This document shows, one piece after another, positions 1 to 64,000 of a stretch of DNA of 64,000 nt. Below the pieces are notes generated by a model, which was not told the origin of the DNA, did no database searches, and saw nothing but the letters and a program-made list of their open reading frames with translations. Position numbers and translations under genes: made by a program. Within the stretch, counting starts at the first letter, position 1. Every line of letters begins with the position of its first letter. Origin of the DNA: Planctomycetota bacterium (GTDB lineage: Bacteria; Planctomycetota; UBA8742; UBA2392); the NCBI GenBank assembly GCA_019636195.1, contig JAHBYA010000003.1, positions 62,001-126,000 of the forward strand. The letters are read 5' to 3'.

Positions 1-969
1 GTCAACGCGCAGCGTGAAGATGACTTCGGCCTCGCCGTCCTTGAAGTTCTTGATTTCGTACTCATCGACTTCGTTTGTGTCATAGACGTTGCCGCGGCGG
101 TTCTCGATGTCGTTGACCATCTTCTTGAACTCGACCTTGATGTCCTGCGCGATGCCGATGTTCAGGCGCATGTCGTCGCCGATCGGGGTGAAGCGGCCCC
201 AGTCTTCGCCGGTGAAGGCGGTGGTGCCGGCGCTGTCCTGCTGGTAGATGCGCACCTTGCCGTATTCCAGCGGAATCGCGCCCAAGCCGTGGTCCTTGGC
301 GTTTTTGAGCACGTAGTCAGTAAGGATCTTGCCTTCGCTCTGGCGCTGCGGGTCGTAGTTGTACTCCTTGACCAGCTTGACGTTGTCCCAACGGTTGACG
401 AGCACGCGCTTGGCTTCGCCGTTGGCCAGGCCCTTCTCGAATGTTTTGCCGTCGCGGGTGATGAAGTCGGCTTCGTCAAACTGCCCGCCGGACCAGTTGC
501 GAATCTTGAAGTAGTGCCGGAAGGTGCAGGTCTTTTCGTCGGCGCTGACCACCGCGCGATAGTCGGTTTCGCGCTGGATGTTTGCCATCAGGTAGCTGAG
601 CCGGAACTTTTCGCTGCGGGCCTCGGTGGCGTTGATCTGCCACGTCAGCGCTGCTTCTCCGGGCGGATAGCTGGTGGACAGCACGACGGTCGTGCTTTTT
701 TCATCGACCGGCCGGAAGATGATGCTGCCCTTGTCGATGTTGGTGCCGGCCCACGAGAAGTCCACGTTGTTGACGCCCTTTTGCAGCGTCAGCGTGCGCT
801 CTTCTTCAACGATCACGACGTTGGGGTGGTCAAAGCGCACGACTACCGCCTCTTTGTCGGGCAGCGTGGCCAGCTTGATGCGCGCGTGCGCGGGCTGCTC
901 GGTGGCGACGCCGATGAAGCTGGTGAAGGCGGCGGTGGCGGCAAGCGTGAGGAGGAGTTTGGTTTTCAT
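1..969 (-). CDS. Exported DUF4139-family protein (C-terminus beyond window)
   Basis: Reading the minus strand from the ATG at 967-969 gives 323 open codons that run off the left edge. The protein begins with a signal peptide (MKTKLLLTLAATAAF, then a small-residue stretch ending PAHA). The mature part resembles the 420-residue product of the next gene upstream: an early segment with VVVRFDHPNVVIVEEE and NVDFSWAGTNID, then beta-rich repeats typical of DUF4139. A Shine-Dalgarno AAGGA lies 8 bases before the ATG. It follows its paralogue by 58 bases on the same strand, so the two probably share a transcript. The function of the family is unknown. The N-terminal coiled-coil DUF4140 domain found in mucoidy-inhibitor A-like relatives is absent. 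Export to the periplasm is inferred from the signal peptide. Confidence 0.8.
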   Translation of the reverse strand, partial: MKTKLLLTLAATAAFTSFIGVATEQPAHARIKLATLPDKEAVVVRFDHPNVVIVEEERTLTLQKGVNNVDFSWAGTNIDKGSIIFRPVDEKSTTVVLSTSYPPGEAALTWQINATEARSEKFRLSYLMANIQRETDYRAVVSADEKTCTFRHYFKIRNWSGGQFDEADFITRDGKTFEKGLANGEAKRVLVNRWDNVKLVKEYNYDPQRQSEGKILTDYVLKNAKDHGLGAIPLEYGKVRIYQQDSAGTTAFTGEDWGRFTPIGDDMRLNIGIAQDIKVEFKKMVNDIENRRGNVYDTNEVDEYEIKNFKDGEAEVIFTLRVD

Positions 970-1027
970 GGTCTGATCCTTCATGGGTTGATCGTGCGTT
1001 TCCAGGGCGCTGCCGTACGACGTGCCG

Positions 1028-2290
1028 CTACTTCTTGGCGTTGCTGCCGTTGCGGGTCCTGACGACGTAGGTGATTTCCAGCTTGCCGTTGGCATTGACC
1101 GTCTGCGTGAAGCGCTGGGTACGGTAGTCCACCTTGGTGCTGGCTATTTCACTGGTGAACGTGAAGTCGCCGTTGAAGACGAGATTCAGCTCAAACTCGC
1201 TGTTGCGGCTGCGGAAATTCTTGAGCTCGATGTGGAACGTCTCCACCGTGTCCCAGCCGGCGAGGTACTGGCGGTTGCCGGACCACTGGAAGACCAGGTT
1301 CTCTTTCTTGAGGCTGCGGCGTGTGTGCTTGAAGCTGACTTCAAGGTCGGCGCCCGCGTTGACTTTCACTTCGTCTTTCTTGGCAATGTATTCGGTGGCC
1401 ACCGCGCCGACGTACCCCAGGCGGTTGCCAGCGTGCTGCTTGTAAAGTCGGACAATGCCCGCGGGCAACGGCTCTTTGCCCAGCTTGTGGGCCTCATCGT
1501 TTTTGAAAGTCAGCAGGCGCGTGAGGCCGCTGTACTTCATGGGGTCCAGCGTATAGACGGTGCGCACCGGCACGCCAGGCTGGACAAAGCTCTCAAGGCG
1601 CTTGGACCACTTGTCGGGGATCGTCTCTTTGCCTTCGACGGTGTAGATGTAGTACTCGCTGAGGCCTTCCTTGACGATGTCTTTCTTGGAATCGCCGGAC
1701 TTGGCGGCGTCGCGCATGCCCCGGTAGGCTTCTTCGCGCTGGCCCTGTGATGCGCCGCCCGCCAGCCGGGCGATTTCTTCGACAATGTTGATCGTGCCGA
1801 CAACAAGGCGCACGCTGGCGTCTTCGTACTCTTCGCCCGATCGGTTGTGCACCGTCACATAGGCGGTGAGAGTCATACTGCCTTCGTCGGCGGCCAGCAC
1901 GCCGTGGTACTCGGCGCTCCAGCTGATGCCGCTGGTGAAGTAGCTGATCTCGACGTTTGCGCTGACAGCTTCTTCGGCGCTGATGGTCCAGATCAACATC
2001 TGGTTGCTCTGGGCGGGGTAGCTGGTGTCCAGCACCTCGATCTTGTCCGGGTTGGTAAGCGCGCGGAACTCAACGCTGGTGGGGTCAATGAGGGTGTTGG
2101 CCCACGAGAACTGGAGGCGGTTGTTGCCTTTCTTGAACGTGAGGTTGCGGGTCTCACGCACCAGCGTCAGGTCAACCGAGTTGTAGATAGTAAGCTGCAC
2201 GGTGTTGCGCGTCGGCAGCGTCACCAGCTCTTCTTTGGCAAAAGCGGGGGCGGCAAGCGCGATCATCAGTGCGGGGATCAGCCAACGCAT
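1028..2290 (-). CDS. Exported DUF4139-family protein
   Basis: This is a 420-residue protein starting at MRWLIPALMIALAAPAFA, a clear signal peptide. AAGGAG sits 7 bases upstream, which favours this ATG over one 14 codons further out. The rest is beta-rich. Segments such as LTIYNSVDLTLVRETRNL, NRLQFSWANTLIDP and YFTSGISWSAEYHGVL match the DUF4139 pattern, in which a TIYN...LVR entry is followed by a tryptophan-rich core. No DUF4140 coiled coil precedes it. It is the first gene of a two-gene leftward unit with the partial paralogue at 1-969. The family is found in many diderms and its biochemical role is not established. A periplasmic or surface location is inferred from the signal peptide; there is no lipobox and no transmembrane anchor. 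Confidence 0.85.
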   Translation of the reverse strand: MRWLIPALMIALAAPAFAKEELVTLPTRNTVQLTIYNSVDLTLVRETRNLTFKKGNNRLQFSWANTLIDPTSVEFRALTNPDKIEVLDTSYPAQSNQMLIWTISAEEAVSANVEISYFTSGISWSAEYHGVLAADEGSMTLTAYVTVHNRSGEEYEDASVRLVVGTINIVEEIARLAGGASQGQREEAYRGMRDAAKSGDSKKDIVKEGLSEYYIYTVEGKETIPDKWSKRLESFVQPGVPVRTVYTLDPMKYSGLTRLLTFKNDEAHKLGKEPLPAGIVRLYKQHAGNRLGYVGAVATEYIAKKDEVKVNAGADLEVSFKHTRRSLKKENLVFQWSGNRQYLAGWDTVETFHIELKNFRSRNSEFELNLVFNGDFTFTSEIASTKVDYRTQRFTQTVNANGKLEITYVVRTRNGSNAKK

Positions 2291-2427
2291 GGTTTGCTCC
2301 TTTTCAACTGCGATGGGACGCACCGGGTGCACTTCAGGTTCCCGTGAATCTTAATGCGGAACCATTTGGTTACTTGGCGCGGATCGGTTATACGTTGGAC
2401 TAAAGTCACGACTTCGGGAGTTGGGTC

Positions 2428-2859
2428 ATGCGCAAGGAGTTCGCTCCTTTCAGCAACTGGATCGGCGAGTGGACCGGCAAGGGCGTGTCCGTCATTACCC
2501 GGATGGTGCTCAGGCCCCGGCTTGCCGAAGAAGTGCTTGAGTTTGAAATCATGAGCCAGCATGCCGATACCGGCGCCCTGGTTCATGGCGTAGTCGCGCT
2601 GATGACGGTTGACCCTGACGGGCAGTTGCGCATGTCCGTGTGCAGCACGATTCACGGCTGCATCGTCATGCAGTTGACGCCCGAAGACCCGGGTGCAGCC
2701 GCGATTGCCGGCACCAGCGTGACCGGCAACCACGTTGTGGTAAGCCTGATTGAAGACAACAGCGGTTTGCTGCTGACCAGTTACTGGAAGAAGGACGAAC
2801 CCAACGCGGAACCGATCGGGCACACCAACATCAAGCTCAAGCGCGTGGCCCGCGCGTGA
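2428..2859 (+). CDS. Small beta-rich protein, lipocalin-like (DUF1579/DUF1794-type)
   Basis: A 143-residue protein starting MRKEFAPFSNWIGEWTGKG, with GGGAG 7 bases before the ATG. The opening GEWTGKG and the alternating hydrophobic strands (VLEFEIMSQ, ALMTVDPDGQLRM, VVVSLIEDN, GLLLTSYWKKD) are typical of small lipocalin-like barrels such as DUF1579 or nitrobindin-like proteins. I cannot see the histidine ligand pattern needed to call a heme-binding nitrobindin. There is no signal peptide, so it is cytoplasmic. It is convergent with the VOC gene and their stop codons abut at 2859/2860. The ligand and role are unknown. Confidence 0.6.
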   Translation: MRKEFAPFSNWIGEWTGKGVSVITRMVLRPRLAEEVLEFEIMSQHADTGALVHGVVALMTVDPDGQLRMSVCSTIHGCIVMQLTPEDPGAAAIAGTSVTGNHVVVSLIEDNSGLLLTSYWKKDEPNAEPIGHTNIKLKRVARA

Positions 2860-3273
2860 TCAGAAGCGCGGCGTGTCGTCGTTCCAGAGCGCGACTTCAA
2901 TGCTGTAGCCGGTGGGGTCATCCACATACCAGCTTGTGCTGTTGGGCCACGGGTATGCCCCGCCATAGTGCACATGCAGCCTTTCGCGGCGCACGGTTTC
3001 TTCCCATTGCTTGCGGTCGGTGATGCGCAGCCCGAAGTGCGCAATGCGATGAAAGCCCGCGGCGGCGACCTCGTCAGCGTCGGGTTGTTTGTCCAGCTCA
3101 GGGTGCTGGTAGGCGCACAGCATGGCGTCGCCTGATTTCAGCACGCCCCAGGGCTGCCCGTTGTAGGTGCCGCGCTCGACGACTTCAAAGCCGAATACTC
3201 GGCGGTACCAGTCGGCGGTCTCGTCGAAGTCGCGGACGGACAGGTTCAGGTGATCGAGTTGTTTGACGTGCAT
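2860..3273 (-). CDS. VOC-superfamily (glyoxalase-fold) protein
   Basis: A 137-residue protein with the two beta-alpha-beta-beta-beta modules of the vicinal-oxygen-chelate fold. Residues 7-32 read DHLNLSVRDFDETADWYRRVFGF, followed by later strands AGFHRIAHFGLRI and DPTGYSIEVALW. Candidate metal ligands are the histidine in LDHLNL, the histidine in FHRIAHFGL and the glutamate in YSIEVALW. These match the usual H/H/E arrangement, though the substrate cannot be read from sequence. AAAGGG lies 7 bases before the ATG. The gene is divergent from an HTH regulator, and a 26-bp perfect palindrome begins only 10 bases upstream of its start codon. It is therefore the most likely target of that regulator. 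Possible roles are glyoxalase-type detoxification, dioxygenase activity or resistance. Confidence 0.85.
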   Translation of the reverse strand: MHVKQLDHLNLSVRDFDETADWYRRVFGFEVVERGTYNGQPWGVLKSGDAMLCAYQHPELDKQPDADEVAAAGFHRIAHFGLRITDRKQWEETVRRERLHVHYGGAYPWPNSTSWYVDDPTGYSIEVALWNDDTPRF

Positions 3274-3282
3274 CGCGTCCCT

Positions 3283-3308
3283 TTATGTATAGATGAATCT
3301 ATACATAA
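3283..3308. promoter_or_regulatory. Perfect palindromic operator between VOC gene and HTH regulator
   Basis: The left arm TTATGTATAGAT (3283-3294) and right arm ATCTATACATAA (3297-3308) are exact reverse complements separated by GA. The site is AT-rich in a GC-rich genome and lies in the divergent intergenic region of the VOC gene (start 3273) and the regulator (start 3359), overlapping the probable promoters. Perfect 12-bp arms are what a homodimeric winged-helix repressor would bind. That it is the operator of the adjacent regulator is inference. Confidence 0.75.
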
Positions 3309-3358
3309 TATGTCAAGCGTTGCCTTGCGTAATCCGGCAATTCACGTTTAATTCCGGT

Positions 3359-3991
3359 ATGGCTGACATACCCGCCAAGGCGCGCGAAAAGATCCTGTTC
3401 TTCCTCAAGACCAAGGGCCCGCAGACTGCGGCACAAGTGGCGCGGCGACTGGGCGTGACCCCGATGGCTGTGCGCCAGCACCTGTACGCATTGCGCGAAG
3501 AGGGCGACGTCCAGTACATGGACGAGCGCCGCAAGGTGGGGCGCCCTGCTCGTGTCTGGAGCTTGTCAGCGGCAACCGCCGGGCACTTTCCGGACAGCCA
3601 CAGCGAGCTGGCGGTCGGCATACTGCAGGCCGCGCGCCAGGCGTTCGGTGAAGCGGGTATGTCGAAGTTGATTGAACGCCGGATGCTGGACCAGATTGAG
3701 CGCTACGAGTCGCGCGTGGGCAAGCGGCGCGGCCTGGAAGCAAAGGTCGCGGAGCTTGCGGGGCTCCGCGACGAAGAGGGCTACATGGCGGAATGGAGCC
3801 GCGAAAGCGACGGCAGCCTGCTGCTGATCGAGAACCACTGCCCGATCTGCGCGGCGGCGCAGACGTGCCAGGAGCTTTGCACCAGCGAGCTCAGGCTTTT
3901 CCGCACCGTGCTCGGCGCGGAAGTTGAGCGCGAAGAACACATCCTGAGCGGCCGCCGCCGCTGCCTCTACCGCATCCGGCAAGCCGGTTAA
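3359..3991 (+). CDS. ArsR/SufR-like HTH regulator with C-terminal cysteine cluster
   Basis: A 210-residue protein. I start it at MADIPAKAREK because the longer reading would begin inside the palindrome at 3283-3308; no strong Shine-Dalgarno is visible. Residues about 5-70 form a winged helix (ILFFLKTKGPQTAAQVARR, then VTPMAVRQHLYALREEG and GRPARVWSL), as in the COG2345/SufR-type family. The C-terminal part carries Cys161, Cys164, Cys170 and Cys174 in the pattern CPIC-x5-C-x3-C, plus Cys202. A comparable cluster binds iron-sulfur in SufR-like regulators. Fe-S sensing (iron, NO or oxidants) is therefore a reasonable inference, not shown. The gene is divergent from the VOC gene, and its stop codon overlaps the stop of a 50-residue membrane-protein gene on the other strand. 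Confidence 0.85.
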   Translation: MADIPAKAREKILFFLKTKGPQTAAQVARRLGVTPMAVRQHLYALREEGDVQYMDERRKVGRPARVWSLSAATAGHFPDSHSELAVGILQAARQAFGEAGMSKLIERRMLDQIERYESRVGKRRGLEAKVAELAGLRDEEGYMAEWSRESDGSLLLIENHCPICAAAQTCQELCTSELRLFRTVLGAEVEREEHILSGRRRCLYRIRQAG

Positions 3992-4140
3992 GCGTGCGCG
4001 TGCACCAGCCGTGGCTCGGGCGCCTTTTCGGCGCGCGGGGCCTTGGCCTTCTTGTCGCGGTGGGCCTGCAGGTAAACCAGGCCGTACAGCACGCCGCCGT
4101 AGCCGAACATCAGGACCATCCAAAGCGCGAAGTAGAACAT
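3988..4140 (-). CDS. 50-residue single-span membrane protein
   Basis: This short gene encodes 50 residues beginning MFYFALWMVLMFGYGGVLYG, a single hydrophobic segment (about 2-24), followed by a basic tail (HRDKKAKAPRAEKAPEPR). The evidence that it is real is strong: a perfect AGGAGG lies 7 bases before the ATG, and a sigma-70-like promoter with 17-bp spacing lies at 4171-4199. Its stop codon interlocks with that of the HTH regulator through the shared TTAA at 3988-3991. The N-in or N-out topology cannot be decided, although the positive tail suggests a cytoplasmic C-terminus. I recognise no family. Its position beside an Fe-S-type regulator hints at a small accessory subunit of a membrane or respiratory complex, but nothing in the sequence proves that. 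Confidence 0.75.
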   Translation of the reverse strand: MFYFALWMVLMFGYGGVLYGLVYLQAHRDKKAKAPRAEKAPEPRLVHAHA

Positions 4141-4170
4141 GGCAAGCCTCCTCTCGGTGCTTCGTTTACT

Positions 4171-4199
4171 ATATTAAGCTATATATATCGAGTTATCAA
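4171..4199 (-). promoter_or_regulatory. Sigma-70-type promoter for the 50-residue membrane protein
   Basis: On the minus strand TTGATA (4194-4199) and TAATAT (4171-4176) are separated by exactly 17 bases. The start codon at 4140 is about 30 bases downstream of the -10 box. The spacer is an AT run (GATATATATAG), unusual for this GC-rich chromosome. Confidence 0.6.
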
Positions 4200-4308
4200 G
4201 TAATAAGCGCCGAAAGTTAAGCCCTTGCCCCAGCAAGATTTACGCGCGGGTGACCGTAGTTACTTGAGGTCGGGGACAGCGAATGCGTCGACTATCAAGG
4301 CGCCCGTG

Positions 4309-5799
4309 TCAAGCAGCCCAAGGCCGGAAGCACAGGTAGCCGCGCGACGACCAGTCCCTGAACCACTCCCTCGCCTGTGCCGCATCCGGGGTGTCAAGCG
4401 CCAGCGCGTTGCGCCAGTGTCGTGCGACGTCGTGCGGCGGCGGCGTGAGGGAGCGGTCCATCGCCGCAAGCGCGGCAGATGCCGACTCGTGGCGTTTGCG
4501 CGCCCGGGACTTTAGCCCGGCCAATCGCGCCAGTTGGCAGGCATTCACCAGCACCGTGAACTCGTGGTACTCGCGTCGGCCGGGGAAGCTGGTGTAGTCG
4601 ATGCCCTGCTCATAGGCCGCAGGCGCCTTGCGATCCTTTCGCTTCAGTACGCGCAGCATTGCTTCCGTGAAGCCCGCCACAGTGGCCTTGCCGCCCAGCT
4701 TGCCGCCCGCGTCATCGGTGAAGCGCGGGTCACCGCCGAAGAATCTCTGGTACACGGCGGACAACAGCTCCGCGTCTTCATGCAGAAAGCCCCAGGCCGC
4801 AAGCATGCCGCCCTTGTTCGGTGAGTCCGGAATCGTCTCCATCGCGGTTGCCGGCTCAAGCAGCCCTGCCAACAGCTGCGCGTACATGTACTTGGGGGTT
4901 TCGACGCGCTGGCTTTGCACCCCGCCGATGTGGGGCAGCCACTCGGCCATCCGCGCCAGCGCACTGCGCATCTCGCCGCGCCAAAGGTCGTTCCAGCCCA
5001 GTTGAAAGGCCAGCGTGGCGGGCTTGGACGTCACAGCCGCGTCGCCAAGCAGCAACGTCGCATGACACACCTGGCTGGACTCATGCACCTGGCCGGAAAG
5101 CGAAAGCGCGTTTGCGTAGTTCCATGCGATCACAAACGAGTCCTGGCCCAACTGCGCGCGGGCGGGCAGAGAGGCCAGAAACGCGTCGCGGTATCGTTCC
5201 AGTGCTTCGGCGGGGCGACCCGCCAGGCGTGCGAGAATGGCCTGTATGTTCCCGACCTGCACGCGCATCGCCGGGTCCGCGCTCAGTCGCAGCAGGCGGG
5301 AAGCCGCGTGCATCAATGCCTGTGCGCCGTCGAGGTCGCGGTCGCCGATGCGCCGGTTGGCGTCATTGATCAGGGCTTCCAGCGCTTCGTTACTGCGGCG
5401 GTTCAAGCGCGCGCTGAGTTGCTCGTGACGAGTCAGCGCGTCATCAAGTTCACGCACGACGGGCTGTTTGCCGCTGATCGCGCCCAGCTTGAGCTTGCTC
5501 ACGCCTTCCATGGCTGCGACAAGCTGCAGCACATCGGCGGCCATCGTGGCTGTGCCGGGTGCGACATCCGCAGTCCATGGAGCGCCGTCGCCGGTCAACA
5601 ACCATGCGGGGTTGACCTGAAAGGACACCGCGATCCGCGCCAGCACATCGGCGGGTATGCGCGTGCCGTGCAGATAGCCATGAATGGAAGAGACCGGGCA
5701 TTCGGTCCGGCGCGCAATTTCGGACAAAGTGTGACGCTCTGCCACCATCGCGAGCCTTTGCGCAAGTGTAGATGACGAATCAGGTTGCGAGTTCGCCAC
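4309..5799 (-). CDS. XRE/CI-type HTH protein with large helical-repeat (TPR-like) domain
   Basis: A 496-residue protein with a GTG start (5797-5799) and AAGG 5 bases upstream. Residues about 11-75 are a phage-CI/XRE helix-turn-helix: LAQRLAMVAERHTLSEIAR, then CPVSSIHGYLHGTRIPADV and FQVNPAWLLTGDG, the last being the hallmark of the Bac_CI_repr-like family. The remaining 400 residues are alanine-rich paired helices resembling TPRs (AALERYRDAFLASL-like, HESSQVCHATLLLGD, ARMAEWLPHIGG). This fits a DNA-binding sensor with a peptide- or protein-binding superhelix. A dyad of CCTTTCG and CGAAAGG covers its ribosome-binding site, suggesting autoregulation. It is divergent from the secreted choice-of-anchor protein gene at 5912. 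The signal sensed is unknown. Confidence 0.8.
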   Translation of the reverse strand: MANSQPDSSSTLAQRLAMVAERHTLSEIARRTECPVSSIHGYLHGTRIPADVLARIAVSFQVNPAWLLTGDGAPWTADVAPGTATMAADVLQLVAAMEGVSKLKLGAISGKQPVVRELDDALTRHEQLSARLNRRSNEALEALINDANRRIGDRDLDGAQALMHAASRLLRLSADPAMRVQVGNIQAILARLAGRPAEALERYRDAFLASLPARAQLGQDSFVIAWNYANALSLSGQVHESSQVCHATLLLGDAAVTSKPATLAFQLGWNDLWRGEMRSALARMAEWLPHIGGVQSQRVETPKYMYAQLLAGLLEPATAMETIPDSPNKGGMLAAWGFLHEDAELLSAVYQRFFGGDPRFTDDAGGKLGGKATVAGFTEAMLRVLKRKDRKAPAAYEQGIDYTSFPGRREYHEFTVLVNACQLARLAGLKSRARKRHESASAALAAMDRSLTPPPHDVARHWRNALALDTPDAAQAREWFRDWSSRGYLCFRPWAA

Positions 5800-5804
5800 A
5801 ACAG

Positions 5805-5824
5805 CCTTTCGAAATTACGAAAGG
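5805..5824. promoter_or_regulatory. Dyad CCTTTCG-N6-CGAAAGG at start of XRE regulator gene
   Basis: Seven-base perfect inverted arms (5805-5811 and 5818-5824) surround AAATTA, immediately upstream of the GTG start and overlapping the ribosome-binding site of the XRE-TPR gene. An additional half-site CGAAAG occurs at 5861-5866 in the same divergent region. It is a candidate operator for the XRE protein acting on itself and on the divergent secreted-protein gene. That role is inferred from position and symmetry. Confidence 0.55.
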
Positions 5825-5911
5825 TAATCTGAGCAAAAGCCTGAACGCATTTCAAGTATCCGAAAGCGCACGGTAGCCTTGGGCATACACGGGCCTACAA
5901 GGAGAAATGCC

Positions 5912-6520
5912 ATGACCAACCGCAACGTCACGCGCAATCGCAGCGACTTCGCAATCCTCCGCGCCGCCATGCTGCTGGCGGTCATGCTGGGCGCGGGCAC
6001 GCTTGCTGCCGCACCGCAGATCAAGGTCGAGTATGACTCAAACCTGATCACCAACGGCGGGACGGTGACCTTCAACCTCAAGGCGAGCACGACCCACATC
6101 ACCGGCTTTGCGATCCGCAACTCCGGCAACTCAGACCTGAGCCTGCCGGCGCCAACCGCCGTCACCTTGAGCAACAAGCAGAACGTCACCGCATCCGTAG
6201 AGACTCAGCCGGCCAGTATCGTCACGCCCAACTGGCTGACCACGTTCATGGTTCGCATGACAGGCCAAGGCGCGGGCCCGTACAGCCTGCTGGTCACGAT
6301 CAACAGTGACGATGCCGGCAACAACCCCTTCACGTTCACCCTTCAGGGGGTTCAAGCCGCTTCGGAAAACCCCAGTGGCACTGCGGCCGCCAAGCGGTCC
6401 GGCGGCGGCGGTGGATGTGTCAGCGCCGGGGGCGGCAAGCTGTGGCTGTTGCCGATCGCGATTCTGGCTGAGCTCGCGTTTCTGGCGCGGCTTGGGCTGG
6501 TGCACTTGCGTCGCGATTGA
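5912..6520 (+). CDS. Secreted choice-of-anchor D-like protein with Gly/Cys C-terminal sorting tail
   Basis: A 202-residue protein starting MTNRNVTRNRSDF, with AGGAG 7 bases upstream. A basic N-terminus is followed by AAMLLAVMLGAGTLAAA (signal peptide). The body is one beta-sandwich of the choice-of-anchor D type: FAIRNSGNSDLSLPAP, then YSLLVTINSDDAGNN and PFTFTLQGV. The C-terminus is tripartite: a Gly-rich linker with a single cysteine (SGGGGGCVSAGGG), a hydrophobic segment (LWLLPIAILAELAFLARL) and a basic end (HLRRD). This resembles the MYXO-CTERM/GlyGly-CTERM class of sorting signals. A similar tail is on the 7295-9361 protein. Surface or outer-membrane anchoring through the processed cysteine is inference. 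It is a one-gene transcript ending at the terminator at 6543-6566. Confidence 0.8.
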   Translation: MTNRNVTRNRSDFAILRAAMLLAVMLGAGTLAAAPQIKVEYDSNLITNGGTVTFNLKASTTHITGFAIRNSGNSDLSLPAPTAVTLSNKQNVTASVETQPASIVTPNWLTTFMVRMTGQGAGPYSLLVTINSDDAGNNPFTFTLQGVQAASENPSGTAAAKRSGGGGGCVSAGGGKLWLLPIAILAELAFLARLGLVHLRRD

Positions 6521-6542
6521 ATCGCGGCGATGCGGGGGGGCG

Positions 6543-6575
6543 GGGGCCAGCCGAATGGCTGGCCCCTGTTTCGTT
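6543..6575 (+). terminator. Rho-independent terminator
   Basis: GGGGCCAGCC (6543-6552) pairs perfectly with GGCTGGCCCC (6557-6566) around a GAAT loop, followed by TGTTTCGTTT. It lies 22 bases after the choice-of-anchor gene. Confidence 0.8.
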
Positions 6576-6637
6576 TGGAGTAATCTGGCGTGACAGACCT
6601 GCCCAAATGGTAGAATCGCTCAGTTCAGGGGTGCCGG

Positions 6638-7180
6638 ATGGGCAAAATCGTTCCCGTACAGCCGGTTACGCCGATTCTGGGCGTGTTGTTCCGTGACCCG
6701 GTGGTGGTGGACGACGCCATGCTTTGGATTGAGCGGTTGCTCGGCGAGCCCGATCTTGTCAGCCCCGACTACCCGTTTGACCTGACGGACCACTATGAAC
6801 CTGAGATGGGCGGCGACCTCAAGCGCCGCTTCTACAGCTTCGAGACCCTGGCTGATCCCGAAATGCTGGCTGACTGGAAAATCCAGGCCAACCGCCTTGA
6901 AGAAGAATCCGCCAGCCGCTTCGGCGAGTACCGCCCGATCAACCTTGACCCCGGCTACATCAACGGCGCCAAGCTGGTGCTGGCCAGCGTGAAAGGACTT
7001 GCGCACCGGGTGTACATCGGCCGCGGGATCCACGCCGAAGTGACGATGAGCTTCCGTAGCGGCGAGTGGCTCAAGCGCGACTACACGTTTCCGGACTTCG
7101 CGGCGGGCCGCTACGACGAGTTTTTCAGCAAGGTTCGCGCGCGGCACCTTGCGCTGGCGGGCGTGGCGGTCGGCGCCTGA
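6638..7180 (+). CDS. DUF4416 family protein
   Basis: A 180-residue protein that matches the DUF4416 pattern throughout. It has an early PVTPILGVLFRD strand, SPDYPFDLTDHYEPEMG (describing a metal- or nucleotide-like acidic patch), KRRFYSFETLADPEMLADWK, RPINLDPGYINGAKLVLAS and HRVYIGRGIHAEVT, and ends KRDYTFPDFAAGRYDEFF. The invariant tyrosine/aspartate motifs are intact and the length is normal. No signal peptide is present. Family members are widespread in Planctomycetota, Deltaproteobacteria-type lineages and others, and have no established function. The gene stands alone between the terminator at 6543 and the secreted-protease gene at 7295. Confidence 0.85.
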   Translation: MGKIVPVQPVTPILGVLFRDPVVVDDAMLWIERLLGEPDLVSPDYPFDLTDHYEPEMGGDLKRRFYSFETLADPEMLADWKIQANRLEEESASRFGEYRPINLDPGYINGAKLVLASVKGLAHRVYIGRGIHAEVTMSFRSGEWLKRDYTFPDFAAGRYDEFFSKVRARHLALAGVAVGA

Positions 7181-7294
7181 TTTCAAAATCGAGTATCACC
7201 GCTTCGTCATTGTCAAAACCGGAAGGATTCCGGCAGGTGCCTTTCGTGCCGGCGCAAGGCGTCGCTATGCTGGGCGCACCCCAATGGAGTACGA

Positions 7295-9361
7295 ATGCGC
7301 ACTTTCGTCGTGCTATGCGCGCTGGCGCTGGCGTGCGGCCTTGCCGCGCAGACTTCGCGTGACTACTCGGTCGATCTGTCGGCCACGGTGCAGGCAAGTC
7401 CGCCCGCCATCACCTTGAACTGGACAGCCGGCGGCAGCGGCACCAGCTACGCGGTGTACAAGCGCGCCTGGGGCGCAAGCACATGGGGCTCGCCCGTGGC
7501 GAACCTCGGCAATGTGCTGACGTGGACGGACACCAGCGTCACCATCGGCGCCCGGTATGAGTACGGCGTCGGGCGGCTTGGCGGCAGCTACAACTCGTGG
7601 GGCTTCATTGTTGCGGGCATTGACGTGCCCGCCGCCGAGTCGCGCGGACGCCTGATCCTGATCGTTGACAACAGCCACACCACCGCGCTGGCAACCGAGC
7701 TTGCAACCCTTGAGCGCGACCTTGTCGGCGACGGCTGGTCGGTCGTGCGCCACGAGGTCAGCCCCTCTGCGACTGTGGCGCAGGTGAAGGCGACCATTGT
7801 CGCCGCGTACAACAGTGCCCCGTCAACCACGCGGGCAGTGCTGCTGTTCGGCGACATTGCGGTGCCGCATTCGGGCAACTACGCGCCGGATGCGCACACC
7901 GACCATGTGGGCGCGTGGCCAGCCGACCTTTACTACGGCGACATGAACGGCACATGGACCGACAGCAGCGTGAACAACACCAGCAGCGCCAACACCCGCA
8001 ACCACAACATTCCGGGCGACGGCAAGTTTGACCAGGACGTTGCCCCCGGCGCGATTGAACTGATGGTCGGGCGTGTGGACCTGTCTGAAATGCCGGCGTT
8101 TGCAAAGTCAGAGCAAGAACTGCTGCGTGATTACCTGACCAAGCTGAACGAGTTCAAACATGCCATCTGGCGCCCGCAGGACCGCGCGGTCGTGCGCGAC
8201 AACTTTGGCGCATTTTCGGGCGAGGCGTTTGCCGCCAGCGGCTGGCGCAGCTTCGCGCCGATGGTGGGCGCTGCCAACGTCACGGCGATCGCCAGCGGGA
8301 CGTTCTTCACGACGCTGACTGCCGGCAGCTATCTGTGGGCCTACGGTTGTGGCGGTGGCACTTACACTAGCGCAGGGGGGGTCGGCACCACCGCGAACTT
8401 TGCGTCCAACGACATCCAGGCGCCTTTCACTTGCCTGTTCGGGAGCTATCACGGCGACTGGGACTACAGCAACAGCTTCCTGCGCGCGCCGCTGTGCAGC
8501 GGACGCGGTTTGACCTGCGCGTGGTCCGGCCGCCCGTGGTGGTACTTCCACGGCATGGCCATGGGCGAGCCGATCGGCGACAGCGCCCTTTACACACAGA
8601 ACAAGCCCGCCCTGAACGGTACTTTCAACGGCTGTGTACACGTCAACCTGATGGGTGACCCGACATTGCGCCTGCACTATGTAGCGCCGGCTTCCGCCCC
8701 GGCGGCGGTACAGGCCGGCAATGACGTGCAACTGAGCTGGACCGCCAGCCCGGATTCCGTGCTGGGCTACTATGTGTATCGAGCCAGTGCGGCAGGTGGC
8801 CCGTACACACGCATCACGGCAAGCGCCGTCACCGGCACCGGCTATCTTGACGCCGCGCCGGGCGCGGGCACCTGGTGGTACATGGTGCGCGCGCTGGCGA
8901 TGCAGAACACCGCAAGCGGCAGCTACCAGAATCTTGCAACCGGTGTGTTTGCCGACGTGACCATCACGGGCAGCGCGCCCGTGATCACATCACAGCCGGC
9001 AGACCAGACCGTCGCGGCGGGCGCGACAGCCATGTTCAGCATCGGCGCCAGCGGGGCGGGCACTCTGACCTACCAGTGGCAGCGCGATGGCCTGGACATT
9101 TCGGGTGCGAACAGCGACAGCTATGCAACCCCGACTGTGACCGATGCCGACAACGGCGCGCAATATCGCTGCGTGGTCAGCAACGCTTTCGGCAGCACCA
9201 CCAGTGCAACGGCAACACTGACGGTCGGCAATGCGGGCGGCGGTGGGGGAGGCGGCGGCAAGAAGTCCGGCGAAGGCGGTGGGTGCAGCAACCTCGGCGC
9301 GGCCGGTACGCCGATGCTGCTGGCCTTGCTGCTGACGCGACGCCGCCGACGTCAGGGCTAG
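7295..9361 (+). CDS. Secreted gingipain-like (peptidase C25-type) protein with Ig-like domain and C-terminal sorting tail
   Basis: A 688-residue protein with signal peptide MRTFVVLCALALACGLAAQ. Residues about 20-100 form a fibronectin-like domain (AITLNWTAGGSGTSYAVYK). The central region reads like a C25-type caspase-fold domain: RLILIVDNSHTTALATELA, RAVLLFGDIAVPHSG, LYYGDMNGTW and IELMVGRVDL, then a putative catalytic stretch LFGSYHGDWD and NLMGDPTLRL. I place the candidate His in SYHGDW. The catalytic Cys is less certain, with LWAYGCGGGT the first choice. A second Fn3-like module and an Ig-like domain (GTLTYQWQRDGLDISG) follow. The C-terminus (GGGGGGGKKSGEGGGCSNLG, a hydrophobic stretch, then TRRRRRQG) is a Gly/Cys sorting tail like that of the 5912-6520 protein. 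The gene abuts ruvA stop-to-stop. Confidence 0.75.
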   Translation: MRTFVVLCALALACGLAAQTSRDYSVDLSATVQASPPAITLNWTAGGSGTSYAVYKRAWGASTWGSPVANLGNVLTWTDTSVTIGARYEYGVGRLGGSYNSWGFIVAGIDVPAAESRGRLILIVDNSHTTALATELATLERDLVGDGWSVVRHEVSPSATVAQVKATIVAAYNSAPSTTRAVLLFGDIAVPHSGNYAPDAHTDHVGAWPADLYYGDMNGTWTDSSVNNTSSANTRNHNIPGDGKFDQDVAPGAIELMVGRVDLSEMPAFAKSEQELLRDYLTKLNEFKHAIWRPQDRAVVRDNFGAFSGEAFAASGWRSFAPMVGAANVTAIASGTFFTTLTAGSYLWAYGCGGGTYTSAGGVGTTANFASNDIQAPFTCLFGSYHGDWDYSNSFLRAPLCSGRGLTCAWSGRPWWYFHGMAMGEPIGDSALYTQNKPALNGTFNGCVHVNLMGDPTLRLHYVAPASAPAAVQAGNDVQLSWTASPDSVLGYYVYRASAAGGPYTRITASAVTGTGYLDAAPGAGTWWYMVRALAMQNTASGSYQNLATGVFADVTITGSAPVITSQPADQTVAAGATAMFSIGASGAGTLTYQWQRDGLDISGANSDSYATPTVTDADNGAQYRCVVSNAFGSTTSATATLTVGNAGGGGGGGGKKSGEGGGCSNLGAAGTPMLLALLLTRRRRRQG

Positions 9362-9964
9362 TTACACCAGCTGCAGCGCCTTGCGTACGATGTCTTCCGT
9401 GCTTGCGTTGTCGCCCAGCGTACCGGCTGACTTGCGCACAGCCTCTTCGCTTTTCGCGGGCGGATAGCCCAAGGCAATCAGCGCCAGCACGGCGTCAGCA
9501 GCGGCTGAGTCCGGCTTGATTGGCGTGCCGCCCGTCGGGGCAATGCTGCCCTTGGCCCACGGGGCAACCTTGTCGCGCAGCTCGGTCACAATGCGCTCGG
9601 CACTCTTGGGCCCGATGCCCTTGAACTTCTTGAGCCCCGTAACGTCAGCATTAGCGATCAATTCGACCAACCGCGGCGCGTCCGCGGCGCACAGCACCTG
9701 CAACGCGGTGGCTGGCCCGATGCCCTTGACCTCAAGCAGCGCCCTGAACAAGCGCCGCTCTTCTTCCGTGCCGAAGCCGTACAGCCGTTCTTCGCCCTGT
9801 TCGGCGCTGATGGTGTGAAACAACAGCAGCGTGGCCTCACTGCCCGGCTTCAGGCGCGACGTGGTGCTGAAGGGCGCCAGCACGCGATAGCCCATGCCGC
9901 CCACGTCGATCACTGCCACACCGGGCAACGCGGAAACAACTTTGCCGCGAAGGTACTCGTACAT
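9362..9964 (-). CDS. ruvA: Holliday junction branch-migration protein RuvA
   Basis: A 200-residue protein of normal RuvA length. The N-terminal OB domain begins MYEYLRGKVVSA and contains DVGGMGYRVLAP. Two helix-hairpin-helix motifs follow (LLEVKGIGPATALQVL and LKKFKGIGPKSAERIV). The C-terminal domain III (DAVLALIALGYPPAKSEEAV) contacts RuvB. RuvA tetramers hold Holliday junctions while RuvB drives branch migration. Neither ruvB nor ruvC is adjacent, so the ruv genes are split in this genome. It is divergent from the DUF2330 pair and convergent with zero spacing to the secreted-protease gene. Confidence 0.97.
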   Translation of the reverse strand: MYEYLRGKVVSALPGVAVIDVGGMGYRVLAPFSTTSRLKPGSEATLLLFHTISAEQGEERLYGFGTEEERRLFRALLEVKGIGPATALQVLCAADAPRLVELIANADVTGLKKFKGIGPKSAERIVTELRDKVAPWAKGSIAPTGGTPIKPDSAAADAVLALIALGYPPAKSEEAVRKSAGTLGDNASTEDIVRKALQLV

Positions 9965-10096
9965 GGCATGGTTTTAGCAACGTCCGACACCACGCAAATC
10001 ATTGTGCAAACATAGTTAACGCAAGCAGGAGTTTTCCGGAACCTGAGCCGGTTTGTCGCGTCCAATGATGACCCCAGTGCCCCGGAAAGGACTACC

Positions 10097-11119
10097 ATGA
10101 GTGCACTCCGTTGCGCCCTTGCAGCCACAGCCGCTGTTTCGATACTGCTTGGCAGCTACGCCCTGGCGCCGCAGACTTCACAGGCCTGCATTCACCCCGA
10201 GCGCGAGTTCAAGGTTCCCATCAGTGCCGATGCGCAGAAGGGCATCCTGTTCTTCGACAATGGCCGCCAGGAAATGGTGATTCGGCCGGGCTACAAGCTT
10301 GATACCAAGGGCATGAAGGCCAAAGACGACGCGATCGCGGGGTTTACCACCATCGCATGGCTCATCCCCACGCCGAGCCTGCCCGACAACTACAAAGAGG
10401 TGGACGCCAAACTGTTTACGGAACTTGAAGAGTTCACGAGGGCCGAACAGGAGTGGGGCGCGAATGGGATCGAAGACGGCCAGAAGTCGCCCCGCTCGCA
10501 TGGCAAGCGGGCTGCTGGCGGTGTTGAGTTCCATGAACAGGTGAAGGCCGGCGACTACACGATTCAGCCGATCAAGGCCAGCGGCGAGCTGGGCATGGTC
10601 GAGTTGAAGGCGTGGTTCAAGGACAACGGCTTTGCCGAGCCCAAAGAGTCGCTGGTGCGCTGGTACACCGAAAACGAGTACTACTGGCTGGCAGTCAAGC
10701 TGCACAACCCCAAGGGCCTGCCCGCCAACGGCCATGTCAAGCCGCTGCAAATCGGGTTCAAGACCGACAAGCCGGTGTACCCGGTGCGCATCAACGAGGG
10801 CGCGGGCAAGTTTGACCTTGAGTTGTGGGTTGTTTCGCGCAAAGAGATCGACACCGACAAGAGTGAAGGGTTCGGGCTGAAAACCATCGAGCAGCGCGAC
10901 CCGATGATGCACCAGTCCAACCGTGAAACGAAGTTTGCCGACCTGCCCGCGGAAGCCCGCAAGGTGGCCCAGGACAGAGAAGGCCTCAACGCAATGAAGG
11001 AAGGCAAGCTATACTGCTACCGATTCTTTGCCACGGGCGTGAACGACAAGATTGACCTCTCCAAGTGGATGGGCGACTTGAGCTTTGAGTTCAAGCCCGA
11101 AGTCAAACCGCAGGACTGA
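10097..11119 (+). CDS. Exported DUF2330 protein
   Basis: A 340-residue protein. AAAGGA lies 7 bases before the ATG, and a signal peptide runs MSALRCALAATAAVSILLG to about residue 30. The mature part opens with ACIHPEREFKVPISADAQKG and contains LFFDNGRQEMVIRPGY, FTTIAWLIPTPSLPDNY, YTIQPIKASGELG and the strand-rich KPVYPVRINEGAGKFDLELW. These are the hallmarks of DUF2330 (a conserved Cys near the mature N-terminus, NGRQE, and WLIP...P). It is a full-length paralogue of the next gene, 12 bases downstream, so the two form an operon. The function of the family is unknown. The location is presumed periplasmic or extracellular. Confidence 0.85.
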   Translation: MSALRCALAATAAVSILLGSYALAPQTSQACIHPEREFKVPISADAQKGILFFDNGRQEMVIRPGYKLDTKGMKAKDDAIAGFTTIAWLIPTPSLPDNYKEVDAKLFTELEEFTRAEQEWGANGIEDGQKSPRSHGKRAAGGVEFHEQVKAGDYTIQPIKASGELGMVELKAWFKDNGFAEPKESLVRWYTENEYYWLAVKLHNPKGLPANGHVKPLQIGFKTDKPVYPVRINEGAGKFDLELWVVSRKEIDTDKSEGFGLKTIEQRDPMMHQSNRETKFADLPAEARKVAQDREGLNAMKEGKLYCYRFFATGVNDKIDLSKWMGDLSFEFKPEVKPQD

Positions 11120-11131
11120 ACCGGAGTCGGC

Positions 11132-12205
11132 ATGAAGGCACTGGCATACATTTTCGCGGCGGCGGCCATCACGGCAGCCGCCGCGCTGGTACCGGCGGGC
11201 GCGTGCATCCATCCGCCCAAGGGCTTTCTGGCCCCGATTGACTCAGGCGCCCAGCGCGGGCTGATCTTCTGGGACAACGGCCGGCAGGAACTGGTCATCC
11301 AGGCCGGCTACCGCGTGAACATTCACAAGCTTGAGCGCGCGGAAGTCACGAACGACGGCATCGTCAAAGGCCTGCGCTCGTTCGCATGGCTGGTGCCGCT
11401 GCCCGCGCTTCCCGACCGCTACGCCGAGCTTGAGCCGGCGTTGTTTGAAGACCTGCACAAGTTCACGGCCATTGAACCCCGCGTCCCCGCCGAAGACGAG
11501 AACGAAGGCGATGAGCGCGCGCTGGGCATTCAAGAAGAAAGCGCCGATGGCGTTGAGTTTCATGAGGCTGTGAAAGTCGGCGCCTACACCATCCAGCCGA
11601 TCAAGGCCAAGGGCGAACTTGGCGGCAAAGAGCTGGCGGCGTGGCTGAAGGACAATGACTTCGGCGAAGTGGATGACCGCATTTTGCGGTTTTACCTGCA
11701 GCACGAGTACTACTGGCTGGCGATCAAGTGGGCGGGCGAGGCCGACCTGCCCGCGGATGCAAGCGCCAAGCCGTTGCAGATCAGTTTCAAGACGCCGCGC
11801 CCGGTGTACCCGCTGAAGATCAACGACAAGCGCGGCGAGTTTGACCTGGAGTTGTGGCTGATCACCCGCGAGGCGGTTGATATCACCAAGAGCAGCCGCT
11901 TCGGCATCAAGGTCGCCGAGCAGATCGACGAAACCCTGTACCAGAAGAACCGGCAGACCAGCTACGTCAAGCTGCCGGAAAGCGTGCGCAAGCTGGCAGA
12001 CCCCGTGGAAGAATTGAAAGAGCTGCGCAAGGGCGCGGTGTTCTGCTACCGCTTCGTGGGCAAGGACCTTGAGGCGGATGAGGGCTTCGATGTCGGGCTG
12101 TTGCAGGAAGACCTGCACTTCGAGTTCGAGAAAGAGGTCGCGCCCAAGCCCAAAGACCCAGTCAAACCCGAAGAAGACAAGCCAGCCGAGACGCCCAAGG
12201 ACTGA
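11132..12205 (+). CDS. Exported DUF2330 protein, paralogue of upstream gene
   Basis: A 357-residue protein with signal peptide MKALAYIFAAAAITAAAALVP. It is collinear with the 10097-11119 product: ACIHPPKGFLAPIDSGAQRG, IFWDNGRQELVIQAGY, SFAWLVPLPALPDRYAEL, YTIQPIKAKGELGGKELAAW, and RPVYPLKINDKRGEFDLELW. The two clearly arose by tandem duplication and have since diverged. It differs in a charged, Pro-rich C-terminal tail (KPKDPVKPEEDKPAETPKD), likely flexible. The 12-base gap from the first copy and a shared orientation indicate cotranscription. It is convergent with the trpG/pabA gene, with 9 bases between stops. No catalytic motif is apparent. Confidence 0.85.
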   Translation: MKALAYIFAAAAITAAAALVPAGACIHPPKGFLAPIDSGAQRGLIFWDNGRQELVIQAGYRVNIHKLERAEVTNDGIVKGLRSFAWLVPLPALPDRYAELEPALFEDLHKFTAIEPRVPAEDENEGDERALGIQEESADGVEFHEAVKVGAYTIQPIKAKGELGGKELAAWLKDNDFGEVDDRILRFYLQHEYYWLAIKWAGEADLPADASAKPLQISFKTPRPVYPLKINDKRGEFDLELWLITREAVDITKSSRFGIKVAEQIDETLYQKNRQTSYVKLPESVRKLADPVEELKELRKGAVFCYRFVGKDLEADEGFDVGLLQEDLHFEFEKEVAPKPKDPVKPEEDKPAETPKD

Positions 12206-12214
12206 CCCGCGCGG

Positions 12215-12769
<555 letters not shown>

Positions 12770-12807
12770 GCCGCGATATCACCCGCGCGCGGGGCGGTGC
12801 GCAAGGC

Positions 12808-13848
12808 TCAGGCGGGGTATTGCACGTCGCGGGCGGCGCACCACGCGCGCGCCTGTGCGTCAAAGCGCGCCAGCAGCGCGGCGCGCAGCGGCTCGTCCAT
12901 GAAGCCGCGCTTGAAGCCCTCGCGGGCGATGCGCACCAGGGTGGGGCAGTCCACGCCCAGCACCTCGTGCGCAACTTCGTACTCGCGTGCCACGCTGGTA
13001 TGAAACATCGCCGGGTCGTCGCTGCTGAGCGTGACCGGTACCCCGGCCCGGAGCAACCGCGGCAGCGGGTGGTCAGCCAGCCGCGTGATAGCGCCGGTCG
13101 CCTCATTGCTGACCGGGCAGACCTCCAGCGCGATGTCGCGGCGCACCAGCTCAGCCATCAGTTGCGGGTCCAGCGCGCTTTTGATGCCGTGGCCGATGCG
13201 CTCGGCGCCCATGTCCAGCGCGTCGTACACGTCGCCCGGGCCGCTGACTTCACCGGCATGCATGGTGGTGCGCAGGCCCATGGCGCGGGCGCGCTCAAAC
13301 AGGCCGCGATACTGCGGCAGCGGGTGGGTGTGCTCCGCGCCGGCCACGTTGAAGGCGCAGATGTCCACTTCACCGAGCAGCGGTTCAATGTCACGCAGCC
13401 GCTCTTGGGCAAACTCGACGCCGTGCTGCCGCCCGGTTGCGACTTGCAGGCGCGCCCGTATCCCGAACTGGACTTCCGCGGCTTTGAGCCCGCGCCACGC
13501 GGCTCGCACAATGTCGGCGCTGTCGTGGCCGACATCCATGACACCGCTGCCCAGGCCAACCATGATTTCGGTAAACCAGACGTTCTGGCGCGCCAGCGTG
13601 CCCGCGACTTCGTAGGCGACGTATTCGTAATCGTCGGGCGACTGCAGAAAGCTGACCGTCCAGCGGTAGCTTTCCAGAAAGTGGGCAAAATCGTCGAACT
13701 CGTAGCGGCGGCGCACGGCCTCAATGTCCGGGGCCTCGGAAAGGCGCCCATACTTGCGCACCAGCGTAAAGACCGACTCCACCGGGATCGCGCCCTCCAG
13801 GTGGATGTGCAGCTCGGTCTTTGGCAGGCCTGTGAAGTCAATCGCCAT
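12808..13848 (-). CDS. add: Adenosine deaminase
   Basis: A 346-residue protein from MAIDFTGLPKTELHIHLEGA. I reject a 43-codon longer start because that extension is low-complexity Arg-rich and not conserved in type. All metal and catalytic motifs of adenosine deaminase are present: the zinc ligands in HIHLEG near residues 14-16, TTMHAGEVSGP (His and catalytic Glu-adjacent), GHGIKSALDP, and VTLSSDDPAMF, whose Asp residues bind zinc and activate water. It converts adenosine or deoxyadenosine to inosine in purine salvage. Members of this clade can also act on adenine or aminofutalosine, which sequence alone does not settle. It sits between a VOC gene and trpG/pabA, all leftward. Confidence 0.9.
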   Translation of the reverse strand: MAIDFTGLPKTELHIHLEGAIPVESVFTLVRKYGRLSEAPDIEAVRRRYEFDDFAHFLESYRWTVSFLQSPDDYEYVAYEVAGTLARQNVWFTEIMVGLGSGVMDVGHDSADIVRAAWRGLKAAEVQFGIRARLQVATGRQHGVEFAQERLRDIEPLLGEVDICAFNVAGAEHTHPLPQYRGLFERARAMGLRTTMHAGEVSGPGDVYDALDMGAERIGHGIKSALDPQLMAELVRRDIALEVCPVSNEATGAITRLADHPLPRLLRAGVPVTLSSDDPAMFHTSVAREYEVAHEVLGVDCPTLVRIAREGFKRGFMDEPLRAALLARFDAQARAWCAARDVQYPA

Positions 13849-13901
13849 TAAGGTGACGTTGAGTTTACGCCATAGCGCGCCGGTCCGCCAACGCCGATTG
13901 C

Positions 13902-14282
13902 CTAGTCGTTCATGCTCTGGCCGAAGACCAGCAGGTGGCCGTCGGGGTCGGCCATTTCGAACTCGCGCATGCCCCACGGCTGCTCGACGATGCCGCTGGG
14001 CTCGTGCCCGCCGCCTTCAATGCGGGCGCGCAGGCCCTCGATGTCGCTGGTGTAGAAGTAGTACTGGGCCTGGAAGTAGCGATCCTGCACCTTCGGCATT
14101 TCGGGAAAGTAGTGCGGGCTGGCAAGCATCAGCTTTACGCCGTTCTTCTGCAGCATCGCCCAGCCGGACTTGCCCTGTTCATCCTGACGGTCGGCAACGT
14201 CAAGGCCCACGACGTCGGTGTAGAACTTGATCGACGACTGCACGTCGCCGCAAATCAACATCGGGATCATTCCTGTCAGCAT
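13902..14282 (-). CDS. VOC-family protein (bleomycin-resistance/glyoxalase fold)
   Basis: A 126-residue VOC-fold protein: MLTGMIPMLICGDVQSSIKFY, then YTDVVGLDVADR, MLQKNGVKLMLASP, YFYTSDIEGLRARIE and the C-terminal FEMADPDGHLLVFGQ. The end segment MADPDGHLLVFGQ is characteristic of the bleomycin-resistance/glyoxalase branch. The first metal-ligand position is not a His or Glu in the usual place, so it may be a binding protein, not a metalloenzyme. No signal peptide is present. It lies 17 bases downstream of the dCTP-deaminase gene and 53 bases upstream of adenosine deaminase, so one leftward transcript could carry all four genes from 15412 to 12215. Confidence 0.85.
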   Translation of the reverse strand: MLTGMIPMLICGDVQSSIKFYTDVVGLDVADRQDEQGKSGWAMLQKNGVKLMLASPHYFPEMPKVQDRYFQAQYYFYTSDIEGLRARIEGGGHEPSGIVEQPWGMREFEMADPDGHLLVFGQSMND

Positions 14283-14299
14283 GCTTGCCCCCTGAATCG

Positions 14300-15412
14300 C
14301 TATGGTTGGAAAAACTTGCTCAGCCGCGGGCCGCGCTGCTGGGCGTAGTTGCTTTGCAGGCCTACGCCATACAGTTTGCTCGGCCGTGCACTGAGCTTTT
14401 CATACGCCATTTTGCAGACCGGCTGGCGGTGGCGCACGATCAAGTCGTCTTCGTAGGGCCGGACTTCCAGCACTGCAGGTGTGCCTTTGACTTCGCCCTT
14501 ACTGCCATAGCCGAAGCCGGGGTCGAAGAAGCCCGCGTAATGCGCGCGGAACTCGCCGGCACTGGTGTCGTAGGGCAGCATCTCAACGGCGTAGTCGGGC
14601 GGCACTGCCACATACTCGTAGGTGCTGAAGATGTAGAAGGCGCCCTGGCTAAGAAACAGCGTGCCGTCCTTGGGCCGCTCAATCGGTTCAAAGTATTCGT
14701 TGGGGTCGTGCTGGCCGATGCGCGCGAGGTCAACGGGCCGGAAGTTCTTGCGCGAGACGTAGCCGGCGATCGGCTGGTCAAGGTCAAGAGTCATCAGCAG
14801 GGCTTCGCCTTCGCCGCCGTCGTACAGGGCGTGCTGCATCGGCACCGGGTTGCCGTCCTGCTGCCACAACAGCGGCGACTGCTGGTACAGGGCGCGCATT
14901 TCGTCGCCGTTGAGCAGCCGGCGGTCGGCGTAGAAGATGGTCTGGTTCAGGCTGTCGCCGGCGCGCACCTTTACGTCAAAGCTTTTGGGAATGACTTCAA
15001 GCCACAGCTCGCCATGGTAGCCCTCAGGAATCTTGTCGTAGCGCGGGGTGCCGTCGGCCAGCACGCGGGTTTGCAGGTCAATGCGGCCGGTGCTGCTTTT
15101 GTTGTTGGCGTATGCGCCAATGTCTGCGGGCAGGGCAAAGCGCTCAGCCAGCAGGATCAAGTACACGTTGTCGCGCACCAACACACCCGGCTCTTTCAGG
15201 TCGATCGGGTAGCGCGAGTAGCGTTCAATCAGGTCGGTCACGCGCTCGCCGGCCAGCGGCATCAGGCTGCCGGGCATGGAAAACGCGCGGCGAGAAAGGG
15301 TCAGGTCAAGGCTGCTGGGCTGAATCTGGCTGGGTTGAATGCTGGCGCTGCTGGTAACGCAGCCCTTTGCGATCAGGTCTTCAATGGCTTGCGATGGAAG
15401 TGTGCCGCGCAT
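14300..15412 (-). CDS. dcd: 2'-deoxycytidine 5'-triphosphate deaminase, long (PF06559-type) form
   Basis: A 370-residue protein that is about twice the length of ordinary Dcd and matches the long form (PF06559), in which two dUTPase-like halves are fused. The N-half contains SSASIQPSQIQPSSLDLTL and IGAYANNKSSTGRIDLQTRV, the nucleotide-binding segment with its conserved Arg-Asp. The C-half contains AHYAGFFDPGFGYG and PAVLEVRPYEDDLIVRHRQP, a degenerate second trimer-forming half. The enzyme deaminates dCTP to dUTP for thymidylate supply. The long form is known from alphaproteobacteria and scattered other phyla. It is the first gene of the leftward run, preceded by a terminator for the lipoprotein gene further right. 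Confidence 0.9.
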   Translation of the reverse strand: MRGTLPSQAIEDLIAKGCVTSSASIQPSQIQPSSLDLTLSRRAFSMPGSLMPLAGERVTDLIERYSRYPIDLKEPGVLVRDNVYLILLAERFALPADIGAYANNKSSTGRIDLQTRVLADGTPRYDKIPEGYHGELWLEVIPKSFDVKVRAGDSLNQTIFYADRRLLNGDEMRALYQQSPLLWQQDGNPVPMQHALYDGGEGEALLMTLDLDQPIAGYVSRKNFRPVDLARIGQHDPNEYFEPIERPKDGTLFLSQGAFYIFSTYEYVAVPPDYAVEMLPYDTSAGEFRAHYAGFFDPGFGYGSKGEVKGTPAVLEVRPYEDDLIVRHRQPVCKMAYEKLSARPSKLYGVGLQSNYAQQRGPRLSKFFQP

Positions 15413-15420
15413 GCCGGTTT

Positions 15421-15452
15421 ATAGCAAAACAAAAGCCCCGCGCGTAAGCGCG
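15421..15452 (-). terminator. Terminator after the alpha/beta-hydrolase lipoprotein gene
   Basis: On the minus strand CGCGC, TTAC, GCGCG is followed by GGGGCTTTTGTTTTG. It lies about 70 bases beyond the stop codon of the 15524-17791 gene and just upstream of the dCTP deaminase start. Confidence 0.65.
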
Positions 15453-15467
15453 TGGTCACCCGTGTAC

Positions 15468-15522
15468 TGGCGTCCTCGCCCATGGCGTTCCATCGCCGGG
15501 ACGCCATCGGCCGGTGGCCGAT
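15468..15522. repeat. Double stem-loop between the dcd and lipoprotein genes
   Basis: TGGCGTCC (15468-15475) pairs with GGACGCCA (15499-15506), and ATCGGCC (15506-15512) pairs with GGCCGAT (15516-15522). The two hairpins are fused end to end between a stop codon and a terminator. They may be a REP-like intergenic element. A related hairpin, GGGACGC with GCGTCCC, occurs at 45649-45665. Confidence 0.5.
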
Positions 15523-15523
15523 G

Positions 15524-17791
15524 CTACTCGAAGCGCGTGTCGTCGATGACGATCTCGGGGTACGGGGCCGATGCCGTGGTGGTACCGGACTCGAAGATGA
15601 ACTGCACCTGCGTCAACTGGTTCAGGTTCAGGGCCGGGTTGGCGGTGGTGAAGGCGCTGAGCAGGATGTTGCCTTCAACAAAGCGGCTGTAGTAGTTGTT
15701 GGCGTGGCTGCCCGTGCCCAGATAGTCGGGCAGGTAGGTGTTGTTCTGGGCTGTGCGGTCAAACAGCGTGATTGTGGCCTGGTCGTTCTGCGCGTCAGTC
15801 AGGCGCACGCGCACGGTCACCCAGTCAAAGCCCTTGGCAGCCACAGCCGAAGGTACTAATCCCCGGATGCGGTAGATGAAACGGCGGTTGGCCGACATGT
15901 TCTGCTGTGCCGCCGGGATGGTGCTGGTGTAAGTGACGTTGGCGTTGGACTGAATGGTGATGATGTTGTGCCTCAGATTCATCGAAGGCTGATTGGTGGT
16001 ATAGGGCCAAGGAAGAGTGCCCGGATATGTGCTGGCGGCGGTCGAGTAGTTTGCGCCGGTGATGCTGTTGGCGCCGCCCAGGGTATTCGATGCCGGGTTG
16101 CCGCCCTGGTGATTGTCCAGCAACTTCTGGCCGGTCATCCCGCGCCATGCAGTCACGCCGACTTCGGTGCTGCCGGCGTGCTCATTGTTGTACAGGAAGC
16201 CCTCCAGCGACAGATCGTTGCGTCCCCAGCGCTTGAGGAAAGCCACAACAAAGTTGAAGATCCGCGAGTGCTGCTCCGCCCGACTAATGTACACGGTGCC
16301 CGATTCGTTTGCGTTGTTGTCGCCAAGGAAGTTGTGATTGCCGCCATACAGCGTCATGAAGGTCGCGGGACCTGTGGCGCGGTCAATGAGCTGATCGCAC
16401 AGCGGATAAATCAGGTCGCCGTCGCACTCCGAGGCAACAATCAAGCTTGGCAGCCGGGGCTGTGCAGTCGGGATTGCTGAGTAGCGCGGGTTGACCGATG
16501 AGCCATTCACAAACTCCGTAAAGCACCGAAGGTCATACGCCATGAAGTAGATGACACCCTTGATGCCGAGTTCAGCCGCACGGTGATGCGAATAGTGGGT
16601 CGCGCCGCCGCCGCGGCTGTGGCCTGAAAAGAAGATGTTGTCTGCATCAATGCGCTGATACAGCGGGTCACCTTGGGTTGCGCTCTTGGTCAACACATGG
16701 CGCATTGCACCTTCCTGGAACGCCGAGGCAGACGTGTGGCAGCGGGCGATGTCGTTGTTGTCATATGGGCCATAGGGGCTCGGGCCACCGCTCTGAACGA
16801 AGGACTGGTAATCTTCCACACTAACGAACACGAATCCGTAGCTGGCCACATGCGCGCCCAGCGCGTCGTAATCAAGGTAGTTGAAGCCGCGGCCTCGGTG
16901 ATGCACAAGCAGTGGCGCCGGGCTTGGCGGAGGGGAAGCCGCCGAAAAGTTGGGGTGGTAGATCTGCATCCGGCAAGGAGTTGTTGACGCCTGAGGCCAA
17001 GTAATCCCGTCAAAGCTGGACGTGAAAGTAAACGTCTCAATGATCGGTGTCGCCACCGCGAACGGGCCGGTTGCCTTGAAGTTCTGGCCGCTCGTGATCT
17101 CGGTTTCGTTGGCTGTGAAAATCGTGATCATGCAGCGCAGCGACATGCCCACGGTCGCGGAAGCCACCATCGCAGAAAACTCGGTAGTGCCCGCCGTGGT
17201 CGGCGTGCCGTCAATGGCGCCATTGGTCGTGTTCAGTGAAAGGCCTGCCGGCAAGCTGCCCGACGTGATGGCGAACACCGTCGCGCCCGCCGGGCCCACG
17301 GATGCCAGGCTGTCCGTATAGTACATGCCGACGCGCCCGGTCCTCAGCATCGACCAGACACCCGCCTGGCCGTACATGTTCACGACGTTGAAGGTGGCTG
17401 TGTCCGCGGGGGCGGTGGCCGACGCGCTGGTGAAGCGCAGCACGTGGGCGCCCGTCGCGTTCAGCATCAGGTTGTTGAACGTCGCGCTCGTGGCGCCGCC
17501 TACATTCACAGTTGTCGTGCCGGAAAGCGCGCCGGTGCCTGACATGACCGCCGCTGAAACACTGCCAGACACAGACCGTGGAGTGGTCGTGCCGGGCGCA
17601 AAGAAGTTCACAGTCACGGAAAACGGCGTATTCAGGCCGACAATGCCGCCGGCTGGCCCGACCGCCTGCATGTCAAAGGGCCCTGCACCGCCGCCACCGG
17701 CGATGCTCTTGCTCTTGCTGCCGCCCCCGCCGCATGCGGTAAGCACCAGCAGCCCGACAATCACAAACGCCGCAACTTGAACCTTGCGCAT
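15524..17791 (-). CDS. Secreted lipoprotein with putative-Ig domain and alpha/beta-hydrolase domain
   Basis: A 755-residue lipoprotein with signal MRKVQVAAFVIVGLLVLTAC and lipobox LTAC, followed by GGGG. Residues about 25-160 are beta-sandwich. About 165-215 match a He_PIG putative-Ig domain (SGSLPAGLSLNTTNGAIDGT). Residues about 270-540 are an alpha/beta hydrolase: APLLVHHRGRGFNY (oxyanion strand), nucleophile elbow FFSGHSRGGGATHY, acid candidate VASECDGDLIYPL, and His candidate YGGNHNFLGDN. The order Ser-Asp-His is correct, resembling chlorophyllase or polyester-hydrolase-type lipases. The last 200 residues form another beta-rich domain. An extracellular esterase or lipase tethered to the outer membrane is inferred. 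It is 14 bases downstream of the gene at 17806-18360. Confidence 0.82.
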   Translation of the reverse strand: MRKVQVAAFVIVGLLVLTACGGGGSKSKSIAGGGGAGPFDMQAVGPAGGIVGLNTPFSVTVNFFAPGTTTPRSVSGSVSAAVMSGTGALSGTTTVNVGGATSATFNNLMLNATGAHVLRFTSASATAPADTATFNVVNMYGQAGVWSMLRTGRVGMYYTDSLASVGPAGATVFAITSGSLPAGLSLNTTNGAIDGTPTTAGTTEFSAMVASATVGMSLRCMITIFTANETEITSGQNFKATGPFAVATPIIETFTFTSSFDGITWPQASTTPCRMQIYHPNFSAASPPPSPAPLLVHHRGRGFNYLDYDALGAHVASYGFVFVSVEDYQSFVQSGGPSPYGPYDNNDIARCHTSASAFQEGAMRHVLTKSATQGDPLYQRIDADNIFFSGHSRGGGATHYSHHRAAELGIKGVIYFMAYDLRCFTEFVNGSSVNPRYSAIPTAQPRLPSLIVASECDGDLIYPLCDQLIDRATGPATFMTLYGGNHNFLGDNNANESGTVYISRAEQHSRIFNFVVAFLKRWGRNDLSLEGFLYNNEHAGSTEVGVTAWRGMTGQKLLDNHQGGNPASNTLGGANSITGANYSTAASTYPGTLPWPYTTNQPSMNLRHNIITIQSNANVTYTSTIPAAQQNMSANRRFIYRIRGLVPSAVAAKGFDWVTVRVRLTDAQNDQATITLFDRTAQNNTYLPDYLGTGSHANNYYSRFVEGNILLSAFTTANPALNLNQLTQVQFIFESGTTTASAPYPEIVIDDTRFE

Positions 17792-17805
17792 GGTCGCTCT
17801 CCGCC

Positions 17806-18360
17806 TTACAGGCCCGCCAGGTACCAGCCATTGTCCAGCCGCTTTAGGCTGAACGACATGGTGCCCAGGTTGCCGCCGACATTGAATTTCAGGATCGTTA
17901 CATCACCGTCTTCGACTGTCTCGAAGTCCCGTGTATCCCAGGCTTGCCGGGCACGGTTCCACATCCGCGCGGAGTCGTGGTGAATGACGTTGCGGAAGGC
18001 GCTCTGGATGTCGCCTTCGTGCAGTTCGCGGCCGTGTGTGCTTTCAAAGGCGCGCGCCACCCACGCGTAGTCTTCGCGGTCCAGCGCCGCATAGAAGCCG
18101 GTCAGCAGGTCTTCCATACTGGCGTTGAAGAATGCGTGGGTTGACTCATCCACGCGGGGCTGCGGCGGTTCAGGCGCCGGCTGGGGCTGCTCGTTTTCAG
18201 CCTCCGGTTCGGGTTGCTGCACGGCGGTCTCAATGGGATCGGGCGGGGTCGGGTTGGCGGATGCATCACGCGACGACGCAGCCAGCATTACAACGCCAGC
18301 CAAGGCAATCGCGCCGGCAACGCAACCGGCGGCCACGACGAAAGTTCGCGGCGGTCTCAT
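17806..18360 (-). CDS. Membrane-anchored protein with Pro-rich linker and NTF2-like domain
   Basis: A 184-residue protein. The N-terminal anchor (MRPPRTFVVAAGCVAGAIAL, continuing to about residue 28) has no clear cleavage or lipobox. A Pro/Glu/Gln linker (residues about 35-70: PTPPDP, PEPEAENEQPQPAPEPPQP) leads to a C-terminal domain of about 110 residues with DLLTGFYAALDREDYAWVAR and LKRLDNGWYLAGL. The helix pattern followed by a terminal strand with WYLAGL resembles SnoaL/NTF2-like folds and the ends of the lipoproteins at 61850 and 62494 (WYLAGV in the latter). The linker suggests that it spans periplasm or peptidoglycan. It precedes the hydrolase lipoprotein by 14 bases, so the two are probably cotranscribed. 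Function unknown. Confidence 0.75.
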   Translation of the reverse strand: MRPPRTFVVAAGCVAGAIALAGVVMLAASSRDASANPTPPDPIETAVQQPEPEAENEQPQPAPEPPQPRVDESTHAFFNASMEDLLTGFYAALDREDYAWVARAFESTHGRELHEGDIQSAFRNVIHHDSARMWNRARQAWDTRDFETVEDGDVTILKFNVGGNLGTMSFSLKRLDNGWYLAGL

Positions 18361-18451
18361 GCTCTGTCCTCCTGCGGCCTCACTACTAGTGGTACGGATA
18401 CTAACGGGGTTACATCACCGTTGTGTCGATCCAACTGAAAATTTCGGGGGT

Positions 18452-18955
18452 TCAGTCGGGCAGTTTGCGGCCAAAAGTCGCAAAAGGGTCGGTCACGTCA
18501 AACCAGACCTCGGTGCCGTCTTCGCACTCAAGGCGATCCAGCTTGCGGCCGTCCTGCTGGACCAGCGCCTGACGCACCATTTTCTTGTCTATGAACAACA
18601 GCACATCGTACTCATCTGAGGTGCGCAAGACGGCCCAAGGCTTTTCACGGGTGCCGTCGCCGGTCTTGAGGATGCTGCTGGCGCACAGGTGGGCCATAGC
18701 GCTTTCGGCCTCTGAGCCTTCCGCGTCGCCGGTCTGGCGCCGCACGTAGGCCATCATCAGGTGCAGGCGCGGCGAGAGCAGCAGGTTGGGCAGCACCTCC
18801 GGAAACCGGTCCAGCACCTGCTGGTACTCCTCTTTGTCAATCAGCGCGTCCAGTTCCTGCAGTTCCGCCGAGTACGGGTCGTAAGCGGGGTGTTCCAGCA
18901 CAAACTTGCGCACAGCCATGAAGGACTCAAGGCTGGGCTCCTGCAGAAAGTCCAT
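18452..18955 (-). CDS. Hypothetical protein (helical-repeat N-terminus, C-terminal beta domain)
   Basis: A 167-residue cytoplasmic protein starting MDFLQEPSLESFMAVRKFV; a GTG at 18970 is an alternative start. Neither start has a good Shine-Dalgarno. Much longer readings on this strand run antisense through the sigma-54 activator gene and are not credible. Residues 1-80 are helical (YDPYSAELQELDALIDKEEY, then FPEVLPNLLLSPRLHLMMAY), TPR-like. Residues 100-167 hold strands (DEYDVLLFIDKKMVRQALV, then EVWFDVTDPFATFGR). The arrangement recalls DUF4919-type proteins, but I am not certain. It is divergent from the sigma-54-type activator at 19034, with about 80 bases between them. Confidence 0.65.
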   Translation of the reverse strand: MDFLQEPSLESFMAVRKFVLEHPAYDPYSAELQELDALIDKEEYQQVLDRFPEVLPNLLLSPRLHLMMAYVRRQTGDAEGSEAESAMAHLCASSILKTGDGTREKPWAVLRTSDEYDVLLFIDKKMVRQALVQQDGRKLDRLECEDGTEVWFDVTDPFATFGRKLPD

Positions 18956-19033
18956 GAAGGGATCACTCACAAATGAAGAATAGCTGTGCCAGGGCAGGTG
19001 CGCCCGACAATTGCACGTGTTATTATTATACAC

Positions 19034-20008
19034 ATGGCCGACCCGCTGGCGAGCATTGTTGGTAACTCCCCCCGCATACGGGAGTTGAAGCAACAGGTCG
19101 CGCAGGTGGCGGCGGCGGAGTTCCCGGTCCTGATCTTGGGCGAAAGCGGCGCCGGCAAAGAAGTGGTGGCGCGCACGATTCATGCACTGAGCCCGCGGCG
19201 TGATGCGCCATTTGTCGGGCAGAGCTGCCTTGCCATCCCGGAAGCACTGATTGAAAGCGAGTTGTTCGGCTTTGAGGCGGGTGCGTTCACGGACGCGCGC
19301 GAGCGCCGGATCGGCCTGTTTGAACAGGCCGAGGGCGGTACGATCTTCCTGGATGAAATCGGCGACATCCCACTCAGCTTTCAGAAGCGCCTGCTGCGCG
19401 TGCTGCAAGAGCGTGAAGTGCGCCGCCTGGGCAGCGCCGATGCCATTCGAATCAACGTTCGCGTGATTACGGCGACCAATGCGCCGATTGAGCAGTTCGT
19501 GAGCGAGGGCCACTTTCGCAGCGACCTGCTGTACCGTCTGAACACCTTTGAGCTGCGGGTGCCGCCGCTGCGCCAGCGCATTGAGGACATCCCGGCGCTG
19601 GTGGAGCATTTTCTGCAACGCCACGGCCGGCGCTTCGGCATTGAACCGGTTGCGCCTGGCGCCGAAGTCATGCAGCAGCTCAAGGACTATCCGTGGCCGG
19701 GCAACGTGCGCGAACTTGAAAACTTTGTGGTGCGCTGGATCTCGCTGGGCGAAGAAGCGCTGAACGCGCTGGACAAGCACATGGCGCTCAGCTTTGAGCA
19801 GCAGGACATCTCGCGCCGCTGGCTGAGCATGACCATGGATGAGATTGAAGCCGAGGTCATCCGCATGGTGCTGCACGATTGCGGCGGCAACAAGACGCTG
19901 GCGGCCCGGCGTTTGGGGCTGGCCCGCAAGAGCCTGTACAACAAGATCGAGCGCTATCAGCTGGAAGGCGTCAAGTCAAAGGGTGCTAAAACCCGAAACC
20001 GAGGTTGA
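19034..20008 (+). CDS. Receiverless sigma-54-dependent (NtrC-class) activator
   Basis: A 324-residue protein starting MADPLASIVGNSP; the AAA+ domain begins almost at once, with no receiver, GAF or PAS sensor, like PspF. Visible motifs are Walker A GESGAGKE (36-43), the sigma-54 contact loop as GAFTDA (83-88, where GAFTGA is commonest), and Walker B GTIFLDEIGD. The arginine-finger region FRSDLLYRLNTFELRVPPLR and WPGNVRELENFV complete the AAA+ domain. A Fis-type HTH at the end (NKTLAARRLGLARKSLYNKI) binds the enhancer. Control of such proteins is usually by a partner or by abundance. The 23-bp 3' overlap with bamA on the opposite strand is notable. No matching -24/-12 promoter was found in the window. 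Confidence 0.9.
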   Translation: MADPLASIVGNSPRIRELKQQVAQVAAAEFPVLILGESGAGKEVVARTIHALSPRRDAPFVGQSCLAIPEALIESELFGFEAGAFTDARERRIGLFEQAEGGTIFLDEIGDIPLSFQKRLLRVLQEREVRRLGSADAIRINVRVITATNAPIEQFVSEGHFRSDLLYRLNTFELRVPPLRQRIEDIPALVEHFLQRHGRRFGIEPVAPGAEVMQQLKDYPWPGNVRELENFVVRWISLGEEALNALDKHMALSFEQQDISRRWLSMTMDEIEAEVIRMVLHDCGGNKTLAARRLGLARKSLYNKIERYQLEGVKSKGAKTRNRG

Positions 20009-23000
20009 TGCTGATTACCTGTTCGCGGTTGCCCGGCTGGTTGATAATCGGGAAGCCGAAGTCCAGCGCGAACGGCACCGGCAAGATCGGCAACAGCAGC
20101 CGCAACCCGAAGCCGCCGCTGACCGTCCAGCCCGTCGGGTTGAACGTATTCAGGGTCGGCGACAGCTCGCCGTAATCAACAAACGCGACCAGCCACAGCG
20201 TGCCCGGGAAAACCGGGAAGCGCAGTTCAACAAACCCGTTGACCATGAAGTTGCCGCCCAGCGCCACGCCGCTGCGGCTGGGCCCTACGCCGGAGTAGGA
20301 AAACCCGCGCAGCAATCCGCGGCCGCCGATCACGTTGCCGCCCAGCAGGAAGCGTTCAACAAACGGGATGGCCTCGGTCTCGCTGTGCACGTCCTGCCAC
20401 TGTGCGGTGGCGCTGAACGCAAGCACCAGCGTGCGCGTAAGATCGATGTCAACCAGCGGCAGGTAGTACTCAGCCGTCGCGCGCATGCGCCAGAAGTCAA
20501 CCGTGCCGCCCAGCAGCAGCCCGCCGGTGTAGCTGAAGCGATAGGTCAGGTTGAAGCCGCGGGTGGGAAACGCGGGGTTGTCGGTCGTAGTCCAAGCGAT
20601 CTCGGACCACAGCGTGCTGATAATGTCCTCGCCCTGCTCGTCGCGCAGTTCCTGCGGCGCGTTGCGGCCGACGTCACTGAGCTCAAGGATCGAGTAGGAG
20701 TAGCCGAAGCTCCACAGCACGTCCGGGAAAACCCGCCAACCCACATATGGGTCAAAGCCAAGCCGCGAGCGCGTGTAGTCCGCATAGTTGATCGACGTGT
20801 ACTCGCCGCTGATGCCCCCCGAAACCGGGTAGCCGAACAGCCAAGGCTCGTTGAAGCTGATACGGTAAATCTGGTACCGGTCCAGCGGCGGCTGTGCCGT
20901 GAACGAAAGCGATTGGCCTGCGCCCGTGAAGCTCCAGTTGGGCTCGCCCCAGATCCAGCTGACCAGCGAGCTGATGTCGAAGTTCATCAGTGTCAAATCA
21001 ACCGAGGCGGTAAAGCCGGTGTTGCTGTTGAAGCCGGCCGCAAAGTTGAGTCGGTTCGTGCGGCCCTCAATCACGTCGAAATCCACGTCGGTGTACTCAA
21101 CGTACTCGCCTTCGCTGACGACCAGGCGCGGGCTGGTGCGGCTTTGGACGCCCTGGCCGGGCGCGGCCTGCTCAAACCACTGGGTGCGTTGCAGGCGCAT
21201 GGTTGAGGCGCGCAGGCGGTTGCGGTCGTAGGTTTCGCCGGGGTACAGGTTGACGTAGCGGCGCAGCACATCGTCGCGGGTTTCAATGTTGCCGCGGAAG
21301 CGCACATTGCCCACGACGCTCTGGTAGCCCTGCTGAACACGCAGGATCATGCTCACGCGGCGCACCGGCCAGGGCGACTTCCAGTCGGTCTGGATGAACT
21401 CGCCCTCAGTTTCCACGCGGTCAAACTCGATCTCGACGTTGCTGTAGCCCTTGTTCGCGAGCAGGATGCGCACGCGCCCTGCCATGCCCTCGGCAAAGTC
21501 GCCGGGGGCGCCCGTCAGCGCAAAGTCGTCCCACGGCATCGGGGTCGTAAGTTCAACCGCCGTGAAGTACTTGCCCTCGGACGGATTCATCAGCGGGCCG
21601 ACGTACGAGTCGCCATAGCGCTCGGCGGCTTCTTCGGGCGTGAGTTGCCGGCCCTTGACCAGCATGGCGTCCAGCAAATCGCTGAACTCGGCCACCGGCT
21701 TGTCGTACTCGCGCGGCTCAGCACCGCGGGGCACCCGGGGGGCACGCGTGGCGTACTCAATGCGCAGGTCTGTGGCGGCGTACACCGAGCCCGGCTCGAC
21801 GTGGTAGATCACGTTGATGCGCGAGCGTACCTGGTTGAGCTGAAAGCCTGAAAAGCTGACGCGCGCGTCAAGCCAGCCGCGCTGACGCATATAGGCCTGC
21901 AGCGCCTCGGCGTCGCGGATCGCGTCACTTTCAACGAACAGCTCGCCCGGCTTCAGGCGCATGACTTCGCCCAGCACAGCCGCCTTGCGATCCGGCGTTG
22001 AAGCGAAAAGCCCGTACCAGATCTGGTTAATCGGGGCGAACAGGCCGCTGAATCGTGAGGTTGAAAGGGCGTCGTTGCCCGGTGAGTCAATCTCTTCGAT
22101 GCCGCGGAACAGCACCGTGCCGACCTTCATTTCTTCGCCTTCGAACACCTCAAACACCAGCACTGTGCGGCCGCCGTAGCCGCTTTCAATCAGGTTGCGC
22201 ACTGTGCTGAGCATGTTTTCGCGCATGCGGCCGTAGTCGGCGACAATCTGCGCTTCGTTAAAGGTTGTCGGCAGGCTCAGCACGCGCTCGGTGACTTCGA
22301 CAAAGGGGTAGCCGCGCGCCTGGTAGAACAGCCGGGTTTGCTGCTTCGCGCCCAGGATGTTGGCGGCGCTGGCGTCGGTCACCACGTCGCCGCTGAATGC
22401 GCCCTTGGGAAAGTACACCGGCGACGGCAGGCTTCCATCGTCGGGCATGCCCGGCATCTTGCGCACAGGGTCAATGCCCGAGATCACGCGCTCAAGGTCC
22501 GTCCGGAAGCCGGTGCGGTAGATGCCGCTGAAAGTGACCAGCGCCAGCGGCTCGTTCTGGATCACCCGGAACAGCACATCCACGCCGCCCACGGTGTACT
22601 TGTGCTCGGCGCGAACGTCGATGAACGCCGCCGTCTCGTACAGCCGACGCACGTCACCATCAACGCGGTCCAGGCTGAACTCGCTGCCTTCCGCGGTGTC
22701 AGTCTTGCCCAAAAAGCGGTAAAGGTCGCGCATGCCCTCTTCGGACCACTTGCCGGCTGTCGGCGCCACGAAGCGCACGCGTTTGACCAGCGGCTGGGTC
22801 ACGATCAGGCGCACGCGCACGCCCTTTGCGTCGCCGGCCAGTGTGACGAGCTCGGCGCGGACATCGACGCGGCGGAACATGTGGCTGGTATCGGTGAGGT
22901 ACTTCACGTCGCGCTCAAGGTCGGCGACCTTGAAGGCGCGCCCCTGCCGTGTGCGCATGACGCCGAGGATTTCGTGGCGGCGGGCGCTGTCGGGGGCGCG

Positions 23001-23207
23001 GTCAAAGACCTGGCCCTCGCTGAAGGTCTGCAACTCGATGGCCGTGATGACCACGCCTTCGGTGCCGACGTCGATCTTCTGGGCGTCCGTGAGCGCCGCG
23101 ACCACAGCCAGCACGGCAAACGGCGCAATCAGCAGCAGGCAAAGTTTCAACGTCCAGCGCAGCAAGGAGTCCCCCCGGCAGGGCCGGGATTGTATGGATG
23201 AAGCCAT
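19986..23207 (-). CDS. bamA: Outer-membrane assembly factor BamA (Omp85), enlarged periplasmic region
   Basis: A 1073-residue Omp85 protein. An N-terminal hydrophobic segment (LKLCLLLIAPFAVLAVVAAL) serves as the export signal. A long periplasmic part of about 670 residues contains POTRA modules (VVITAIELQTFSEGQ, then MFRRVDVRAELV, TVLFRGIEEIDSPGND, VVGNVRFRGNIETRDDVLRR). The beta-barrel starts near residue 717 (NRLNFAAGFNSNTGFTAS) and ends with INLGFGF, the C-terminal Phe signature of outer-membrane barrels. The L6-loop motif appears as GGRGLLRGF (VRGF/Y type). Classic BamA has five POTRAs in about 400 residues, so this periplasmic region is much larger and includes inserts. It folds barrels into the outer membrane, proving a diderm cell. 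Confidence 0.9.
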   Translation of the reverse strand: MASSIQSRPCRGDSLLRWTLKLCLLLIAPFAVLAVVAALTDAQKIDVGTEGVVITAIELQTFSEGQVFDRAPDSARRHEILGVMRTRQGRAFKVADLERDVKYLTDTSHMFRRVDVRAELVTLAGDAKGVRVRLIVTQPLVKRVRFVAPTAGKWSEEGMRDLYRFLGKTDTAEGSEFSLDRVDGDVRRLYETAAFIDVRAEHKYTVGGVDVLFRVIQNEPLALVTFSGIYRTGFRTDLERVISGIDPVRKMPGMPDDGSLPSPVYFPKGAFSGDVVTDASAANILGAKQQTRLFYQARGYPFVEVTERVLSLPTTFNEAQIVADYGRMRENMLSTVRNLIESGYGGRTVLVFEVFEGEEMKVGTVLFRGIEEIDSPGNDALSTSRFSGLFAPINQIWYGLFASTPDRKAAVLGEVMRLKPGELFVESDAIRDAEALQAYMRQRGWLDARVSFSGFQLNQVRSRINVIYHVEPGSVYAATDLRIEYATRAPRVPRGAEPREYDKPVAEFSDLLDAMLVKGRQLTPEEAAERYGDSYVGPLMNPSEGKYFTAVELTTPMPWDDFALTGAPGDFAEGMAGRVRILLANKGYSNVEIEFDRVETEGEFIQTDWKSPWPVRRVSMILRVQQGYQSVVGNVRFRGNIETRDDVLRRYVNLYPGETYDRNRLRASTMRLQRTQWFEQAAPGQGVQSRTSPRLVVSEGEYVEYTDVDFDVIEGRTNRLNFAAGFNSNTGFTASVDLTLMNFDISSLVSWIWGEPNWSFTGAGQSLSFTAQPPLDRYQIYRISFNEPWLFGYPVSGGISGEYTSINYADYTRSRLGFDPYVGWRVFPDVLWSFGYSYSILELSDVGRNAPQELRDEQGEDIISTLWSEIAWTTTDNPAFPTRGFNLTYRFSYTGGLLLGGTVDFWRMRATAEYYLPLVDIDLTRTLVLAFSATAQWQDVHSETEAIPFVERFLLGGNVIGGRGLLRGFSYSGVGPSRSGVALGGNFMVNGFVELRFPVFPGTLWLVAFVDYGELSPTLNTFNPTGWTVSGGFGLRLLLPILPVPFALDFGFPIINQPGNREQVISINLGFGF

Positions 23208-23238
23208 GCCATGACCAGTGGGTTTGGCCGAAGCGTTG

Positions 23239-24384
23239 TTAGTGGCCGCTGTTGAAGGTAAGGACGATCTTGGCGGTCTCGCCCTTCAGCATTCTTTCGA
23301 TGCCGCCCCGGAACTCGGTGTACGGCAGGACTTCAGTGATGATCTTGCGCAGCTTGGCGCGGGCCTGTTCGTTGCGCACCAGGTCGCGCACCTTGTACCA
23401 CGTATCGTAAATGCGCCGCCCGATGATGCCCTGCACCGTGATGCCGTTGAAAATCACGTCCTTGCTGTAGTCGTCAAAGGTGTAGGCCGCGTCCTTGGGC
23501 AAGCCAAACGCCACTACCTTGCCGCCGCGCCGCACGCATTTAATCGCGTTCGTGATCGCGTCGGGGTGGCCGCTCATTTCCAGCACCACGTCCGGGCCGT
23601 CGTGGCCGGCGGCTTCACGAATCAGGCCCTGTATGCGCGCGCGCTCGGCGGCGCGTTCGGCTTCGCCGCGGGCGGGCTTGCCCATGATCACGTCATGCAC
23701 GCCGATTTCGCGGGCGATTTTGGCGCGCGTTTCGGACAGCTCAACGGCGATGACTTTCTGCGCGCCGTGCATCAGGGCAATCACGGCGCTGAACATGCCG
23801 ATGGGCCCCAGGCCTAAAATCGCCACGCGCTGGTCTTTCAGCGAAAAGTGCGCCGCCGCGTGCATGGCGTTGCCCAGCGGCTCCTGGATGGCCGCAATTT
23901 CAAAGGGCAGGTCGGCGTCGTTTTTCCAGACGCAGCTTGCCGGCAGCGCGATGTAGCCGGCAAATGCTCCGTCGCGGTCAAAGCCGATGATCTTGTCGTT
24001 CACGCACACGTGCTTTTCGCCGGCTTTGCACTGGTAGCACTTGCCGCAGACCACGTGGCTTTCGGCGCTGACAAAGGCGCCAACGGACAGCTTCACGGTC
24101 GGGTCGTCCATGATGGTGCCGACTTCGCTGCCGATTTCGACCACGTGGCCGCAGAACTCGTGGCCCGCGATCACGCCGTGGCGAAAGTTGTCGCTGGCCC
24201 GCAGCAGCTTGGGGCGGATTGACTCGTCCCACTGGTACAGGTGCAGATCGCTGCCGCAGACGGCGGCGGCGCGCACCTTGATCAGCACTTCGTCCGGCTT
24301 GATGGACGGGACTTGGGCTTCACGAACTTCCATCGACCCCGGCTTGGCCGCGGTCATCTGGATGGACGGCATGGTGGTAGTCAT
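23239..24384 (-). CDS. Zinc-dependent medium-chain dehydrogenase, L-threonine 3-dehydrogenase-like
   Basis: A 381-residue MDR-superfamily enzyme. Catalytic zinc motifs are AAAVCGSDLHLYQWDESI and VIAGHEFCGHVVEIG. The structural-zinc lobe has four cysteines in VCGKCYQCKAGEKHVC. The NAD-binding Rossmann loop is AILGLGPIGMFSAV. The stretches CGSDLHLYQWDE and IIGRRIYDTWYKV are diagnostic of the threonine-dehydrogenase (Tdh) branch, so oxidation of L-threonine to 2-amino-3-ketobutyrate is the likeliest reaction. Sorbitol or butanediol dehydrogenase activity is possible. No 2-amino-3-ketobutyrate ligase (kbl) is adjacent. Compared with E. coli Tdh it carries extra residues around RPKLLRASDNFRHG and RGEAERAAERARIQG. 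It lies 31 bases upstream of bamA's start on the same strand. Confidence 0.85.
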   Translation of the reverse strand: MTTTMPSIQMTAAKPGSMEVREAQVPSIKPDEVLIKVRAAAVCGSDLHLYQWDESIRPKLLRASDNFRHGVIAGHEFCGHVVEIGSEVGTIMDDPTVKLSVGAFVSAESHVVCGKCYQCKAGEKHVCVNDKIIGFDRDGAFAGYIALPASCVWKNDADLPFEIAAIQEPLGNAMHAAAHFSLKDQRVAILGLGPIGMFSAVIALMHGAQKVIAVELSETRAKIAREIGVHDVIMGKPARGEAERAAERARIQGLIREAAGHDGPDVVLEMSGHPDAITNAIKCVRRGGKVVAFGLPKDAAYTFDDYSKDVIFNGITVQGIIGRRIYDTWYKVRDLVRNEQARAKLRKIITEVLPYTEFRGGIERMLKGETAKIVLTFNSGH

Positions 24385-24487
24385 GGCAGTGGTTCCGGGT
24401 ATCTAGGCATCCTAGCGAGTTTGTTTGATTGTGTAGAGGGGTGCTACGCTCGCTGTTGCACTCCCTACAGACTGATACTCTCGCTAC

Positions 24488-26296
24488 ATGGACAGCGACG
24501 TCATTGTTGTTGGTGGGGGACATGCGGGCATTGAAGCCGCTTTGGCCGCCGTGCGCGCGGGCGCGCGCGTCTGCCTGGTCACCTTTGAGCGCGGCGGCAT
24601 CGGCCGTATGTCGTGCAACCCGGCGATCGGCGGCGTGGCCAAGGGCCAGATCGTGCGCGAGATTGACGCACTGGGCGGCGCGATGGGGCAACTTATCGAC
24701 GCCACAGGCATCCAGTTCCGGATGCTCAACCGGAGCAAGGGCCCGGCAGTGATCAGCCCGCGCGCGCAGGCCGACCAGCACGCATACCAGCAAGCTGCGC
24801 AGGCGCTGCTTGAGTCCACACCGGGGCTTACGGTCGTTGAAGGCGAAGCGGTGGAGTTGCTGACCCACACCAGCCAGTCCGGCACGCCGGACATGGTGTC
24901 CGGTATTCGCCTCGCCGATGGTCGCGAGGTCCGCGCGTCGCGGGTGGTGCTCACGACCGGCACCTTCCTGGGCGGCCTGCTGCACTATGGTGAGGACAAG
25001 ATTGTCGGGGGCCGCGCCGGCGAAAAGGCGGCGCTGGGTTTGTCGGGCCAGTTGCGCGCGCTGGGCTTTCGGCTGGGACGGCTCAAGACCGGCACGCCGC
25101 CGCGCCTGGCCCGCGACAGCATCGACTTTGCAGGGCTTGAGCAGCAGCCCGGCGATAACCCGCCTGAGCCCTTTTCGTTCTTGACGCGTCAACTATCACT
25201 TGTCCAGCACCCGTGCTGGATCACGCGCACCAACGCCTGCACGCACGAGGTCATCACCCGCAACCTTGCGCGCAGCCCGCTTTACAGCGGCCAGATCGTC
25301 GGCGTCGGCCCGCGTTACTGCCCCAGCATTGAAGACAAGGTCAAGCGCTTTGCCGACAAGGACAGCCATCACGTGTTTCTGGAGCCCGAGACCGCGGGCG
25401 GCGACACCATCTACCCCAACGGCATCAGCACCAGCATGCCGCGCGACGTGCAGGACGAGCTGGTGCGCACGATCCCCGGCCTTGAGCGCGCGCGCATCGT
25501 GCGTTACGGCTACGCGGTCGAGTATGACTTCGTGCCGCCCACCCAGATCGACGCGACCATGCAGGCCAAGACCGTGCGCGGCCTGTACCTGGCGGGTCAG
25601 ATCAACGGCACCACCGGCTATGAAGAGGCCGCCGCGCAGGGGCTGATGGCTGGCCTCAATGCCGCGCTGACACTGGCTGGTCGCGAGCCGCTGGTGCTGC
25701 GCCGCGACCAGGCCTACATCGGCGTGCTGATTGACGACCTGACCACCCGCGGCACCGACGAGCCCTACCGCATGTTCACGAGCCTCGCCGAGTACCGCCT
25801 GCGCCTGCGCACCGACAACGCCGACCGGCGACTTACGCCGCTGGCGCAAGCGCTGGGCATCTGCCAGCCGGAACGCGCCCGGCGGCTGGCCGCCAAGTTG
25901 GCCGACTACAGCACCGCTGAGGCGCTGCTGCGCGCTGCGCGCGTTGAGGGCAAGTCGATCTACAACCGGTTGCGGTCGCCCCAGTTTCCGTGGGCTGAAG
26001 TGCAAGCAAGGCTGCCGCAATTGGCCGGGCTTGATACAGAGGCGCTGCGCACACTTGAGGTGGACGCCCGCTACGCGGGCTACATTGAGCGCGAAGACGC
26101 CGAAGTCGCCCGCCTGCAGGAACTGGAACGTGTGCGCCTGCCACGCGACTTGCGCTATATCGAAATGACCAACCTGCGCAAGGAAGCACGCGAGAAACTG
26201 CAGGCCAGCCAGCCGCTGACATTGGGACAGGCTGCACGCATCCCCGGTATCGGCCCGGCGGACGTCGGGGTGCTGCGCGTTTACCTCAAGGCTTGA
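24488..26296 (+). CDS. mnmG: tRNA uridine-5-carboxymethylaminomethyl modification enzyme MnmG (GidA)
   Basis: A 602-residue protein of normal MnmG length. The FAD-binding Rossmann motif is at the start ([19 protein letters not shown]), followed by the family signature [20 protein letters not shown]. The second signature, [19 protein letters not shown], and [21 protein letters not shown] are intact. The C-terminal helical domain ends [14 protein letters not shown]. With MnmE it installs cmnm5U at the wobble position of several tRNAs, using FAD and methylene-THF. The mnmE gene is not in the window. A CPXCG-protein gene follows after 3 bases, which suggests co-translation. It is divergent from the dehydrogenase gene at 24384. 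Confidence 0.97.
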
Positions 26297-26299
26297 CGC

Positions 26300-26479
26300 A
26301 TGGACGAAACGGCCACATATTTCTGCGATCACTGTGGTGAAGAGATTGAGGCATCCATCGACCCCAGCGCCGGGACGCAGGAGTATGTGGAAGACTGTCC
26401 TGTTTGCTGCGCCCCGAATCTCCTGACGATCCGTTGGGACGAACAAGGCACAGCCACAATTGAGGCCAGGGCAGAATAG
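26300..26479 (+). CDS. Cysteine-rich CPXCG-family protein
   Basis: This small gene encodes 59 residues with ATG at 26300, 3 bases after the mnmG stop. The sequence has FCDHCGEEIEASIDPSAG, then QEYVEDCPVCCAPN and LLTIRWDEQG, which matches the short CPXCG cysteine-rich family (PF14255). In that family a first C-x2-C pair is followed by DPS.G..Q.Y.EDC.VCC.P. The canonical CPYC is CDHC here, but four ligand cysteines plus Cys in VCC remain, so it is probably a zinc-ribbon. The function is unknown. Coupling to mnmG may be incidental or may indicate a translation-related role. Confidence 0.85.
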   Translation: MDETATYFCDHCGEEIEASIDPSAGTQEYVEDCPVCCAPNLLTIRWDEQGTATIEARAE

Positions 26480-26493
26480 GTGGGCTTTACGGG

Positions 26494-26523
26494 GTTGTGC
26501 AAACAACTGCCAGTGACTATTCT
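26494..26523 (+). promoter_or_regulatory. Possible promoter with overlapping dyad upstream of the PAS operon
   Basis: TTGTGC (26495-26500) and TATTCT (26518-26523) are spaced by 17 bases, 28 bases before the first PAS gene. GTTGT (26494-26498) and ACAAC (26503-26507) form a dyad over the -35 element. Both boxes are only partial matches to the sigma-70 consensus. Confidence 0.4.
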
Positions 26524-26550
26524 CGCAGCATTGCATAGGCGAAATGGGCA

Positions 26551-27447
26551 ATGACCGCACCAAACTCGTCAATTGGTCTGGACGACTGGATCATCCGGCA
26601 CCTGCCGGGGATCTCGTACTTCTGCGAAAACGACGAGCGCTACACGATGCGCTTTCTGTGCGGCGGCAGCGGCCACGACTTCGGCTATGACCTGCAGGGC
26701 TTTGTGGATAACAAGCATTACTTTGCCGCTTCGGTTGTGCACCCGCACGACCTTGACCTCGTGGACGAGTTCGCTGAGCTTATGGTCGCCCACCCGCGCC
26801 CGGTTGCGGCGCGCTACCGGCTGGTGCGCTCAGAGGGCCGCGAAGTGCCGATCCTGATTACGGCAAGGGCGGTGCGATCGCATCGCGGCGAGGTGTTGGG
26901 CTTCGCGGGCTTCATCATTGACATCGGCGGCATACCCGACTTGCAGGGGCCGGCTGGTATCCTGACTGACCTGAAGATTCCGGGCGAAGATGTGGCGCCG
27001 ACTGTGGACGGACGCCCGGACACGATCACGCCGCAGTGGCTGTTGCCCCAGTTGCCGATCGTGAGCTACGCAACGACCGACGACGAGCACTACACGCCCG
27101 TGTACATTAGCGCCAGCTTGAAACACGAGCTGGGCTACGACATCACACGCTTCCTGGAAAAGCCCGGCTACAGCATCGCCAGCGTGGTGTACCCATCCGA
27201 CGTGGACATGACCGACAAACTGATGGAGCAGGCGGCTGCCGTCGAAGGCCGCGAGATGTGGGTGCGTGTGCGGCTGGTGCACGAAAGCGGCGACTCGGTG
27301 CAGGCGCTGTGTGGGCAGCGCGGCGCCCGGCACACTGCATTCCCGGGCGGGCGGGGTCTGGTGGGGGCGGCGGTGTACCTGCACGACCTGCCGGTGTTGC
27401 ACGGCAAGTCGAAGGTGCTGGCGGTACGAGAACCTGAAGCGGTGTAG
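26551..27447 (+). CDS. Stand-alone tandem PAS-domain protein
   Basis: A 298-residue protein with two PAS (PAS_3-type) domains and no output domain. PAS-A (about 12-130) reads GISYFCENDERYTMRFLC, HDFGYDLQGFV, VVHPHDLDLVDEFAELM and ARYRLVRSEGREVPIL. PAS-B (about 160-285) reads PIVSYATTDDEHYTPVYISA, HELGYDITRFLE, VVYPSDVDMTDKLMEQA and VRVRLVHESGDS. Both share [ND]DE[RH]YT at the first strand and an HP/YP-x-D motif at the helix, also found in the PAS protein encoded next. A cytoplasmic sensor or adaptor is inferred; the ligand is unknown. The gene starts the operon PAS-PAS, PAS, flavodoxin, TPR, whose gaps are 2, -4 and 4 bases, so the products probably act together. Confidence 0.85.
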   Translation: MTAPNSSIGLDDWIIRHLPGISYFCENDERYTMRFLCGGSGHDFGYDLQGFVDNKHYFAASVVHPHDLDLVDEFAELMVAHPRPVAARYRLVRSEGREVPILITARAVRSHRGEVLGFAGFIIDIGGIPDLQGPAGILTDLKIPGEDVAPTVDGRPDTITPQWLLPQLPIVSYATTDDEHYTPVYISASLKHELGYDITRFLEKPGYSIASVVYPSDVDMTDKLMEQAAAVEGREMWVRVRLVHESGDSVQALCGQRGARHTAFPGGRGLVGAAVYLHDLPVLHGKSKVLAVREPEAV

Positions 27448-27449
27448 GC

Positions 27450-27863
27450 GTGGCGGAAGCCCCCGAAATCGACGTCCGCAAGTTCGTGGATGCGCTGCCC
27501 GCGATCACGATTTTTGTATCCAACGACGAGCACTACACCGTCAAGTTCGCCAACGCCGAAGCGGGCAAGATGCTCGGCTACACGACCGAAGACTTCATCA
27601 ACAACCGGCGCTATTCGGCGTACAGCGTCGTGCACCCGGACGACCTTGACGTCGTTGACCGCCAGGCTGAGCTGGTGGCGACCACCGGCGGCGCCCGTAT
27701 CGCGCGCTACCGCCTGGTAGCGGTGGACGGTGGCTTTGTGCCGGTGCTTGACGTGTCAAGGCCATGGATCGACCATGGCAGCGCGCTGGGTTTCATCACC
27801 GTGATTCTTGACCTTCGCCTGGCACCGGAGTTGACGGGGCCCAGCAAGGTGTTTGAACAATGA
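27450..27863 (+). CDS. Single PAS-domain protein
   Basis: A 137-residue protein with a GTG start 2 bases after the previous stop. It is one PAS domain: PAITIFVSNDEHYTVKFANA, then LGYTTEDFINNRRYS, VVHPDDLDVVDRQAELV, ARYRLVAVDGGFVPVLDVS and GFITVILDLRLAPEL. It is a close relative of both domains of the upstream protein, sharing NDEHYT and VVHPDDLD. No kinase, cyclase or DNA-binding part is present. Such isolated PAS proteins act by partner binding, or carry heme or flavin; no heme-iron His can be assigned safely. The stop overlaps the ATG of the flavodoxin gene (ATGA), indicating translational coupling. Confidence 0.85.
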   Translation: MAEAPEIDVRKFVDALPAITIFVSNDEHYTVKFANAEAGKMLGYTTEDFINNRRYSAYSVVHPDDLDVVDRQAELVATTGGARIARYRLVAVDGGFVPVLDVSRPWIDHGSALGFITVILDLRLAPELTGPSKVFEQ

Positions 27864-28429
27864 CGCGCATCGCCATCGTGTTCGCGACAAGCGGCGGCAA
27901 TACGCTTGAAACCGCCCGCATGGCCGCCGTCGGCTGTACCGATGCAGGGGCTGAAGTCGCCCTGTACAACGCCGCCGCCTTCAGCCCCAGCGTGCTGCTT
28001 GAGCACGACGGCATCCTGATCGGCGAGCCGACCTGGGGTGACGGCGCCCATCACGCCGACTTCGCGCGCTTTGACGCCGCCATGGCCGAAGTGCTTGCGC
28101 CGGGCCGCCTGCTGGCGGGCAAGGGCGCCGCGGCCTTTGTCGGCTGCGACCGCGCGTACCGCAACTTCGGCCGCGCCCTTGAGCTGATCGAAGGGCGGCT
28201 GATTGAGTGCGGCGCGCAGGTGCTGCAACAGGGCCTGAAGATTGAACTGAAGCATAACCCCACCAGCCGCGAATACACCAAGAGGTGGGGCCGCGATTTC
28301 GTGGCACGCCTGCGCGGTGAGCTTGAGCGGCAGGACCACACCGCACGCATGGGCCGCGCCGACGTTGACCGCGTCATGGGCATCAGCAAGACCGAGCGTG
28401 AAAACCGCGACCTGCAAGGCCTGTATTAG
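27860..28429 (+). CDS. Flavodoxin-like protein
   Basis: A 189-residue protein with a flavodoxin fold. The FMN phosphate loop is IVFATSGGNTLETARM, the second loop is DGILIGEPTWGDGAHHADFA, and the isoalloxazine-side loop follows KGAAAFVGCDRAYRNFGRAL. Length is slightly above a short-chain flavodoxin because of a basic C-terminal tail (TARMGRADVDRVMGISKTE). The cysteine in FVGCD sits in the third flavin-contacting loop, as in ordinary flavodoxins. It is translationally coupled to the PAS protein by ATGA. A one-electron carrier passing redox state to the PAS sensors, or controlled by them, is the natural inference. It could instead serve an enzyme elsewhere. Confidence 0.85.
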   Translation: MTRIAIVFATSGGNTLETARMAAVGCTDAGAEVALYNAAAFSPSVLLEHDGILIGEPTWGDGAHHADFARFDAAMAEVLAPGRLLAGKGAAAFVGCDRAYRNFGRALELIEGRLIECGAQVLQQGLKIELKHNPTSREYTKRWGRDFVARLRGELERQDHTARMGRADVDRVMGISKTERENRDLQGLY

Positions 28430-28433
28430 CGCG

Positions 28434-29795
28434 ATGCCGGAAAACCCAATCCTGAGTCTGCCTGAAAGCGCCGAGACAGCCTACCTGTTCCGCCACGCGC
28501 TGTTGCGCGACGCGGCGTACCAGTTGCAGCCCCCGGCTGGGCGCGGGCAGCTGCACTTGCTGGCCGCCGAACTGATCCAGCGTCTTGGTCCGGATGTGGA
28601 CGCCTTTGCAGTCGAGATCGCCGACCACCTTCACGCAGCGCGGCTTTGTGGTGCCGCGGCGGGCAACCTGGCGACGGAGCGTCACTTTACTGAGATTGCC
28701 GCCCGCCGCGCCGAAACCTTGTACCTTCACGCGCAGGTTGTGCTGCTAAGCTTGCGACAGGCCGAAATCAGCGAGGGCGAAGACCTTGCGATCGCGCTGG
28801 GGCGAGCCGCAAAATCCGAGTACATCAGCGGCCGACTGGCGCAGGCGGAAGAACTGGCCACACGTGCGCTGAAGATCGACACTCCCGGTACGCGCGACGC
28901 CTACGGGCTGATGTCCGAGATATGCCGTCGCACGGGCAGACCGTCGAAGGCCATAGAGTACGCTGAAGCGGCCCTGCAGACAGCCAGGACCCATCTCGAC
29001 GAAGTTGGGTCCGCCCGCGCCGTCGCCGCCATCGCCAATGCCCGCTACGAGACCGGCGATGTGGAGGCCTCAGGGCATATGTATCGGCAGGCCATCGAAA
29101 TGTTGCGCGCCCACGATGAGCCCAGACTGGCGGCGTCGCTGCAAGGCAACCTGGCTGTAGTGCTGGCGCAGACCGGACGACTTGAAGAAGCTATTGCAAT
29201 GGGGCGCAAGGCAATGGAAGACAGCCATGTACTGCAAGACCCGCGCGGCGAGTCGTTTGCGGCCAGCAACCTTGCAGCCCTGCTTGGCAATGCTGATCGA
29301 ATGCACGAAGCATCGTCGCTGTATGCGCGAGCCCTGCAACTGACTGCCCGGACTGGCGACATACGATCACGGGCCACCGTACTTTCAAATTTCGCCAGTT
29401 GTTGCCATCGCATGGGTCGCCTGGAAGAAGCTGTTGCATCCGGGCGACAAGCCCTGGAGCTGTTGCGCGAAGTGGGCGACCTGCGCCAGCAGGGGACCAG
29501 CCTGGGCATACTGGGCAGCATCTATCGTGACCTTGGCCGCCTGCAGGATGCCGAGGCGCTGCTGCAACAGGCGGTGGCGTTGCACGCGCGCACGGGCAAC
29601 CGGCGGTTTGAAGCCTTGCATGGCATTGAGATGGCGATTCTCTTTGCCCAGACGGACCGCCGGCCAAAGGGACAGAAGCTATGGGAAAACTCGCTTGCGA
29701 CCCTGAACCGGATCGGTGATGCAAGACGCGCATCGGAGAAGATCCAAGAAATGCGCCACGCCTGCGCCAAGGCCGGCGTGGCACCGTTTGAATAG
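28434..29795 (+). CDS. TPR protein with an N-terminal segment typical of STAND/AAA ATPase regulators
   Basis: A 453-residue protein starting MPENPILSLPESAETAYLFR, 4 bases after the flavodoxin stop. The opening YLFRHALLRDAAYQLQPPAG, with RGQLHLLAAELIQRLG, resembles the segment after the ATPase and winged helix in LuxR/adenylate-cyclase-type STAND proteins (pattern FRHAL.R..AY..L....R...H). No P-loop lies upstream here. Residues about 100-440 are consecutive TPRs (GRLEEAIAMGRKAMEDS, GDIRSRATVLSNFASCCHRM, GRLEEAVASGRQALELL and so on). A paralogue is at 44122-45567, also beside redox-sensor genes. It is probably a protein-interaction scaffold for the operon. Whether the ATPase was lost or is supplied by another protein cannot be seen. 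Confidence 0.82.
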   Translation: MPENPILSLPESAETAYLFRHALLRDAAYQLQPPAGRGQLHLLAAELIQRLGPDVDAFAVEIADHLHAARLCGAAAGNLATERHFTEIAARRAETLYLHAQVVLLSLRQAEISEGEDLAIALGRAAKSEYISGRLAQAEELATRALKIDTPGTRDAYGLMSEICRRTGRPSKAIEYAEAALQTARTHLDEVGSARAVAAIANARYETGDVEASGHMYRQAIEMLRAHDEPRLAASLQGNLAVVLAQTGRLEEAIAMGRKAMEDSHVLQDPRGESFAASNLAALLGNADRMHEASSLYARALQLTARTGDIRSRATVLSNFASCCHRMGRLEEAVASGRQALELLREVGDLRQQGTSLGILGSIYRDLGRLQDAEALLQQAVALHARTGNRRFEALHGIEMAILFAQTDRRPKGQKLWENSLATLNRIGDARRASEKIQEMRHACAKAGVAPFE

Positions 29796-29920
29796 CCGGT
29801 TGTCGCGCTTTCCCCGTGCGAAACGTGCAACTTTCTTCTTTAACTCAAGGTAGCGCGCGTGTTTGCCCGATACCCGTTTGGCGGCATCTGCCGTCACTGG
29901 CCCTATCGGACGGAATCGCC

Positions 29921-30988
29921 ATGCCAACCCTGATTGAACGTTTCCTGGGCGTCTTCAGCCTGGACATGGGCATTGACCTCGGCACCGCCAACACCGCCGT
30001 GTGCGTGGGCGGCCAGGGCATTGTGCTGTGCGAGCCCAGCGTGGTCGCTGTCCGCAAAGGCACCACCGAAGTGCTCAATGGCGGTGAAGCCGTCGGCAAC
30101 TCTGCAAAAAACATGCTTGATAAGTGCCCCGGCAACATTGAGGCCATCCGGCCGCTCAAGAACGGCGTGATCAGCGACTTCGAGATTACCGAGGCGATGC
30201 TCAGCTATTTCATCAAGAAGGTCCATAAGCGCACCTGGGGCCTCAAGCCGCGCCTGATCATCAGCGTGCCCATGGGCATCACCGGCGTCGAAAAACGCGC
30301 CGTGATCGAAAGTGCAGAGCGCGCCGGCGCCCGCAGCGTCTATCTGATCGAGCAGCCCAAGGCCGCCGCCCTGGGCGCGGGCCTGCCCATTTCAGACCCC
30401 GCGGGCAGCATGGTGGTCGATATCGGCGGCGGCACGACCGACGTGGCTGTGCTGAGTTTGCAGGGTGTGGTGACGTACGAAACGCTGCGCATCGCGGGCG
30501 ATGAACTTACGCAAAGCATTGTCACCTACATCAAGGACCAGTGCGGCCTGCTGGTCGGCGAACAGACCGCCGAAAAAATCAAAATCGCCGTCGGCTCCGT
30601 GGTACCACTTGAGCTGCTGGGCGCCGAGGAGATGCAGATGGAAATCCGCGGCCGCAACATCGCCACCAGCCTGCCGGCGCGAGCCGTCATCAACAGCATC
30701 CAGATTCGCGAGGCCTTGATGCCCGTGGTCACGCAGATCGCGGGCAGCATCAAGCGCACCCTTGAACGCACGCCGCCCGAAATCGCCGCTGACCTGGTGG
30801 ACCAGGGCATCATGCTGGCCGGCGGCGGCGCAAGCCTGCGCGGCCTGGCGTACTACCTTGAGCACGAAATCAACCTGCCCGTGCGCGTCGCCACCGAGCC
30901 CCTGTACTCAGTGGTGCGCGGCACTGAGGCCGTGCTGGCCGACATCGACGACTACACCGACCTGCTGGAAAGCGCCGAGGATATCTAG
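29921..30988 (+). CDS. mreB: Rod-shape-determining actin homologue MreB
   Basis: A 355-residue protein starting MPTLIERFLGVFSLDMGIDL; a longer upstream reading lacks family similarity. Actin-fold signatures are phosphate-1 MGIDLGTANTAVCV, SVPMGITGVEKRAVIESAE, phosphate-2 VVDIGGGTTDVAVLSL, and the adenosine motif GIMLAGGGASLRGLAYYL. The length and motifs are normal for MreB. It polymerises under the inner membrane and positions the elongasome with MreC and MreD, which follow. A 112-base gap containing a stem-loop (31029-31061) separates mreB from mreC and may reduce downstream expression. The Pbp2 and rodA genes usually found after mreD are not here. Confidence 0.97.
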   Translation: MPTLIERFLGVFSLDMGIDLGTANTAVCVGGQGIVLCEPSVVAVRKGTTEVLNGGEAVGNSAKNMLDKCPGNIEAIRPLKNGVISDFEITEAMLSYFIKKVHKRTWGLKPRLIISVPMGITGVEKRAVIESAERAGARSVYLIEQPKAAALGAGLPISDPAGSMVVDIGGGTTDVAVLSLQGVVTYETLRIAGDELTQSIVTYIKDQCGLLVGEQTAEKIKIAVGSVVPLELLGAEEMQMEIRGRNIATSLPARAVINSIQIREALMPVVTQIAGSIKRTLERTPPEIAADLVDQGIMLAGGGASLRGLAYYLEHEINLPVRVATEPLYSVVRGTEAVLADIDDYTDLLESAEDI

Positions 30989-31028
30989 AGAGGGTCTGCG
31001 TCCCGGTTCAACTGCGACACAAGAAATC

Positions 31029-31061
31029 ATGGCCCGCCTGCCGATGAGTGGTGCGGGCCAT
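31029..31061 (+). promoter_or_regulatory. Stem-loop in the mreB-mreC intergenic region
   Basis: ATGGCCCGC (31029-31037) pairs exactly with GCGGGCCAT (31053-31061). There is no T-tract (TTGCACTTTG follows), so it looks like an mRNA processing or stabilising hairpin, or a partial attenuator, that would set mreB above mreC and mreD. Confidence 0.5.
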
Positions 31062-31100
31062 TGCACTTTGACACCGGACCCGGGAGCCGGGACACGCCCC

Positions 31101-31994
31101 ATGCAGCGCAATCACGAAAAATTGACCCTCGGCTGGCTCGTTCGGCACCCCCTGGTGGCCACCTGCATCCTGCTGGCATTGACCATCGCGCTGCCGTACC
31201 TGCGTGTCGGCGAGCGCCTGAAGCTGCTGACCTTTCTACCGGTGGCCCGCGCCTCGGGCGACGTTGCCGAAACCCCCTACGAGAAACTGTCAGCGCAGCA
31301 GCGCGCGCAACTTGACCTCGCCCGCGAGCGCGAGCGCGTGTCGCTGCTTGAAACCGAAAACGCCCGCCTGCGCGAAGCTATTTCTCAGCACGATGCCCTG
31401 CGCAGCCTTGCGCCCGCGTTTGCCGAGTCGCCGTTGCCGGCCGCGGTTACCGCACGCGTAATCTTCAAGGGCGACGCCAGCACCTGGCGCCATTGCTGCT
31501 GGATCAACCGCGGACGCAAGCACGGCATTGAAGACGGCATGCCGGTCGTGGCGGGCCGCAGCCTTGTCGGCCGCGTGTTCATGGCTGGCGACGAGCACGC
31601 ATGCGTGCAACTGCTGACCGACCCCGGTTTCGCCGCCGCCTGCATCATCGTCGATCCCGACGACCCGCACGTTGACCCTGCTTCGCGTGTGCGCGCCGTG
31701 CTGCGGGGCGACGGATCAGCCATGCCGCACTTTCCGCGTCTTGAACTTGAAGATGTGCCGGCGGGCGCCCCCGTCAAGCCGGGCATGCACGTCGTGACCA
31801 ACGACTACTCCGGTCAGTACCCCGTTGGCCTGTCCGTCGGCGTCGTGCGCGAGACGATACCCCAGGCGGGTTTTCTGCAGGTGCGCATGGAGGCCAACCT
31901 TGATCTGCTGACCCTTGAGGTCCTGCAGGTGCTGCTGCACAAGCGGCCCGAGCTGGAGAAGCAGGCGCTGGCCCTGATCCGGAGAAAGAAGTGA
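31101..31994 (+). CDS. mreC: Rod-shape-determining protein MreC
   Basis: A 297-residue protein starting MQRNHEKLTLGWLVRHPLVA. It has one N-terminal transmembrane span (VATCILLALTIALPYL), a coiled coil at about residues 60-100 (LSAQQRAQLDLARERERVSL, then LETENARLREAISQ), and the double beta-barrel periplasmic domain. The latter includes ITARVIFKGDASTWRHCCWI-type strands, GIEDGMPVVAGRSLVGRV and GMHVVTNDYSGQYPVGLSVG. The last segment (PVGLSVGVV) is the MreC signature. The bitopic protein links MreB/MreD to the periplasmic synthesis machinery. Two adjacent cysteines (HCC) in the first barrel are unusual. Its stop overlaps the mreD GTG start. Confidence 0.93.
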   Translation: MQRNHEKLTLGWLVRHPLVATCILLALTIALPYLRVGERLKLLTFLPVARASGDVAETPYEKLSAQQRAQLDLARERERVSLLETENARLREAISQHDALRSLAPAFAESPLPAAVTARVIFKGDASTWRHCCWINRGRKHGIEDGMPVVAGRSLVGRVFMAGDEHACVQLLTDPGFAAACIIVDPDDPHVDPASRVRAVLRGDGSAMPHFPRLELEDVPAGAPVKPGMHVVTNDYSGQYPVGLSVGVVRETIPQAGFLQVRMEANLDLLTLEVLQVLLHKRPELEKQALALIRRKK

Positions 31995-32548
31995 CCGCTG
32001 CAGCCCGTGCCGCCTACCCGCGCAACCGCGAAATCAAGTGGCGCGGCCGCATCGTGATCGGCGGCGGCGTTCTTTTGGCGCTTGTGCACGCCGCCCTGCT
32101 GCATCACCTGAAGCTGGAAGATTTCACGCCGGACCTGTACACGGTCGCGGCACTGTTTTTGGGCTTGTTTGCTTCGCGCCATGGCCGATACGGCCCGTCG
32201 CTTGTTTTCGGCCTGATTCGCGACTTCTTCAGTTTGGGCCTGCTTGGCAGCTATGCCGTGCTGTACAGCCTGCTGCACAAAGCCGCCGGCCGCGCCCGCG
32301 AAAAGTTCGACCCTGAGCGCGTTGGCAACGTCTTCATCATGGCTGTGATCGGTACGTTTCTGGTCAACTTCGGGTATCACGTGATGCTTGCGCTGGCCGG
32401 CGATGGCGTGGGCTGGTCGCGCGCCTTGGCGCGTTGTGCCGGCACGGCGGTCGCAACGGGCCCGCTGGCTGTGCTGCTGTTCCCGATCTGGCACTGGCTG
32501 CTCGGCAAGTGCGGCGCCAAACGCAGCGGACCGTTCTGGAACATCTAG
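31991..32548 (+). CDS. mreD: Rod-shape-determining protein MreD
   Basis: A 185-residue multi-span membrane protein with a GTG start overlapping the mreC stop. Hydrophobic segments are at about 22-40 (IVIGGGVLLALVHAALL), 48-62 (LYTVAALFLGLFA), 70-90 (GPSLVFGLIRDFFSLGLLGS), 115-135 and 145-170. The segment FGLIRDFFSLGLLGSYAVLY corresponds to the conserved G..D......LG..A motif of MreD. Divergence is high, as is usual for this family, so the call rests on topology, motif and the mreBCD context. It stabilises the MreB/MreC complex in the inner membrane. No rodA or mrdA follows; a structured, non-coding region begins at the stop. Confidence 0.85.
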   Translation: MTAAARAAYPRNREIKWRGRIVIGGGVLLALVHAALLHHLKLEDFTPDLYTVAALFLGLFASRHGRYGPSLVFGLIRDFFSLGLLGSYAVLYSLLHKAAGRAREKFDPERVGNVFIMAVIGTFLVNFGYHVMLALAGDGVGWSRALARCAGTAVATGPLAVLLFPIWHWLLGKCGAKRSGPFWNI

Positions 32549-32558
32549 GCGATTGAAC

Positions 32559-32610
32559 GGGGACAGGTACCATGGACAGGCACCTTCAGTGGCTGTCCCT
32601 GACGTGTCCC
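32559..32610. repeat. REP-like nested palindrome
   Basis: GGGACA (32560-32565) pairs with TGTCCC (32605-32610), and inside it GGACAG (32574-32579) pairs with CTGTCC (32593-32598). The words GGGGACAGGTACC and GGACAGGCACC resemble REP elements mobilised by REP-associated tyrosine (IS200-like) transposases. No transposase is in the window. Confidence 0.55.
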
Positions 32611-32635
32611 TGGCGCAAACAGAAGCCCCGGCAGA

Positions 32636-32711
32636 GGTCGCGAAGCGACCGTCCCGCAGGAAACGCAACGCGTTTTCCAGGAACCGGGGGTCGCGGACGG
32701 CAGTCCGCGAC
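32636..32711. repeat. Three consecutive perfect or near-perfect hairpins
   Basis: GGTCGC/GCGACC (32636-32650), GGAAACGC/GCGTTTTCC (32659-32678) and GTCGCGGA/TCCGCGAC (32690-32711) follow one another with spacings of about 10 bases. They lie between mreD and its probable terminator. Confidence 0.6.
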
Positions 32712-32744
32712 TACGCCCGTTTTCGTTGTGCCGCGTCGGGGCAC

Positions 32745-32775
32745 CCTCGGCTTTTCAGCCGGGGCTTTTGTCTTT
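32745..32775 (+). terminator. Probable terminator of the mreBCD transcript
   Basis: CCTCGGCT (32745-32752) pairs with AGCCGGGG (32757-32764, one T-G pair) around TTTC, followed by CTTTTGTCTTTTC. It lies about 200 bases after mreD. Confidence 0.7.
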
Positions 32776-33003
32776 TCAAATCGCGAACAGGCCCGCTTGG
32801 CGGGGTATGCTCCATGACGTTCGCACAGACCCGGCCCTCACGGGCCGAGCCTGCCTTCCGCGACCTTCCGCAGACTACACAGGTAAAGCCCACAAGGCTG
32901 TTATCTGCGTCTCTGCGTTGATTTGGATCTGCCGCGAAATCAGTTTCAGGTTCAGCCACGGTGGCCACCGAGAAACCCGGAGAAAAGCAGGACATCAGGC
33001 TGA

Positions 33004-33052
33004 GCAGGATAGACAGGATTCACTTCCATGAAGTTCATCCTGCTTGTCCTGC
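33004..33052. repeat. AGGAT-word inverted repeat
   Basis: GCAGGATAGACAGGATT (33004-33020) is nearly the reverse complement of CATCCTGCTTGTCCTGC (33036-33052). A second element of the same word family is at 44005-44057. Confidence 0.6.
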
Positions 33053-33253
33053 CAATCCTGATGATTTACTCGGTGTCACTCCGTGCGCACCGTGGCTGCC
33101 GTAAACTGCGGCCTCTCGCCATGTTCGCCATTTGAAGGCAGTTAATGGCGTACTTGGGCGAGGTCTGCGAGAGGCTTGCATTAAACTGCCGTCAACTCTT
33201 CGCGGCCTTCGCGACACCTTGGCGTCTTCGCGTGAACACCGTTTCAGGTTTAG

Positions 33254-33270
33254 CCACGGAGGACACGGAG
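33254..33270. repeat. Solo CACGGAG-word repeat
   Basis: CCACGGAGGACACGGAG belongs to the same word family as the inverted repeats around the GxxExxY gene (58980-59008 and 59391-59419), but no gene is attached here. Confidence 0.6.
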
Positions 33271-33434
33271 AAGCGTGTAGAACTGCATCGGCTGTCCGGT
33301 GATTACGCAGATGGGGCTTGCAACGGCTAGATGCTGCGCCGATTTGCGTGGCTGCTGCCGGTTCACTTTGGCGGTGCTGCTTCTTTCACGCCGGGGCAAT
33401 TCTTCTAAAACGCGCGTTTTGCCGGAGCTTTGCC

Positions 33435-35489
33435 ATGATGAAGACGACTCACCAGTGGCTTGAAAGCTATGTGCACAGCGGCTTGTCGCCGCGCGAAGTG
33501 GCGGACAAGCTGACCATGGCCGGCACCGAGGTCGAAGGCTTTGAAGAAGTCGGCGACGACGTGTGCTTCACACTTGAAGTCACCAGCAACCGCACCGACT
33601 GCCTGAGCGCGATCGGGCTTGCCCGCGAGCTTGCCGCCACCACCGGCAGGCGCGTGCAGCACCCCAAGGCCGACTATGCGCCGGCTGAAGCCAAAGCCGC
33701 CGATGTCAGCAGCGTCGTGATTGAGCCCGACGCGCTCAAGGCCTGCCCTTACTACACCGCACAGGTGATTCGCGGCGTGAGAGTCGGGCCTTCACCCGCG
33801 TGGCTGCGCAAACGGCTTGAAGGCATCGGGCTCAAGCCGATCAACAACATCGTGGACATCACCAACTTTGTGCTGTTCGAGACAGGCCAGCCACTGCACG
33901 CGTTTGACCTGAACGCGCTGGCGGGCAGGCGCATTGTCGTGCGCATGGCCAGGGCGGGCGAGCGCTTTGACCCGCTGGTGGACCGCAAGCGCGACAAACC
34001 TGAGCCTGAGCGCCCTTATGTCAAGTGCGACACCAACACGCTGGTGATCTGCGACGCCGAGAAGCCGCAGGCCGTGGGCGGCATCATGGGCGGGCTGACC
34101 AGCGGCGTAACCGGCAAGACGACCGACGTGCTGCTGGAAAGCGCATACTTTGAGCCCGCCGGCATCCGCGCCACAAGCCGCCGGCTTGAGCTGGAAAGCG
34201 ACAGCAGCTACCGCTTTGAGCGCGGCGTTGACGCGGGCGGTGTGCTGGCGGCGAGCCGGCGTGCGGTCGCGCTGATCCTTGAGGTCGCGGGCGGCGAAGT
34301 GCTGCACGGCGTGCTGGAGGCCGGAAGTATTGACGCGTCAAGCTACAGCGTGACCGTAACCGTGCAGGACATCCGCCGCAGCCTGGGGATTGACGTACCC
34401 GTGCAGACAGCGGCAGAGATTTTCACGGGCCTGGATGTGCCTGTGGCGAGCCGGACAGCCGAGAGTGTCACGGTCAGTGTGCCAAGCTATCGGCGCGACC
34501 TGCGCACGCCGATCGATTTGGTGGAAGAAGTCGGTCGCGTATACGGCCTTGACCGTATCCCGGCGCCTTTGCGCATGCCCGTTGAGACCAGCAAGCCCAC
34601 GCGGCGCCAGCGCGCGCGCCGCCACATTGCCGAGTCACTGCGCGGCATGGGCTTCAGCGAGGCGCTGACGGACACGTTTGTCAAACCCGGCGAGAGCGCG
34701 CAGTTTACGTTGTTCAGTGATGGCGCCGCGCGCCTTGAAGCGCGCAACCCCGTCAACACCAACCTGCCATCGCTGCGCAGGAACCTTGTCGGTAGCCTGC
34801 TGCTGGCTCTGGCGACCAACGAGCGTCAGCAGGTCAAAGGCGCGCGGCTGTACGAGTGCGCCAACGTGTTTCACCCGGCGCCGGACGGCAAGGCGACCGG
34901 CGAGCGTGAGCTGGTGGGTCTGCTGGGCCGCGACTACTACGACCTGAAGGGCGCGGTGGAGTCGCTGCTTGAGGTGCTGCGCGTGCACGACGCGCTGCGC
35001 ATTGAGCCGCTGGAGCACGCCGCGTTTGCGCCGGGGCGGGCAGCCATGCTGTCGCTGGGCGGCGGGCTGCTGGGGGTGATCGGCGAGCCATCCGCGGCGG
35101 CGCTGCGCGAGCACGGCGCGGAAGGGCCGTGCGCGGTGGGCGAGCTTGACATGTCAAGGCTTGAGCAGGCGTGGCACGAAGTGCCGATGATGCGCGAGCT
35201 GCCGCGCTACCCCGTCGCCGAGCGCGACCTCGCATTTATCCTGGGCGCGCAGGTGCAATGGGCGCAGGTGGTGGCCGCCGTGCGCAAGGCGTGCGACGAC
35301 ACCCTGCGCGAGGTGGAACTGTTTGACGAGTTCACGGGCAAGGCGATCGGCGCCGGCAAGCGCAGCCTGGCGTTTACGCTGCGCTTCCGCCGCGACGACC
35401 GGACGCTCACGAACGAAGAAATCACTGCCCAGATGAACGCGGCGATCGACGCGGTGAGGCGCGATCTGAGCGGGGAGTTGCGCGGCTGA
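33435..35489 (+). CDS. pheT: Phenylalanyl-tRNA synthetase beta subunit, short form without the N-terminal EMAP domain
   Basis: A 684-residue protein starting MMKTTHQWLESYVHSGLSPR. Domains in order are the N-terminal B1 fold running directly into TLEVTSNRTDCLSAIGLARE, and the B3/B4 domain with LEGIGLKPINNIVDITNFVL and HAFDLNAL. These are followed by B5 (VTVTVQDIRRSLGIDVP), the catalytic-like core (LVEEVGRVYGLDRIP and RNPVNTNLPSLRRNLVGSL), and the C-terminal FDX-ACB domain (LPRYPVAERDLAFILG). The tRNA-binding EMAP/OB domain inserted near residue 40 of E. coli PheT (795 residues) is absent. The partner pheS is not adjacent, since mreD and a non-coding field lie upstream. Both points are unusual, although EMAP-less PheT proteins are known. 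Confidence 0.95.
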   Translation: MMKTTHQWLESYVHSGLSPREVADKLTMAGTEVEGFEEVGDDVCFTLEVTSNRTDCLSAIGLARELAATTGRRVQHPKADYAPAEAKAADVSSVVIEPDALKACPYYTAQVIRGVRVGPSPAWLRKRLEGIGLKPINNIVDITNFVLFETGQPLHAFDLNALAGRRIVVRMARAGERFDPLVDRKRDKPEPERPYVKCDTNTLVICDAEKPQAVGGIMGGLTSGVTGKTTDVLLESAYFEPAGIRATSRRLELESDSSYRFERGVDAGGVLAASRRAVALILEVAGGEVLHGVLEAGSIDASSYSVTVTVQDIRRSLGIDVPVQTAAEIFTGLDVPVASRTAESVTVSVPSYRRDLRTPIDLVEEVGRVYGLDRIPAPLRMPVETSKPTRRQRARRHIAESLRGMGFSEALTDTFVKPGESAQFTLFSDGAARLEARNPVNTNLPSLRRNLVGSLLLALATNERQQVKGARLYECANVFHPAPDGKATGERELVGLLGRDYYDLKGAVESLLEVLRVHDALRIEPLEHAAFAPGRAAMLSLGGGLLGVIGEPSAAALREHGAEGPCAVGELDMSRLEQAWHEVPMMRELPRYPVAERDLAFILGAQVQWAQVVAAVRKACDDTLREVELFDEFTGKAIGAGKRSLAFTLRFRRDDRTLTNEEITAQMNAAIDAVRRDLSGELRG

Positions 35490-35502
35490 GCGACTTTAAT
35501 CG

Positions 35503-35536
35503 TCATTGACCAATGAACGCTGATCATTGACCATTG
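35503..35536. repeat. TCATTGACC-word repeat before lgt
   Basis: TCATTG (35503-35508), AC, CAATGA (35511-35516) is a perfect palindrome. The word returns as TCATTGACCATTG at 35524-35536. It lies between pheT and lgt and overlaps a possible TTG start of lgt. Confidence 0.5.
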
Positions 35537-35542
35537 CAACCC

Positions 35543-37021
35543 ATGCTTGGATCGCTCGATCATCCGCGCATTGCCGCCGACTGGTTTTCGACCACGTTGC
35601 TTCGCTGGTCGGACGGGCTTGTGATTTACGATACGTGGCTGCTGAACTTCAGCGGCTTCAGCGAATGGCAGGGCGGCGGCGGCGAGATCCTGCTCGACTT
35701 CTACTACTTCTGCTACCTGATCGCGTTCATCGGCGTGCTGTTCTGGTTCGGGCGTTTTCGCAAGCAAGGCTGGATCAAGATCAAGCCGCACGTCGCCTAC
35801 GACGCGCTGCTGCTGGCGATGATCGGCGTGCTGGTCGGCGCCAAGACGGCCTACATTTTCATTTACAACCCTGACTTCTATTTCGGCCCGCCGCCCTACG
35901 GCCCTGTCGATACCGACGACCAGTTGCGACGAATTTTCCTGAACTGGTCAGGCATGAGCAGCCACGGCGCCGCATTCGGCACGGCATTCATGGCGCTGGT
36001 GTGGTGGTTGCGCAGCCAGCGCAAGGCGCCGCTGTCAATCATCTGCGACGTGGGCACGATCAGCGCCGCGTTTGGCGTGATCTGGATACGCCTGGCCAAC
36101 TTCATGAACGGCGAACTGTACGGGCGCGAGGCGCCTTCGTGGCTGCCGTGGGCGATGCGCTTTCCGGTCCGCAGCGGCAAGGGCAACACCGTGGTGTTTG
36201 CCGACCGCCAGCTGTGGGAAGTCATGCCCAAGCCGGAAAGCGAGGCACAGGCCGAAAAGTGGATGGCTGCGCTTGAGCAGGCCAACCCCGGCGGCGTCGT
36301 CGATCAGGGCGGCAGCGTGCTGTACCGCAATCCCCAAGCGTACCTGCAACCCTACGAAGTGATCGTGCGTGCGCCCGAAGGCATCCAGACTGTTCCGCAC
36401 ACCGACCCCAACCACCTCTTTTTCGGTGTTTTTGATGTCGTCACTACGCCGCGCCATCCCAGCCAGCTTTACCAACTGCTGCTGGAAGGCGTGCTGGTAC
36501 TGTTGCTGCTGCTGTGGCTGCGGCGGCGGGTCAAGCGCTCGGGCGTTGTGGCGGCGGGCTTTTTCACGTTTTATCCGATCGCGCGTTTCATCGGCGAGTT
36601 CTGGCGCCAGCCGGACGTGCAGTTTCAAGGCCAGGGCAATGAGCTGGGCACAGTGATTTTCGGGCTCAGCATGGGCCAGTTGCTCAGCCTTGGCATGGCC
36701 GCGTTCGGCGTTTGCGCGATGATTTACTATGCCCGCTTTGGCCGCGTGATTGCAGACATGAAGATGTACCCGCCGGAAAGGGAAGATCCCAAGACACCTC
36801 CGCCGTCGATGATTGAAACAGGTATGGGCGGCAGCACCGGCGCCGGCGAGATTGCGGGCATTGAAAAGGTCCACGAGGCGCTGGCCAAAAAGCAAGTTGA
36901 GTGGGACGCCGAGCACGCCGCCGAACAGGCCAAAGCCGGCGGCCCCCACGGCGCCGATACGCAGCTTACTGAGGAGCTTGCCGATGACAGCGACAGCGAT
37001 CAGCCCAAAAAGTCTGAATGA
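35543..37021 (+). CDS. lgt: Prolipoprotein diacylglyceryl transferase with large insertion and C-terminal tail
   Basis: A 492-residue protein when started at MLGSLDHPRIAADWF (a TTG 3 codons earlier is an alternative). Lgt signatures are MSSHGAAFGTAFMALVWWL, the catalytic-region motif WIRLANFMNGELYGREA, HPSQLYQLLLEGVLVLL and GFFTFYPIARFIGEFWRQPD. Between GELYGRE and HPSQLY lies an extra stretch of roughly 110 residues (for example VVFADRQLWEVMPKPESEAQ). A hydrophilic tail of about 90 residues (MIETGMGGSTGAGEIAGIEK, ending QPKKSE) follows the last span. Typical Lgt is 260-300 residues. It transfers diacylglycerol to the lipobox cysteine at the inner membrane, consistent with several lipoproteins in this window. 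The 3' end overlaps the DUF169 gene by 38 bases. Confidence 0.92.
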   Translation: MLGSLDHPRIAADWFSTTLLRWSDGLVIYDTWLLNFSGFSEWQGGGGEILLDFYYFCYLIAFIGVLFWFGRFRKQGWIKIKPHVAYDALLLAMIGVLVGAKTAYIFIYNPDFYFGPPPYGPVDTDDQLRRIFLNWSGMSSHGAAFGTAFMALVWWLRSQRKAPLSIICDVGTISAAFGVIWIRLANFMNGELYGREAPSWLPWAMRFPVRSGKGNTVVFADRQLWEVMPKPESEAQAEKWMAALEQANPGGVVDQGGSVLYRNPQAYLQPYEVIVRAPEGIQTVPHTDPNHLFFGVFDVVTTPRHPSQLYQLLLEGVLVLLLLLWLRRRVKRSGVVAAGFFTFYPIARFIGEFWRQPDVQFQGQGNELGTVIFGLSMGQLLSLGMAAFGVCAMIYYARFGRVIADMKMYPPEREDPKTPPPSMIETGMGGSTGAGEIAGIEKVHEALAKKQVEWDAEHAAEQAKAGGPHGADTQLTEELADDSDSDQPKKSE

Positions 37022-37772
37022 CGCGATTGAACTGCACGTGCGCCCCGCGACATTTCCGCTGGCGATCAAGATGGTGCGCAACGCCGATGAAATCCCCGCC
37101 AAGGCCAAGCGCCCCGGCCGCGACATGAAAGTTGATTCCGCGCTGTGCCAGGGCATGAGTATCAGCCGCCACTACGGCTGGACGGTGGCCGTCAGCCGCG
37201 AAGACATAAGCTGCCCGATCGGCGCCACGCTGTTCGGTTTTCAGCCGCGGGTGCCGCACTTTGACAACGGCCACTGCTGCGCAGGCATGTACACGAAGGA
37301 TGCCGCCGCGGGCGCAAAGACCGAGGCGGCGGCGCCGTGCTTCAACTTCGGCGAATACTTCGCGATGGTCAGCGGGCCCCTGGGGCGGATCGACTTTACG
37401 CCCGACGTGGTGCTGGTGTTCGGCAACCCTGCGCAGGTGATGCGGCTGGTGACGGGCGCGCTGTGGGAGAGTGGGGGATACATTCACTCAAGGTTCAGCG
37501 GCCGCACCGACTGCGCCGACGAAGTCATTGAGACCATGCAAACCGGCAAGCCGCAGGTGATTCTGCCCTGCTACGGCGACCGGATTTTCGGCCAGACGCA
37601 GGACCACGAAATGGCATTTGCGATGCCGTGGAGCTTCGCGCAGACGCTGGTGGACGGCCTTGAAGGCACGCACAAAGGCGGCGTGCGCTACCCGATACCG
37701 CAGTTCATGAAGTACACGGGCACCTTCCCGCCAAGCTACGAAGAGCTGCGCCAATACTGGCCCAAGGCGTAG
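36984..37772 (+). CDS. DUF169 family protein
   Basis: A 262-residue protein starting MTATAISPKSLNDAIELHVR. AGGAG lies 8 bases upstream inside the lgt coding region, and the first 38 bases overlap lgt in another frame. DUF169 (COG2043) features are PATFPLAIKMVRNADEIPAK, then MSISRHYGWTVAVSREDISC, VVLVFGNPAQVMRLVTGALW, FSGRTDCADEV and QVILPCYGDRIFGQTQDHEM. Several conserved cysteines (SALCQGM, DISCPIG, NGHCCAGM, APCFNFG, RTDCADE, LPCYGDR) suggest metal or redox-cofactor binding. The function is unproven and no signal peptide is present. The overlap with lgt implies cotranslation, but a functional link to lipoproteins is not evident. Confidence 0.88.
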   Translation: MTATAISPKSLNDAIELHVRPATFPLAIKMVRNADEIPAKAKRPGRDMKVDSALCQGMSISRHYGWTVAVSREDISCPIGATLFGFQPRVPHFDNGHCCAGMYTKDAAAGAKTEAAAPCFNFGEYFAMVSGPLGRIDFTPDVVLVFGNPAQVMRLVTGALWESGGYIHSRFSGRTDCADEVIETMQTGKPQVILPCYGDRIFGQTQDHEMAFAMPWSFAQTLVDGLEGTHKGGVRYPIPQFMKYTGTFPPSYEELRQYWPKA

Positions 37773-37790
37773 CCGTACCGGCAGCGCGCC

Positions 37791-39410
37791 CTATGGCTCG
37801 GGCATTTCGCGGAGGACGCGCCTTAGCGGCTTGCCCACGTGGTTCTTGGGGATCTCGTGGACGATGTGAAAGCGCCGGGGCCGCTTGAAGCTGGCCAGGT
37901 GCGGCTCGACAAAGTCCGGCAGGTCGGCTGTGTCCAGCGGCGCGCCCTCTTTCATGACTACATAGGCCACGGGCACTTCGCCTTCAGTCGGGTCGGGCCG
38001 GCCGATCACGCAGGCTTCCTTGATGCCGGGGTGGCTCAGCAGCACGCGCTCAACTTCGCCGGGCGCCACGCTGTAACCCCGGAACTTAATCAGGTCCTTG
38101 ATGCGGTCCACGATGCGCAGGTACCCGTCTTCGTCAAACACGCCCACGTCGCCGGTGCGCAGCCAGCCACCGGGCAAAATCGCCAGCCGGGTAGCCGCGG
38201 GCTCGCTCCAGTACCCCAGCATCACCTGCGGCCCGCGCACCTGGATTTCACCTTCGTGGCCGGGCTCGACCAGCGTTTCGGGCGCTTCGGGGTGGCACAG
38301 GCGGATCTCGGTGCCGGGCAAGGGCAAGCCTACAGTGCCGACCTTCACGCGCTGTGGCGGGTTGTTGGTGACTTCGGGCGAGGCCTCGGTCAGCCCGTAG
38401 CCGTTGATCATCGGCACGTCCGGGACAGCATTGGCCCAGCGCTCGTTCAGGCTGCGGTCAATCAGCATCGCGCCGGCCTTGACATAGCGCAGGGACGCAA
38501 ACACATCGGCGGCTGTGTCGCCCGCGGAATCCAGCAGTCGGTTGAACATGGTGCCGCTGCCGTAAGCGACGGTTACGGCGTGGTTTTCGATTTCTTCGAT
38601 CACGCGCATCGGGTTGAAGTCTTCCACCAGCGCGATCGTGGCGCCCGCCGCAATTGAGGCGTTCAGCACGCAGCACATGCCCCAGGTGTGGCACAGTGGC
38701 AGCGCGCCCAGCACGATGTCGCGCTCGGTCCAGCCGAACCAGCGGTTGTTCTGCTCGGCGTTGGCGACGAGGTTGCGGTGGCTGATCATGGCGGCTTTGC
38801 GGTCGCCGGTGGTGCCGCTGGTGTACTGCAACACGGCGACATCGAGGTCGTGGCGGGCCTGGGGCATTTCAACGTCCCCCAGAACCTGGGGTATCACGCT
38901 GCTGTCGCCCCGTCCGGGCTTGAACTCGGCGCCGCTGCGGACATAGAAGACTTTGGGCTCGCGGATGTGGGCGGCCACGCGGGCGGCTTCAAATTCGCCG
39001 GCGCAATCGACGTGCACGAAGGCGGCGCGCGGCTCGGCGTCAATGATCAGCGGGATCAACTCGTCGCGCGTAAGCTTGGGGCTCACGGCCACCACGATCA
39101 TGTCGGCGCGCAGCGCGGCATAGTAATGCACCACAAACTCGGGGCAGTTGGGCAGCATCAGCATCACGCGGTCGCCGCGCTTGCCCTTGGCAAAACCGCG
39201 CGAGCGCAGCACCGAAGCGCTGATGCGCACGCGGTTCCAGAGCCTGCCGTAGGGAATGGTCTGCTCATTGAACAGCAGGGCGGGCTTTTCGGGGTAGCGC
39301 TTGGCCGTTTCTTCCAGGAACTGCCAGATGTGTTTGCGCGGCGGCTCATAGGCGCGGGCCACGCCTTGCGGGTAGTGCTGCTGCCAATCGCCGGGCTGGC
39401 TCACGCGCAC
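37791..39410 (-). CDS. AMP-forming acyl-CoA synthetase (long-chain fatty acid-CoA ligase-like)
   Basis: A 539-residue ANL-superfamily enzyme. The P-loop A3 is QYTSGTTGDRKAAMISHRN, A5 is MINGYGLTEASPEV, A7/A8 are GGWLRTGDVGVFDEDGYL and DRIKDLIKFRGYSVAPGEVE, and the catalytic lysine near the end is NHVGKPLRRVL. The length and motif order match FadD-like ligases, but the chain-length specificity cannot be read. The start is GTG at 39408-39410 or 39402-39404, overlapping the stop codon of the thioesterase gene upstream. The two are translationally coupled, so this operon both makes and hydrolyses acyl-CoA. The leader carries a terminator-like hairpin on the same strand (39930-39970). Confidence 0.92.
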   Translation of the reverse strand: MRVSQPGDWQQHYPQGVARAYEPPRKHIWQFLEETAKRYPEKPALLFNEQTIPYGRLWNRVRISASVLRSRGFAKGKRGDRVMLMLPNCPEFVVHYYAALRADMIVVAVSPKLTRDELIPLIIDAEPRAAFVHVDCAGEFEAARVAAHIREPKVFYVRSGAEFKPGRGDSSVIPQVLGDVEMPQARHDLDVAVLQYTSGTTGDRKAAMISHRNLVANAEQNNRWFGWTERDIVLGALPLCHTWGMCCVLNASIAAGATIALVEDFNPMRVIEEIENHAVTVAYGSGTMFNRLLDSAGDTAADVFASLRYVKAGAMLIDRSLNERWANAVPDVPMINGYGLTEASPEVTNNPPQRVKVGTVGLPLPGTEIRLCHPEAPETLVEPGHEGEIQVRGPQVMLGYWSEPAATRLAILPGGWLRTGDVGVFDEDGYLRIVDRIKDLIKFRGYSVAPGEVERVLLSHPGIKEACVIGRPDPTEGEVPVAYVVMKEGAPLDTADLPDFVEPHLASFKRPRRFHIVHEIPKNHVGKPLRRVLREMPEP

Positions 39411-39805
39411 AGCCTTTTGAAGTGGTCCGGCACGGGGACAGGCCGGCCGGAATCCTTTTCGGTATAGACGATCACAACGCGGGCTTCGGCGGCGGGTGCA
39501 TCGTCGCCGGCCCGGGTGATGACCTGGCGGAAAGTCACGCTGGTGTTGCCGAAGCGCTCGACGGTGGTCGTGATCTCGGCCCTGTCGCCCAGCCGCAGGG
39601 CCTTGCGGTAGTCAATCTCGGTGCGCACGGTCATGAAGCGCACGCCCCATTGATCGACAATGCTGATGTAGTTGAAGCCCTTGTCCTGCAAGAACTTGCT
39701 GCGGCCGTGCTCAAGCCAGTTGATGTAAACGGCATTGTTGACGTGGTCGTACACGTCAAGCTCGTAGCTGCGTACTTCAACGCGAAAGGTGCTGACGTAG
39801 GCCAT
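39401..39805 (-). CDS. Hotdog-fold acyl-CoA thioesterase (YbgC/4HBT type)
   Basis: A 134-residue protein starting MAYVSTFRVEVRSYELDVYD; an 81-codon upstream extension is Arg/Pro-rich and rejected. The catalytic segment ELDVYDHVNNAVYINWLEHG carries the aspartate and HVNNAxYxxWxE pattern of the YbgC/FcbC branch. DYRKALRLGDRAEITTTVER, the central hotdog strand, follows. It hydrolyses short-chain or aromatic acyl-CoA esters; YbgC proteins associate with the Tol-Pal system in other bacteria, but no tol genes are here. Its TGA overlaps the start of the acyl-CoA ligase. The ATG has no strong Shine-Dalgarno, and the 460-base upstream gap may contain regulation. Confidence 0.88.
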   Translation of the reverse strand: MAYVSTFRVEVRSYELDVYDHVNNAVYINWLEHGRSKFLQDKGFNYISIVDQWGVRFMTVRTEIDYRKALRLGDRAEITTTVERFGNTSVTFRQVITRAGDDAPAAEARVVIVYTEKDSGRPVPVPDHFKRLCA

Positions 39806-40269
39806 GAGTCCCGGGCGCAACTCCTTGTCAGGGCGCAGATTGTAGCAACGCCTTGGCTGGATGTAACACAGCCCCGGTGCGAATTGGCGGAACGCCCGGA
39901 CCCGCGCCGGATATGGGCTGGCGGCTGACGTGAAAAAGGACGACGGCGATCGGTTGCCCGATCGCCGTCGCCAGATGCAAGGCCTATAGAGATACCGCCC
40001 CCCCTTAACTAGCGACATCTCCCACAGCGGCCTTTGCTCTTGTGTCAAGGTTGCTTTCGCAACGAGCGTGAAGGTAACCTTTGACTATCACGGCAGTTTC
40101 ACGGCACAGTAGTATTTCTTGACAATCTTTTTGACCTGCCCGTGACGTTTCCACACGTTTTCCAGCCGGTGCATCCTCCGCAAACCCTTGCGTGTGGCTG
40201 ATTCCACGCCCTTTTGCCTTGCTGTGCAGAAAGCACACCCCTTTTGCCGATTGAGGTCGGGGAGACCCT
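39806..40269. other. 464-base intergenic region with structured minus-strand leader
   Basis: No coding frame is supported. It holds the 13-bp-arm hairpin at 39941-39970 with a minus-strand T-tract, a C7 run near 40010, and small dyads GTTGC/GCAAC and AAGGTAACCTT around 40048-40084. A TTGACA-like word (40121) lies further right. Because the hairpin terminates leftward transcription upstream of the thioesterase gene, either an attenuator or an independent small RNA could be encoded here. Confidence 0.5.
39930..39970 (-). terminator. Terminator-like hairpin in the leader of the thioesterase-ligase operon
   Basis: CGACGGCGATCGG (39941-39953) pairs perfectly with CCGATCGCCGTCG (39958-39970) around TTGC. 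On the minus strand it is followed by TCCTTTTTCACG. There is no minus-strand gene to its right, so it is an attenuator or the end of a small RNA. Confidence 0.65.
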
Positions 40270-40491
40270 GTGCGCGGGATCGTCGGTTACATCTTCTTCT
40301 TCACCTGCGGCCTTATCGCCGCCGGCGCGTACTTCTATCAACTCCATCCCGAGCATTCCATAGACGACGACCTGCCCCGCATGCGCCGCGGCGTTGACGA
40401 CGCCGTGGAGCGCGGCAAGCGCATGCGCGAAGCCTGGGACCTGCCCGAGCGCCAGAAGGACGCGCCGCAGGAATCCGCCAGCCAGAAGTAA
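40270..40491 (+). CDS. Small single-span membrane protein
   Basis: A 73-residue protein with a GTG start preceded by GGGGAG 5 bases upstream. MRGIVGYIFFFTCGLIAAGA starts a transmembrane span (about 3-23). The charged cytoplasmic or periplasmic tail (DDLPRMRRGVDDAVERGKRM) is probably helical and amphipathic. No family is recognised; the shape resembles YtxH-like small proteins with a membrane helix and a charged helix. A stem-loop at 40556-40583 separates it from the tricorn-type protease gene on the same strand, so the two may or may not be cotranscribed. Confidence 0.65.
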   Translation: MRGIVGYIFFFTCGLIAAGAYFYQLHPEHSIDDDLPRMRRGVDDAVERGKRMREAWDLPERQKDAPQESASQK

Positions 40492-40555
40492 AGCCGGGCC
40501 GCACTTCCGATGCCCGTACGCCCGACCGCGAACTCCGTTATCTGGTTCCGCTGAG

Positions 40556-40583
40556 GACCGGACTTTCGTATGAAGGTCCGGTC
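40556..40583 (+). promoter_or_regulatory. Strong stem-loop 18 bases before the protease start codon
   Basis: GACCGGACTTTC (40556-40567) pairs with GAAGGTCCGGTC (40572-40583) around GTAT, 12 pairs with one U-G. There is no T-tract. It could be a terminator remnant for the small gene or a 5' leader hairpin of the protease mRNA. Confidence 0.5.
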
Positions 40584-40601
40584 GATCTCACGGAGCCTGC
40601 C

Positions 40602-43600
40602 ATGAAGTACGCGCCCGCGCTGGCCGCTGTCCTGTGCCTGCTACTTGTCAATCTGTCGCTGGCACAACGCGGCCCGGACATCAGGCCGAATGATCGCACC
40701 CAGCCCGCAGCCGTTGCCTCACAGATCCTGCGCCAGCCGGCGCTCAGCCCCGACGGCGCGACGCTGGCCTTTGTGTATGACGGCGACATCTGGAGCGTGC
40801 CCGGCACCGGCGGCACCGCCCGGCGCCTGACCATCACCGCGGGCAACGACGGCGACCCGGCGTTTTCGCCCGATGGCAAGTGGCTGGCCTTTCGCTCGGC
40901 GCGCACCGGCAGCGACAGCATCTACGTCATGCCCGCCGAAGGCGGCGAGGCGCGGCGGCTGACGTGGGGTGACAGCTCTGACCAGCCCTGCTGCTGGCTG
41001 CCGGATTCAACGGGCATCATCTTCTCCAGCGCGCGTCGCGAAGGCGCCCGCGACCTGTGGGTGGTGCGCCTTGCCGGCGGCGAGCCATGGCCGATCACCG
41101 GCGGCGGCTACGGCACGCACGAGCTTGGCGCCAGCATCAGCCCCGACGGCAAGAAGATCGCCTACGTCAACCGCGGCGGCGACCCGCTGTACCGCCGCGG
41201 GTACAATGGCACATCCAACAGCGAAGTCTGGATCTGCGACTTTGACGGCGCGACCACGCGCAACCACGCAAGGCTCACAGCTAACCGCAGCCACAACCAC
41301 TCGCCCGTGTTTGTGGCGCCGGACCAGATCATGTACGTGACGTACAGCGCCGGGGCCGCCAGCCAGCGAGTGGCGCAGCTTGCGTGCATGAACACGGTGG
41401 GCAGGCCCGCGGCAGGGTTCAACCTGCCGGCCAACACCGATGCGCGCGACTTGGCGGTGGGGGGCGGCAAGTTCGTGTACAGCAGCGGCGCCAACGGCCG
41501 CTGGCACCTGTACGTCGGTGAGCTGGGCCGCGGCGGCGCGGGCAAGGTGATGATTCCGCCGATCAAGCTGGCGACCGACCGTCGCGATGCTGGCGTCCGC
41601 GTGCTGACGCACACCACGGCGGGCGAGTATGCCGTCAGCCCTGACGGCAAGAAGCTTGCGTTCACGGCAGGCGGCGACGTGTTCGTCATGCCCGCCGACG
41701 AAGAGGGCGTGCCCCTGCAACTGACCGACACACTTCAGGAAGAAAAGAACCTGGCCTGGTCAATCGACAGCACGCGCGTGCTGTTCACGACCGCGATCGA
41801 CGGCAGCCTGCACATGGTGGACGCGTCCAACCCCGGCGCCGGCATCACGACCCTCATCATGAACAATGCCTTTCACAACTCCAGCCTCGCGGTCGATCCT
41901 GCGGGCCGGGTGTGGTCGGTGCAGGACGACGCGCGCATCGTGATGCTGCGCAATGATCCCGCATGGGGCGCGGCCAAGGACGCGCCGGCCCCCGCCCACG
42001 CGCGCTTTGACGGCCGATTTTATGGCTGGGCGCTGGGTCGCGGCGGCATAGAGTTTTCGCCCGATGGCAAGTGGATTCTCTACACCCAGCCTAATGAGCT
42101 GTACAACGGGCAGGTCGTGTTGGCGGAGATCGCCACGGGCACGGTGCACCCCGTGAGCCACCTGTTCGGCAGCGCAACCACCGCGCGTTTTGCACCCGAC
42201 GGCAAGCGCGTGGTCTTCGCGAACAACCAGGAGCAGGACTACGATGTCTATGTCGTTGAGCTCGAGCCCAAGCTACCCGAGTTCAAGGAAGAGAAGCTCG
42301 ACAAGCTGTTCAAGAGAGAAGATGCCAAAGACGAGGCCAAGCCCGCCGCGCGCGGGCCCAAGCCGCCGCCTGAAACGCGGCTGGTGTCGGACGGCATCAA
42401 AGACCGGGTGCGGCGCATCAGCAGCCTGGCTGGCAGCGAGTTCTGGCCGGTGGCGCTTTCCGACGGCAAGACGTTCTGCTTCGTCGGCAACGTGGAAGGG
42501 CAGGCCAACATCTGGAAGCTGGTGCTGGACCCCGACAAGGGCCCGGACCTGAAGCAGCTGACACAATCGCGCACGACCAAGTCCGCGCTGACGCTGAGCA
42601 CAGACGAGAAGACCTTGTGGTGGCTTGAGGCCGGCAAGGTCACCAGCATGCCGGTGGCGGGCGGCAAGATCAGCACCTACAACTTCAGCGTCACCCAGCG
42701 GCGCGACGCGCTGGCCCTGCGCCGCGAAGCCTTCCGCGAGATGCGCTTCGTGATGGGTCGCTACTTCTACGACCGCGGCCACCATGGCATTGACTGGAAT
42801 GAGACCTGTGAACGCTACGGCCAGGCGCTGAACAGCGTAAGCACGGGCCAGGAGTTCGGCTCATTGATGAACGAGCTGCTGGGCGAGTTGAACAGCAGCC
42901 ACCAGGGCTTCAGCGCATGGGACAACCGCAGCGACGGCATGACCGAAAGCTGCGGCTGGCTGGGCGTGCGCTTTGACGCCGAGCAGCTGCGGCAGGGGCG
43001 TTACCGGGTGATTGAAGTGGTCAAGGGCGGCCCATTTGACCTGTACGACCAGCGCCCGCCTACGCCATTCTGGCTGGTGGGCGTGAACGGCAAGGAACTC
43101 AAGCCGGGCGACACGCTCGCGCAGCACCTTGAGGACACAATCGGCAAACGCACCGTGCTGACGGTGAACGACCAACTGGTGTTTCAGGGCGCGCCCACGG
43201 TGGCGGTCAAGCCGATCAGCCGCGGCGCCGAAAGCCAGCTCTGGTACCAGCGCTGGGTCGAGTGGCAGCGCGAGATGGTTGAAAAACTGAGCGAAGGCAG
43301 GCTGGGCTACGTGCACATCCGCGCCATGAACCAGTCAGCGGTACGCGACTTCAAACATCACCTCGGCAACGCGATGCTGGGCAAAGAGGGCGTGGTGCTG
43401 GACGTGCGCTTCAACGGAGGCGGCAGCACTGCGGTGGACCTGCTGGAAATACTGATGAAGCGCCCGTGGCTGAAGCGCCAGTACGGCGACCGCGAAGACG
43501 TAAGCGAGAACATTTATCGCAGCGTCGCGCTGGAAAAGCCGAGCATCCTGCTGATCAACGAACACAGCTTCAGCAATGCCGAGATCATGGCCGAGGGCTA

Positions 43601-43862
43601 CCGGCGGCTGGGCATCGGCAAGATCGTCGGCGTGGAAACGGCGGGCGGCGTGATCGGCACCGGCAGCCACCGGCTGATCGACGGCAGCAGCATGCGGCTG
43701 CCCAGCACGGGCGCGTTCACGATTGACGGCGAAAACCTTGAAAACAATGGGCGCAAGCCCGACATCGCCGTCGAGAATCACCCCGACGCGCTGGACAAGG
43801 GCGTCGACGCACAGACCGAGCGCGCGGTCAAAGAGCTGCTGAACCAGCTCAAGCGCAAGTAG
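40602..43862 (+). CDS. Exported tricorn-type protease (TolB-like propeller plus S41 peptidase)
   Basis: A 1086-residue protein with signal peptide MKYAPALAAVLCLLLVNLSL-AQ. Residues about 45-340 and 340-700 are WD40/TolB-like PD40 propeller blades (ALSPDGATLAFVYDGDIWSV, DPAFSPDGKWLAFRS and AVSPDGKKLAFTAGGDVF). A C1-type helical linker, a PDZ-like segment (CGWLGVRFDAEQLRQGRYRV) and the S41 core follow. The core has LGYVHIRAMNQSAVRD, VLDVRFNGGGSTAVDLLE and nucleophile region NEHSFSNAEIMAEGY with Ser991 as the likely nucleophile, then IVGVETAGGVIGTG. This is the tricorn arrangement, which uses a Ser/His/Glu system. Tricorn trims oligopeptides from larger proteases. The signal peptide implies a periplasmic form, common in bacterial homologues. 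Confidence 0.9.
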   Translation: MKYAPALAAVLCLLLVNLSLAQRGPDIRPNDRTQPAAVASQILRQPALSPDGATLAFVYDGDIWSVPGTGGTARRLTITAGNDGDPAFSPDGKWLAFRSARTGSDSIYVMPAEGGEARRLTWGDSSDQPCCWLPDSTGIIFSSARREGARDLWVVRLAGGEPWPITGGGYGTHELGASISPDGKKIAYVNRGGDPLYRRGYNGTSNSEVWICDFDGATTRNHARLTANRSHNHSPVFVAPDQIMYVTYSAGAASQRVAQLACMNTVGRPAAGFNLPANTDARDLAVGGGKFVYSSGANGRWHLYVGELGRGGAGKVMIPPIKLATDRRDAGVRVLTHTTAGEYAVSPDGKKLAFTAGGDVFVMPADEEGVPLQLTDTLQEEKNLAWSIDSTRVLFTTAIDGSLHMVDASNPGAGITTLIMNNAFHNSSLAVDPAGRVWSVQDDARIVMLRNDPAWGAAKDAPAPAHARFDGRFYGWALGRGGIEFSPDGKWILYTQPNELYNGQVVLAEIATGTVHPVSHLFGSATTARFAPDGKRVVFANNQEQDYDVYVVELEPKLPEFKEEKLDKLFKREDAKDEAKPAARGPKPPPETRLVSDGIKDRVRRISSLAGSEFWPVALSDGKTFCFVGNVEGQANIWKLVLDPDKGPDLKQLTQSRTTKSALTLSTDEKTLWWLEAGKVTSMPVAGGKISTYNFSVTQRRDALALRREAFREMRFVMGRYFYDRGHHGIDWNETCERYGQALNSVSTGQEFGSLMNELLGELNSSHQGFSAWDNRSDGMTESCGWLGVRFDAEQLRQGRYRVIEVVKGGPFDLYDQRPPTPFWLVGVNGKELKPGDTLAQHLEDTIGKRTVLTVNDQLVFQGAPTVAVKPISRGAESQLWYQRWVEWQREMVEKLSEGRLGYVHIRAMNQSAVRDFKHHLGNAMLGKEGVVLDVRFNGGGSTAVDLLEILMKRPWLKRQYGDREDVSENIYRSVALEKPSILLINEHSFSNAEIMAEGYRRLGIGKIVGVETAGGVIGTGSHRLIDGSSMRLPSTGAFTIDGENLENNGRKPDIAVENHPDALDKGVDAQTERAVKELLNQLKRK

Positions 43863-43979
43863 CGCAGGTGTTGCGCGGTTGTTGCAGGCAAGGCTGCAAC
43901 TCGCTTCCAGCCCGGCACGCAAGTGTCGGGCTGGAAGCGTAACGGAGGCACCGGCTGACCAATGCCGAAGATGTATGGG

Positions 43980-44104
43980 AGTCACAGAGTTCACTGAGAA
44001 AAGCAACAGGATGAACAGGATGCCGAGCCTTGTCCGGAGCATCCTGACTGTCCTGTTACCTTGCGGCGTTTCCGTGAGACTCCGTGTTTCCCTGTGGCTG
44101 CTTT
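43980..44104. repeat. Composite intergenic inverted repeat (CACAGAG and AGGAT words)
   Basis: AACAGGATGAACAGGATG (44005-44022) is nearly the reverse complement of CATCCTGACTGTCCTGTT (44040-44057). Outside it, GTCACAGAGTTCACTGAG (43981-43998) faces CTCCGTGTTTCCCTGTGG (44080-44097), an imperfect inverted pair of the CACGGAG word. It fills the gap between the convergent protease and TPR genes. Confidence 0.65.
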
Positions 44105-44121
44105 ACGACGTTCTGTCGTCG

Positions 44122-45567
44122 TCAGTTCTCGCGGCCAAGCACAGCCAGCGCGCGCTGACGCCAGCGGGCATACGGGTGGCTGCCCTTGAGCTCGCGCACC
44201 GCGCGGCGGGCGGGGGTTTTGGCGGCGTCGGTGTCGCCGGCCTGGTGGTGCGCCCAGGCGATGATCGCTTCGCGCAGTCCATACAGGATTGTGCGGTGCA
44301 GGGGCCCTGAAGTTTCGGGCCGGTGCCGCGCCAGTACATCCAGTGCTTCGGAGTGGCGGCCCAGCTCGCCGTGGGCCTGCGCCACAAACACCAGTGAATC
44401 CTGCAACTGTTGCGGAAGGTTGGAACGCTCGGCCACGCGCAGCGCAGCCATTGCGCGCTCCAGCGCGGCCGAATAGTCGCCGGTTGCAAACGCCACGTCG
44501 GCTTGCCCGCGCAGCGCGTACCACAGCACGCGCACGTCGCCGATCTCGCGTGCGATGCCCTCGGCTCCGGCGTGTTCTTCCATGGCCTGGGCGTAGCGGG
44601 CGGCCCCGTTGCTCAGGTTGCCCAGGTTGGTCAAGCCGCGCGCGACCTCGCGCTGGATGCCGCCCTGCCGCGCGCGTGCCACGGCCTCGGCGTACCAGCG
44701 GGCGGCTTCGTCAAGGCGCTGCGCGTAGTGGTTTACGATGCCGCGCGTGGCGCAGTAATTGAGCTGTGTGGCAAGGTCGGCCCCGTCGATCGGCCCCATC
44801 TGCTCAAGCATGGCCGTTGCGTCGGCGCTGCGATCGGACTGCGCCAGCAGGTTCACCGCGTTCATGCGCGCGCGCATGGCAAGGTTGCGGTCGCCGGCTT
44901 GCCGGGCCATCGCCTCGGCGCGGCCGGCAAGTGCAAGCCCTTTGTCAAAGTTGCCGGCCAGCCACTCGGCGCTGCTCAGCCGGGTCAGGGCGTATGCCAG
45001 CTCGCGGGTGTTGCCCGTGCCATCAAGGACTTCGGCTGCGCGGCGCATGTAGTCAAGCGCCTTGGCGTTGTGGGCGCTGTCCAGGCAGGCGTTGCCGCAC
45101 ACGCGCAGCGCCATGCCCAAAAGGGCGCGATTGTCCAGCGCCTCGGCGGCATGCAGGGCGCGTTGCGCAAACTCCAGCGGCTCATGGGTGCGCCCCAGCG
45201 TGTGCGCGACCGTGGCGCGACGGCACAGGGCCTTGATTTGTGTCGCTTTATCAACGCCCGGCAGCAGCAGCACGCGGTCAAGCAGACGGGCGGCCTCATC
45301 GTTGCGGAAGGTGGCAATGGCATGGTCGGCGGCAATGTCGCACCAGCGGGCTTCGGCGGCCTGCAAGTCGGCAAGCGCGGGGCCGGCGGCGCCGTCCTGT
45401 GCGGCGCGGGCGTGGTGGGCAAGCTCAATGGCGGGCGCGGTGTGTTCAAGCAATTCCAGCGCGGCGCGGTGCATGGCGGCGCGCTGGGTCGGCGGCAGCA
45501 GGTCATACGCCGCCTGCCGCAGCAGGGCGTGGCGAAACAGGTAGTTGGCCTCGGCAGTGGGCGGCAT
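44122..45567 (-). CDS. TPR protein with STAND-like N-terminal segment (paralogue of 28434-29795)
   Basis: A 481-residue protein from MPPTAEANYLFRHALL; starts 11 or 15 codons upstream are possible and none has a good Shine-Dalgarno. The first 35 residues (ANYLFRHALLRQAAYDLLPP, then TQRAAMHRAALELLEH) match the post-ATPase segment of STAND regulators, as in the 28434-29795 protein. There is no P-loop. About ten TPR-like repeats follow (ARLLDRVLLLPGVDKATQIK, RTHEPLEFAQRALHAAEALD, GNFDKGLALAGRAEAMARQA and so on). It is divergent from the MazG-like/PNPOx/hemerythrin run at 45687-48552. Its position next to redox-type sensors parallels the other copy. It is a scaffold or sensor by inference; no enzymatic motif is present. 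Confidence 0.8.
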   Translation of the reverse strand: MPPTAEANYLFRHALLRQAAYDLLPPTQRAAMHRAALELLEHTAPAIELAHHARAAQDGAAGPALADLQAAEARWCDIAADHAIATFRNDEAARLLDRVLLLPGVDKATQIKALCRRATVAHTLGRTHEPLEFAQRALHAAEALDNRALLGMALRVCGNACLDSAHNAKALDYMRRAAEVLDGTGNTRELAYALTRLSSAEWLAGNFDKGLALAGRAEAMARQAGDRNLAMRARMNAVNLLAQSDRSADATAMLEQMGPIDGADLATQLNYCATRGIVNHYAQRLDEAARWYAEAVARARQGGIQREVARGLTNLGNLSNGAARYAQAMEEHAGAEGIAREIGDVRVLWYALRGQADVAFATGDYSAALERAMAALRVAERSNLPQQLQDSLVFVAQAHGELGRHSEALDVLARHRPETSGPLHRTILYGLREAIIAWAHHQAGDTDAAKTPARRAVRELKGSHPYARWRQRALAVLGREN

Positions 45568-45615
45568 GCGCGCTGCAACTATACTAAGGCACACGGGCAT
45601 GTCAGAGAACAAGAG

Positions 45616-45665
45616 CCCGCAGCGGGCCGCGAAGTGGCCGAACCGCAGGGACGCATCGCGTCCCG
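45616..45665. promoter_or_regulatory. GC-rich hairpins in the divergent TPR/MazG-like intergenic region
   Basis: GCCCGC/GCGGGC (45616-45628) and GGGACGC/GCGTCCC (45649-45665) lie just upstream of the MazG-like gene. Their role is unknown; they may be leader structures or a REP-like repeat. Confidence 0.4.
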
Positions 45666-45686
45666 ACGAAAGACGGGAATGGACGC

Positions 45687-46001
45687 ATGAACATCGCCCA
45701 GTTTCAGAAACTGATTGAAGACACCTACGGCACCAAAGACCGCAAGCGCGGCATTGAATCCACGTGGCTGTGGTTCAGCGAAGAAGTGGGCGAGCTTGCC
45801 CGCGCCGTGAACGGCCGCAGCAGCCGCGAAAACCTGCGCCACGAGTTTGCCGACGTGCTGGCCTGGCTGACCACGCTGGCCAGCATCGCCAACGTTGACT
45901 TGCAGGAAGTAGCATCGCAGCGCTATGGCCAGGGCTGCCCCCGCTGCAAGGCCATCCCCTGCAAGTGCGAAGAAAACCGCTCTCGTGTATATCACTGCTG
46001 A
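45687..46001 (+). CDS. MazG-like nucleotide pyrophosphohydrolase with Cys-rich tail
   Basis: A 104-residue protein with the all-alpha NTP-pyrophosphatase fold. MNIAQFQKLIEDTYGTKD is followed by the metal-binding motif TWLWFSEEVGELARAVNG (EExxE type) and RHEFADVLAWLTTLASIANV (ExxD). Four acidic ligands (E-E-E and E-D) are present. The C-terminus carries a probable zinc knuckle, GCPRCKAIPCKC, seen in one MazG-like subgroup. It probably hydrolyses a non-canonical or aberrant dNTP/NTP to the monophosphate. It is first in a rightward run, 18 bases before the PNPOx gene, and is divergent from the TPR protein. Confidence 0.88.
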   Translation: MNIAQFQKLIEDTYGTKDRKRGIESTWLWFSEEVGELARAVNGRSSRENLRHEFADVLAWLTTLASIANVDLQEVASQRYGQGCPRCKAIPCKCEENRSRVYHC

Positions 46002-46019
46002 ACACCGGGGGCACATACC

Positions 46020-46472
46020 TTGATTGACGGCGAGCTTAAGCGGTTTCTTGAGGGCGGCTACGTTTGCACCGTGGCCACGCGCGATGCCAATCTGCGGCCT
46101 GACTGGGGCCATGGCGTGGGCGTGCGCGTGCTGGGTAGCCGCGCCGTCGTCTATCTTTGCACCCACACCAGCGGCCGCAGCATCGCCAACATTCGCGACA
46201 ACGGGCAGCTTGCGCTTGTGATCTGCGAGCCCATGACCCACCGCACCATCCAGCTTAAGGGTAGCGCCGTCGCCACCCGCGCCCTGGACAGCGCCGACCA
46301 GGCCTTTGCCGCCACCCTGGCCCAGATGGCCCGCGAGTCCATTGTCGTCGTCGGCATCGCGCCGCACCTGGCAGCGCGCTGGAACTTTGACGACCTGCTG
46401 GCGATCGAGTTTGAGGTCACCGGCGTCTTTGAGGCCACGCCCGGCCCCAAAGCGGGCAAGGCGGTGGCATGA
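46020..46472 (+). CDS. PNPOx-fold (split-barrel flavin-binding) protein
   Basis: A 150-residue protein with a TTG start (46020); GGGGG lies about 8 bases before it. Split-barrel features are FLEGGYVCTVATRDANLRPD, then GVGVRVLGSRAVVYLC, SIANIRDNGQLALVICEP and RTIQLKGSAVATRAL. This is the pyridoxamine-5'-phosphate-oxidase-like family, which binds FMN, F420 or heme. The residues for PLP synthesis are not all evident, so it is called a family member only. Its stop overlaps the ATG of the next gene (ATGA at 46469), which encodes a second PNPOx-like domain fused to a regulator. The two are therefore translationally coupled and may form a heterodimer. Confidence 0.8.
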   Translation: MIDGELKRFLEGGYVCTVATRDANLRPDWGHGVGVRVLGSRAVVYLCTHTSGRSIANIRDNGQLALVICEPMTHRTIQLKGSAVATRALDSADQAFAATLAQMARESIVVVGIAPHLAARWNFDDLLAIEFEVTGVFEATPGPKAGKAVA

Positions 46473-47827
46473 GCGTGCGCATGCCCGAGCTTATGCCGTG
46501 CTTTCAGGGCGTGATCCCGTCCGCGGTCGCCACCTGCGACAGCCGCGGCGTGCCCAACATCGCCTACGTCAGCCAGGTCGATCACGTGGATGACCGCCAC
46601 GTTGCCCTGAGCTGCCAGTTCTTCAACAAGACTAAGCACAACGTGCTGCAAAACCCGTACGCCTGCATCAAGCTGCTGCACCCGGCCACGTTGGCGGCGT
46701 ACAAGGTGCATGTGAAGTACATCCGCGAGGAAAAGTCCGGGCCCCTGTTTGAACGCATGGACCTGCGCATTGAAGCCATCGCCAGCCAGACCGGCATGAA
46801 GGGCATTTTCAAGCTGCTGTCCGCCGACGTGTACGAGGTGCTGGACATCGAAGAAGTGCCGGGCCACCTACTGCCCAGCAAAGGCACCGAGCCCGCGTGG
46901 GTCGCCGACCTGTCCGAGCGCCGCTTCGAGCTTGCGGGCCTGCAAGTGCTAAGCGACCGCATGTGCCGCGCGCAAACACTGGAGCAACTGATCGGAACCA
47001 CGCTGGAATCGATGTGCGAGCTGCTGGCTGTGCAGCACGCCATGCTGCTGATGCACGACGAGCCCTTCGGCCGCCTGTTTACCGTCGAAAGCAGGGGCTA
47101 CCAGACCAGCGGCGCGGGCGCCGAGGTGCAGCTCGGTGACGGGCTGATCGGCACCGTGGCAAAGTCGCGCCGTGTGCTGCGCGTCAGCGGAATGAGAAAC
47201 ACGCTGCGTTACAGCCGCGCCGCGCGCGCCGGCGCGCAGCAGTCAGGCGCCGACGTGTGCGACGAGATACCGCTGCCCGGCCTTGCCGACGCGCAGGCGC
47301 AGCTTGCGCTGCCGCTGGTGGCGCACGACCGGCTGGTGGGGGTATTGATGTTTGAGTCGCGCGACCCGCTGGCGTTTGAGGCCTGGCACGAGGCCTATCT
47401 GTCGGTGCTTGCCAACCAGGCCGCGCTGGCAATCGCCATGCTGGCCGAGCGCGACGACGACACCGAAGAAGCAGCCGCGCCGCCCGAAACGCCGCCGCTG
47501 CCCGCGCGCAGGCGGGTGTTTACGTGGTTTGCGGGCGACGAAAGCGTGTTTGTGGACGGCGAATACCTGATTCGCAACGTGCCCGCGCGCATTTTATGGA
47601 AGCTGCTCAACGAGCACGCGCAGGGCCGCCGCGAGTTCACGAACCGCGAGCTGCGCATGGACGCCGGCCTGGGCCTGCCGCCGTACAAGGACAACCTGGA
47701 AAGCCGCCTGATCCTGTTGCGCAAGCGGCTGGCCGAGCGCTGCCCGGACGTGCGGCTTGTGCCGGTCCGGCGCGGCCGCTTCATGCTTGAGCGCGACAGC
47801 GAAATGGTGCTGGAAGCAAAGCCTTAG
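46469..47827 (+). CDS. PNPOx-GAF-winged-helix fusion regulator
   Basis: A 452-residue protein with three parts. Residues about 5-140 are a split-barrel PNPOx-like domain (MPCFQGVIPSAVATCDSRGV, NIAYVSQVDHVDDRHVALSC and KYIREEKSGPLFERM). Residues about 165-325 are a GAF domain (LEQLIGTTLESMCELLAVQH, GYQTSGAGAEVQLGDG, ALPLVAHDRLVGVLMFESRD and YLSVLANQAALAIAM). After a Pro/Glu linker, residues about 350-445 look like an OmpR-type winged helix (VFVDGEYLIRNVPARILWKL, then FTNRELRMDAGLGLP, LESRLILLRKRLAERCPDVR and RRGRFML). A one-component transcription factor with a flavin or heme sensor and a GAF sensor is inferred. It is coupled to the upstream PNPOx gene and followed by a hemerythrin gene. Confidence 0.8.
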   Translation: MSVRMPELMPCFQGVIPSAVATCDSRGVPNIAYVSQVDHVDDRHVALSCQFFNKTKHNVLQNPYACIKLLHPATLAAYKVHVKYIREEKSGPLFERMDLRIEAIASQTGMKGIFKLLSADVYEVLDIEEVPGHLLPSKGTEPAWVADLSERRFELAGLQVLSDRMCRAQTLEQLIGTTLESMCELLAVQHAMLLMHDEPFGRLFTVESRGYQTSGAGAEVQLGDGLIGTVAKSRRVLRVSGMRNTLRYSRAARAGAQQSGADVCDEIPLPGLADAQAQLALPLVAHDRLVGVLMFESRDPLAFEAWHEAYLSVLANQAALAIAMLAERDDDTEEAAAPPETPPLPARRRVFTWFAGDESVFVDGEYLIRNVPARILWKLLNEHAQGRREFTNRELRMDAGLGLPPYKDNLESRLILLRKRLAERCPDVRLVPVRRGRFMLERDSEMVLEAKP

Positions 47828-47922
47828 CAATCATTTAGCAAGTGTGTAGCGAACAGTTAGGAACGCGCGCCCGCGCCCGTGGCGTATCTTTCTGTGTGCA
47901 GTACCAACCCACGGAGAGAGCA

Positions 47923-48552
47923 ATGCAACCGACGCGATACAACCTGTACACCTTCATCCACAAGGGCATCCGCCGCGAACTGTCTGAACTGCTTGCCGCC
48001 GGCGGCACCCTGGACTTTGTCGACCTGCCGGCCGCTGAAGCCTACATCAAGCGCCTGCGCGAATCGCTGCGCCTGATGAACAAGCACGCGCACCACGAAG
48101 ACCTGGTGATTGACCCCTGGATGCGCGGCTTTGCCCCGCACCTGTCGCGCCGCGTGCTGGCAACGCACAACGTGCTGGAAAAGCACGAAGCCGAGGTGCT
48201 GACGCTGGCCCATACCGCGGCCGGGAACCCGACCGACGGCTATCGCCTGTACCTGGCACTGTCGCGCTACGCGGCGACGCAGTTCGCGCACATGTCCGAA
48301 GAAGAAACCGAGATCATCGCGGAACTGTGGAAGCACATGACCGATGAACAGCTGATTGCGGTCAATGAAAGCATCGTGGCGGGCATTGCGCCGCCCGATG
48401 TTGCGGCGTACCTGACGTGGATGGTGCCCGCGGTGAACGAACCGGAACGCGAACTGTTTCTGGATTCGCTGCGCAAGGGCGCCCCGCCGCAGGCTGTGGC
48501 CTTTGCCGAAGAACTGGCGCGCGGCGCGCGCGAGGCGCAACTGGCTGCGTAG
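47923..48552 (+). CDS. Hemerythrin-like (HHE) domain protein
   Basis: A 209-residue protein starting MQPTRYNLYTFIHKGIRREL, with GGAG 9 bases upstream. It is a four-helix bundle with spaced di-iron ligand candidates: TFIHKGIRRE, LMNKHAHHEDLVIDPWM, VLEKHEAEVL and FAHMSEEETEIIAELW. The pattern H...HHED...H-x3-E...H-x3-E fits HHE/hemerythrin proteins that bind O2 or NO or repair Fe-S centres. The gene is 96 bases after the PNPOx-GAF-winged-helix regulator, making it the nearest candidate target. A strong terminator follows at 48562. A non-heme iron sensor or scavenger for NO/O2 is inferred. Confidence 0.85.
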   Translation: MQPTRYNLYTFIHKGIRRELSELLAAGGTLDFVDLPAAEAYIKRLRESLRLMNKHAHHEDLVIDPWMRGFAPHLSRRVLATHNVLEKHEAEVLTLAHTAAGNPTDGYRLYLALSRYAATQFAHMSEEETEIIAELWKHMTDEQLIAVNESIVAGIAPPDVAAYLTWMVPAVNEPERELFLDSLRKGAPPQAVAFAEELARGAREAQLAA

Positions 48553-48561
48553 TGTGCAATG

Positions 48562-48608
48562 ACCCGCCCCCGCGTGAATTTTTCACCAAGGGGGCGGGTT
48601 TAACTTTT
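48562..48608 (+). terminator. Terminator after the hemerythrin-like gene
   Basis: ACCCGCCCCC (48562-48571) pairs with GGGGGCGGGT (48590-48599), with an inner GTGAA/TTCAC hairpin in the loop, followed by TTTAACTTTTC. Confidence 0.85.
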
Positions 48609-48816
48609 CGTCGCGGCCGCGCGTGATACATTTTGCGCGTCGTGAGTGCGCGTTCGCGCCGCTGCGGTTCAGCCTTTCGGGGATTTGGCCCCGGGGGGCT
48701 CAAACGAAGTAGCCACGACGTTCTCGGGGCGATGTCGCCCCACCAACTACGGCTGGTACCGCGCACTTTTATGCACTCGCGTGCTTCTCGCGTTGTTGCC
48801 GCCGCAGGAGATGACA
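48609..48816 (+). promoter_or_regulatory. Structured 5' leader of the deoxyhypusine-synthase-like gene
   Basis: About 200 bases upstream of the start contain several strong local stems: GGGGCGA/TCGCCCC near 48726-48741, and GGGATTTGGCCCC around 48678. An outer pairing of TAGCC (about 48711) with GGCTG (about 48750) would enclose a multibranch. No known riboswitch class is recognised. Whether it is regulatory is unproven. Confidence 0.35.
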
Positions 48817-49956
48817 ATGGCCAAGAAGTCCGACTACCTGAACAAGAAGCAACTCGTCAAGCACATCGACATCACCAAGCTGAAAGATATCGACACGCTG
48901 GTTGCCGCCATGGGCGACACCAGCTTCAGCGCGCGCAACCTGTCGCGCGCCGCCGACATCTTTGACATGGCGCTGCGCGACAAGAACTGCAATGTCGTGC
49001 TGTGCCTCGCCGGCAGCCTTGTCAGCGCGGGCCTGAAGAAGGTCATCACCGACATGGTCAACGCCAACATGGTTGACGCCATCGTTTCCACGGGCGCGAT
49101 CATTGTTGACCAGGACTTCTTTGAAGGCCTGGGCTTCAGCCACTACAAGGGCACGCCCTTCGTCAATGACGCCGAGCTGCGCGAGCTTGCGATCGACCGC
49201 ATCTACGACCACTACATCGACGAAGACGAGCTGCGCGTGTGCGACGACACCATGACCCGCCTGTTTGACGGCCTTGAACCGCGCCCCTACACCAGCCGTG
49301 AAGTGATTCACGCCATGGGCGCGTATCTGGTCAAGCACGGCAAGAAGCACGACGGCTTTGTCGAAGCCTGCTACAAGAAGAACATCCCGATCTTCGTGCC
49401 GGCATTCGCCGACTGCAGCGCGGGCTTCGGCATTGTGCTGCACCAGCACAAGCGCTTGCAGTCCGGCAAGCCCATGGTCACGCTGGATGGCGGCCGCGAC
49501 TTCCTTGAGCTCACGTACCTGAAAATGTTCGCGAGCAAAGACACCGCCATTGTCATGATCGGCGGCGGCGTGCCCAAGAACTTTGTGCAGGACACCGTGG
49601 TCGCCGCCGAGGTGCTGGGCCAGCACGACGCGCCCATGCACAAGTACGCGATCCAGCTTACTGTCGCCGACGAGCGCGACGGGGCGCTGAGCGGCAGCAC
49701 CCTCAAAGAGGCTTCAAGCTGGGGCAAGGTAAGCCTGAACTACGAGCAGATGGTGTTTGGTGAAGCCACGATTACCCTGCCGCTGCTGGCCGGCAGCGTG
49801 TATCACCGCGGCGCGCACAAAAGCCGCAAGGCCCGCGAGCTGTCGCTGTACTTTGAAGGCGACAAGTTCCTCGGCAAAAAGAAGGCCGCCAAGAAGGGAA
49901 GCAAGAGCCCGAAGCGCCAGCGAGGGAACAAGCCGCAACCCGTGGCCGTTGGCTAA
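48817..49956 (+). CDS. Deoxyhypusine synthase family protein (bacterial homologue)
   Basis: A 379-residue protein starting MAKKSDYLNKKQLVKHIDIT, with AGGAG 7 bases before the ATG. DHS features are ARNLSRAADIFDMALRDKNC, LCLAGSLVSAGLKKVITDMV, VDAIVSTGAIIVDQDFFEGL, and the NAD-binding AIVMIGGGVPKNFVQDTVVA. The active-site segment EASSWGKVSLNYEQMVFG contains Lys304, the equivalent of the lysine that forms the enzyme-butylimine intermediate in human DHS. A Lys/Arg-rich tail (KKKAAKKGSKSPKRQRGNK) is an addition. DHS modifies eIF5A in archaea and eukaryotes. Bacteria have EF-P instead, so the substrate here is unknown; polyamine conjugation such as homospermidine formation is possible. It is a monocistronic unit with terminators on both sides. 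Confidence 0.92.
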   Translation: MAKKSDYLNKKQLVKHIDITKLKDIDTLVAAMGDTSFSARNLSRAADIFDMALRDKNCNVVLCLAGSLVSAGLKKVITDMVNANMVDAIVSTGAIIVDQDFFEGLGFSHYKGTPFVNDAELRELAIDRIYDHYIDEDELRVCDDTMTRLFDGLEPRPYTSREVIHAMGAYLVKHGKKHDGFVEACYKKNIPIFVPAFADCSAGFGIVLHQHKRLQSGKPMVTLDGGRDFLELTYLKMFASKDTAIVMIGGGVPKNFVQDTVVAAEVLGQHDAPMHKYAIQLTVADERDGALSGSTLKEASSWGKVSLNYEQMVFGEATITLPLLAGSVYHRGAHKSRKARELSLYFEGDKFLGKKKAAKKGSKSPKRQRGNKPQPVAVG

Positions 49957-49985
49957 CCGCCAAGGGCCGCGAAGTACTGCCAGTC

Positions 49986-50019
49986 ACAAACCGCGCCTTT
50001 GGCGCGGTTTGTTCTTTTG
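49986..50019 (+). terminator. Terminator after the deoxyhypusine-synthase-like gene
   Basis: ACAAACCGCGCC (49986-49997) pairs perfectly with GGCGCGGTTTGT (50001-50012) around TTT, followed by TCTTTTGG. It is the strongest terminator in the window. Confidence 0.9.
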
Positions 50020-50089
50020 GCGGCTCCTTACGGCCCTTGGCGGTGCAACTGCTTGCCGAACGGCGGGCACGTTGCCATCCTCTGCGGCC

Positions 50090-51040
50090 ATGGCGCTCCC
50101 CGGTAAAAATGCAATCTGGCGTGTGCTGGTCACCGGTGGCGCGGGCTTCATCGGCTCGCGCCTTGTTCGGCGCATAGCGGCGGAGTGGCCCAATGCTGAA
50201 GTCACCGTACTCGACGACTTCCGCAGCGGCCACTTCAAGAATCTTGAGGGCTTCCGCGGCGACCTGGTAACCGCCGACCTGGCTCGCGTTGACTTGGGAA
50301 GCTACTTCAAGCCCAAGCAGTTCGACAGCATCTTTCACCTCGCCAGCATCACCGACACGCGCGTCTGCGACCAGCACCAGATGTGCAACGACAATATTGA
50401 AAGCTTCCGCAACCTGCTTGAGTACGCCCAGCCCAACCGCGTGCCCATCACCTACGCCAGTAGCGCGGCCACATACGGCATCAGCGACAAGCCCAACCAC
50501 GAGACTGATCCGCGCAAGCCCGCCAACGTTTATGGCTTCAGCAAGGTGCAGCTCGAAAACCTGGCCGACAAGTTTGTCAGCACGCCGGACAACGCCGGCT
50601 GGAAGGTCAATGCGGTGCGGTATTTCAACGTGTACGGGCCGCACGAGGCGCACAAGGGCGCGATGGCAAGCATGGTGTACCAGTTGTATCTTCAAATGAA
50701 GCAAGGCCAGCGGCCCCGCGTGTTCAAGTCCGGCGAACACAAGCGCGACTTCGTGTACGTCGACGACGCCGTTGAGTGCACGCTGCTGGCGATGGACAGC
50801 GGCAAGTCTGGCATTTTCAACACCGGCAGCGGCGAGGCCCGCAGCTTCAATGACCTGATCAGCGAGCTCAATGCCGCCATGGGTACAAGACTTGAGCCCG
50901 AATACATCGACAACCCGTACACATTCTTCCAGCCGTTTACACAGGCCGATCTTTCGCGCAGTATCACCGAGCTTGGCTATACTCCGCAGTTCAATCTGGC
51001 AAAGGGCGTCAAGTCGTACGTTGAGTGGCTGAAGGGCTGA
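50090..51040 (+). CDS. NAD(P)-dependent sugar epimerase, HldD (ADP-heptose 6-epimerase)-like
   Basis: A 316-residue short-chain extended dehydrogenase. The nucleotide-binding motif is VLVTGGAGFIGSRLVRRIA, a Thr/Ser substrate site lies in TYASSAATYGISDKP, and the catalytic pair is YGFSK (Y-x3-K). HldD-like segments are NVYGPHEAHKGAMASMVYQL and SGEHKRDFVYVDDAVE, and the end is ADLSRSITELGYTPQFNLAK. The HKGAMAS and KRDFVYVDDAVE pattern is closest to ADP-L-glycero-D-manno-heptose-6-epimerase (RfaD/HldD), which would supply LPS core heptose. UDP-glucose 4-epimerase activity is an alternative. It is 3 bases upstream of the membrane phosphatase gene, so the two are likely cotranslated. Confidence 0.85.
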   Translation: MALPGKNAIWRVLVTGGAGFIGSRLVRRIAAEWPNAEVTVLDDFRSGHFKNLEGFRGDLVTADLARVDLGSYFKPKQFDSIFHLASITDTRVCDQHQMCNDNIESFRNLLEYAQPNRVPITYASSAATYGISDKPNHETDPRKPANVYGFSKVQLENLADKFVSTPDNAGWKVNAVRYFNVYGPHEAHKGAMASMVYQLYLQMKQGQRPRVFKSGEHKRDFVYVDDAVECTLLAMDSGKSGIFNTGSGEARSFNDLISELNAAMGTRLEPEYIDNPYTFFQPFTQADLSRSITELGYTPQFNLAKGVKSYVEWLKG

Positions 51041-51042
51041 AC

Positions 51043-51795
51043 ATGGTGGCAAAGGCTGATCCGGGCGGCATCAACAAGGCGGGCGCCCCCAAAAGCGTCA
51101 ACTACAGCATCGAGGCCTGGGGCTTCGTTCACGGCCGCTATGACAGCAAGCGCAAGGCGCTGGGCTGGACCGTTGCCATCGGCGGCGTGATCGTACTGTT
51201 CGTGGTTGCGTGGCTGCTGACGCAGTTTGCCGGCACCAACGCCCATGAAGTACAGCCGCAGCAGTGGTACCGCGCCGCCCAAATGAGCGAGCGTCAGCTT
51301 ACGGACTACATTCACAAGCACGAGATCAAGACCGTGCTGCGGCTGATCGGCACAGACGACGGCAACACGGAAAGCTACCAGTCGGACACCAACGCGACGC
51401 AAAAGACCGGCGCGCGGCTTGTGGTGACGAAGCTGCCGACCTCGCGCCTGCCGCACCGCAGCGAACTTGCGTCGCTGTTCCAGGCGCTTGACCGGCTGGC
51501 CGCGAATCCCGCTGAGCGGCCGGTGCTGGTGCACTGCAAGCACGGCGCAGACCGCACCGGGCTTGTGACCGTGATCTGGCTGCATGACTATCAGGGCGTG
51601 TCTTTTGAAGAAGCGCGGGGGCACCTGGCGTTTCTGCCGTACGGGCACTTCGCGCTGGGCCACAAGCTGGACGAGTTCATCGGTATGTACGAAGACTTCC
51701 GGAAAGACAACCCGCGCGTGAGCATGAAGCAGTGGGTGCGCGACCACTACTTCATTGAGCGGGATGGCCGCAACAACCGCGCCTGGTACCAGTAG
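51043..51795 (+). CDS. Membrane-anchored dual-specificity/tyrosine phosphatase-like protein
   Basis: A 250-residue protein starting 3 bases after the epimerase stop. A cytoplasmic leader of about 40 residues (MVAKADPGGINKAGAPKSVN) precedes one transmembrane span (TVAIGGVIVLFVVAWLLTQF). The catalytic domain is periplasmic or cytoplasmic depending on topology; the N-in reading makes it periplasmic. The PTP signature is VLVHCKHGADRTGLV (C-x5-R), and the upstream IKTVLRLIGTDDGN fits the DSP general-acid region. A substrate-lid helix follows. Possible substrates are phosphoproteins, lipid phosphates or a sugar phosphate related to the adjacent heptose epimerase. The last is an inference from position alone. 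Confidence 0.82.
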   Translation: MVAKADPGGINKAGAPKSVNYSIEAWGFVHGRYDSKRKALGWTVAIGGVIVLFVVAWLLTQFAGTNAHEVQPQQWYRAAQMSERQLTDYIHKHEIKTVLRLIGTDDGNTESYQSDTNATQKTGARLVVTKLPTSRLPHRSELASLFQALDRLAANPAERPVLVHCKHGADRTGLVTVIWLHDYQGVSFEEARGHLAFLPYGHFALGHKLDEFIGMYEDFRKDNPRVSMKQWVRDHYFIERDGRNNRAWYQ

Positions 51796-51805
51796 CGGCG
51801 TCCAT

Positions 51806-51819
51806 CCACATACTTGTGG
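51806..51819. promoter_or_regulatory. CCACA-N4-TGTGG dyad upstream of recA
   Basis: CCACA (51806-51810) and TGTGG (51815-51819) are separated by TACT, 54 bases before the recA start. It could be a regulator site (possibly damage-responsive) or a weak hairpin. It matches neither the E. coli nor the Bacillus LexA box. Confidence 0.3.
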
Positions 51820-51827
51820 CACACCGA

Positions 51828-51860
51828 CGCGGCGCCTAGCATGCGCCGCGCTTGATTTTT
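51828..51860 (+). terminator. Terminator or attenuator just before recA
   Basis: CGCGGCGC (51828-51835) pairs with GCGCCGCG (51843-51850), followed by CTTGATTTTT. It ends 3 bases before the recA Shine-Dalgarno CAGGAG (51861-51866), so readthrough into recA would require passing it, unless recA starts within it. Confidence 0.65.
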
Positions 51861-51872
51861 CAGGAGATTCCC

Positions 51873-52904
51873 GTGGCCAAAGCCCCCGCCGTTGAAGACA
51901 AACGCGCCGAAGCCGTAAAAATGGCGCTTGCGCAGATCGAAAAGACCCACGGCAAGGGCTCGCTGATGAAGCTGGGCGACGCCCCCAAAGTTGAAATCAG
52001 CGGCATCAGCACCGGCGCACTCAGCTTTGACCTTGCACTGGGCGGCCGCGGGATACCGCGCGGCCGAATCACGGAAATCTACGGCCCCGAAAGCAGCGGC
52101 AAAACCACCATCGCGTTGCAGGTGATCGCCGAAGCCCAGAAGCGGGGCGGCATCGCCGCATTCATTGACGCCGAGCACGCCATGGACCCCGGCTACGCTG
52201 CCAAGCTGGGCGTCGATACCGAAAACCTGTACGTCAGCCAGCCCGACAGCGGCGAACAGGCGCTGGACATCTGCGAAACGCTTGTGCGCAGCAACGCCTT
52301 TGACGTGATTGTCGTGGACAGCGTGGCCGCGCTGGTGCCCCGCAGCGAGCTTGAAGGCGACATGGGCGACGCGCAAATGGGCAGCCAGGCCCGGCTGATG
52401 AGCCAGGCCATGCGCAAGCTTACGTCGGCGGTAAGCCGCGCCAAAACCGCGCTGATTTTCATCAACCAGATCCGCATGAAAATCGGCATCGTGTTCGGCA
52501 ACCCCGAAACAACCACCGGCGGCAACGCGTTAAAATTCGCCGCCAGCGCGCGCATTGAGGTGCGCAAGGGCAAACCCATCAAGGTGGGCGACGACGTGGT
52601 CGGCCACGAAGTCAACGTGAAGGTGGTGAAAAACAAGCTCGCGCCCCCGTTCAAGAAGGCCGCCCTTGAGATCATGTTTAATGAGGGCGTCAGCCGGCTT
52701 GGCGACATGCTTGAGCTGGGCAGCCAGACCGGCATAGTCAAGCGCAGCGGCGCATGGTGGACGTTTGACGAGCTGAAGCTGGGCCAAGGCAAGGAAAACG
52801 CCAAGGCCTTCCTGCAGGAAAACGGCGACGTCGCCGACAAGATTGACAAAGCCGTGCGCAAGGCGCTGGACATGCCGACAGGAGAAGCGCCCGCCAAAGA
52901 GTAA
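51873..52904 (+). CDS. recA: Recombinase RecA
   Basis: A 343-residue protein. The GTG start at 51873 is preceded by AGGAG with 7-base spacing, which fixes it over an upstream ATG that would overlap the Shine-Dalgarno. Walker A is [20 protein letters not shown], the make-ATP motif [19 protein letters not shown], Walker [16 protein letters not shown], loop L1 [20 protein letters not shown], and loop L2 [20 protein letters not shown]. The [18 protein letters not shown] sequence is textbook. The C-terminal domain is normal length, with a mildly acidic end. It drives strand exchange and co-protease activity. A T-tract hairpin immediately upstream separates it from the phosphatase gene. Confidence 0.99.
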
Positions 52905-52969
52905 TTTGACACGGGCGTTGCGCCCGCCCGCGGCGGGACGCGCACAACACGCGCCCGCAGTACAAACCA

Positions 52970-55690
52970 ATGACGATTGACGCCAACAAACTTCGCAAAG
53001 ACTTCCTGAAGTTCTTTGAACTTAAGGGCTGCAAGCCGTTGCCCAGCAGCAGCCTGCAACCGCCCGACGCCAGCACACTGTTCACCAGCGCGGGCATGCA
53101 CCAGTTCAAAGACGATTTCATGGGCAACCTTGTGCATGGCACCCGCGCCGCCACCACGGTGCAGAAGTGCATGCGCACGCCGGACCTTGAAAACGTCGGG
53201 CGCACGGCGCGCCACCACACGTTCTTTGAAATGCTCGGCTTCTTCAGTTTTGGTGACAAGCTCAAAGGCCCCGACGGCAGCACGGGCTTCTTCAAAAACG
53301 AGGCCATTCGCTGGATCTGGGAGTTCTACACCAGCAAAGAGTGGTGCGGCCTGGACGTGAGCAAGCTGTACGTGAGCGTCTATGGCGGCGACGAAACCGG
53401 CGCTGGCCGCGACGAAGAAGCCGCCAACATCTGGCGGCAAGTGCTGGCGCAATACTGGCCCAAGGCCGAAATCGAAAAGCGCATCTTCTGGCTTGGCGAG
53501 CATGACAACTTTTGGCCCGCGGGCGCGCCCAGCCAGGGGCCCAACGGAGTGTGCGGCCCGTGCAGCGAGATTTTCTACGACCTCGGCGACGAGTACGGCC
53601 AGGGCGACGTTGCGACCAACGGCAACCGCTTCATGGAGATCGGCAACATCGTCTTTACGCAATTTGAGCGGAGCGGCCCAACACCCGGCAAAGGCACGCT
53701 GACGCCGCTGCCGGCCAAGAACATCGACTTCGGCGGCGGCTTCGAGCGGCTGGTCATGGTGAAGGAAGAAGCCAAGACCACACTGGATACCAGCCTGTTC
53801 AAGCCGGTCCGTGAACGCTTGAACTCGCTTACAGCCCGGACTGCCAAGACCGGGACGGAAGACACGATCCGCGAAAAGCGTATCGCTGACCACATTCGCG
53901 CCATCACGTTCGCCATGGCGGACGGCATCGTGCCCAAGAACGATGGCGCGGGTTACGTCATTCGCCGCATTTTAAGGCGCGCGTTTCGTGACGGCACGGC
54001 GCTTGGCTTTGACAAGCCGTTCCTGCACAAGCTGGTGCCGGTCATCGTCGAGCACTACGGCGACGCATACCCTGAGCTGCAACGCAACACCAAAGCCGTC
54101 ATCGCCACCATCCAGCAGGAAGAACAGCAGTTCAGCACAACCCTTGAGCGCGGCTTGCAACTGCTGGCTGGGCTCATCCGTGAGCACAAGGCCCGCGACG
54201 ACAAAACGCTCGACGGCAAGCAGGCCTTTGACCTGTACCAGTCCCAGGGGCTGCCGCGCGAAGTCGTGCAGGATGAGCTTGCCGCCGTTGGCATGGTCCT
54301 TGACCTGCACGCCTATGAACAAGCCGAAGAAGAACACCGCAAACGCAGCAAGGGCGACAAAGACGTCGTCGTCTTCGAAAAGGGCTGGTTCCAGGACGTG
54401 AAGGCCAAACACGGGCCGACCGAGTTTCTGGGCTACGAAACCTGTGAAGCCAATGCCAAGGTCATCGCCATCGTCCGCGACGGCCAGAGCTTCGACATCA
54501 TCGAACAGGGCGACACCGCAACCGTCGTACTTGACCGCACGCCCTCTTACGGTGAAAGCGGCGGCCAGGTCGGCGACCGCGGCAGCATTCACATCGGCGA
54601 GGGCGTGTTCGAAGTCGTCGATACGCTCAAGCGCGACGACTACCACCTGCACGAAGGCAAGCTGCTGCACGGCAAGCTGCGCGTCGGCGACACCGTCTCC
54701 GCCCGCGTTGACCAGCAGCGCCGCGACCGCATTCGCGCAAACCACTCAGCCACGCACTTGATGCACGCGGCTTTGCGCAAAGTCCTGGGCGAGCACGTGG
54801 TGCAGCGCGGCAGCATTGTGCTGCCTGACCGGCTGCGCTTTGACTTCAGCCATCCCAAAGCCGTGACGTTCGAAGAACGGCAGGAAATCGAGCGCCTTGT
54901 CAACCAGCAGGTACAAGCCAACACGAATGTCGGCACAGCCGTAATGGCGCCGGAAGAAGCCCAGAAGCAGGGGGCCATGGCCCTGTTCGGCGAAAAGTAC
55001 GGCGACAAAGTACGCGTGCTGACCATGGGCACGGCAGGTTTTTCGAAGGAGCTTTGCGGCGGCACGCATGTTCAGCGTACCGGCGACATCGGCTACTTTC
55101 GCATCATCAGTGAAGGCAGCAGCGCCGCCGGAATTCGGCGCATTGAGGCCGTTACGGGGCAAGACGCCTACGCCCTTGCCGCCGAAGAAGCACGTTTGCT
55201 TGCGCAACTGCATGCCGCCACCAAGGCCCAGCCGGGGAAAGTGCTTGAAAAGGTCGAGGCGCTGGTCAAGGAAGTGAAAGACCTGAAGGGCAAGGCCGGC
55301 AAAGGCGGCGGTGCGTCGACGGGCGGCGTTGAGGCTGTGCGCAAGTCGGCGGAAACTGTTGACGGGGTCACAGTTTATGTGAGCGAGGTTGCGGGCGCTG
55401 AGGCCCCCGATCTGTTGACAATCAAGGAGGCCCTCGTGCAGGATGGCGCGCCTGCGGCAGTCCTGCTTGGGAGTCGCGCCGAAGGTCGCGCGTTGCTGCT
55501 TTTGGCGTTTACGAAAGATTTGGTCAGCCGGGGGCTTCACGCGGGCAAACTGATTGCTGAAATCTCGCGGCTTGTGGACGGCAAGGGCGGAGGCAAGCCC
55601 GAGTCAGCGCAAGCGGGCGGGAAAAACCCGCAAGGACTGGCAGATGCGCTTGAAGCAGGGCGCGCAGGGATAAAGGCGGCGTTGAAATAG
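52970..55690 (+). CDS. alaS: Alanyl-tRNA synthetase
   Basis: A 906-residue protein of full AlaRS length. The class II catalytic domain begins LRKDFLKFFELKGCKPLPSS, with PDASTLFTSAGMHQFKDDF, and motif 2 at ENVGRTARHHTFFEMLGFFS. The tRNA-recognition helices follow. The editing domain carries the zinc motif in NHSATHLMHAALRKVLGEHV (HxxxH) and FSKELCGGTHVQRTGDIGYF (CxxxH). A coiled linker (EKVEALVKEVKDLKGKAGKG) leads into the C-Ala/DHHA1 domain ending NPQGLADALEAGRAGIKAAL. It charges tRNA-Ala and clears mischarged Ser/Gly. It lies 65 bases after recA, the common recA-alaS order, and 16 bases before rpmF. Confidence 0.99.
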   Translation: MTIDANKLRKDFLKFFELKGCKPLPSSSLQPPDASTLFTSAGMHQFKDDFMGNLVHGTRAATTVQKCMRTPDLENVGRTARHHTFFEMLGFFSFGDKLKGPDGSTGFFKNEAIRWIWEFYTSKEWCGLDVSKLYVSVYGGDETGAGRDEEAANIWRQVLAQYWPKAEIEKRIFWLGEHDNFWPAGAPSQGPNGVCGPCSEIFYDLGDEYGQGDVATNGNRFMEIGNIVFTQFERSGPTPGKGTLTPLPAKNIDFGGGFERLVMVKEEAKTTLDTSLFKPVRERLNSLTARTAKTGTEDTIREKRIADHIRAITFAMADGIVPKNDGAGYVIRRILRRAFRDGTALGFDKPFLHKLVPVIVEHYGDAYPELQRNTKAVIATIQQEEQQFSTTLERGLQLLAGLIREHKARDDKTLDGKQAFDLYQSQGLPREVVQDELAAVGMVLDLHAYEQAEEEHRKRSKGDKDVVVFEKGWFQDVKAKHGPTEFLGYETCEANAKVIAIVRDGQSFDIIEQGDTATVVLDRTPSYGESGGQVGDRGSIHIGEGVFEVVDTLKRDDYHLHEGKLLHGKLRVGDTVSARVDQQRRDRIRANHSATHLMHAALRKVLGEHVVQRGSIVLPDRLRFDFSHPKAVTFEERQEIERLVNQQVQANTNVGTAVMAPEEAQKQGAMALFGEKYGDKVRVLTMGTAGFSKELCGGTHVQRTGDIGYFRIISEGSSAAGIRRIEAVTGQDAYALAAEEARLLAQLHAATKAQPGKVLEKVEALVKEVKDLKGKAGKGGGASTGGVEAVRKSAETVDGVTVYVSEVAGAEAPDLLTIKEALVQDGAPAAVLLGSRAEGRALLLLAFTKDLVSRGLHAGKLIAEISRLVDGKGGGKPESAQAGGKNPQGLADALEAGRAGIKAALK

Positions 55691-55706
55691 CGCCCGGAGA
55701 CGAGAC

Positions 55707-55895
55707 ATGGCCACACCAAAAAAACGATCCTCACGCTCGCGGCGCAACAACCGCCGCGCGCACGACGCGCTGAAGCTGCCGAAGATCAGCAAATGCGCCA
55801 AGACCGGCCTGCCGAAGCTTTCGCACCGCGTTTGCGAAGACAGCGGCTACTACGGCAAAGACAAGAAAGTGTTTGAAGTCGAAGAACGGCTGTAG
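55707..55895 (+). CDS. rpmF: 50S ribosomal protein L32
   Basis: A 62-residue basic protein: MATPKKRSSRSRRNNRRAHD, then ALKLPKISKCAKTGLPKLSH and RVCEDSGYYGKDKKVFEVE. The PKKRSSRSRRNNRRAHDAL start is diagnostic of L32. It has two cysteines (SKCAKTG and RVCEDSG), where zinc-type L32 has four, so this is probably a C-minus or partial form. It lies 33 bases upstream of plsX, the classical rpmF-plsX-fab arrangement linking ribosome and lipid synthesis. Confidence 0.97.
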   Translation: MATPKKRSSRSRRNNRRAHDALKLPKISKCAKTGLPKLSHRVCEDSGYYGKDKKVFEVEERL

Positions 55896-55928
55896 GCGGC
55901 GCCAGGATCAACCCGAGAGGAAGCACCT

Positions 55929-56951
55929 ATGCCCCGGATTGCCATTGATGCAATGGGCGGAGACCATGCGCCCGGCGTTGTGGTACGCGGTGCGTACAAG
56001 TCCGCGACAGAACACGCGGACTGGCCGCACATCCTGGTCGGAGACGAAGCCGCAGTCCGCCGCGAGCTTGAGGCCTGCGGCGCGCCGCTGCCGAACATTT
56101 CCGTGGTGCACGCGCCGGAAGCCGTGGGCATGCACGAGCACGCCGTGGAGGCGCTGCGCAGCAAGAAACAATCCTCGATCGCGATTTCGGTCGGCATGGT
56201 CAAGCAGGGCCACGCCGACGCCGTGCTTTCCGCGGGCAACACCGGCGCATTCGTTGCATCGGCCACGCTGGGGCTGCGCCTGCTGCCGGGCGTCAAGCGC
56301 GCAGGCATATTGACCACCCTGCCGACGCTGCGCGGCCGCATCGTCATCATGGACGTGGGCGCCAACGTCGAGGCCAAGCCGCTGCACCTGATGCAGTACG
56401 CGGTGATGGCGGACAAGTTCTATCGCAGCGTGATCCACGACGGCAAGGCATGCAAAGTAGGCCTGATCAGCGTGGGCAGCGAAGAGGGCAAGGGCAACGC
56501 GCTTACCAAGGAAACCCACGCCCTGCTGCAGCAGTGCGAGCTTGATTTCAAGGGCAACGTCGAGGGCCACGAGATTTACGAAGGCCAGTGCGAGATCGTG
56601 GTGTGCGACGGCATGGTCGGCAACATTATCCTGAAGATGTCCGAGGGCCTTTCGGAAATCCTGATCAAGATGTTTGTCGGCCACGCGACCAGGAACGGCC
56701 TGGCCGACGAGCCCCGCTTCAAGGCAACGGTCGGCGACATGATCAAGGCCGTGGACTGGCGCGAAGTCGGCGGCGCCGCGCTGCTGGGCGTGAACGGCGT
56801 GGTCGTGATCGCGCACGGCCGCAGCGACGAGCGGGCCATCATCAGCGGCATACGCACCGCGGCATTCTGCTGTGACAGCAAGATGAACGAGAAAATCGTG
56901 GACGCGCTGAAGCTGGAAAACAGCAAGGCCGGCGCAGCCACGGAGGCTTAG
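55929..56951 (+). CDS. plsX: Phosphate acyltransferase PlsX
   Basis: A 340-residue protein with AGAGGAAG upstream of the ATG. It opens IAIDAMGGDHAPGVVVRGA and contains SVVHAPEAVGMHEHAVEALR, SIAISVGMVKQGHADAVLSA, GNTGAFVASATLGLRLLPGV, VGLISVGSEEGKGNALTKE and DGMVGNIILKMSEGLSE. All are conserved PlsX blocks, and the length is normal. PlsX makes acyl-phosphate from acyl-ACP for PlsY at the inner membrane, starting phospholipid synthesis. It is followed 12 bases later by fabH. Confidence 0.98.
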   Translation: MPRIAIDAMGGDHAPGVVVRGAYKSATEHADWPHILVGDEAAVRRELEACGAPLPNISVVHAPEAVGMHEHAVEALRSKKQSSIAISVGMVKQGHADAVLSAGNTGAFVASATLGLRLLPGVKRAGILTTLPTLRGRIVIMDVGANVEAKPLHLMQYAVMADKFYRSVIHDGKACKVGLISVGSEEGKGNALTKETHALLQQCELDFKGNVEGHEIYEGQCEIVVCDGMVGNIILKMSEGLSEILIKMFVGHATRNGLADEPRFKATVGDMIKAVDWREVGGAALLGVNGVVVIAHGRSDERAIISGIRTAAFCCDSKMNEKIVDALKLENSKAGAATEA

Positions 56952-56963
56952 CTGGGGATTGCA

Positions 56964-57950
56964 GTGAGTGACACCACCAGTGCGGGTATCCTCAGTATCG
57001 GCGCGTACGTCCCTGAGCGCGTCGTGACCAACGACGACCTTGCCAAGATCGTTGACACCAACGACGAGTGGATCTTCCAGCGCACCGGCATCCGCCAGCG
57101 GCGATTTGCCCGGCCCGACGAGTTCACCAGCGACATGGCCATCGCCGCCACCCGCCAGGCACTTGAGCGCGCGGAGATGAAGCCGACCGACGTTGACTAC
57201 ATCATTGTCGCCACAGCCAGCCCGGATAACACCTTCCCCAACACCGCGTGCTGGGTGCAGCAGGGTCTTCAGATGGGTGACATACCCGCGCTGGACATCA
57301 GCACGGCATGCGCGGGCTTTGTGTACGCCATTGAACTGGGCGCCGCGCTGGTCAACACCGACAGCTACCGCAACGTCCTGGTCATCGGCTCAGAGAAGCT
57401 TTCGTCGGTCACCAACTTCACTGACCGCGGCAGCTGCATCCTGTTTGCCGATGGCGCCGGCGCGGCTGTGGTCACGCGCACGCCCGGCCGCGGCACCGTG
57501 CTGTGCAGCCGCAACGGCGCGCGCTTTGACTACGACGCGCTGAACATCGCCGCCGGCGGTTCACGCATGCCGGCCAGCCATGAAACAGTTGAAAAGAACC
57601 TGCACACAATCGCGCTCAAGGGCCGCGCCGTTTACAAGTTTGCGGTCCAGAAGTTCATGGAAATGGCAGACGAGGCCTGCAAGCGCGGCGGAATCAGCCC
57701 GGACCAGGTGGCGCTGGTGGTGCCGCACCAGGCCAACGTCAACATCATTGAAAGCGCGATGGGCCGCGTCGGTATCGGCATGGACCGCGTGCTGATCAAC
57801 CTTGACCGCTTCGGCAACACCAGCAGCGCCAGCATCCCGATTGCGCTGGACGAAGCGCTGCGCGACGGGCGCATCAAGCGCGGCGACTACGTGCTGCTGC
57901 TGGCATTCGGCGGCGGCCTCAGCTGGGGCTATAACCTGATTCGGTGGTAG
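56964..57950 (+). CDS. fabH: Beta-ketoacyl-ACP synthase III
   Basis: A 328-residue protein with a GTG start and GGGGA 5 bases upstream. The catalytic triad is Cys116 in ALDISTACAGFVYAIELG, His in LVVPHQANVNIIESAMGRVG, and Asn in LDRFGNTSSASIPIALDEA. The family opening GILSIGAYVPERVVTNDDLA and the NDEWIFQRTGIRQRRFA block are typical. It condenses acetyl-CoA with malonyl-ACP to start fatty-acid synthesis. It follows plsX and precedes fabD after an 87-base gap that contains a palindromic word repeat. Confidence 0.98.
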   Translation: MSDTTSAGILSIGAYVPERVVTNDDLAKIVDTNDEWIFQRTGIRQRRFARPDEFTSDMAIAATRQALERAEMKPTDVDYIIVATASPDNTFPNTACWVQQGLQMGDIPALDISTACAGFVYAIELGAALVNTDSYRNVLVIGSEKLSSVTNFTDRGSCILFADGAGAAVVTRTPGRGTVLCSRNGARFDYDALNIAAGGSRMPASHETVEKNLHTIALKGRAVYKFAVQKFMEMADEACKRGGISPDQVALVVPHQANVNIIESAMGRVGIGMDRVLINLDRFGNTSSASIPIALDEALRDGRIKRGDYVLLLAFGGGLSWGYNLIRW

Positions 57951-57963
57951 GAAGCTGCAGTCA

Positions 57964-57989
57964 ACGGTTGACGGTCGACGGTCAACCGT
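57964..57989. repeat. ACGGTNR-word palindrome between fabH and fabD
   Basis: ACGGTTGAC (57964-57972) and GTCAACCGT (57981-57989) are exact inverted arms around GGTCGACG, so the word ACGGTYR occurs three times in a row. It is the same style of element as the AGGAT, TCATTGACC and CACGGAG repeats elsewhere. Confidence 0.55.
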
Positions 57990-58037
57990 GACTGCCGTGA
58001 AACCAGTTGTTTCCGTAAACCGTGGACCGTGAACCCA

Positions 58038-58979
58038 ATGGCCAAGACTGCACTGCTTTTCCCCGGACAGGGCGCCCAGCATATCGGCATGGGCAAAGAC
58101 CTGTGTGACGCCTACCCCCGCGCGCGCGATGTGTTTGCCCGCGCTGACGAGTTGCTGGGCTTTGAACTGACCCGCGTCTGCTTTGAAGGCCCTGAGTCCG
58201 AGCTCAACCGCACCGACGTTTCCCAGCCGGCAATTCTCGTGCACTCGTGGGCCGTTGTCGAAGTGCTCAAGACCACCGACAGGGGCCGTGAGTTGCTGGC
58301 GCGCGGGCAGGTTGCCGCGGGCCTGAGCCTTGGCGAGTACTCGGCGCTGGCGGCCGCCGGCGCGCTTGGTTGGGAAGACGCATGCCGGCTGGTGCGCAAG
58401 CGCGGCCAGTACATGCAGCAGGCTTGCGACCTGAAGCCCAGCACCATGGCCAGCATCGTCGGCCTTGACGACGAAGCGCTGGAAGCGGCGATTGCCCCGG
58501 CGCGCGACAAGGGCGTGGTTGTGCTGGCAAATTTCAACGCCCCCGGTCAGGTCGCAATCAGCGGCGAAACAGCGGCTGTGCAGGACGCCATGGCGCTGGC
58601 CAAGGCGGCGGGCGCCAAGCTGACAGTGCCGCTTGCGGTGGCGGGGGCGTTTCACAGCCCGCTGATGGAGCCCGCGCGCGAGAGACTGGCGGCTGAGATC
58701 GAGACGACGACATTCAATTCGCCGAACACCGGCGTGATTGCCAATGTGGACGCGACCGAGCACCGCGACCCGGCAATCATGAAAGCCAACCTCGTGCAGC
58801 AGCTGACAGCGCCCGTGCTGTGGGCCAAGTCGATGCAGAAGCTGGTCGAGCAGGGCTATGACGAGTTCATTGAACTCGGGCCCGGCACCGTACTCGCAGG
58901 CCTGCTGAAGCGAGTGGCCAAGACCGCCACCCGCACCAGCATAGGCAAAGCCACCGAGGTTGCCGCGGCGACTGCTTAG
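58038..58979 (+). CDS. fabD: Malonyl-CoA:ACP transacylase
   Basis: A 313-residue protein from MAKTALLFPGQGAQHIGMGK (a GTG three codons earlier is possible). Hallmarks are LLFPGQGAQHIGMG, the nucleophile GLSLGEYSALAAAGALGWED, RGQYMQQACDLKPSTMASIV with the Arg that binds malonate, and the catalytic His in VAGAFHSPLMEPARERLAAE. It loads malonate onto ACP. Its TAG stop is followed at the very next base by the left 29-bp inverted repeat of the GxxExxY cassette. Thus the cassette sits exactly in the fabD-fabG gap, where genes are normally adjacent. Confidence 0.98.
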   Translation: MAKTALLFPGQGAQHIGMGKDLCDAYPRARDVFARADELLGFELTRVCFEGPESELNRTDVSQPAILVHSWAVVEVLKTTDRGRELLARGQVAAGLSLGEYSALAAAGALGWEDACRLVRKRGQYMQQACDLKPSTMASIVGLDDEALEAAIAPARDKGVVVLANFNAPGQVAISGETAAVQDAMALAKAAGAKLTVPLAVAGAFHSPLMEPARERLAAEIETTTFNSPNTGVIANVDATEHRDPAIMKANLVQQLTAPVLWAKSMQKLVEQGYDEFIELGPGTVLAGLLKRVAKTATRTSIGKATEVAAATA

Positions 58980-59008
58980 TCCACGGAGGTCACGGAAGGC
59001 ACGGAGGA
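58980..59008 (+). repeat. Left inverted repeat of the GxxExxY cassette
   Basis: Three tandem CACGGAG-type words directly after the fabD stop. The third word supplies GGAGGA for the downstream ATG at 59013. It pairs with 59391-59419 over 29 positions with 3 mismatches (positions 10, 20 and 28). Confidence 0.8.
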
Positions 59009-59012
59009 AGTG

Positions 59013-59390
59013 ATGGGCGGCCTGATTCTTGAACAGGAACGATCTGCAATCATCGGTGCCGCAATCGAAGTCCACAAAATTCTGGGGCCCGGGTTTCTTG
59101 AGGCTGTGTACCAGGAGGCCCTGGGACTGGAACTTGCAGAGCGCGGCATCCCTTTTGAGCCGCAGAAGCCCCTGAAGATGCGCTTCAAACAGTGGACCTT
59201 GAAAAAAGAGTACGTACCTGACTTCCTGTGCTTTGGCTCAGTTGTAGTGGAAATCAAGGCCATGAAGGCTTTGACCAGCCAGGAGCAGGCGATTGCTTTG
59301 AACTACTTGCGTGCGTCAGGCTTTCGCGTCTGTATCTTGATCAACTTTGGCAGCCACGGGAAACTCGAGTTTCAGCCGATCGTGCTGTGA
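59013..59390 (+). CDS. GxxExxY protein (PD-(D/E)XK_3 nuclease-like)
   Basis: A 125-residue protein from the ATG at 59013 (a GTG at 59010 adds one residue). The name-giving motif is GPGFLEAVYQEALGLELAER. A PD-(D/E)XK core follows: VPDFLCFGSVVVEIKAMKAL, with Asp in PDF and Glu-x-Lys in VEIKA, an intact nuclease-type triad. The end (NYLRASGFRVCILINFGSHG) matches TIGR04256/PF13366. The family is widespread, often multi-copy in Planctomycetota, Verrucomicrobiota and Lentisphaerae, and has no proven function. Here it interrupts fabD-fabG and is enclosed by inverted repeats. Codons ending in A/T (ctt, gaa, ttt, aaa) are commoner than in neighbouring genes, suggesting acquisition. Confidence 0.95.
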   Translation: MGGLILEQERSAIIGAAIEVHKILGPGFLEAVYQEALGLELAERGIPFEPQKPLKMRFKQWTLKKEYVPDFLCFGSVVVEIKAMKALTSQEQAIALNYLRASGFRVCILINFGSHGKLEFQPIVL

Positions 59391-59419
59391 TTCTCCGTGT
59401 CTTCCGTGAACTCCGTGGA
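59391..59419 (-). repeat. Right inverted repeat of the GxxExxY cassette
   Basis: The reverse complement of the left repeat with 3 mismatches in 29 bases, beginning right after the TGA of the GxxExxY gene. Read on the plus strand its outer end, CCGTGGAGG, with the next bases, provides the GGAGG ribosome-binding site of fabG (GTG start at 59428). Confidence 0.8.
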
Positions 59420-59427
59420 GGATTGCC

Positions 59428-60171
59428 GTGCAGTTGAACGGTCGCAAAGCGTTGATTACCGGGGCGTCGCGTGGCATTGGCCGGGCGATTGCAATTGCGT
59501 TTGCGCAGCAGGGCGCGCAGGTGGCGCTGGCGGCGACATCCGCCGACAGGCTGGTCGAAACGGCCGCCATGTGCCAGGAGCAAAACAAGCTGGACGTGGC
59601 CATGTTCGGCCTTGACGTGCGCGACCCCAAGGCCTGCGAAGCCGCCGTCAAGGCGACGGTGGATAAATTCGGCGGCCTGGACATTGTTGTGAACAACGCC
59701 GGTGTCACGCGCGACAACCTGCTGATGCGGCTGAGCGACGAAGACTACGACGCCGTGCTCGACACCAACTTGCGCGGCGCGTTCAACATTACGCGCGCAG
59801 CCTCGCGCCCGCTGATGAAGTCCAAGGCCGGCCGCCTGATCAACATTGCCAGCGTCGTCGGCATTGTCGGCAACGCGGGCCAAGCCAACTACGCCGCCAG
59901 CAAGGGCGGCTTGATCGCGTTTACCAAGTCTGTGGCCAAAGAGCTGGCTGGCCGCGGCGTGACGGCCAACGTGATCGCCCCCGGCTTCATTGAAACGGAC
60001 ATGACCGCAAGCCTTGACGCCAAGGTCAAAGAAGAGGCGTTGAAGGGCATACGGCTGGGGCGCTTCGGCAAACCGGAAGACATCGCGCAGGCGGCGGTGT
60101 ATCTGGCCAGCGACGCCGGCAGCTACATCACGGCCCAGGTTCTGGTAATCGACGGCGGGATGACAGCCTAG
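59428..60171 (+). CDS. fabG: 3-oxoacyl-ACP reductase
   Basis: A 247-residue short-chain dehydrogenase with a GTG start. The NADP motif is ALITGASRGIGRAIAIAFA, NNAGVTRDNLLMRLSDEDYD follows, and the catalytic Ser-Tyr-Lys is in NIASVVGIVGNAGQANYAAS then KGG. PGFIETDMTASL and the ending YITAQVLVIDGGM are typical FabG. It reduces 3-oxoacyl-ACP in each elongation cycle. GGAGG lies 6 bases before the GTG and belongs to the right repeat of the cassette. The usual acpP and fabF do not follow; instead, after 33 bases, comes the carboxyltransferase gene. Confidence 0.97.
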   Translation: MQLNGRKALITGASRGIGRAIAIAFAQQGAQVALAATSADRLVETAAMCQEQNKLDVAMFGLDVRDPKACEAAVKATVDKFGGLDIVVNNAGVTRDNLLMRLSDEDYDAVLDTNLRGAFNITRAASRPLMKSKAGRLINIASVVGIVGNAGQANYAASKGGLIAFTKSVAKELAGRGVTANVIAPGFIETDMTASLDAKVKEEALKGIRLGRFGKPEDIAQAAVYLASDAGSYITAQVLVIDGGMTA

Positions 60172-60204
60172 CGGTCGCCAAGCCGACGTGCTTTGATACA
60201 TCCC

Positions 60205-61806
60205 ATGAACAAGCCCGGCAAAGCGACCTCACGTGTGCGGCCTGACCTTCCGGCCGGCGTGCAGTCCCAGCGCGAAGCCCTTGAGCGCCTTGACCGCATG
60301 ACCGAGCAGGCACACCTCGGTGGCGGGCAGGATCGCATCGACAAACAACACAAAGCCGGCAAGCTAACAGCCCGCGAGCGCATCAACCTGCTGTGCGATC
60401 CCGGCAGCTTTGAAGAAATCGACGCCTTCGTCACCCACAACGTGCCAAGCCTTGCCAGCCAGTCCTATCTGGGCGACGGCGTCATCACCGGCGTAGGCCG
60501 CGTGTTCGGCCGCCCGGTGTATGTGTTTGCGCAGGACTTTACGGTGTTCGGCGGCTCACTCGGCGAAAGGTACGGCGCCAAAATCGTCAAGATCATGGAC
60601 CAAGCCATGAAAAATGGCTGTCCGATCATCGGCTTCAACGACAGCGGCGGCGCGCGCATCCAGGAGGGCGTGGCGAGCCTTGCCGCCTACGCCGACATCT
60701 TTTTGCGCAACACGCTGGCAAGCGGCGTGATACCGCAGATCAGCGCCATCATGGGCCCCTGCGCCGGCGGCGCGGTGTACAGCCCTGCGATCACCGACTT
60801 TGTCTTCATGGTTGAAGGCAGCAGCCACATGTTCGTGACCGGGCCGCAGGTGATCAAGAGCGTCACGCACGAAGAAATCGACATGGAAGGCCTGGGCGGC
60901 GCCACGGTGCACGGCGAAGTCAGCGGCGTCAGCCACTTCAGCCATGAATCCGAGCCCGAAAGCATTGCCGCCATCAAGAAGCTGCTGAGCTTTCTGCCGC
61001 AAAACAACCTTGAGCCGCCGCCGTTTCTTGAGCCCGACGACGACGTAAACCGCGAGGATGACCGGCTTGACCGGGTTGTGCCCGACCACCCCGAAAAGCC
61101 CTACAACATGCACGACGTGATTGAAACCGTCGTGGATGACGGCGACTTCTTTGAGGTCCACCGCAACTACGCCCAGAACCTGATTGTCGGCTTTGCGCGC
61201 CTTGGCGGCCACAGCGTCGGCATTGTCGCACAGCAGCCGGCGGTGCTGGCGGGCTGCCTTGATATCGCCGCCAGTTTGAAGGGCGCGCGGTTTGTCAGGT
61301 TCTGCGACGCGTTCAACATACCGCTGGTGACCTTTGAGGACGTGCCGGGCTTCCTGCCGGGCGTAAACCAGGAACACGGCGGCATCATCAAGCATGGCGC
61401 CAAGCTGCTGTATGCGTACTGCGAAGCGACCGTGCCCAAGCTGTGCGTGATCACGCGCAAGGCCTACGGTGGGGCCTATTGCGTCATGAGCAGCAAGCAC
61501 ATCCGCAGCGACGTGAACCTTGCGTGGCCGACCGCCGAAATCGCGGTCATGGGCGCGCAGGGGGCCGTCAACATCCTGTACGCCAAAGAGCTGGCCCAAA
61601 GCAAGGACGCAGACGCGCGCCGCAACGAGCTTGTGGCCGATTACCGCGAGCGCTTCAGCAACCCCTACGACGCGGCCGCACGCGGCTACATTGACGCCGT
61701 AATCAAGCCGCGCGAAACGCGCAAAAAGCTGATCCGGGCCCTTGAGGTCACGCGCCACAAGCGTGACAGCAACCCGCCCCGCAAGCATGGGAACATACCG
61801 CTGTAG
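60205..61806 (+). CDS. pccB: Acyl-CoA carboxylase carboxyltransferase (propionyl-CoA carboxylase beta-like)
   Basis: A 533-residue protein from [20 protein letters not shown] (TTG at 60193 rejected). N- and C-half crotonase-like folds are visible. The N-half has [39 protein letters not shown] and [19 protein letters not shown], then [20 protein letters not shown]. The C-half has [40 protein letters not shown] and [20 protein letters not shown]. This is the PccB/MmdA type, which carboxylates propionyl- or acetyl-CoA with carboxybiotin. The biotin carboxylase subunit is probably the gene at 63206, separated by two lipoprotein genes. The link to fatty acids is malonyl- or methylmalonyl-CoA supply. 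Confidence 0.93.
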
Positions 61807-61849
61807 TCTTCTGTCGATCCTGGATTCGATGCAAGCGAGGACCAACGAA

Positions 61850-62446
61850 GTGGGCCATCCCCAATCCGCCATCCGCAAACTGACCATCCTGCTGCTGGTA
61901 ATGTTGGCCGGCTGTGTGCAGCAGGCACAGCCATTCAATGCCCAGCAACAGGGTGTGTACGACGCGATGCAGGCCTGGAGCCGCGCGTGCGAAAAGCGCG
62001 ACACGGACGCATTGTGGGAGCTATTGAGTCCTGACGCCCAGACATTTTACCGCCTCGAGTTAGCAGGGCCCAACGGTGTCCGCGCGACCGTAAAGCTTGA
62101 AAAAGCGGCACTTGCCCCTGGTTCCATGATCTCGCCCGAGCTGCGCAAGCAAAAGGAAGCTTTTCTCAAGACTATGCCGGAAGATCCGGACAACATGACG
62201 CCTAAAGATTACCACGCCTGGCGGTTACAAAAGGAGCTGACGCCGGAGAACATTGCCAACCAGAGCCGGCTGTTCGCGCGGGACAACATTGAGCGCATTG
62301 AGCTTGACGTGGACCGGGCAACGGTGACCCTGAAGCACGGCGACCCCCGGCAGTATTCATGGTTTCGTCACAGTGGGGTCTGGAAATTTGACCTCGTTCC
62401 TAGCATGCTGCGCGCCCTTGAAGAGGCGAGACAGGCTTCAAGGTAA
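61850..62446 (+). CDS. Lipoprotein, NTF2/SnoaL-like domain
   Basis: A 198-residue lipoprotein when started at the GTG at 61850 (GAGG 9 bases upstream). The ATG at 61829 would add 7 residues. The signal is MGHPQSAIRKLTILLLVMLA, followed by lipobox LAGC. The mature domain starts QQGVYDAMQAWSRACEKRDT, then DALWELLSPDAQTFYRLELA. It contains a hinge PEDPDNMTPKDYHAWRLQKE and ends with strands VTLKHGDPRQYSWFRHSG and VWKFDLVPSML. The helix-then-strand layout is NTF2-like. It lies 43 bases after pccB and 47 bases before a second lipoprotein, both interposed between carboxylase subunits. Function unknown. Confidence 0.78.
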   Translation: MGHPQSAIRKLTILLLVMLAGCVQQAQPFNAQQQGVYDAMQAWSRACEKRDTDALWELLSPDAQTFYRLELAGPNGVRATVKLEKAALAPGSMISPELRKQKEAFLKTMPEDPDNMTPKDYHAWRLQKELTPENIANQSRLFARDNIERIELDVDRATVTLKHGDPRQYSWFRHSGVWKFDLVPSMLRALEEARQASR

Positions 62447-62493
62447 GAGTCGCTCATAAGAATCCGAAAACCCATACATAGGAAAGGTGGGCA

Positions 62494-63090
62494 ATGAGAA
62501 ACGTGTTCAAGGTAGCGCCGGTACTGGCGTTGATTTTCATGTTGTCGGCGTGCGGCGGGGGCGGCGGAACGCCGGACCCGGACCCGATCGCCAAGGGCGT
62601 CGTTGACGCGATCACGGGCGAGAGCTTCAGCAAAATCTGGGGCTACTACCCCGCGCATGTGCATGACATCGGCAAAGGCCAGGCAGAAGCCAAGACCTGG
62701 CGCATGAAGGAAGGCTGGGAGCGCTGGAAGGACCTTAAGCCTCGCTTTGAAGGCGACAACGGCCTCGACCCCAAGGACAAGTCCGGCATCACCGGCGGCG
62801 AAGAGAAGTGGATTGGCGCCTCTGACGCAGAGCGCCACGCGGTGTTCCTGGGCCTGTACCGCATCTACACCGCGGACGACTGGGAGAAGCGCCTGAAGGA
62901 AGGCGGCTGGTACATGGCGTCGCGCAACGTGAAGCTGGATGTTGAAGGGCAGGGCACAGCTGAGTTCCGCTTCCGCAACCGCTACAACGACAGCATTGAA
63001 GTGGGCTGCACGCGCGAGAACGGCCTGTGGTACCTGGCCGGCGTGGAAGTGAACATCGACAAGAAGATGCCTGAGAAGCCCAAGGACTAG
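62494..63090 (+). CDS. Gly-rich-linker lipoprotein
   Basis: A 198-residue lipoprotein. The signal MRNVFKVAPVLALIFMLSAC has lipobox LSAC followed by GGGGG, the same Cys-Gly start as the lipoprotein at 15524-17791. The mature region reads GVVDAITGESFSKIWGYYPA, SGITGGEEKWIGASDAERHA and RNVKLDVEGQGTAEFRFRNR, ending CTRENGLWYLAGVEVNIDKK. The WYLAGV end matches WYLAGL of the protein at 17806-18360, supporting a shared NTF2-like fold. A GGTGG ribosome-binding sequence lies 6 bases before the ATG. It is the last gene before the terminator at 63107. Confidence 0.78.
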   Translation: MRNVFKVAPVLALIFMLSACGGGGGTPDPDPIAKGVVDAITGESFSKIWGYYPAHVHDIGKGQAEAKTWRMKEGWERWKDLKPRFEGDNGLDPKDKSGITGGEEKWIGASDAERHAVFLGLYRIYTADDWEKRLKEGGWYMASRNVKLDVEGQGTAEFRFRNRYNDSIEVGCTRENGLWYLAGVEVNIDKKMPEKPKD

Positions 63091-63106
63091 TCCGGGTTGA
63101 AACTCA

Positions 63107-63134
63107 AAAGGGGCGCGCGCATGCGCGCCCCTTT
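63107..63134 (+). terminator. Hairpin terminator after the second lipoprotein gene
   Basis: AAAGGGGCGCGC (63107-63118) pairs perfectly with GCGCGCCCCTTT (63123-63134) around GCAT. Little T-tract follows, but the stem itself ends in TTT. It separates the lipoprotein unit from the biotin carboxylase gene. Confidence 0.75.
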
Positions 63135-63205
63135 CATGTTTCCCTCTCCGTCCCGAGCGACTGCGCGCCCTTTGCAATTGTTGGCGCGCTGCCTAAAGTC
63201 CCGCA

Positions 63206-64000
63206 ATGTTCAGCAAGGTTCTGATTGCCAACCGCGGCGAGATTGCCCTGCGCGTGATTCGCGCCTGCCGCAAACTTGGTGTCGCCAGCGTTGCGGTCTT
63301 TTCCGACGCCGATGCCCACCTGCCTTTTGTGCAGCAGGCCGATGAAGCCCACTACCTTGGGCCATCGCCCGCTGCCGACAGCTACCTGAACATGCAGGCG
63401 ATTGTTGACCTTGCCAAGCGCCACGGTGCACAGGCGATTCACCCGGGCTATGGCTTTCTGGCTGAGAACGCGGCGTTTGCAAAGCTATGCGAAGACAGCG
63501 GCGTGAAGTTTATCGGCCCCGGCAGCGCGGCCATTGACCGCCTTGGCGACAAGCGCAACGCTAAAGCCGTTGCCGAGCAAGCAGGCGTGCCCGTGACGCC
63601 CTGGATCAAGTGCGAAGGCAAGGTCGATGCTGCAACCGTCAAAGCCATCGCAGCCATCGGCTACCCGGTAATGATCAAGCCCGCTGCCGGCGGCGGCGGC
63701 AAAGGCATGCACAAGGCCAGCAGCGAAGCCGACCTGGCCGAGCTGCTGCCCAAGGCCGCCCGCGAAGCCAAAGCCAGCTTTGGCGACGACGCCCTGCTGG
63801 TCGAAAAGTACCTGGAAACTCCGCGCCACATCGAGGTGCAGTTGCTTGCCGACGAGCACGGCCATGCGATGCACCTGTGGGAGCGCGAGTGCAGCCTGCA
63901 ACGCAGGCATCAGAAGTTGCTTGAAGAAACACCCAGCCCCAGCCTGACACCGGTTATGCGCGCCGCCATCTGTGCAGACGCCGTGAAGATCGCCAAGACC
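63206..64000 (+). CDS. Biotin carboxylase / acyl-CoA carboxylase alpha subunit (3' end beyond window)
   Basis: 265 codons are in the window. The sequence opens MFSKVLIANRGEIALRVIRA, the classical biotin-carboxylase start. It then shows IHPGYGFLAENAAFAKLCED, FIGPGSAAIDRLGDKRNAKA, the ATP-grasp glycine loop MIKPAAGGGGKGMHKASSEA, and ETPRHIEVQLLADEHGHAMH followed by WERECSLQRRHQKLLEETPS. Whether a BCCP domain follows (PccA form) or it is AccC only cannot be seen. The PccB-type partner at 60205 favours a PCC-like holoenzyme. It carboxylates biotin with ATP and bicarbonate. Confidence 0.95.
   Translation, partial: MFSKVLIANRGEIALRVIRACRKLGVASVAVFSDADAHLPFVQQADEAHYLGPSPAADSYLNMQAIVDLAKRHGAQAIHPGYGFLAENAAFAKLCEDSGVKFIGPGSAAIDRLGDKRNAKAVAEQAGVPVTPWIKCEGKVDAATVKAIAAIGYPVMIKPAAGGGGKGMHKASSEADLAELLPKAAREAKASFGDDALLVEKYLETPRHIEVQLLADEHGHAMHLWERECSLQRRHQKLLEETPSPSLTPVMRAAICADAVKIAKT

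What the first reader, a model, noticed from the sequence alone, without database searches (positions are those of the whole stretch)
58980..59419. GxxExxY gene as a 440-bp inverted-repeat cassette inside the fatty-acid operon
The sequence shows 29-bp imperfect inverted repeats (3 mismatches) starting at the first base after the fabD stop (58980-59008) and the first base after the GxxExxY stop (59391-59419). Each repeat is three CACGGAG-type words. The left repeat provides GGAGGA for the GxxExxY start, and the right one provides GGAGG for fabG, so insertion preserves translation of the downstream essential gene. The GxxExxY protein keeps a PD-(D/E)XK-like D...ExK triad and its DNA looks less GC-rich than its neighbours. 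A nuclease-like gene with ends that carry ribosome-binding sites resembles a minimal, operon-compatible mobile unit. The family has no established function.
Basis: partly seen in the sequence, partly recalled or inferred. Interest (0 to 1): 0.85.

Follow-up and report, generated by a model that had tools for sequence, protein, structure and literature searches.

The report
Minimal nuclease cassette with word-array ends
A small nuclease-like gene, framed by mirror-image arrays of short repeated DNA words, has inserted between two essential fatty-acid genes, and the same kind of cassette, with words matched to its protein, recurs across many bacterial phyla alongside gene-less copies, so it looks like a minimal and apparently undescribed mobile element.

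Summary
In detail: 29-bp arms with 3 mismatches flank a GxxExxY gene (PF13366/TIGR04256) between fabD and fabG. None of 3000 shuffles reaches its score. It is not unique. Of 117 GxxExxY loci from Planctomycetota, 75% have own-arm inverted repeats, against 7% when arms are swapped between loci. In 72 further loci from at least 15 phyla the figures are 79% and 20%. Each arm is 2-4 tandem words with a 9-10-nt period (CRCNRAG grammar). Words differ between copies but match between the two arms, co-vary with the protein, and hardly change where synonymous sites have diverged by 0.4-0.9. All 12 same-family relatives with an intact fabD-fabG junction lack this gene. ORF-less palindromes with a cassette's words occur in the same genome and nest inside each other. 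Arrays concentrate in genomes that carry GxxExxY. Cassettes sit in sense inside operons (65 to 0). A second family, PF05635 (23S rRNA IVS protein), shows the same design with different words and a 7-nt period. Best reading: a minimal selfish element whose nuclease acts on its own word arrays and supplies MITE-like derivatives. Mobilisation by the nuclease is inferred, not shown; an RNA-level, IVS-like mechanism is the main rival.

The parts
58970..58975 (+). Possible outer end motif (GACTGC) inside the fabD tail; many cassettes in this bacterial family have (GA)ACTGC at or outside the arms
   Evidence: ACTGC lies in or just outside the arms of 16/83 (left), 27/83 (right) and 11/83 (both) cassettes against 5.6% per 67-nt background window; in the window itself this is weak evidence
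58980..59008 (+). Left arm: three 7-nt words CACGGAG/CACGGAA/CACGGAG in a 9-nt period; supplies GGAGGA upstream of the GxxExxY start
59010..59390 (+). GxxExxY protein gene (PF13366 PDDEXK_3 / TIGR04256), 126 aa, PD-(D/E)XK fold, triad D71, E81, K83
59391..59419 (-). Right arm, inverted copy of the left arm
59430..59435 (-). Possible outer end motif (AACTGC on the minus strand) overlapping the first codons of fabG
   Evidence: inference
58038..58979 (+). fabD, upstream flank of the insertion
   Evidence: PF00698; orthologues used for the empty-site test
59428..60171 (+). fabG, downstream flank of the insertion
   Evidence: PF13561/PF00106

Best explanation
The feature is a roughly 440-bp selfish element: left word array, one gene for a small PD-(D/E)XK nuclease, and an inverted right word array. 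I propose that the nuclease recognises the tandem 9-10-nt words (about one helical turn each) of its own arms, cuts or nicks there, perhaps at the hairpin or cruciform that the arms can form, and that repair or replication then places a copy of the palindromic unit in new intergenic sites. Palindromes that keep the words but have lost the gene would be moved in trans, as MITEs are by a transposase or REPINs by a RAYT. Sense insertion inside operons gives the promoterless gene its transcription and does little harm. Shown here: the architecture, cognate arms in about 75-80% of copies across phyla, constraint on arms and protein, co-variation of arms with protein, presence/absence at orthologous sites, gene-less copies with the same words, nesting, sense orientation. 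Inferred: that the nuclease binds and cuts the words, and the copying step.
For: Own-arm complementarity 75% against 6.7% with arms swapped among 117 Planctomycetota loci and 8.8% when swapped within one genome; 79% against 20% in 72 other loci from at least 15 phyla; fabD flanks as control 1 of 29. Arm similarity follows protein identity: Spearman 0.29 against a permutation maximum of 0.09; mean similarity 0.58 for proteins 60-80% identical and 0.26-0.30 below 50%. Word grammar depends on protein family: CRCNRA sense in 118/137 GxxExxY arms, period 9-10, against 0/21 in PF05635 arms, mostly period 7. Arms 59/60, 61/62 and 66/68 identical in orthologous pairs with dS 0.90, 0.56 and 0.43; protein dN/dS about 0.05-0.15 in most such pairs. 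Empty sites: fabD-fabG and several sites in one genus. Gene-less palindromes in genome G014 with the words of its cassettes L132 and L160, and nested insertions. Arrays: 1276 in 74 genomes with PF13366 against 110 in 75 without; reversed-pattern controls 31 and 23. Catalytic triad intact in 140/145 copies with arms against 24/34 without. AlphaFold model pLDDT 94, PD-(D/E)XK nucleases such as SSO0001 and lambda exonuclease as best fold matches.
Against: No target-site duplication or exact junction could be read; the closest genome pair was still about 5-11% diverged at the sites compared. No movement has been observed. Six of 75 genomes without PF13366 still have five or more arrays, and genome G008 has 19 L160-type arrays though no intact L160-type GxxExxY gene was found in this incomplete genome. 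PF05635 is not a nuclease family, yet its genes sit in the same architecture, so the arms may not need a nuclease. About a quarter of GxxExxY loci lack arms, many with an intact triad.
Confidence: 0.52

Rival explanations
1. RNA-level, IVS-like element: the arms pair in the polycistronic mRNA into a long stem with the ORF in the loop; the stem is processed (RNase III, or GxxExxY acting on RNA), and the element spreads through an RNA or cDNA intermediate.
For: Size and ends match the Coxiella 23S IVS (444 nt, 28-bp terminal inverted repeat, single ORF, cut by RNase III; PMC4990558). Orientation is sense only (65 to 0 among loci with co-directional neighbours; 5 of 5 annotated records). The RNA folds better than shuffles (z -4.6). 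The IVS protein family PF05635 has the same architecture and resembles DGR Avd (PMC10053308).
Against: Arm mismatches are not significantly biased towards G-U over A-C in the transcribed strand (216 to 183, p 0.11; per element 62 to 49, p 0.25). Better-than-shuffle folding follows from any inverted repeat. The nearest folds are mostly DNA nucleases, although tRNA splicing endonucleases also appear with weak scores. An antisense R2K_3 cassette sits in the same junction of G012.
Confidence: 0.25
2. The GxxExxY gene is a passenger: word-array palindromes are mobile DNA moved by some other factor, and GxxExxY, PF05635, R2K_3 and other genes are cargo that happens to tolerate this setting.
For: Gene-less arrays outnumber gene-bearing ones. 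Other cargo exists: R2K_3 and a 110-aa membrane ORF. Some genomes have arrays without GxxExxY.
Against: Passenger genes should not fix the words: arms co-vary with GxxExxY sequence, and word grammar and period differ sharply between the GxxExxY and PF05635 families. Arms are lost in the triad-degenerate orthologue lineage.
Confidence: 0.17
3. Ordinary chance or regulatory stem-loop around a vertically inherited operon gene.
For: The left arm carries a Shine-Dalgarno-like sequence.
Against: 0 of 3000 shuffles; gene absent at this site in all same-family relatives examined; same pattern in about 75-80% of 189 loci.
Confidence: 0.02

Closest known systems
23S rRNA intervening sequences with S23p/IVP ORF (PF05635), e.g. 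Coxiella burnetii IVS (PMC4990558)
   Same: About 440 nt, 27-28-bp terminal inverted repeats, one ORF, sporadic distribution; PF05635 genes in these genomes also have cognate word-array arms
   Different: Inserted between protein genes, not in 23S rRNA; ORF is a PD-(D/E)XK protein, not a four-helix bundle; different word grammar and period
REPIN-RAYT systems
   Same: A single-gene element plus many short palindromic gene-less copies in the same genome; repeats linked to the enzyme gene
   Different: The enzyme is not a Y1/HUH tyrosine transposase; arms are tandem 9-10-nt words rather than GTAG-tagged hairpins
Insertion sequences and their MITEs
   Same: Terminal inverted repeats, one gene, presence/absence at sites, ORF-less derivatives, nesting
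   Different: No known transposase; arms made of tandem words; no target-site duplication resolved; sense orientation in operons; smaller than typical IS
GxxExxY protein family (TIGR04256 / PF13366 PDDEXK_3)
   Same: The encoded protein is a member
   Different: Three papers in the 5.39-million-paper library hold the terms GxxExxY or PF13366; the two that hold GxxExxY mention it once each, without flanking repeats or a tested function in those passages

Membership tests
GxxExxY / PDDEXK_3 (TIGR04256, PF13366) | Profile match above curated cut-off | tested here: met
   124 bits against 22 (PF13366); 123.8 against 35 (TIGR04256)
PD-(D/E)XK nuclease superfamily | Core fold and D...ExK active site | tested here: met
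   AF2 model pLDDT 93.9; best PDB fold matches SSO0001 and lambda exonuclease, probability about 1.0 but E about 0.002; triad conserved in 140/145 arm-bearing copies
PD-(D/E)XK nuclease superfamily | Nuclease activity | not testable with these tools
   needs biochemistry
Insertion sequence / MITE | Terminal inverted repeats | tested here: met
Insertion sequence / MITE | Presence/absence polymorphism at orthologous sites | tested here: met
Insertion sequence / MITE | Target-site duplication | tested here: inconclusive
   relatives too diverged to read exact junctions
Insertion sequence / MITE | Transposase of a known family | tested here: not met
   the only ORF matches PF13366/TIGR04256
REPIN-RAYT | Y1 (HUH) tyrosine transposase gene | tested here: not met
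REPIN-RAYT | Paired inverted repeats dispersed in the genome that carries the gene | tested here: met
23S rRNA IVS | Located inside a 23S rRNA gene | tested here: not met
   between fabD and fabG
23S rRNA IVS | PF05635 ORF | tested here: not met
   ORF is PF13366
23S rRNA IVS | Terminal inverted repeats that form a stem processed by RNase III | tested here: inconclusive
   stem predicted; no strand asymmetry of G-U pairs; processing needs experiment

The most novel reading that the evidence does not exclude
A previously undescribed class of minimal mobile element, spread over at least 15 bacterial phyla: one 125-aa PD-(D/E)XK nuclease and two inverted arrays of 9-10-nt words whose sequence the nuclease specifies, with MITE-like gene-less derivatives in the same genomes. 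The 23S rRNA IVS proteins (PF05635) would belong to a sister class with its own word code, so that rRNA intervening sequences are one special case of a general design.
Probability: 0.45. Interest if true: 0.92.

Novelty: new variant of a known kind. Interest (0 to 1): 0.8.

Why it matters
GxxExxY is a multi-copy family with no established function. This gives it a testable one: a nuclease of a tiny selfish element that reads a word code in its own ends. The protein-specific words make the recognition question directly testable (swap words, swap proteins), would explain a large class of intergenic palindromes in environmental bacteria, and connect them to the long-known but unexplained intervening sequences of 23S rRNA.

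Tried and rejected
Uniqueness of CACGGAG: rejected; single words are at chance frequency and other copies use other words. RNA stem as the selected feature: the G-U versus A-C asymmetry test was not significant. 'Right arm supplies the RBS for the next gene': not general; right arms are pyrimidine-rich in sense. Chance occurrence of inverted repeats: rejected by swapped-arm, within-genome-swap, fabD-flank and shuffle controls. Exact target-site duplication: attempted with five cassette sites and four gene-less sites, unresolved. Literature: searches for GxxExxY, PDDEXK_3, PF13366/TIGR04256/PF05635/TIGR02436, array sequences, nonanucleotide repeats and MITE or Planctomycetes repeats found no description of these arrays; subscription papers are not in that library, so absence there is not proof. 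PDB sequence search for a solved relative: none. Phage records: no match.

Full report
1. The observation. The window (a Planctomycetota MAG, G000, 3.9 Mb; several same-family genomes match records titled Planctomycetota) carries fabD, a GxxExxY gene and fabG in one direction. The pair is the best inverted repeat of the region, and 0 of 3000 dinucleotide shuffles reach its score. The gene is 10-13 percentage points poorer in GC than its neighbours.

2. Not one oddity but a family trait. The genome has ten PF13366 genes. Six paralogues have their own inverted pair, made of other words: CCGCGAAGG, CACAGATT, CGCCAAG, ACAGAG, GCGACG and CACGAAGG. I collected 117 non-redundant loci from the 41 genomes searched and scored the complementarity between the region before the gene and the region after it. 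At a threshold where random pairs of arms score 6.7%, 75% of true pairs pass; pairs swapped within one genome pass in 8.8%, and fabD flanks in 1 of 29. In 72 further loci from at least 15 phyla by record title, 79% pass (20% swapped, because close relatives share words). Arms usually end 0-40 nt before the protein domain and begin 0-20 nt after the stop.

3. Word grammar. Left arms are arrays of words of the form CRCNRAG (CRCNRA in 118 of 137 in the sense direction) with a 9-10-nt period, purine-rich on the sense strand in 118 of 136. All words of one cassette tend to change together, in both arms. Arm similarity rises with protein identity (Spearman 0.29, permutation maximum 0.09), also between Planctomycetota and other phyla. 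In orthologous pairs the arms are almost unchanged while synonymous sites have diverged by 0.4-0.9, and the proteins show dN/dS mostly of 0.05-0.15. The D-ExK triad is intact in 140 of 145 arm-bearing copies. A vertically inherited set with degenerate triad (L016, L187-L191) has no arms.

4. Mobility. None of the twelve same-family relatives with both genes in the fetched stretch has GxxExxY between fabD and fabG; the gap is 11-67 nt in seven of them. In one relative (G012, L031) the same junction holds an R2K_3 ATP-grasp gene, antisense, inside CTCACGCAGAG inverted arrays. Sphingomonas parapaucimobilis (Alphaproteobacteria) has an independent GxxExxY cassette, words CGCGAAGG, in the same junction. 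In genus g3, site S132 is filled in G014 and empty in three aligned relatives. S134 is filled in G008 and G013, empty in G011, and holds a gene-less palindrome in G014. S130 is filled in G008, empty in G011 (5 nt), and holds a gene-less palindrome in G014. S160 has the cassette in G014 and none in G008 and G015, the other genomes where both flanks aligned. The two gene-less palindromes in G014 use the words of two GxxExxY cassettes of that same genome, L132 and L160. L160-type arrays occur 25 times in G014, 19 times in G008 and not at all in G013, G011 and G004. Palindromes are nested within one another (L314, L323, L327, L332).

5. Genome-level link. Of 149 Planctomycetota genomes, the 74 with PF13366 hold 1276 three-word arrays, the 75 without hold 110; the reversed pattern gives 31 and 23. 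Six genomes without the gene have five or more arrays, so the link is strong but not absolute; shared ancestry is not corrected for.

6. Orientation. Where both neighbours could be called by a simple coding-frame heuristic, both were in sense in 65 cassettes, mixed in 16, and both antisense in none. All five annotated loci in the plasmid collection agree. This fits expression by read-through, or an RNA-level mechanism.

7. The protein. AlphaFold gives a confident alpha/beta fold (pLDDT 94). The nearest solved structures are PD-(D/E)XK nucleases (SSO0001, LHK-Exo, lambda exonuclease; E about 0.002). Among viral models, a 'PD-(D/E)XK nuclease' of Halogranum tailed virus 1 is second. No sequence relative has a solved structure.

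8. A second family with the same design. PF05635 genes (23S rRNA IVS protein) in the same genomes have cognate inverted arms in 81% (4.5% swapped, n=26), with other words and mostly a 7-nt period; none of 21 arms has a sense CRCNRA word. The Coxiella IVS is 444 nt with a 28-bp terminal repeat and an S23p ORF (PMC4990558), nearly the dimensions of the window's element. So known rRNA intervening sequences and GxxExxY cassettes look like two branches of one architecture.

9. Interpretation. Shown: cognate, constrained, protein-linked word arrays; filled and empty sites; gene-less relatives; nesting. Inferred: that GxxExxY recognises and cuts the words and that repair or replication spreads the unit. 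The main alternative is an IVS-like RNA mechanism; the G-U asymmetry test does not support selection on RNA pairing (216 to 183, p 0.11) but does not exclude it. A passenger model is less likely because the words follow the protein.

10. Limits. Most loci are MAGs; gene directions are heuristic; the relatives are too diverged for target-site duplications; the pattern search sees only one word grammar; the literature library holds open-licence papers only. From memory and unverified: similar multicopy repeats may have been listed in some genome papers (e.g. Geobacter) without being linked to GxxExxY.

Noticed in passing
window 57951-58037: The fabH-fabD junction of the same operon holds another word-array palindrome (AACGGTTGACGGTCGACGGTCAACC ... 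AAACCGTGGACCGTGAACC) with words like the arms of a PF05635 cassette in G011 (L352).
   Followed up: partly
window 32953-33260: Cluster of degenerate and apparently nested palindromes (CCACGGTGGCCACCGAG, CAGGATAGACAGGATT, CTTCGCGGCCTTCGCG, GCCACGGAGGACACGGAG).
   Followed up: no
window 49956-50044: Gene-less palindrome ACCGCCAAGGGCCGCGAAG ... CGGCCCTTGGCGGT, the word type of other GxxExxY cassettes in this genome.
   Followed up: no
L031:2440-3480 (G012) and L027:2443-3432 (G006): An R2K_3 ATP-grasp gene sits antisense between fabD and fabG in two relatives, in L031 inside CACGCAGAG inverted arrays, in L027 without clear arms.
   Followed up: partly
L407:1940-2420 (Sphingomonas parapaucimobilis YK209): Independent GxxExxY cassette in the same fabD-fabG junction in another phylum; is this junction a preferred site?
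   Followed up: partly
L305, L302, L283: Other word-array palindromes with unrelated words (ACCAATNAC; GGATTTTGGATTG; CCAGAATCCAAAATCC) occupy the same operon junctions that hold GxxExxY cassettes in sister genomes; their partner proteins, if any, are unknown.
   Followed up: no
L265 (Geobacter sp. contig PJFB01000011.1): Three GxxExxY copies with 98% identical proteins (dS about 0.1) lie within 3.4 kb, a possible recent local amplification.
   Followed up: no
L016, L187-L191: A vertically inherited GxxExxY orthologue lineage with degenerate active site, no arms and purifying selection: a possible domesticated copy.
   Followed up: partly
L059:1500-1893 (G031): Inverted CACAGAGGA arrays frame a 110-aa predicted membrane protein with no GxxExxY gene.
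   Followed up: no
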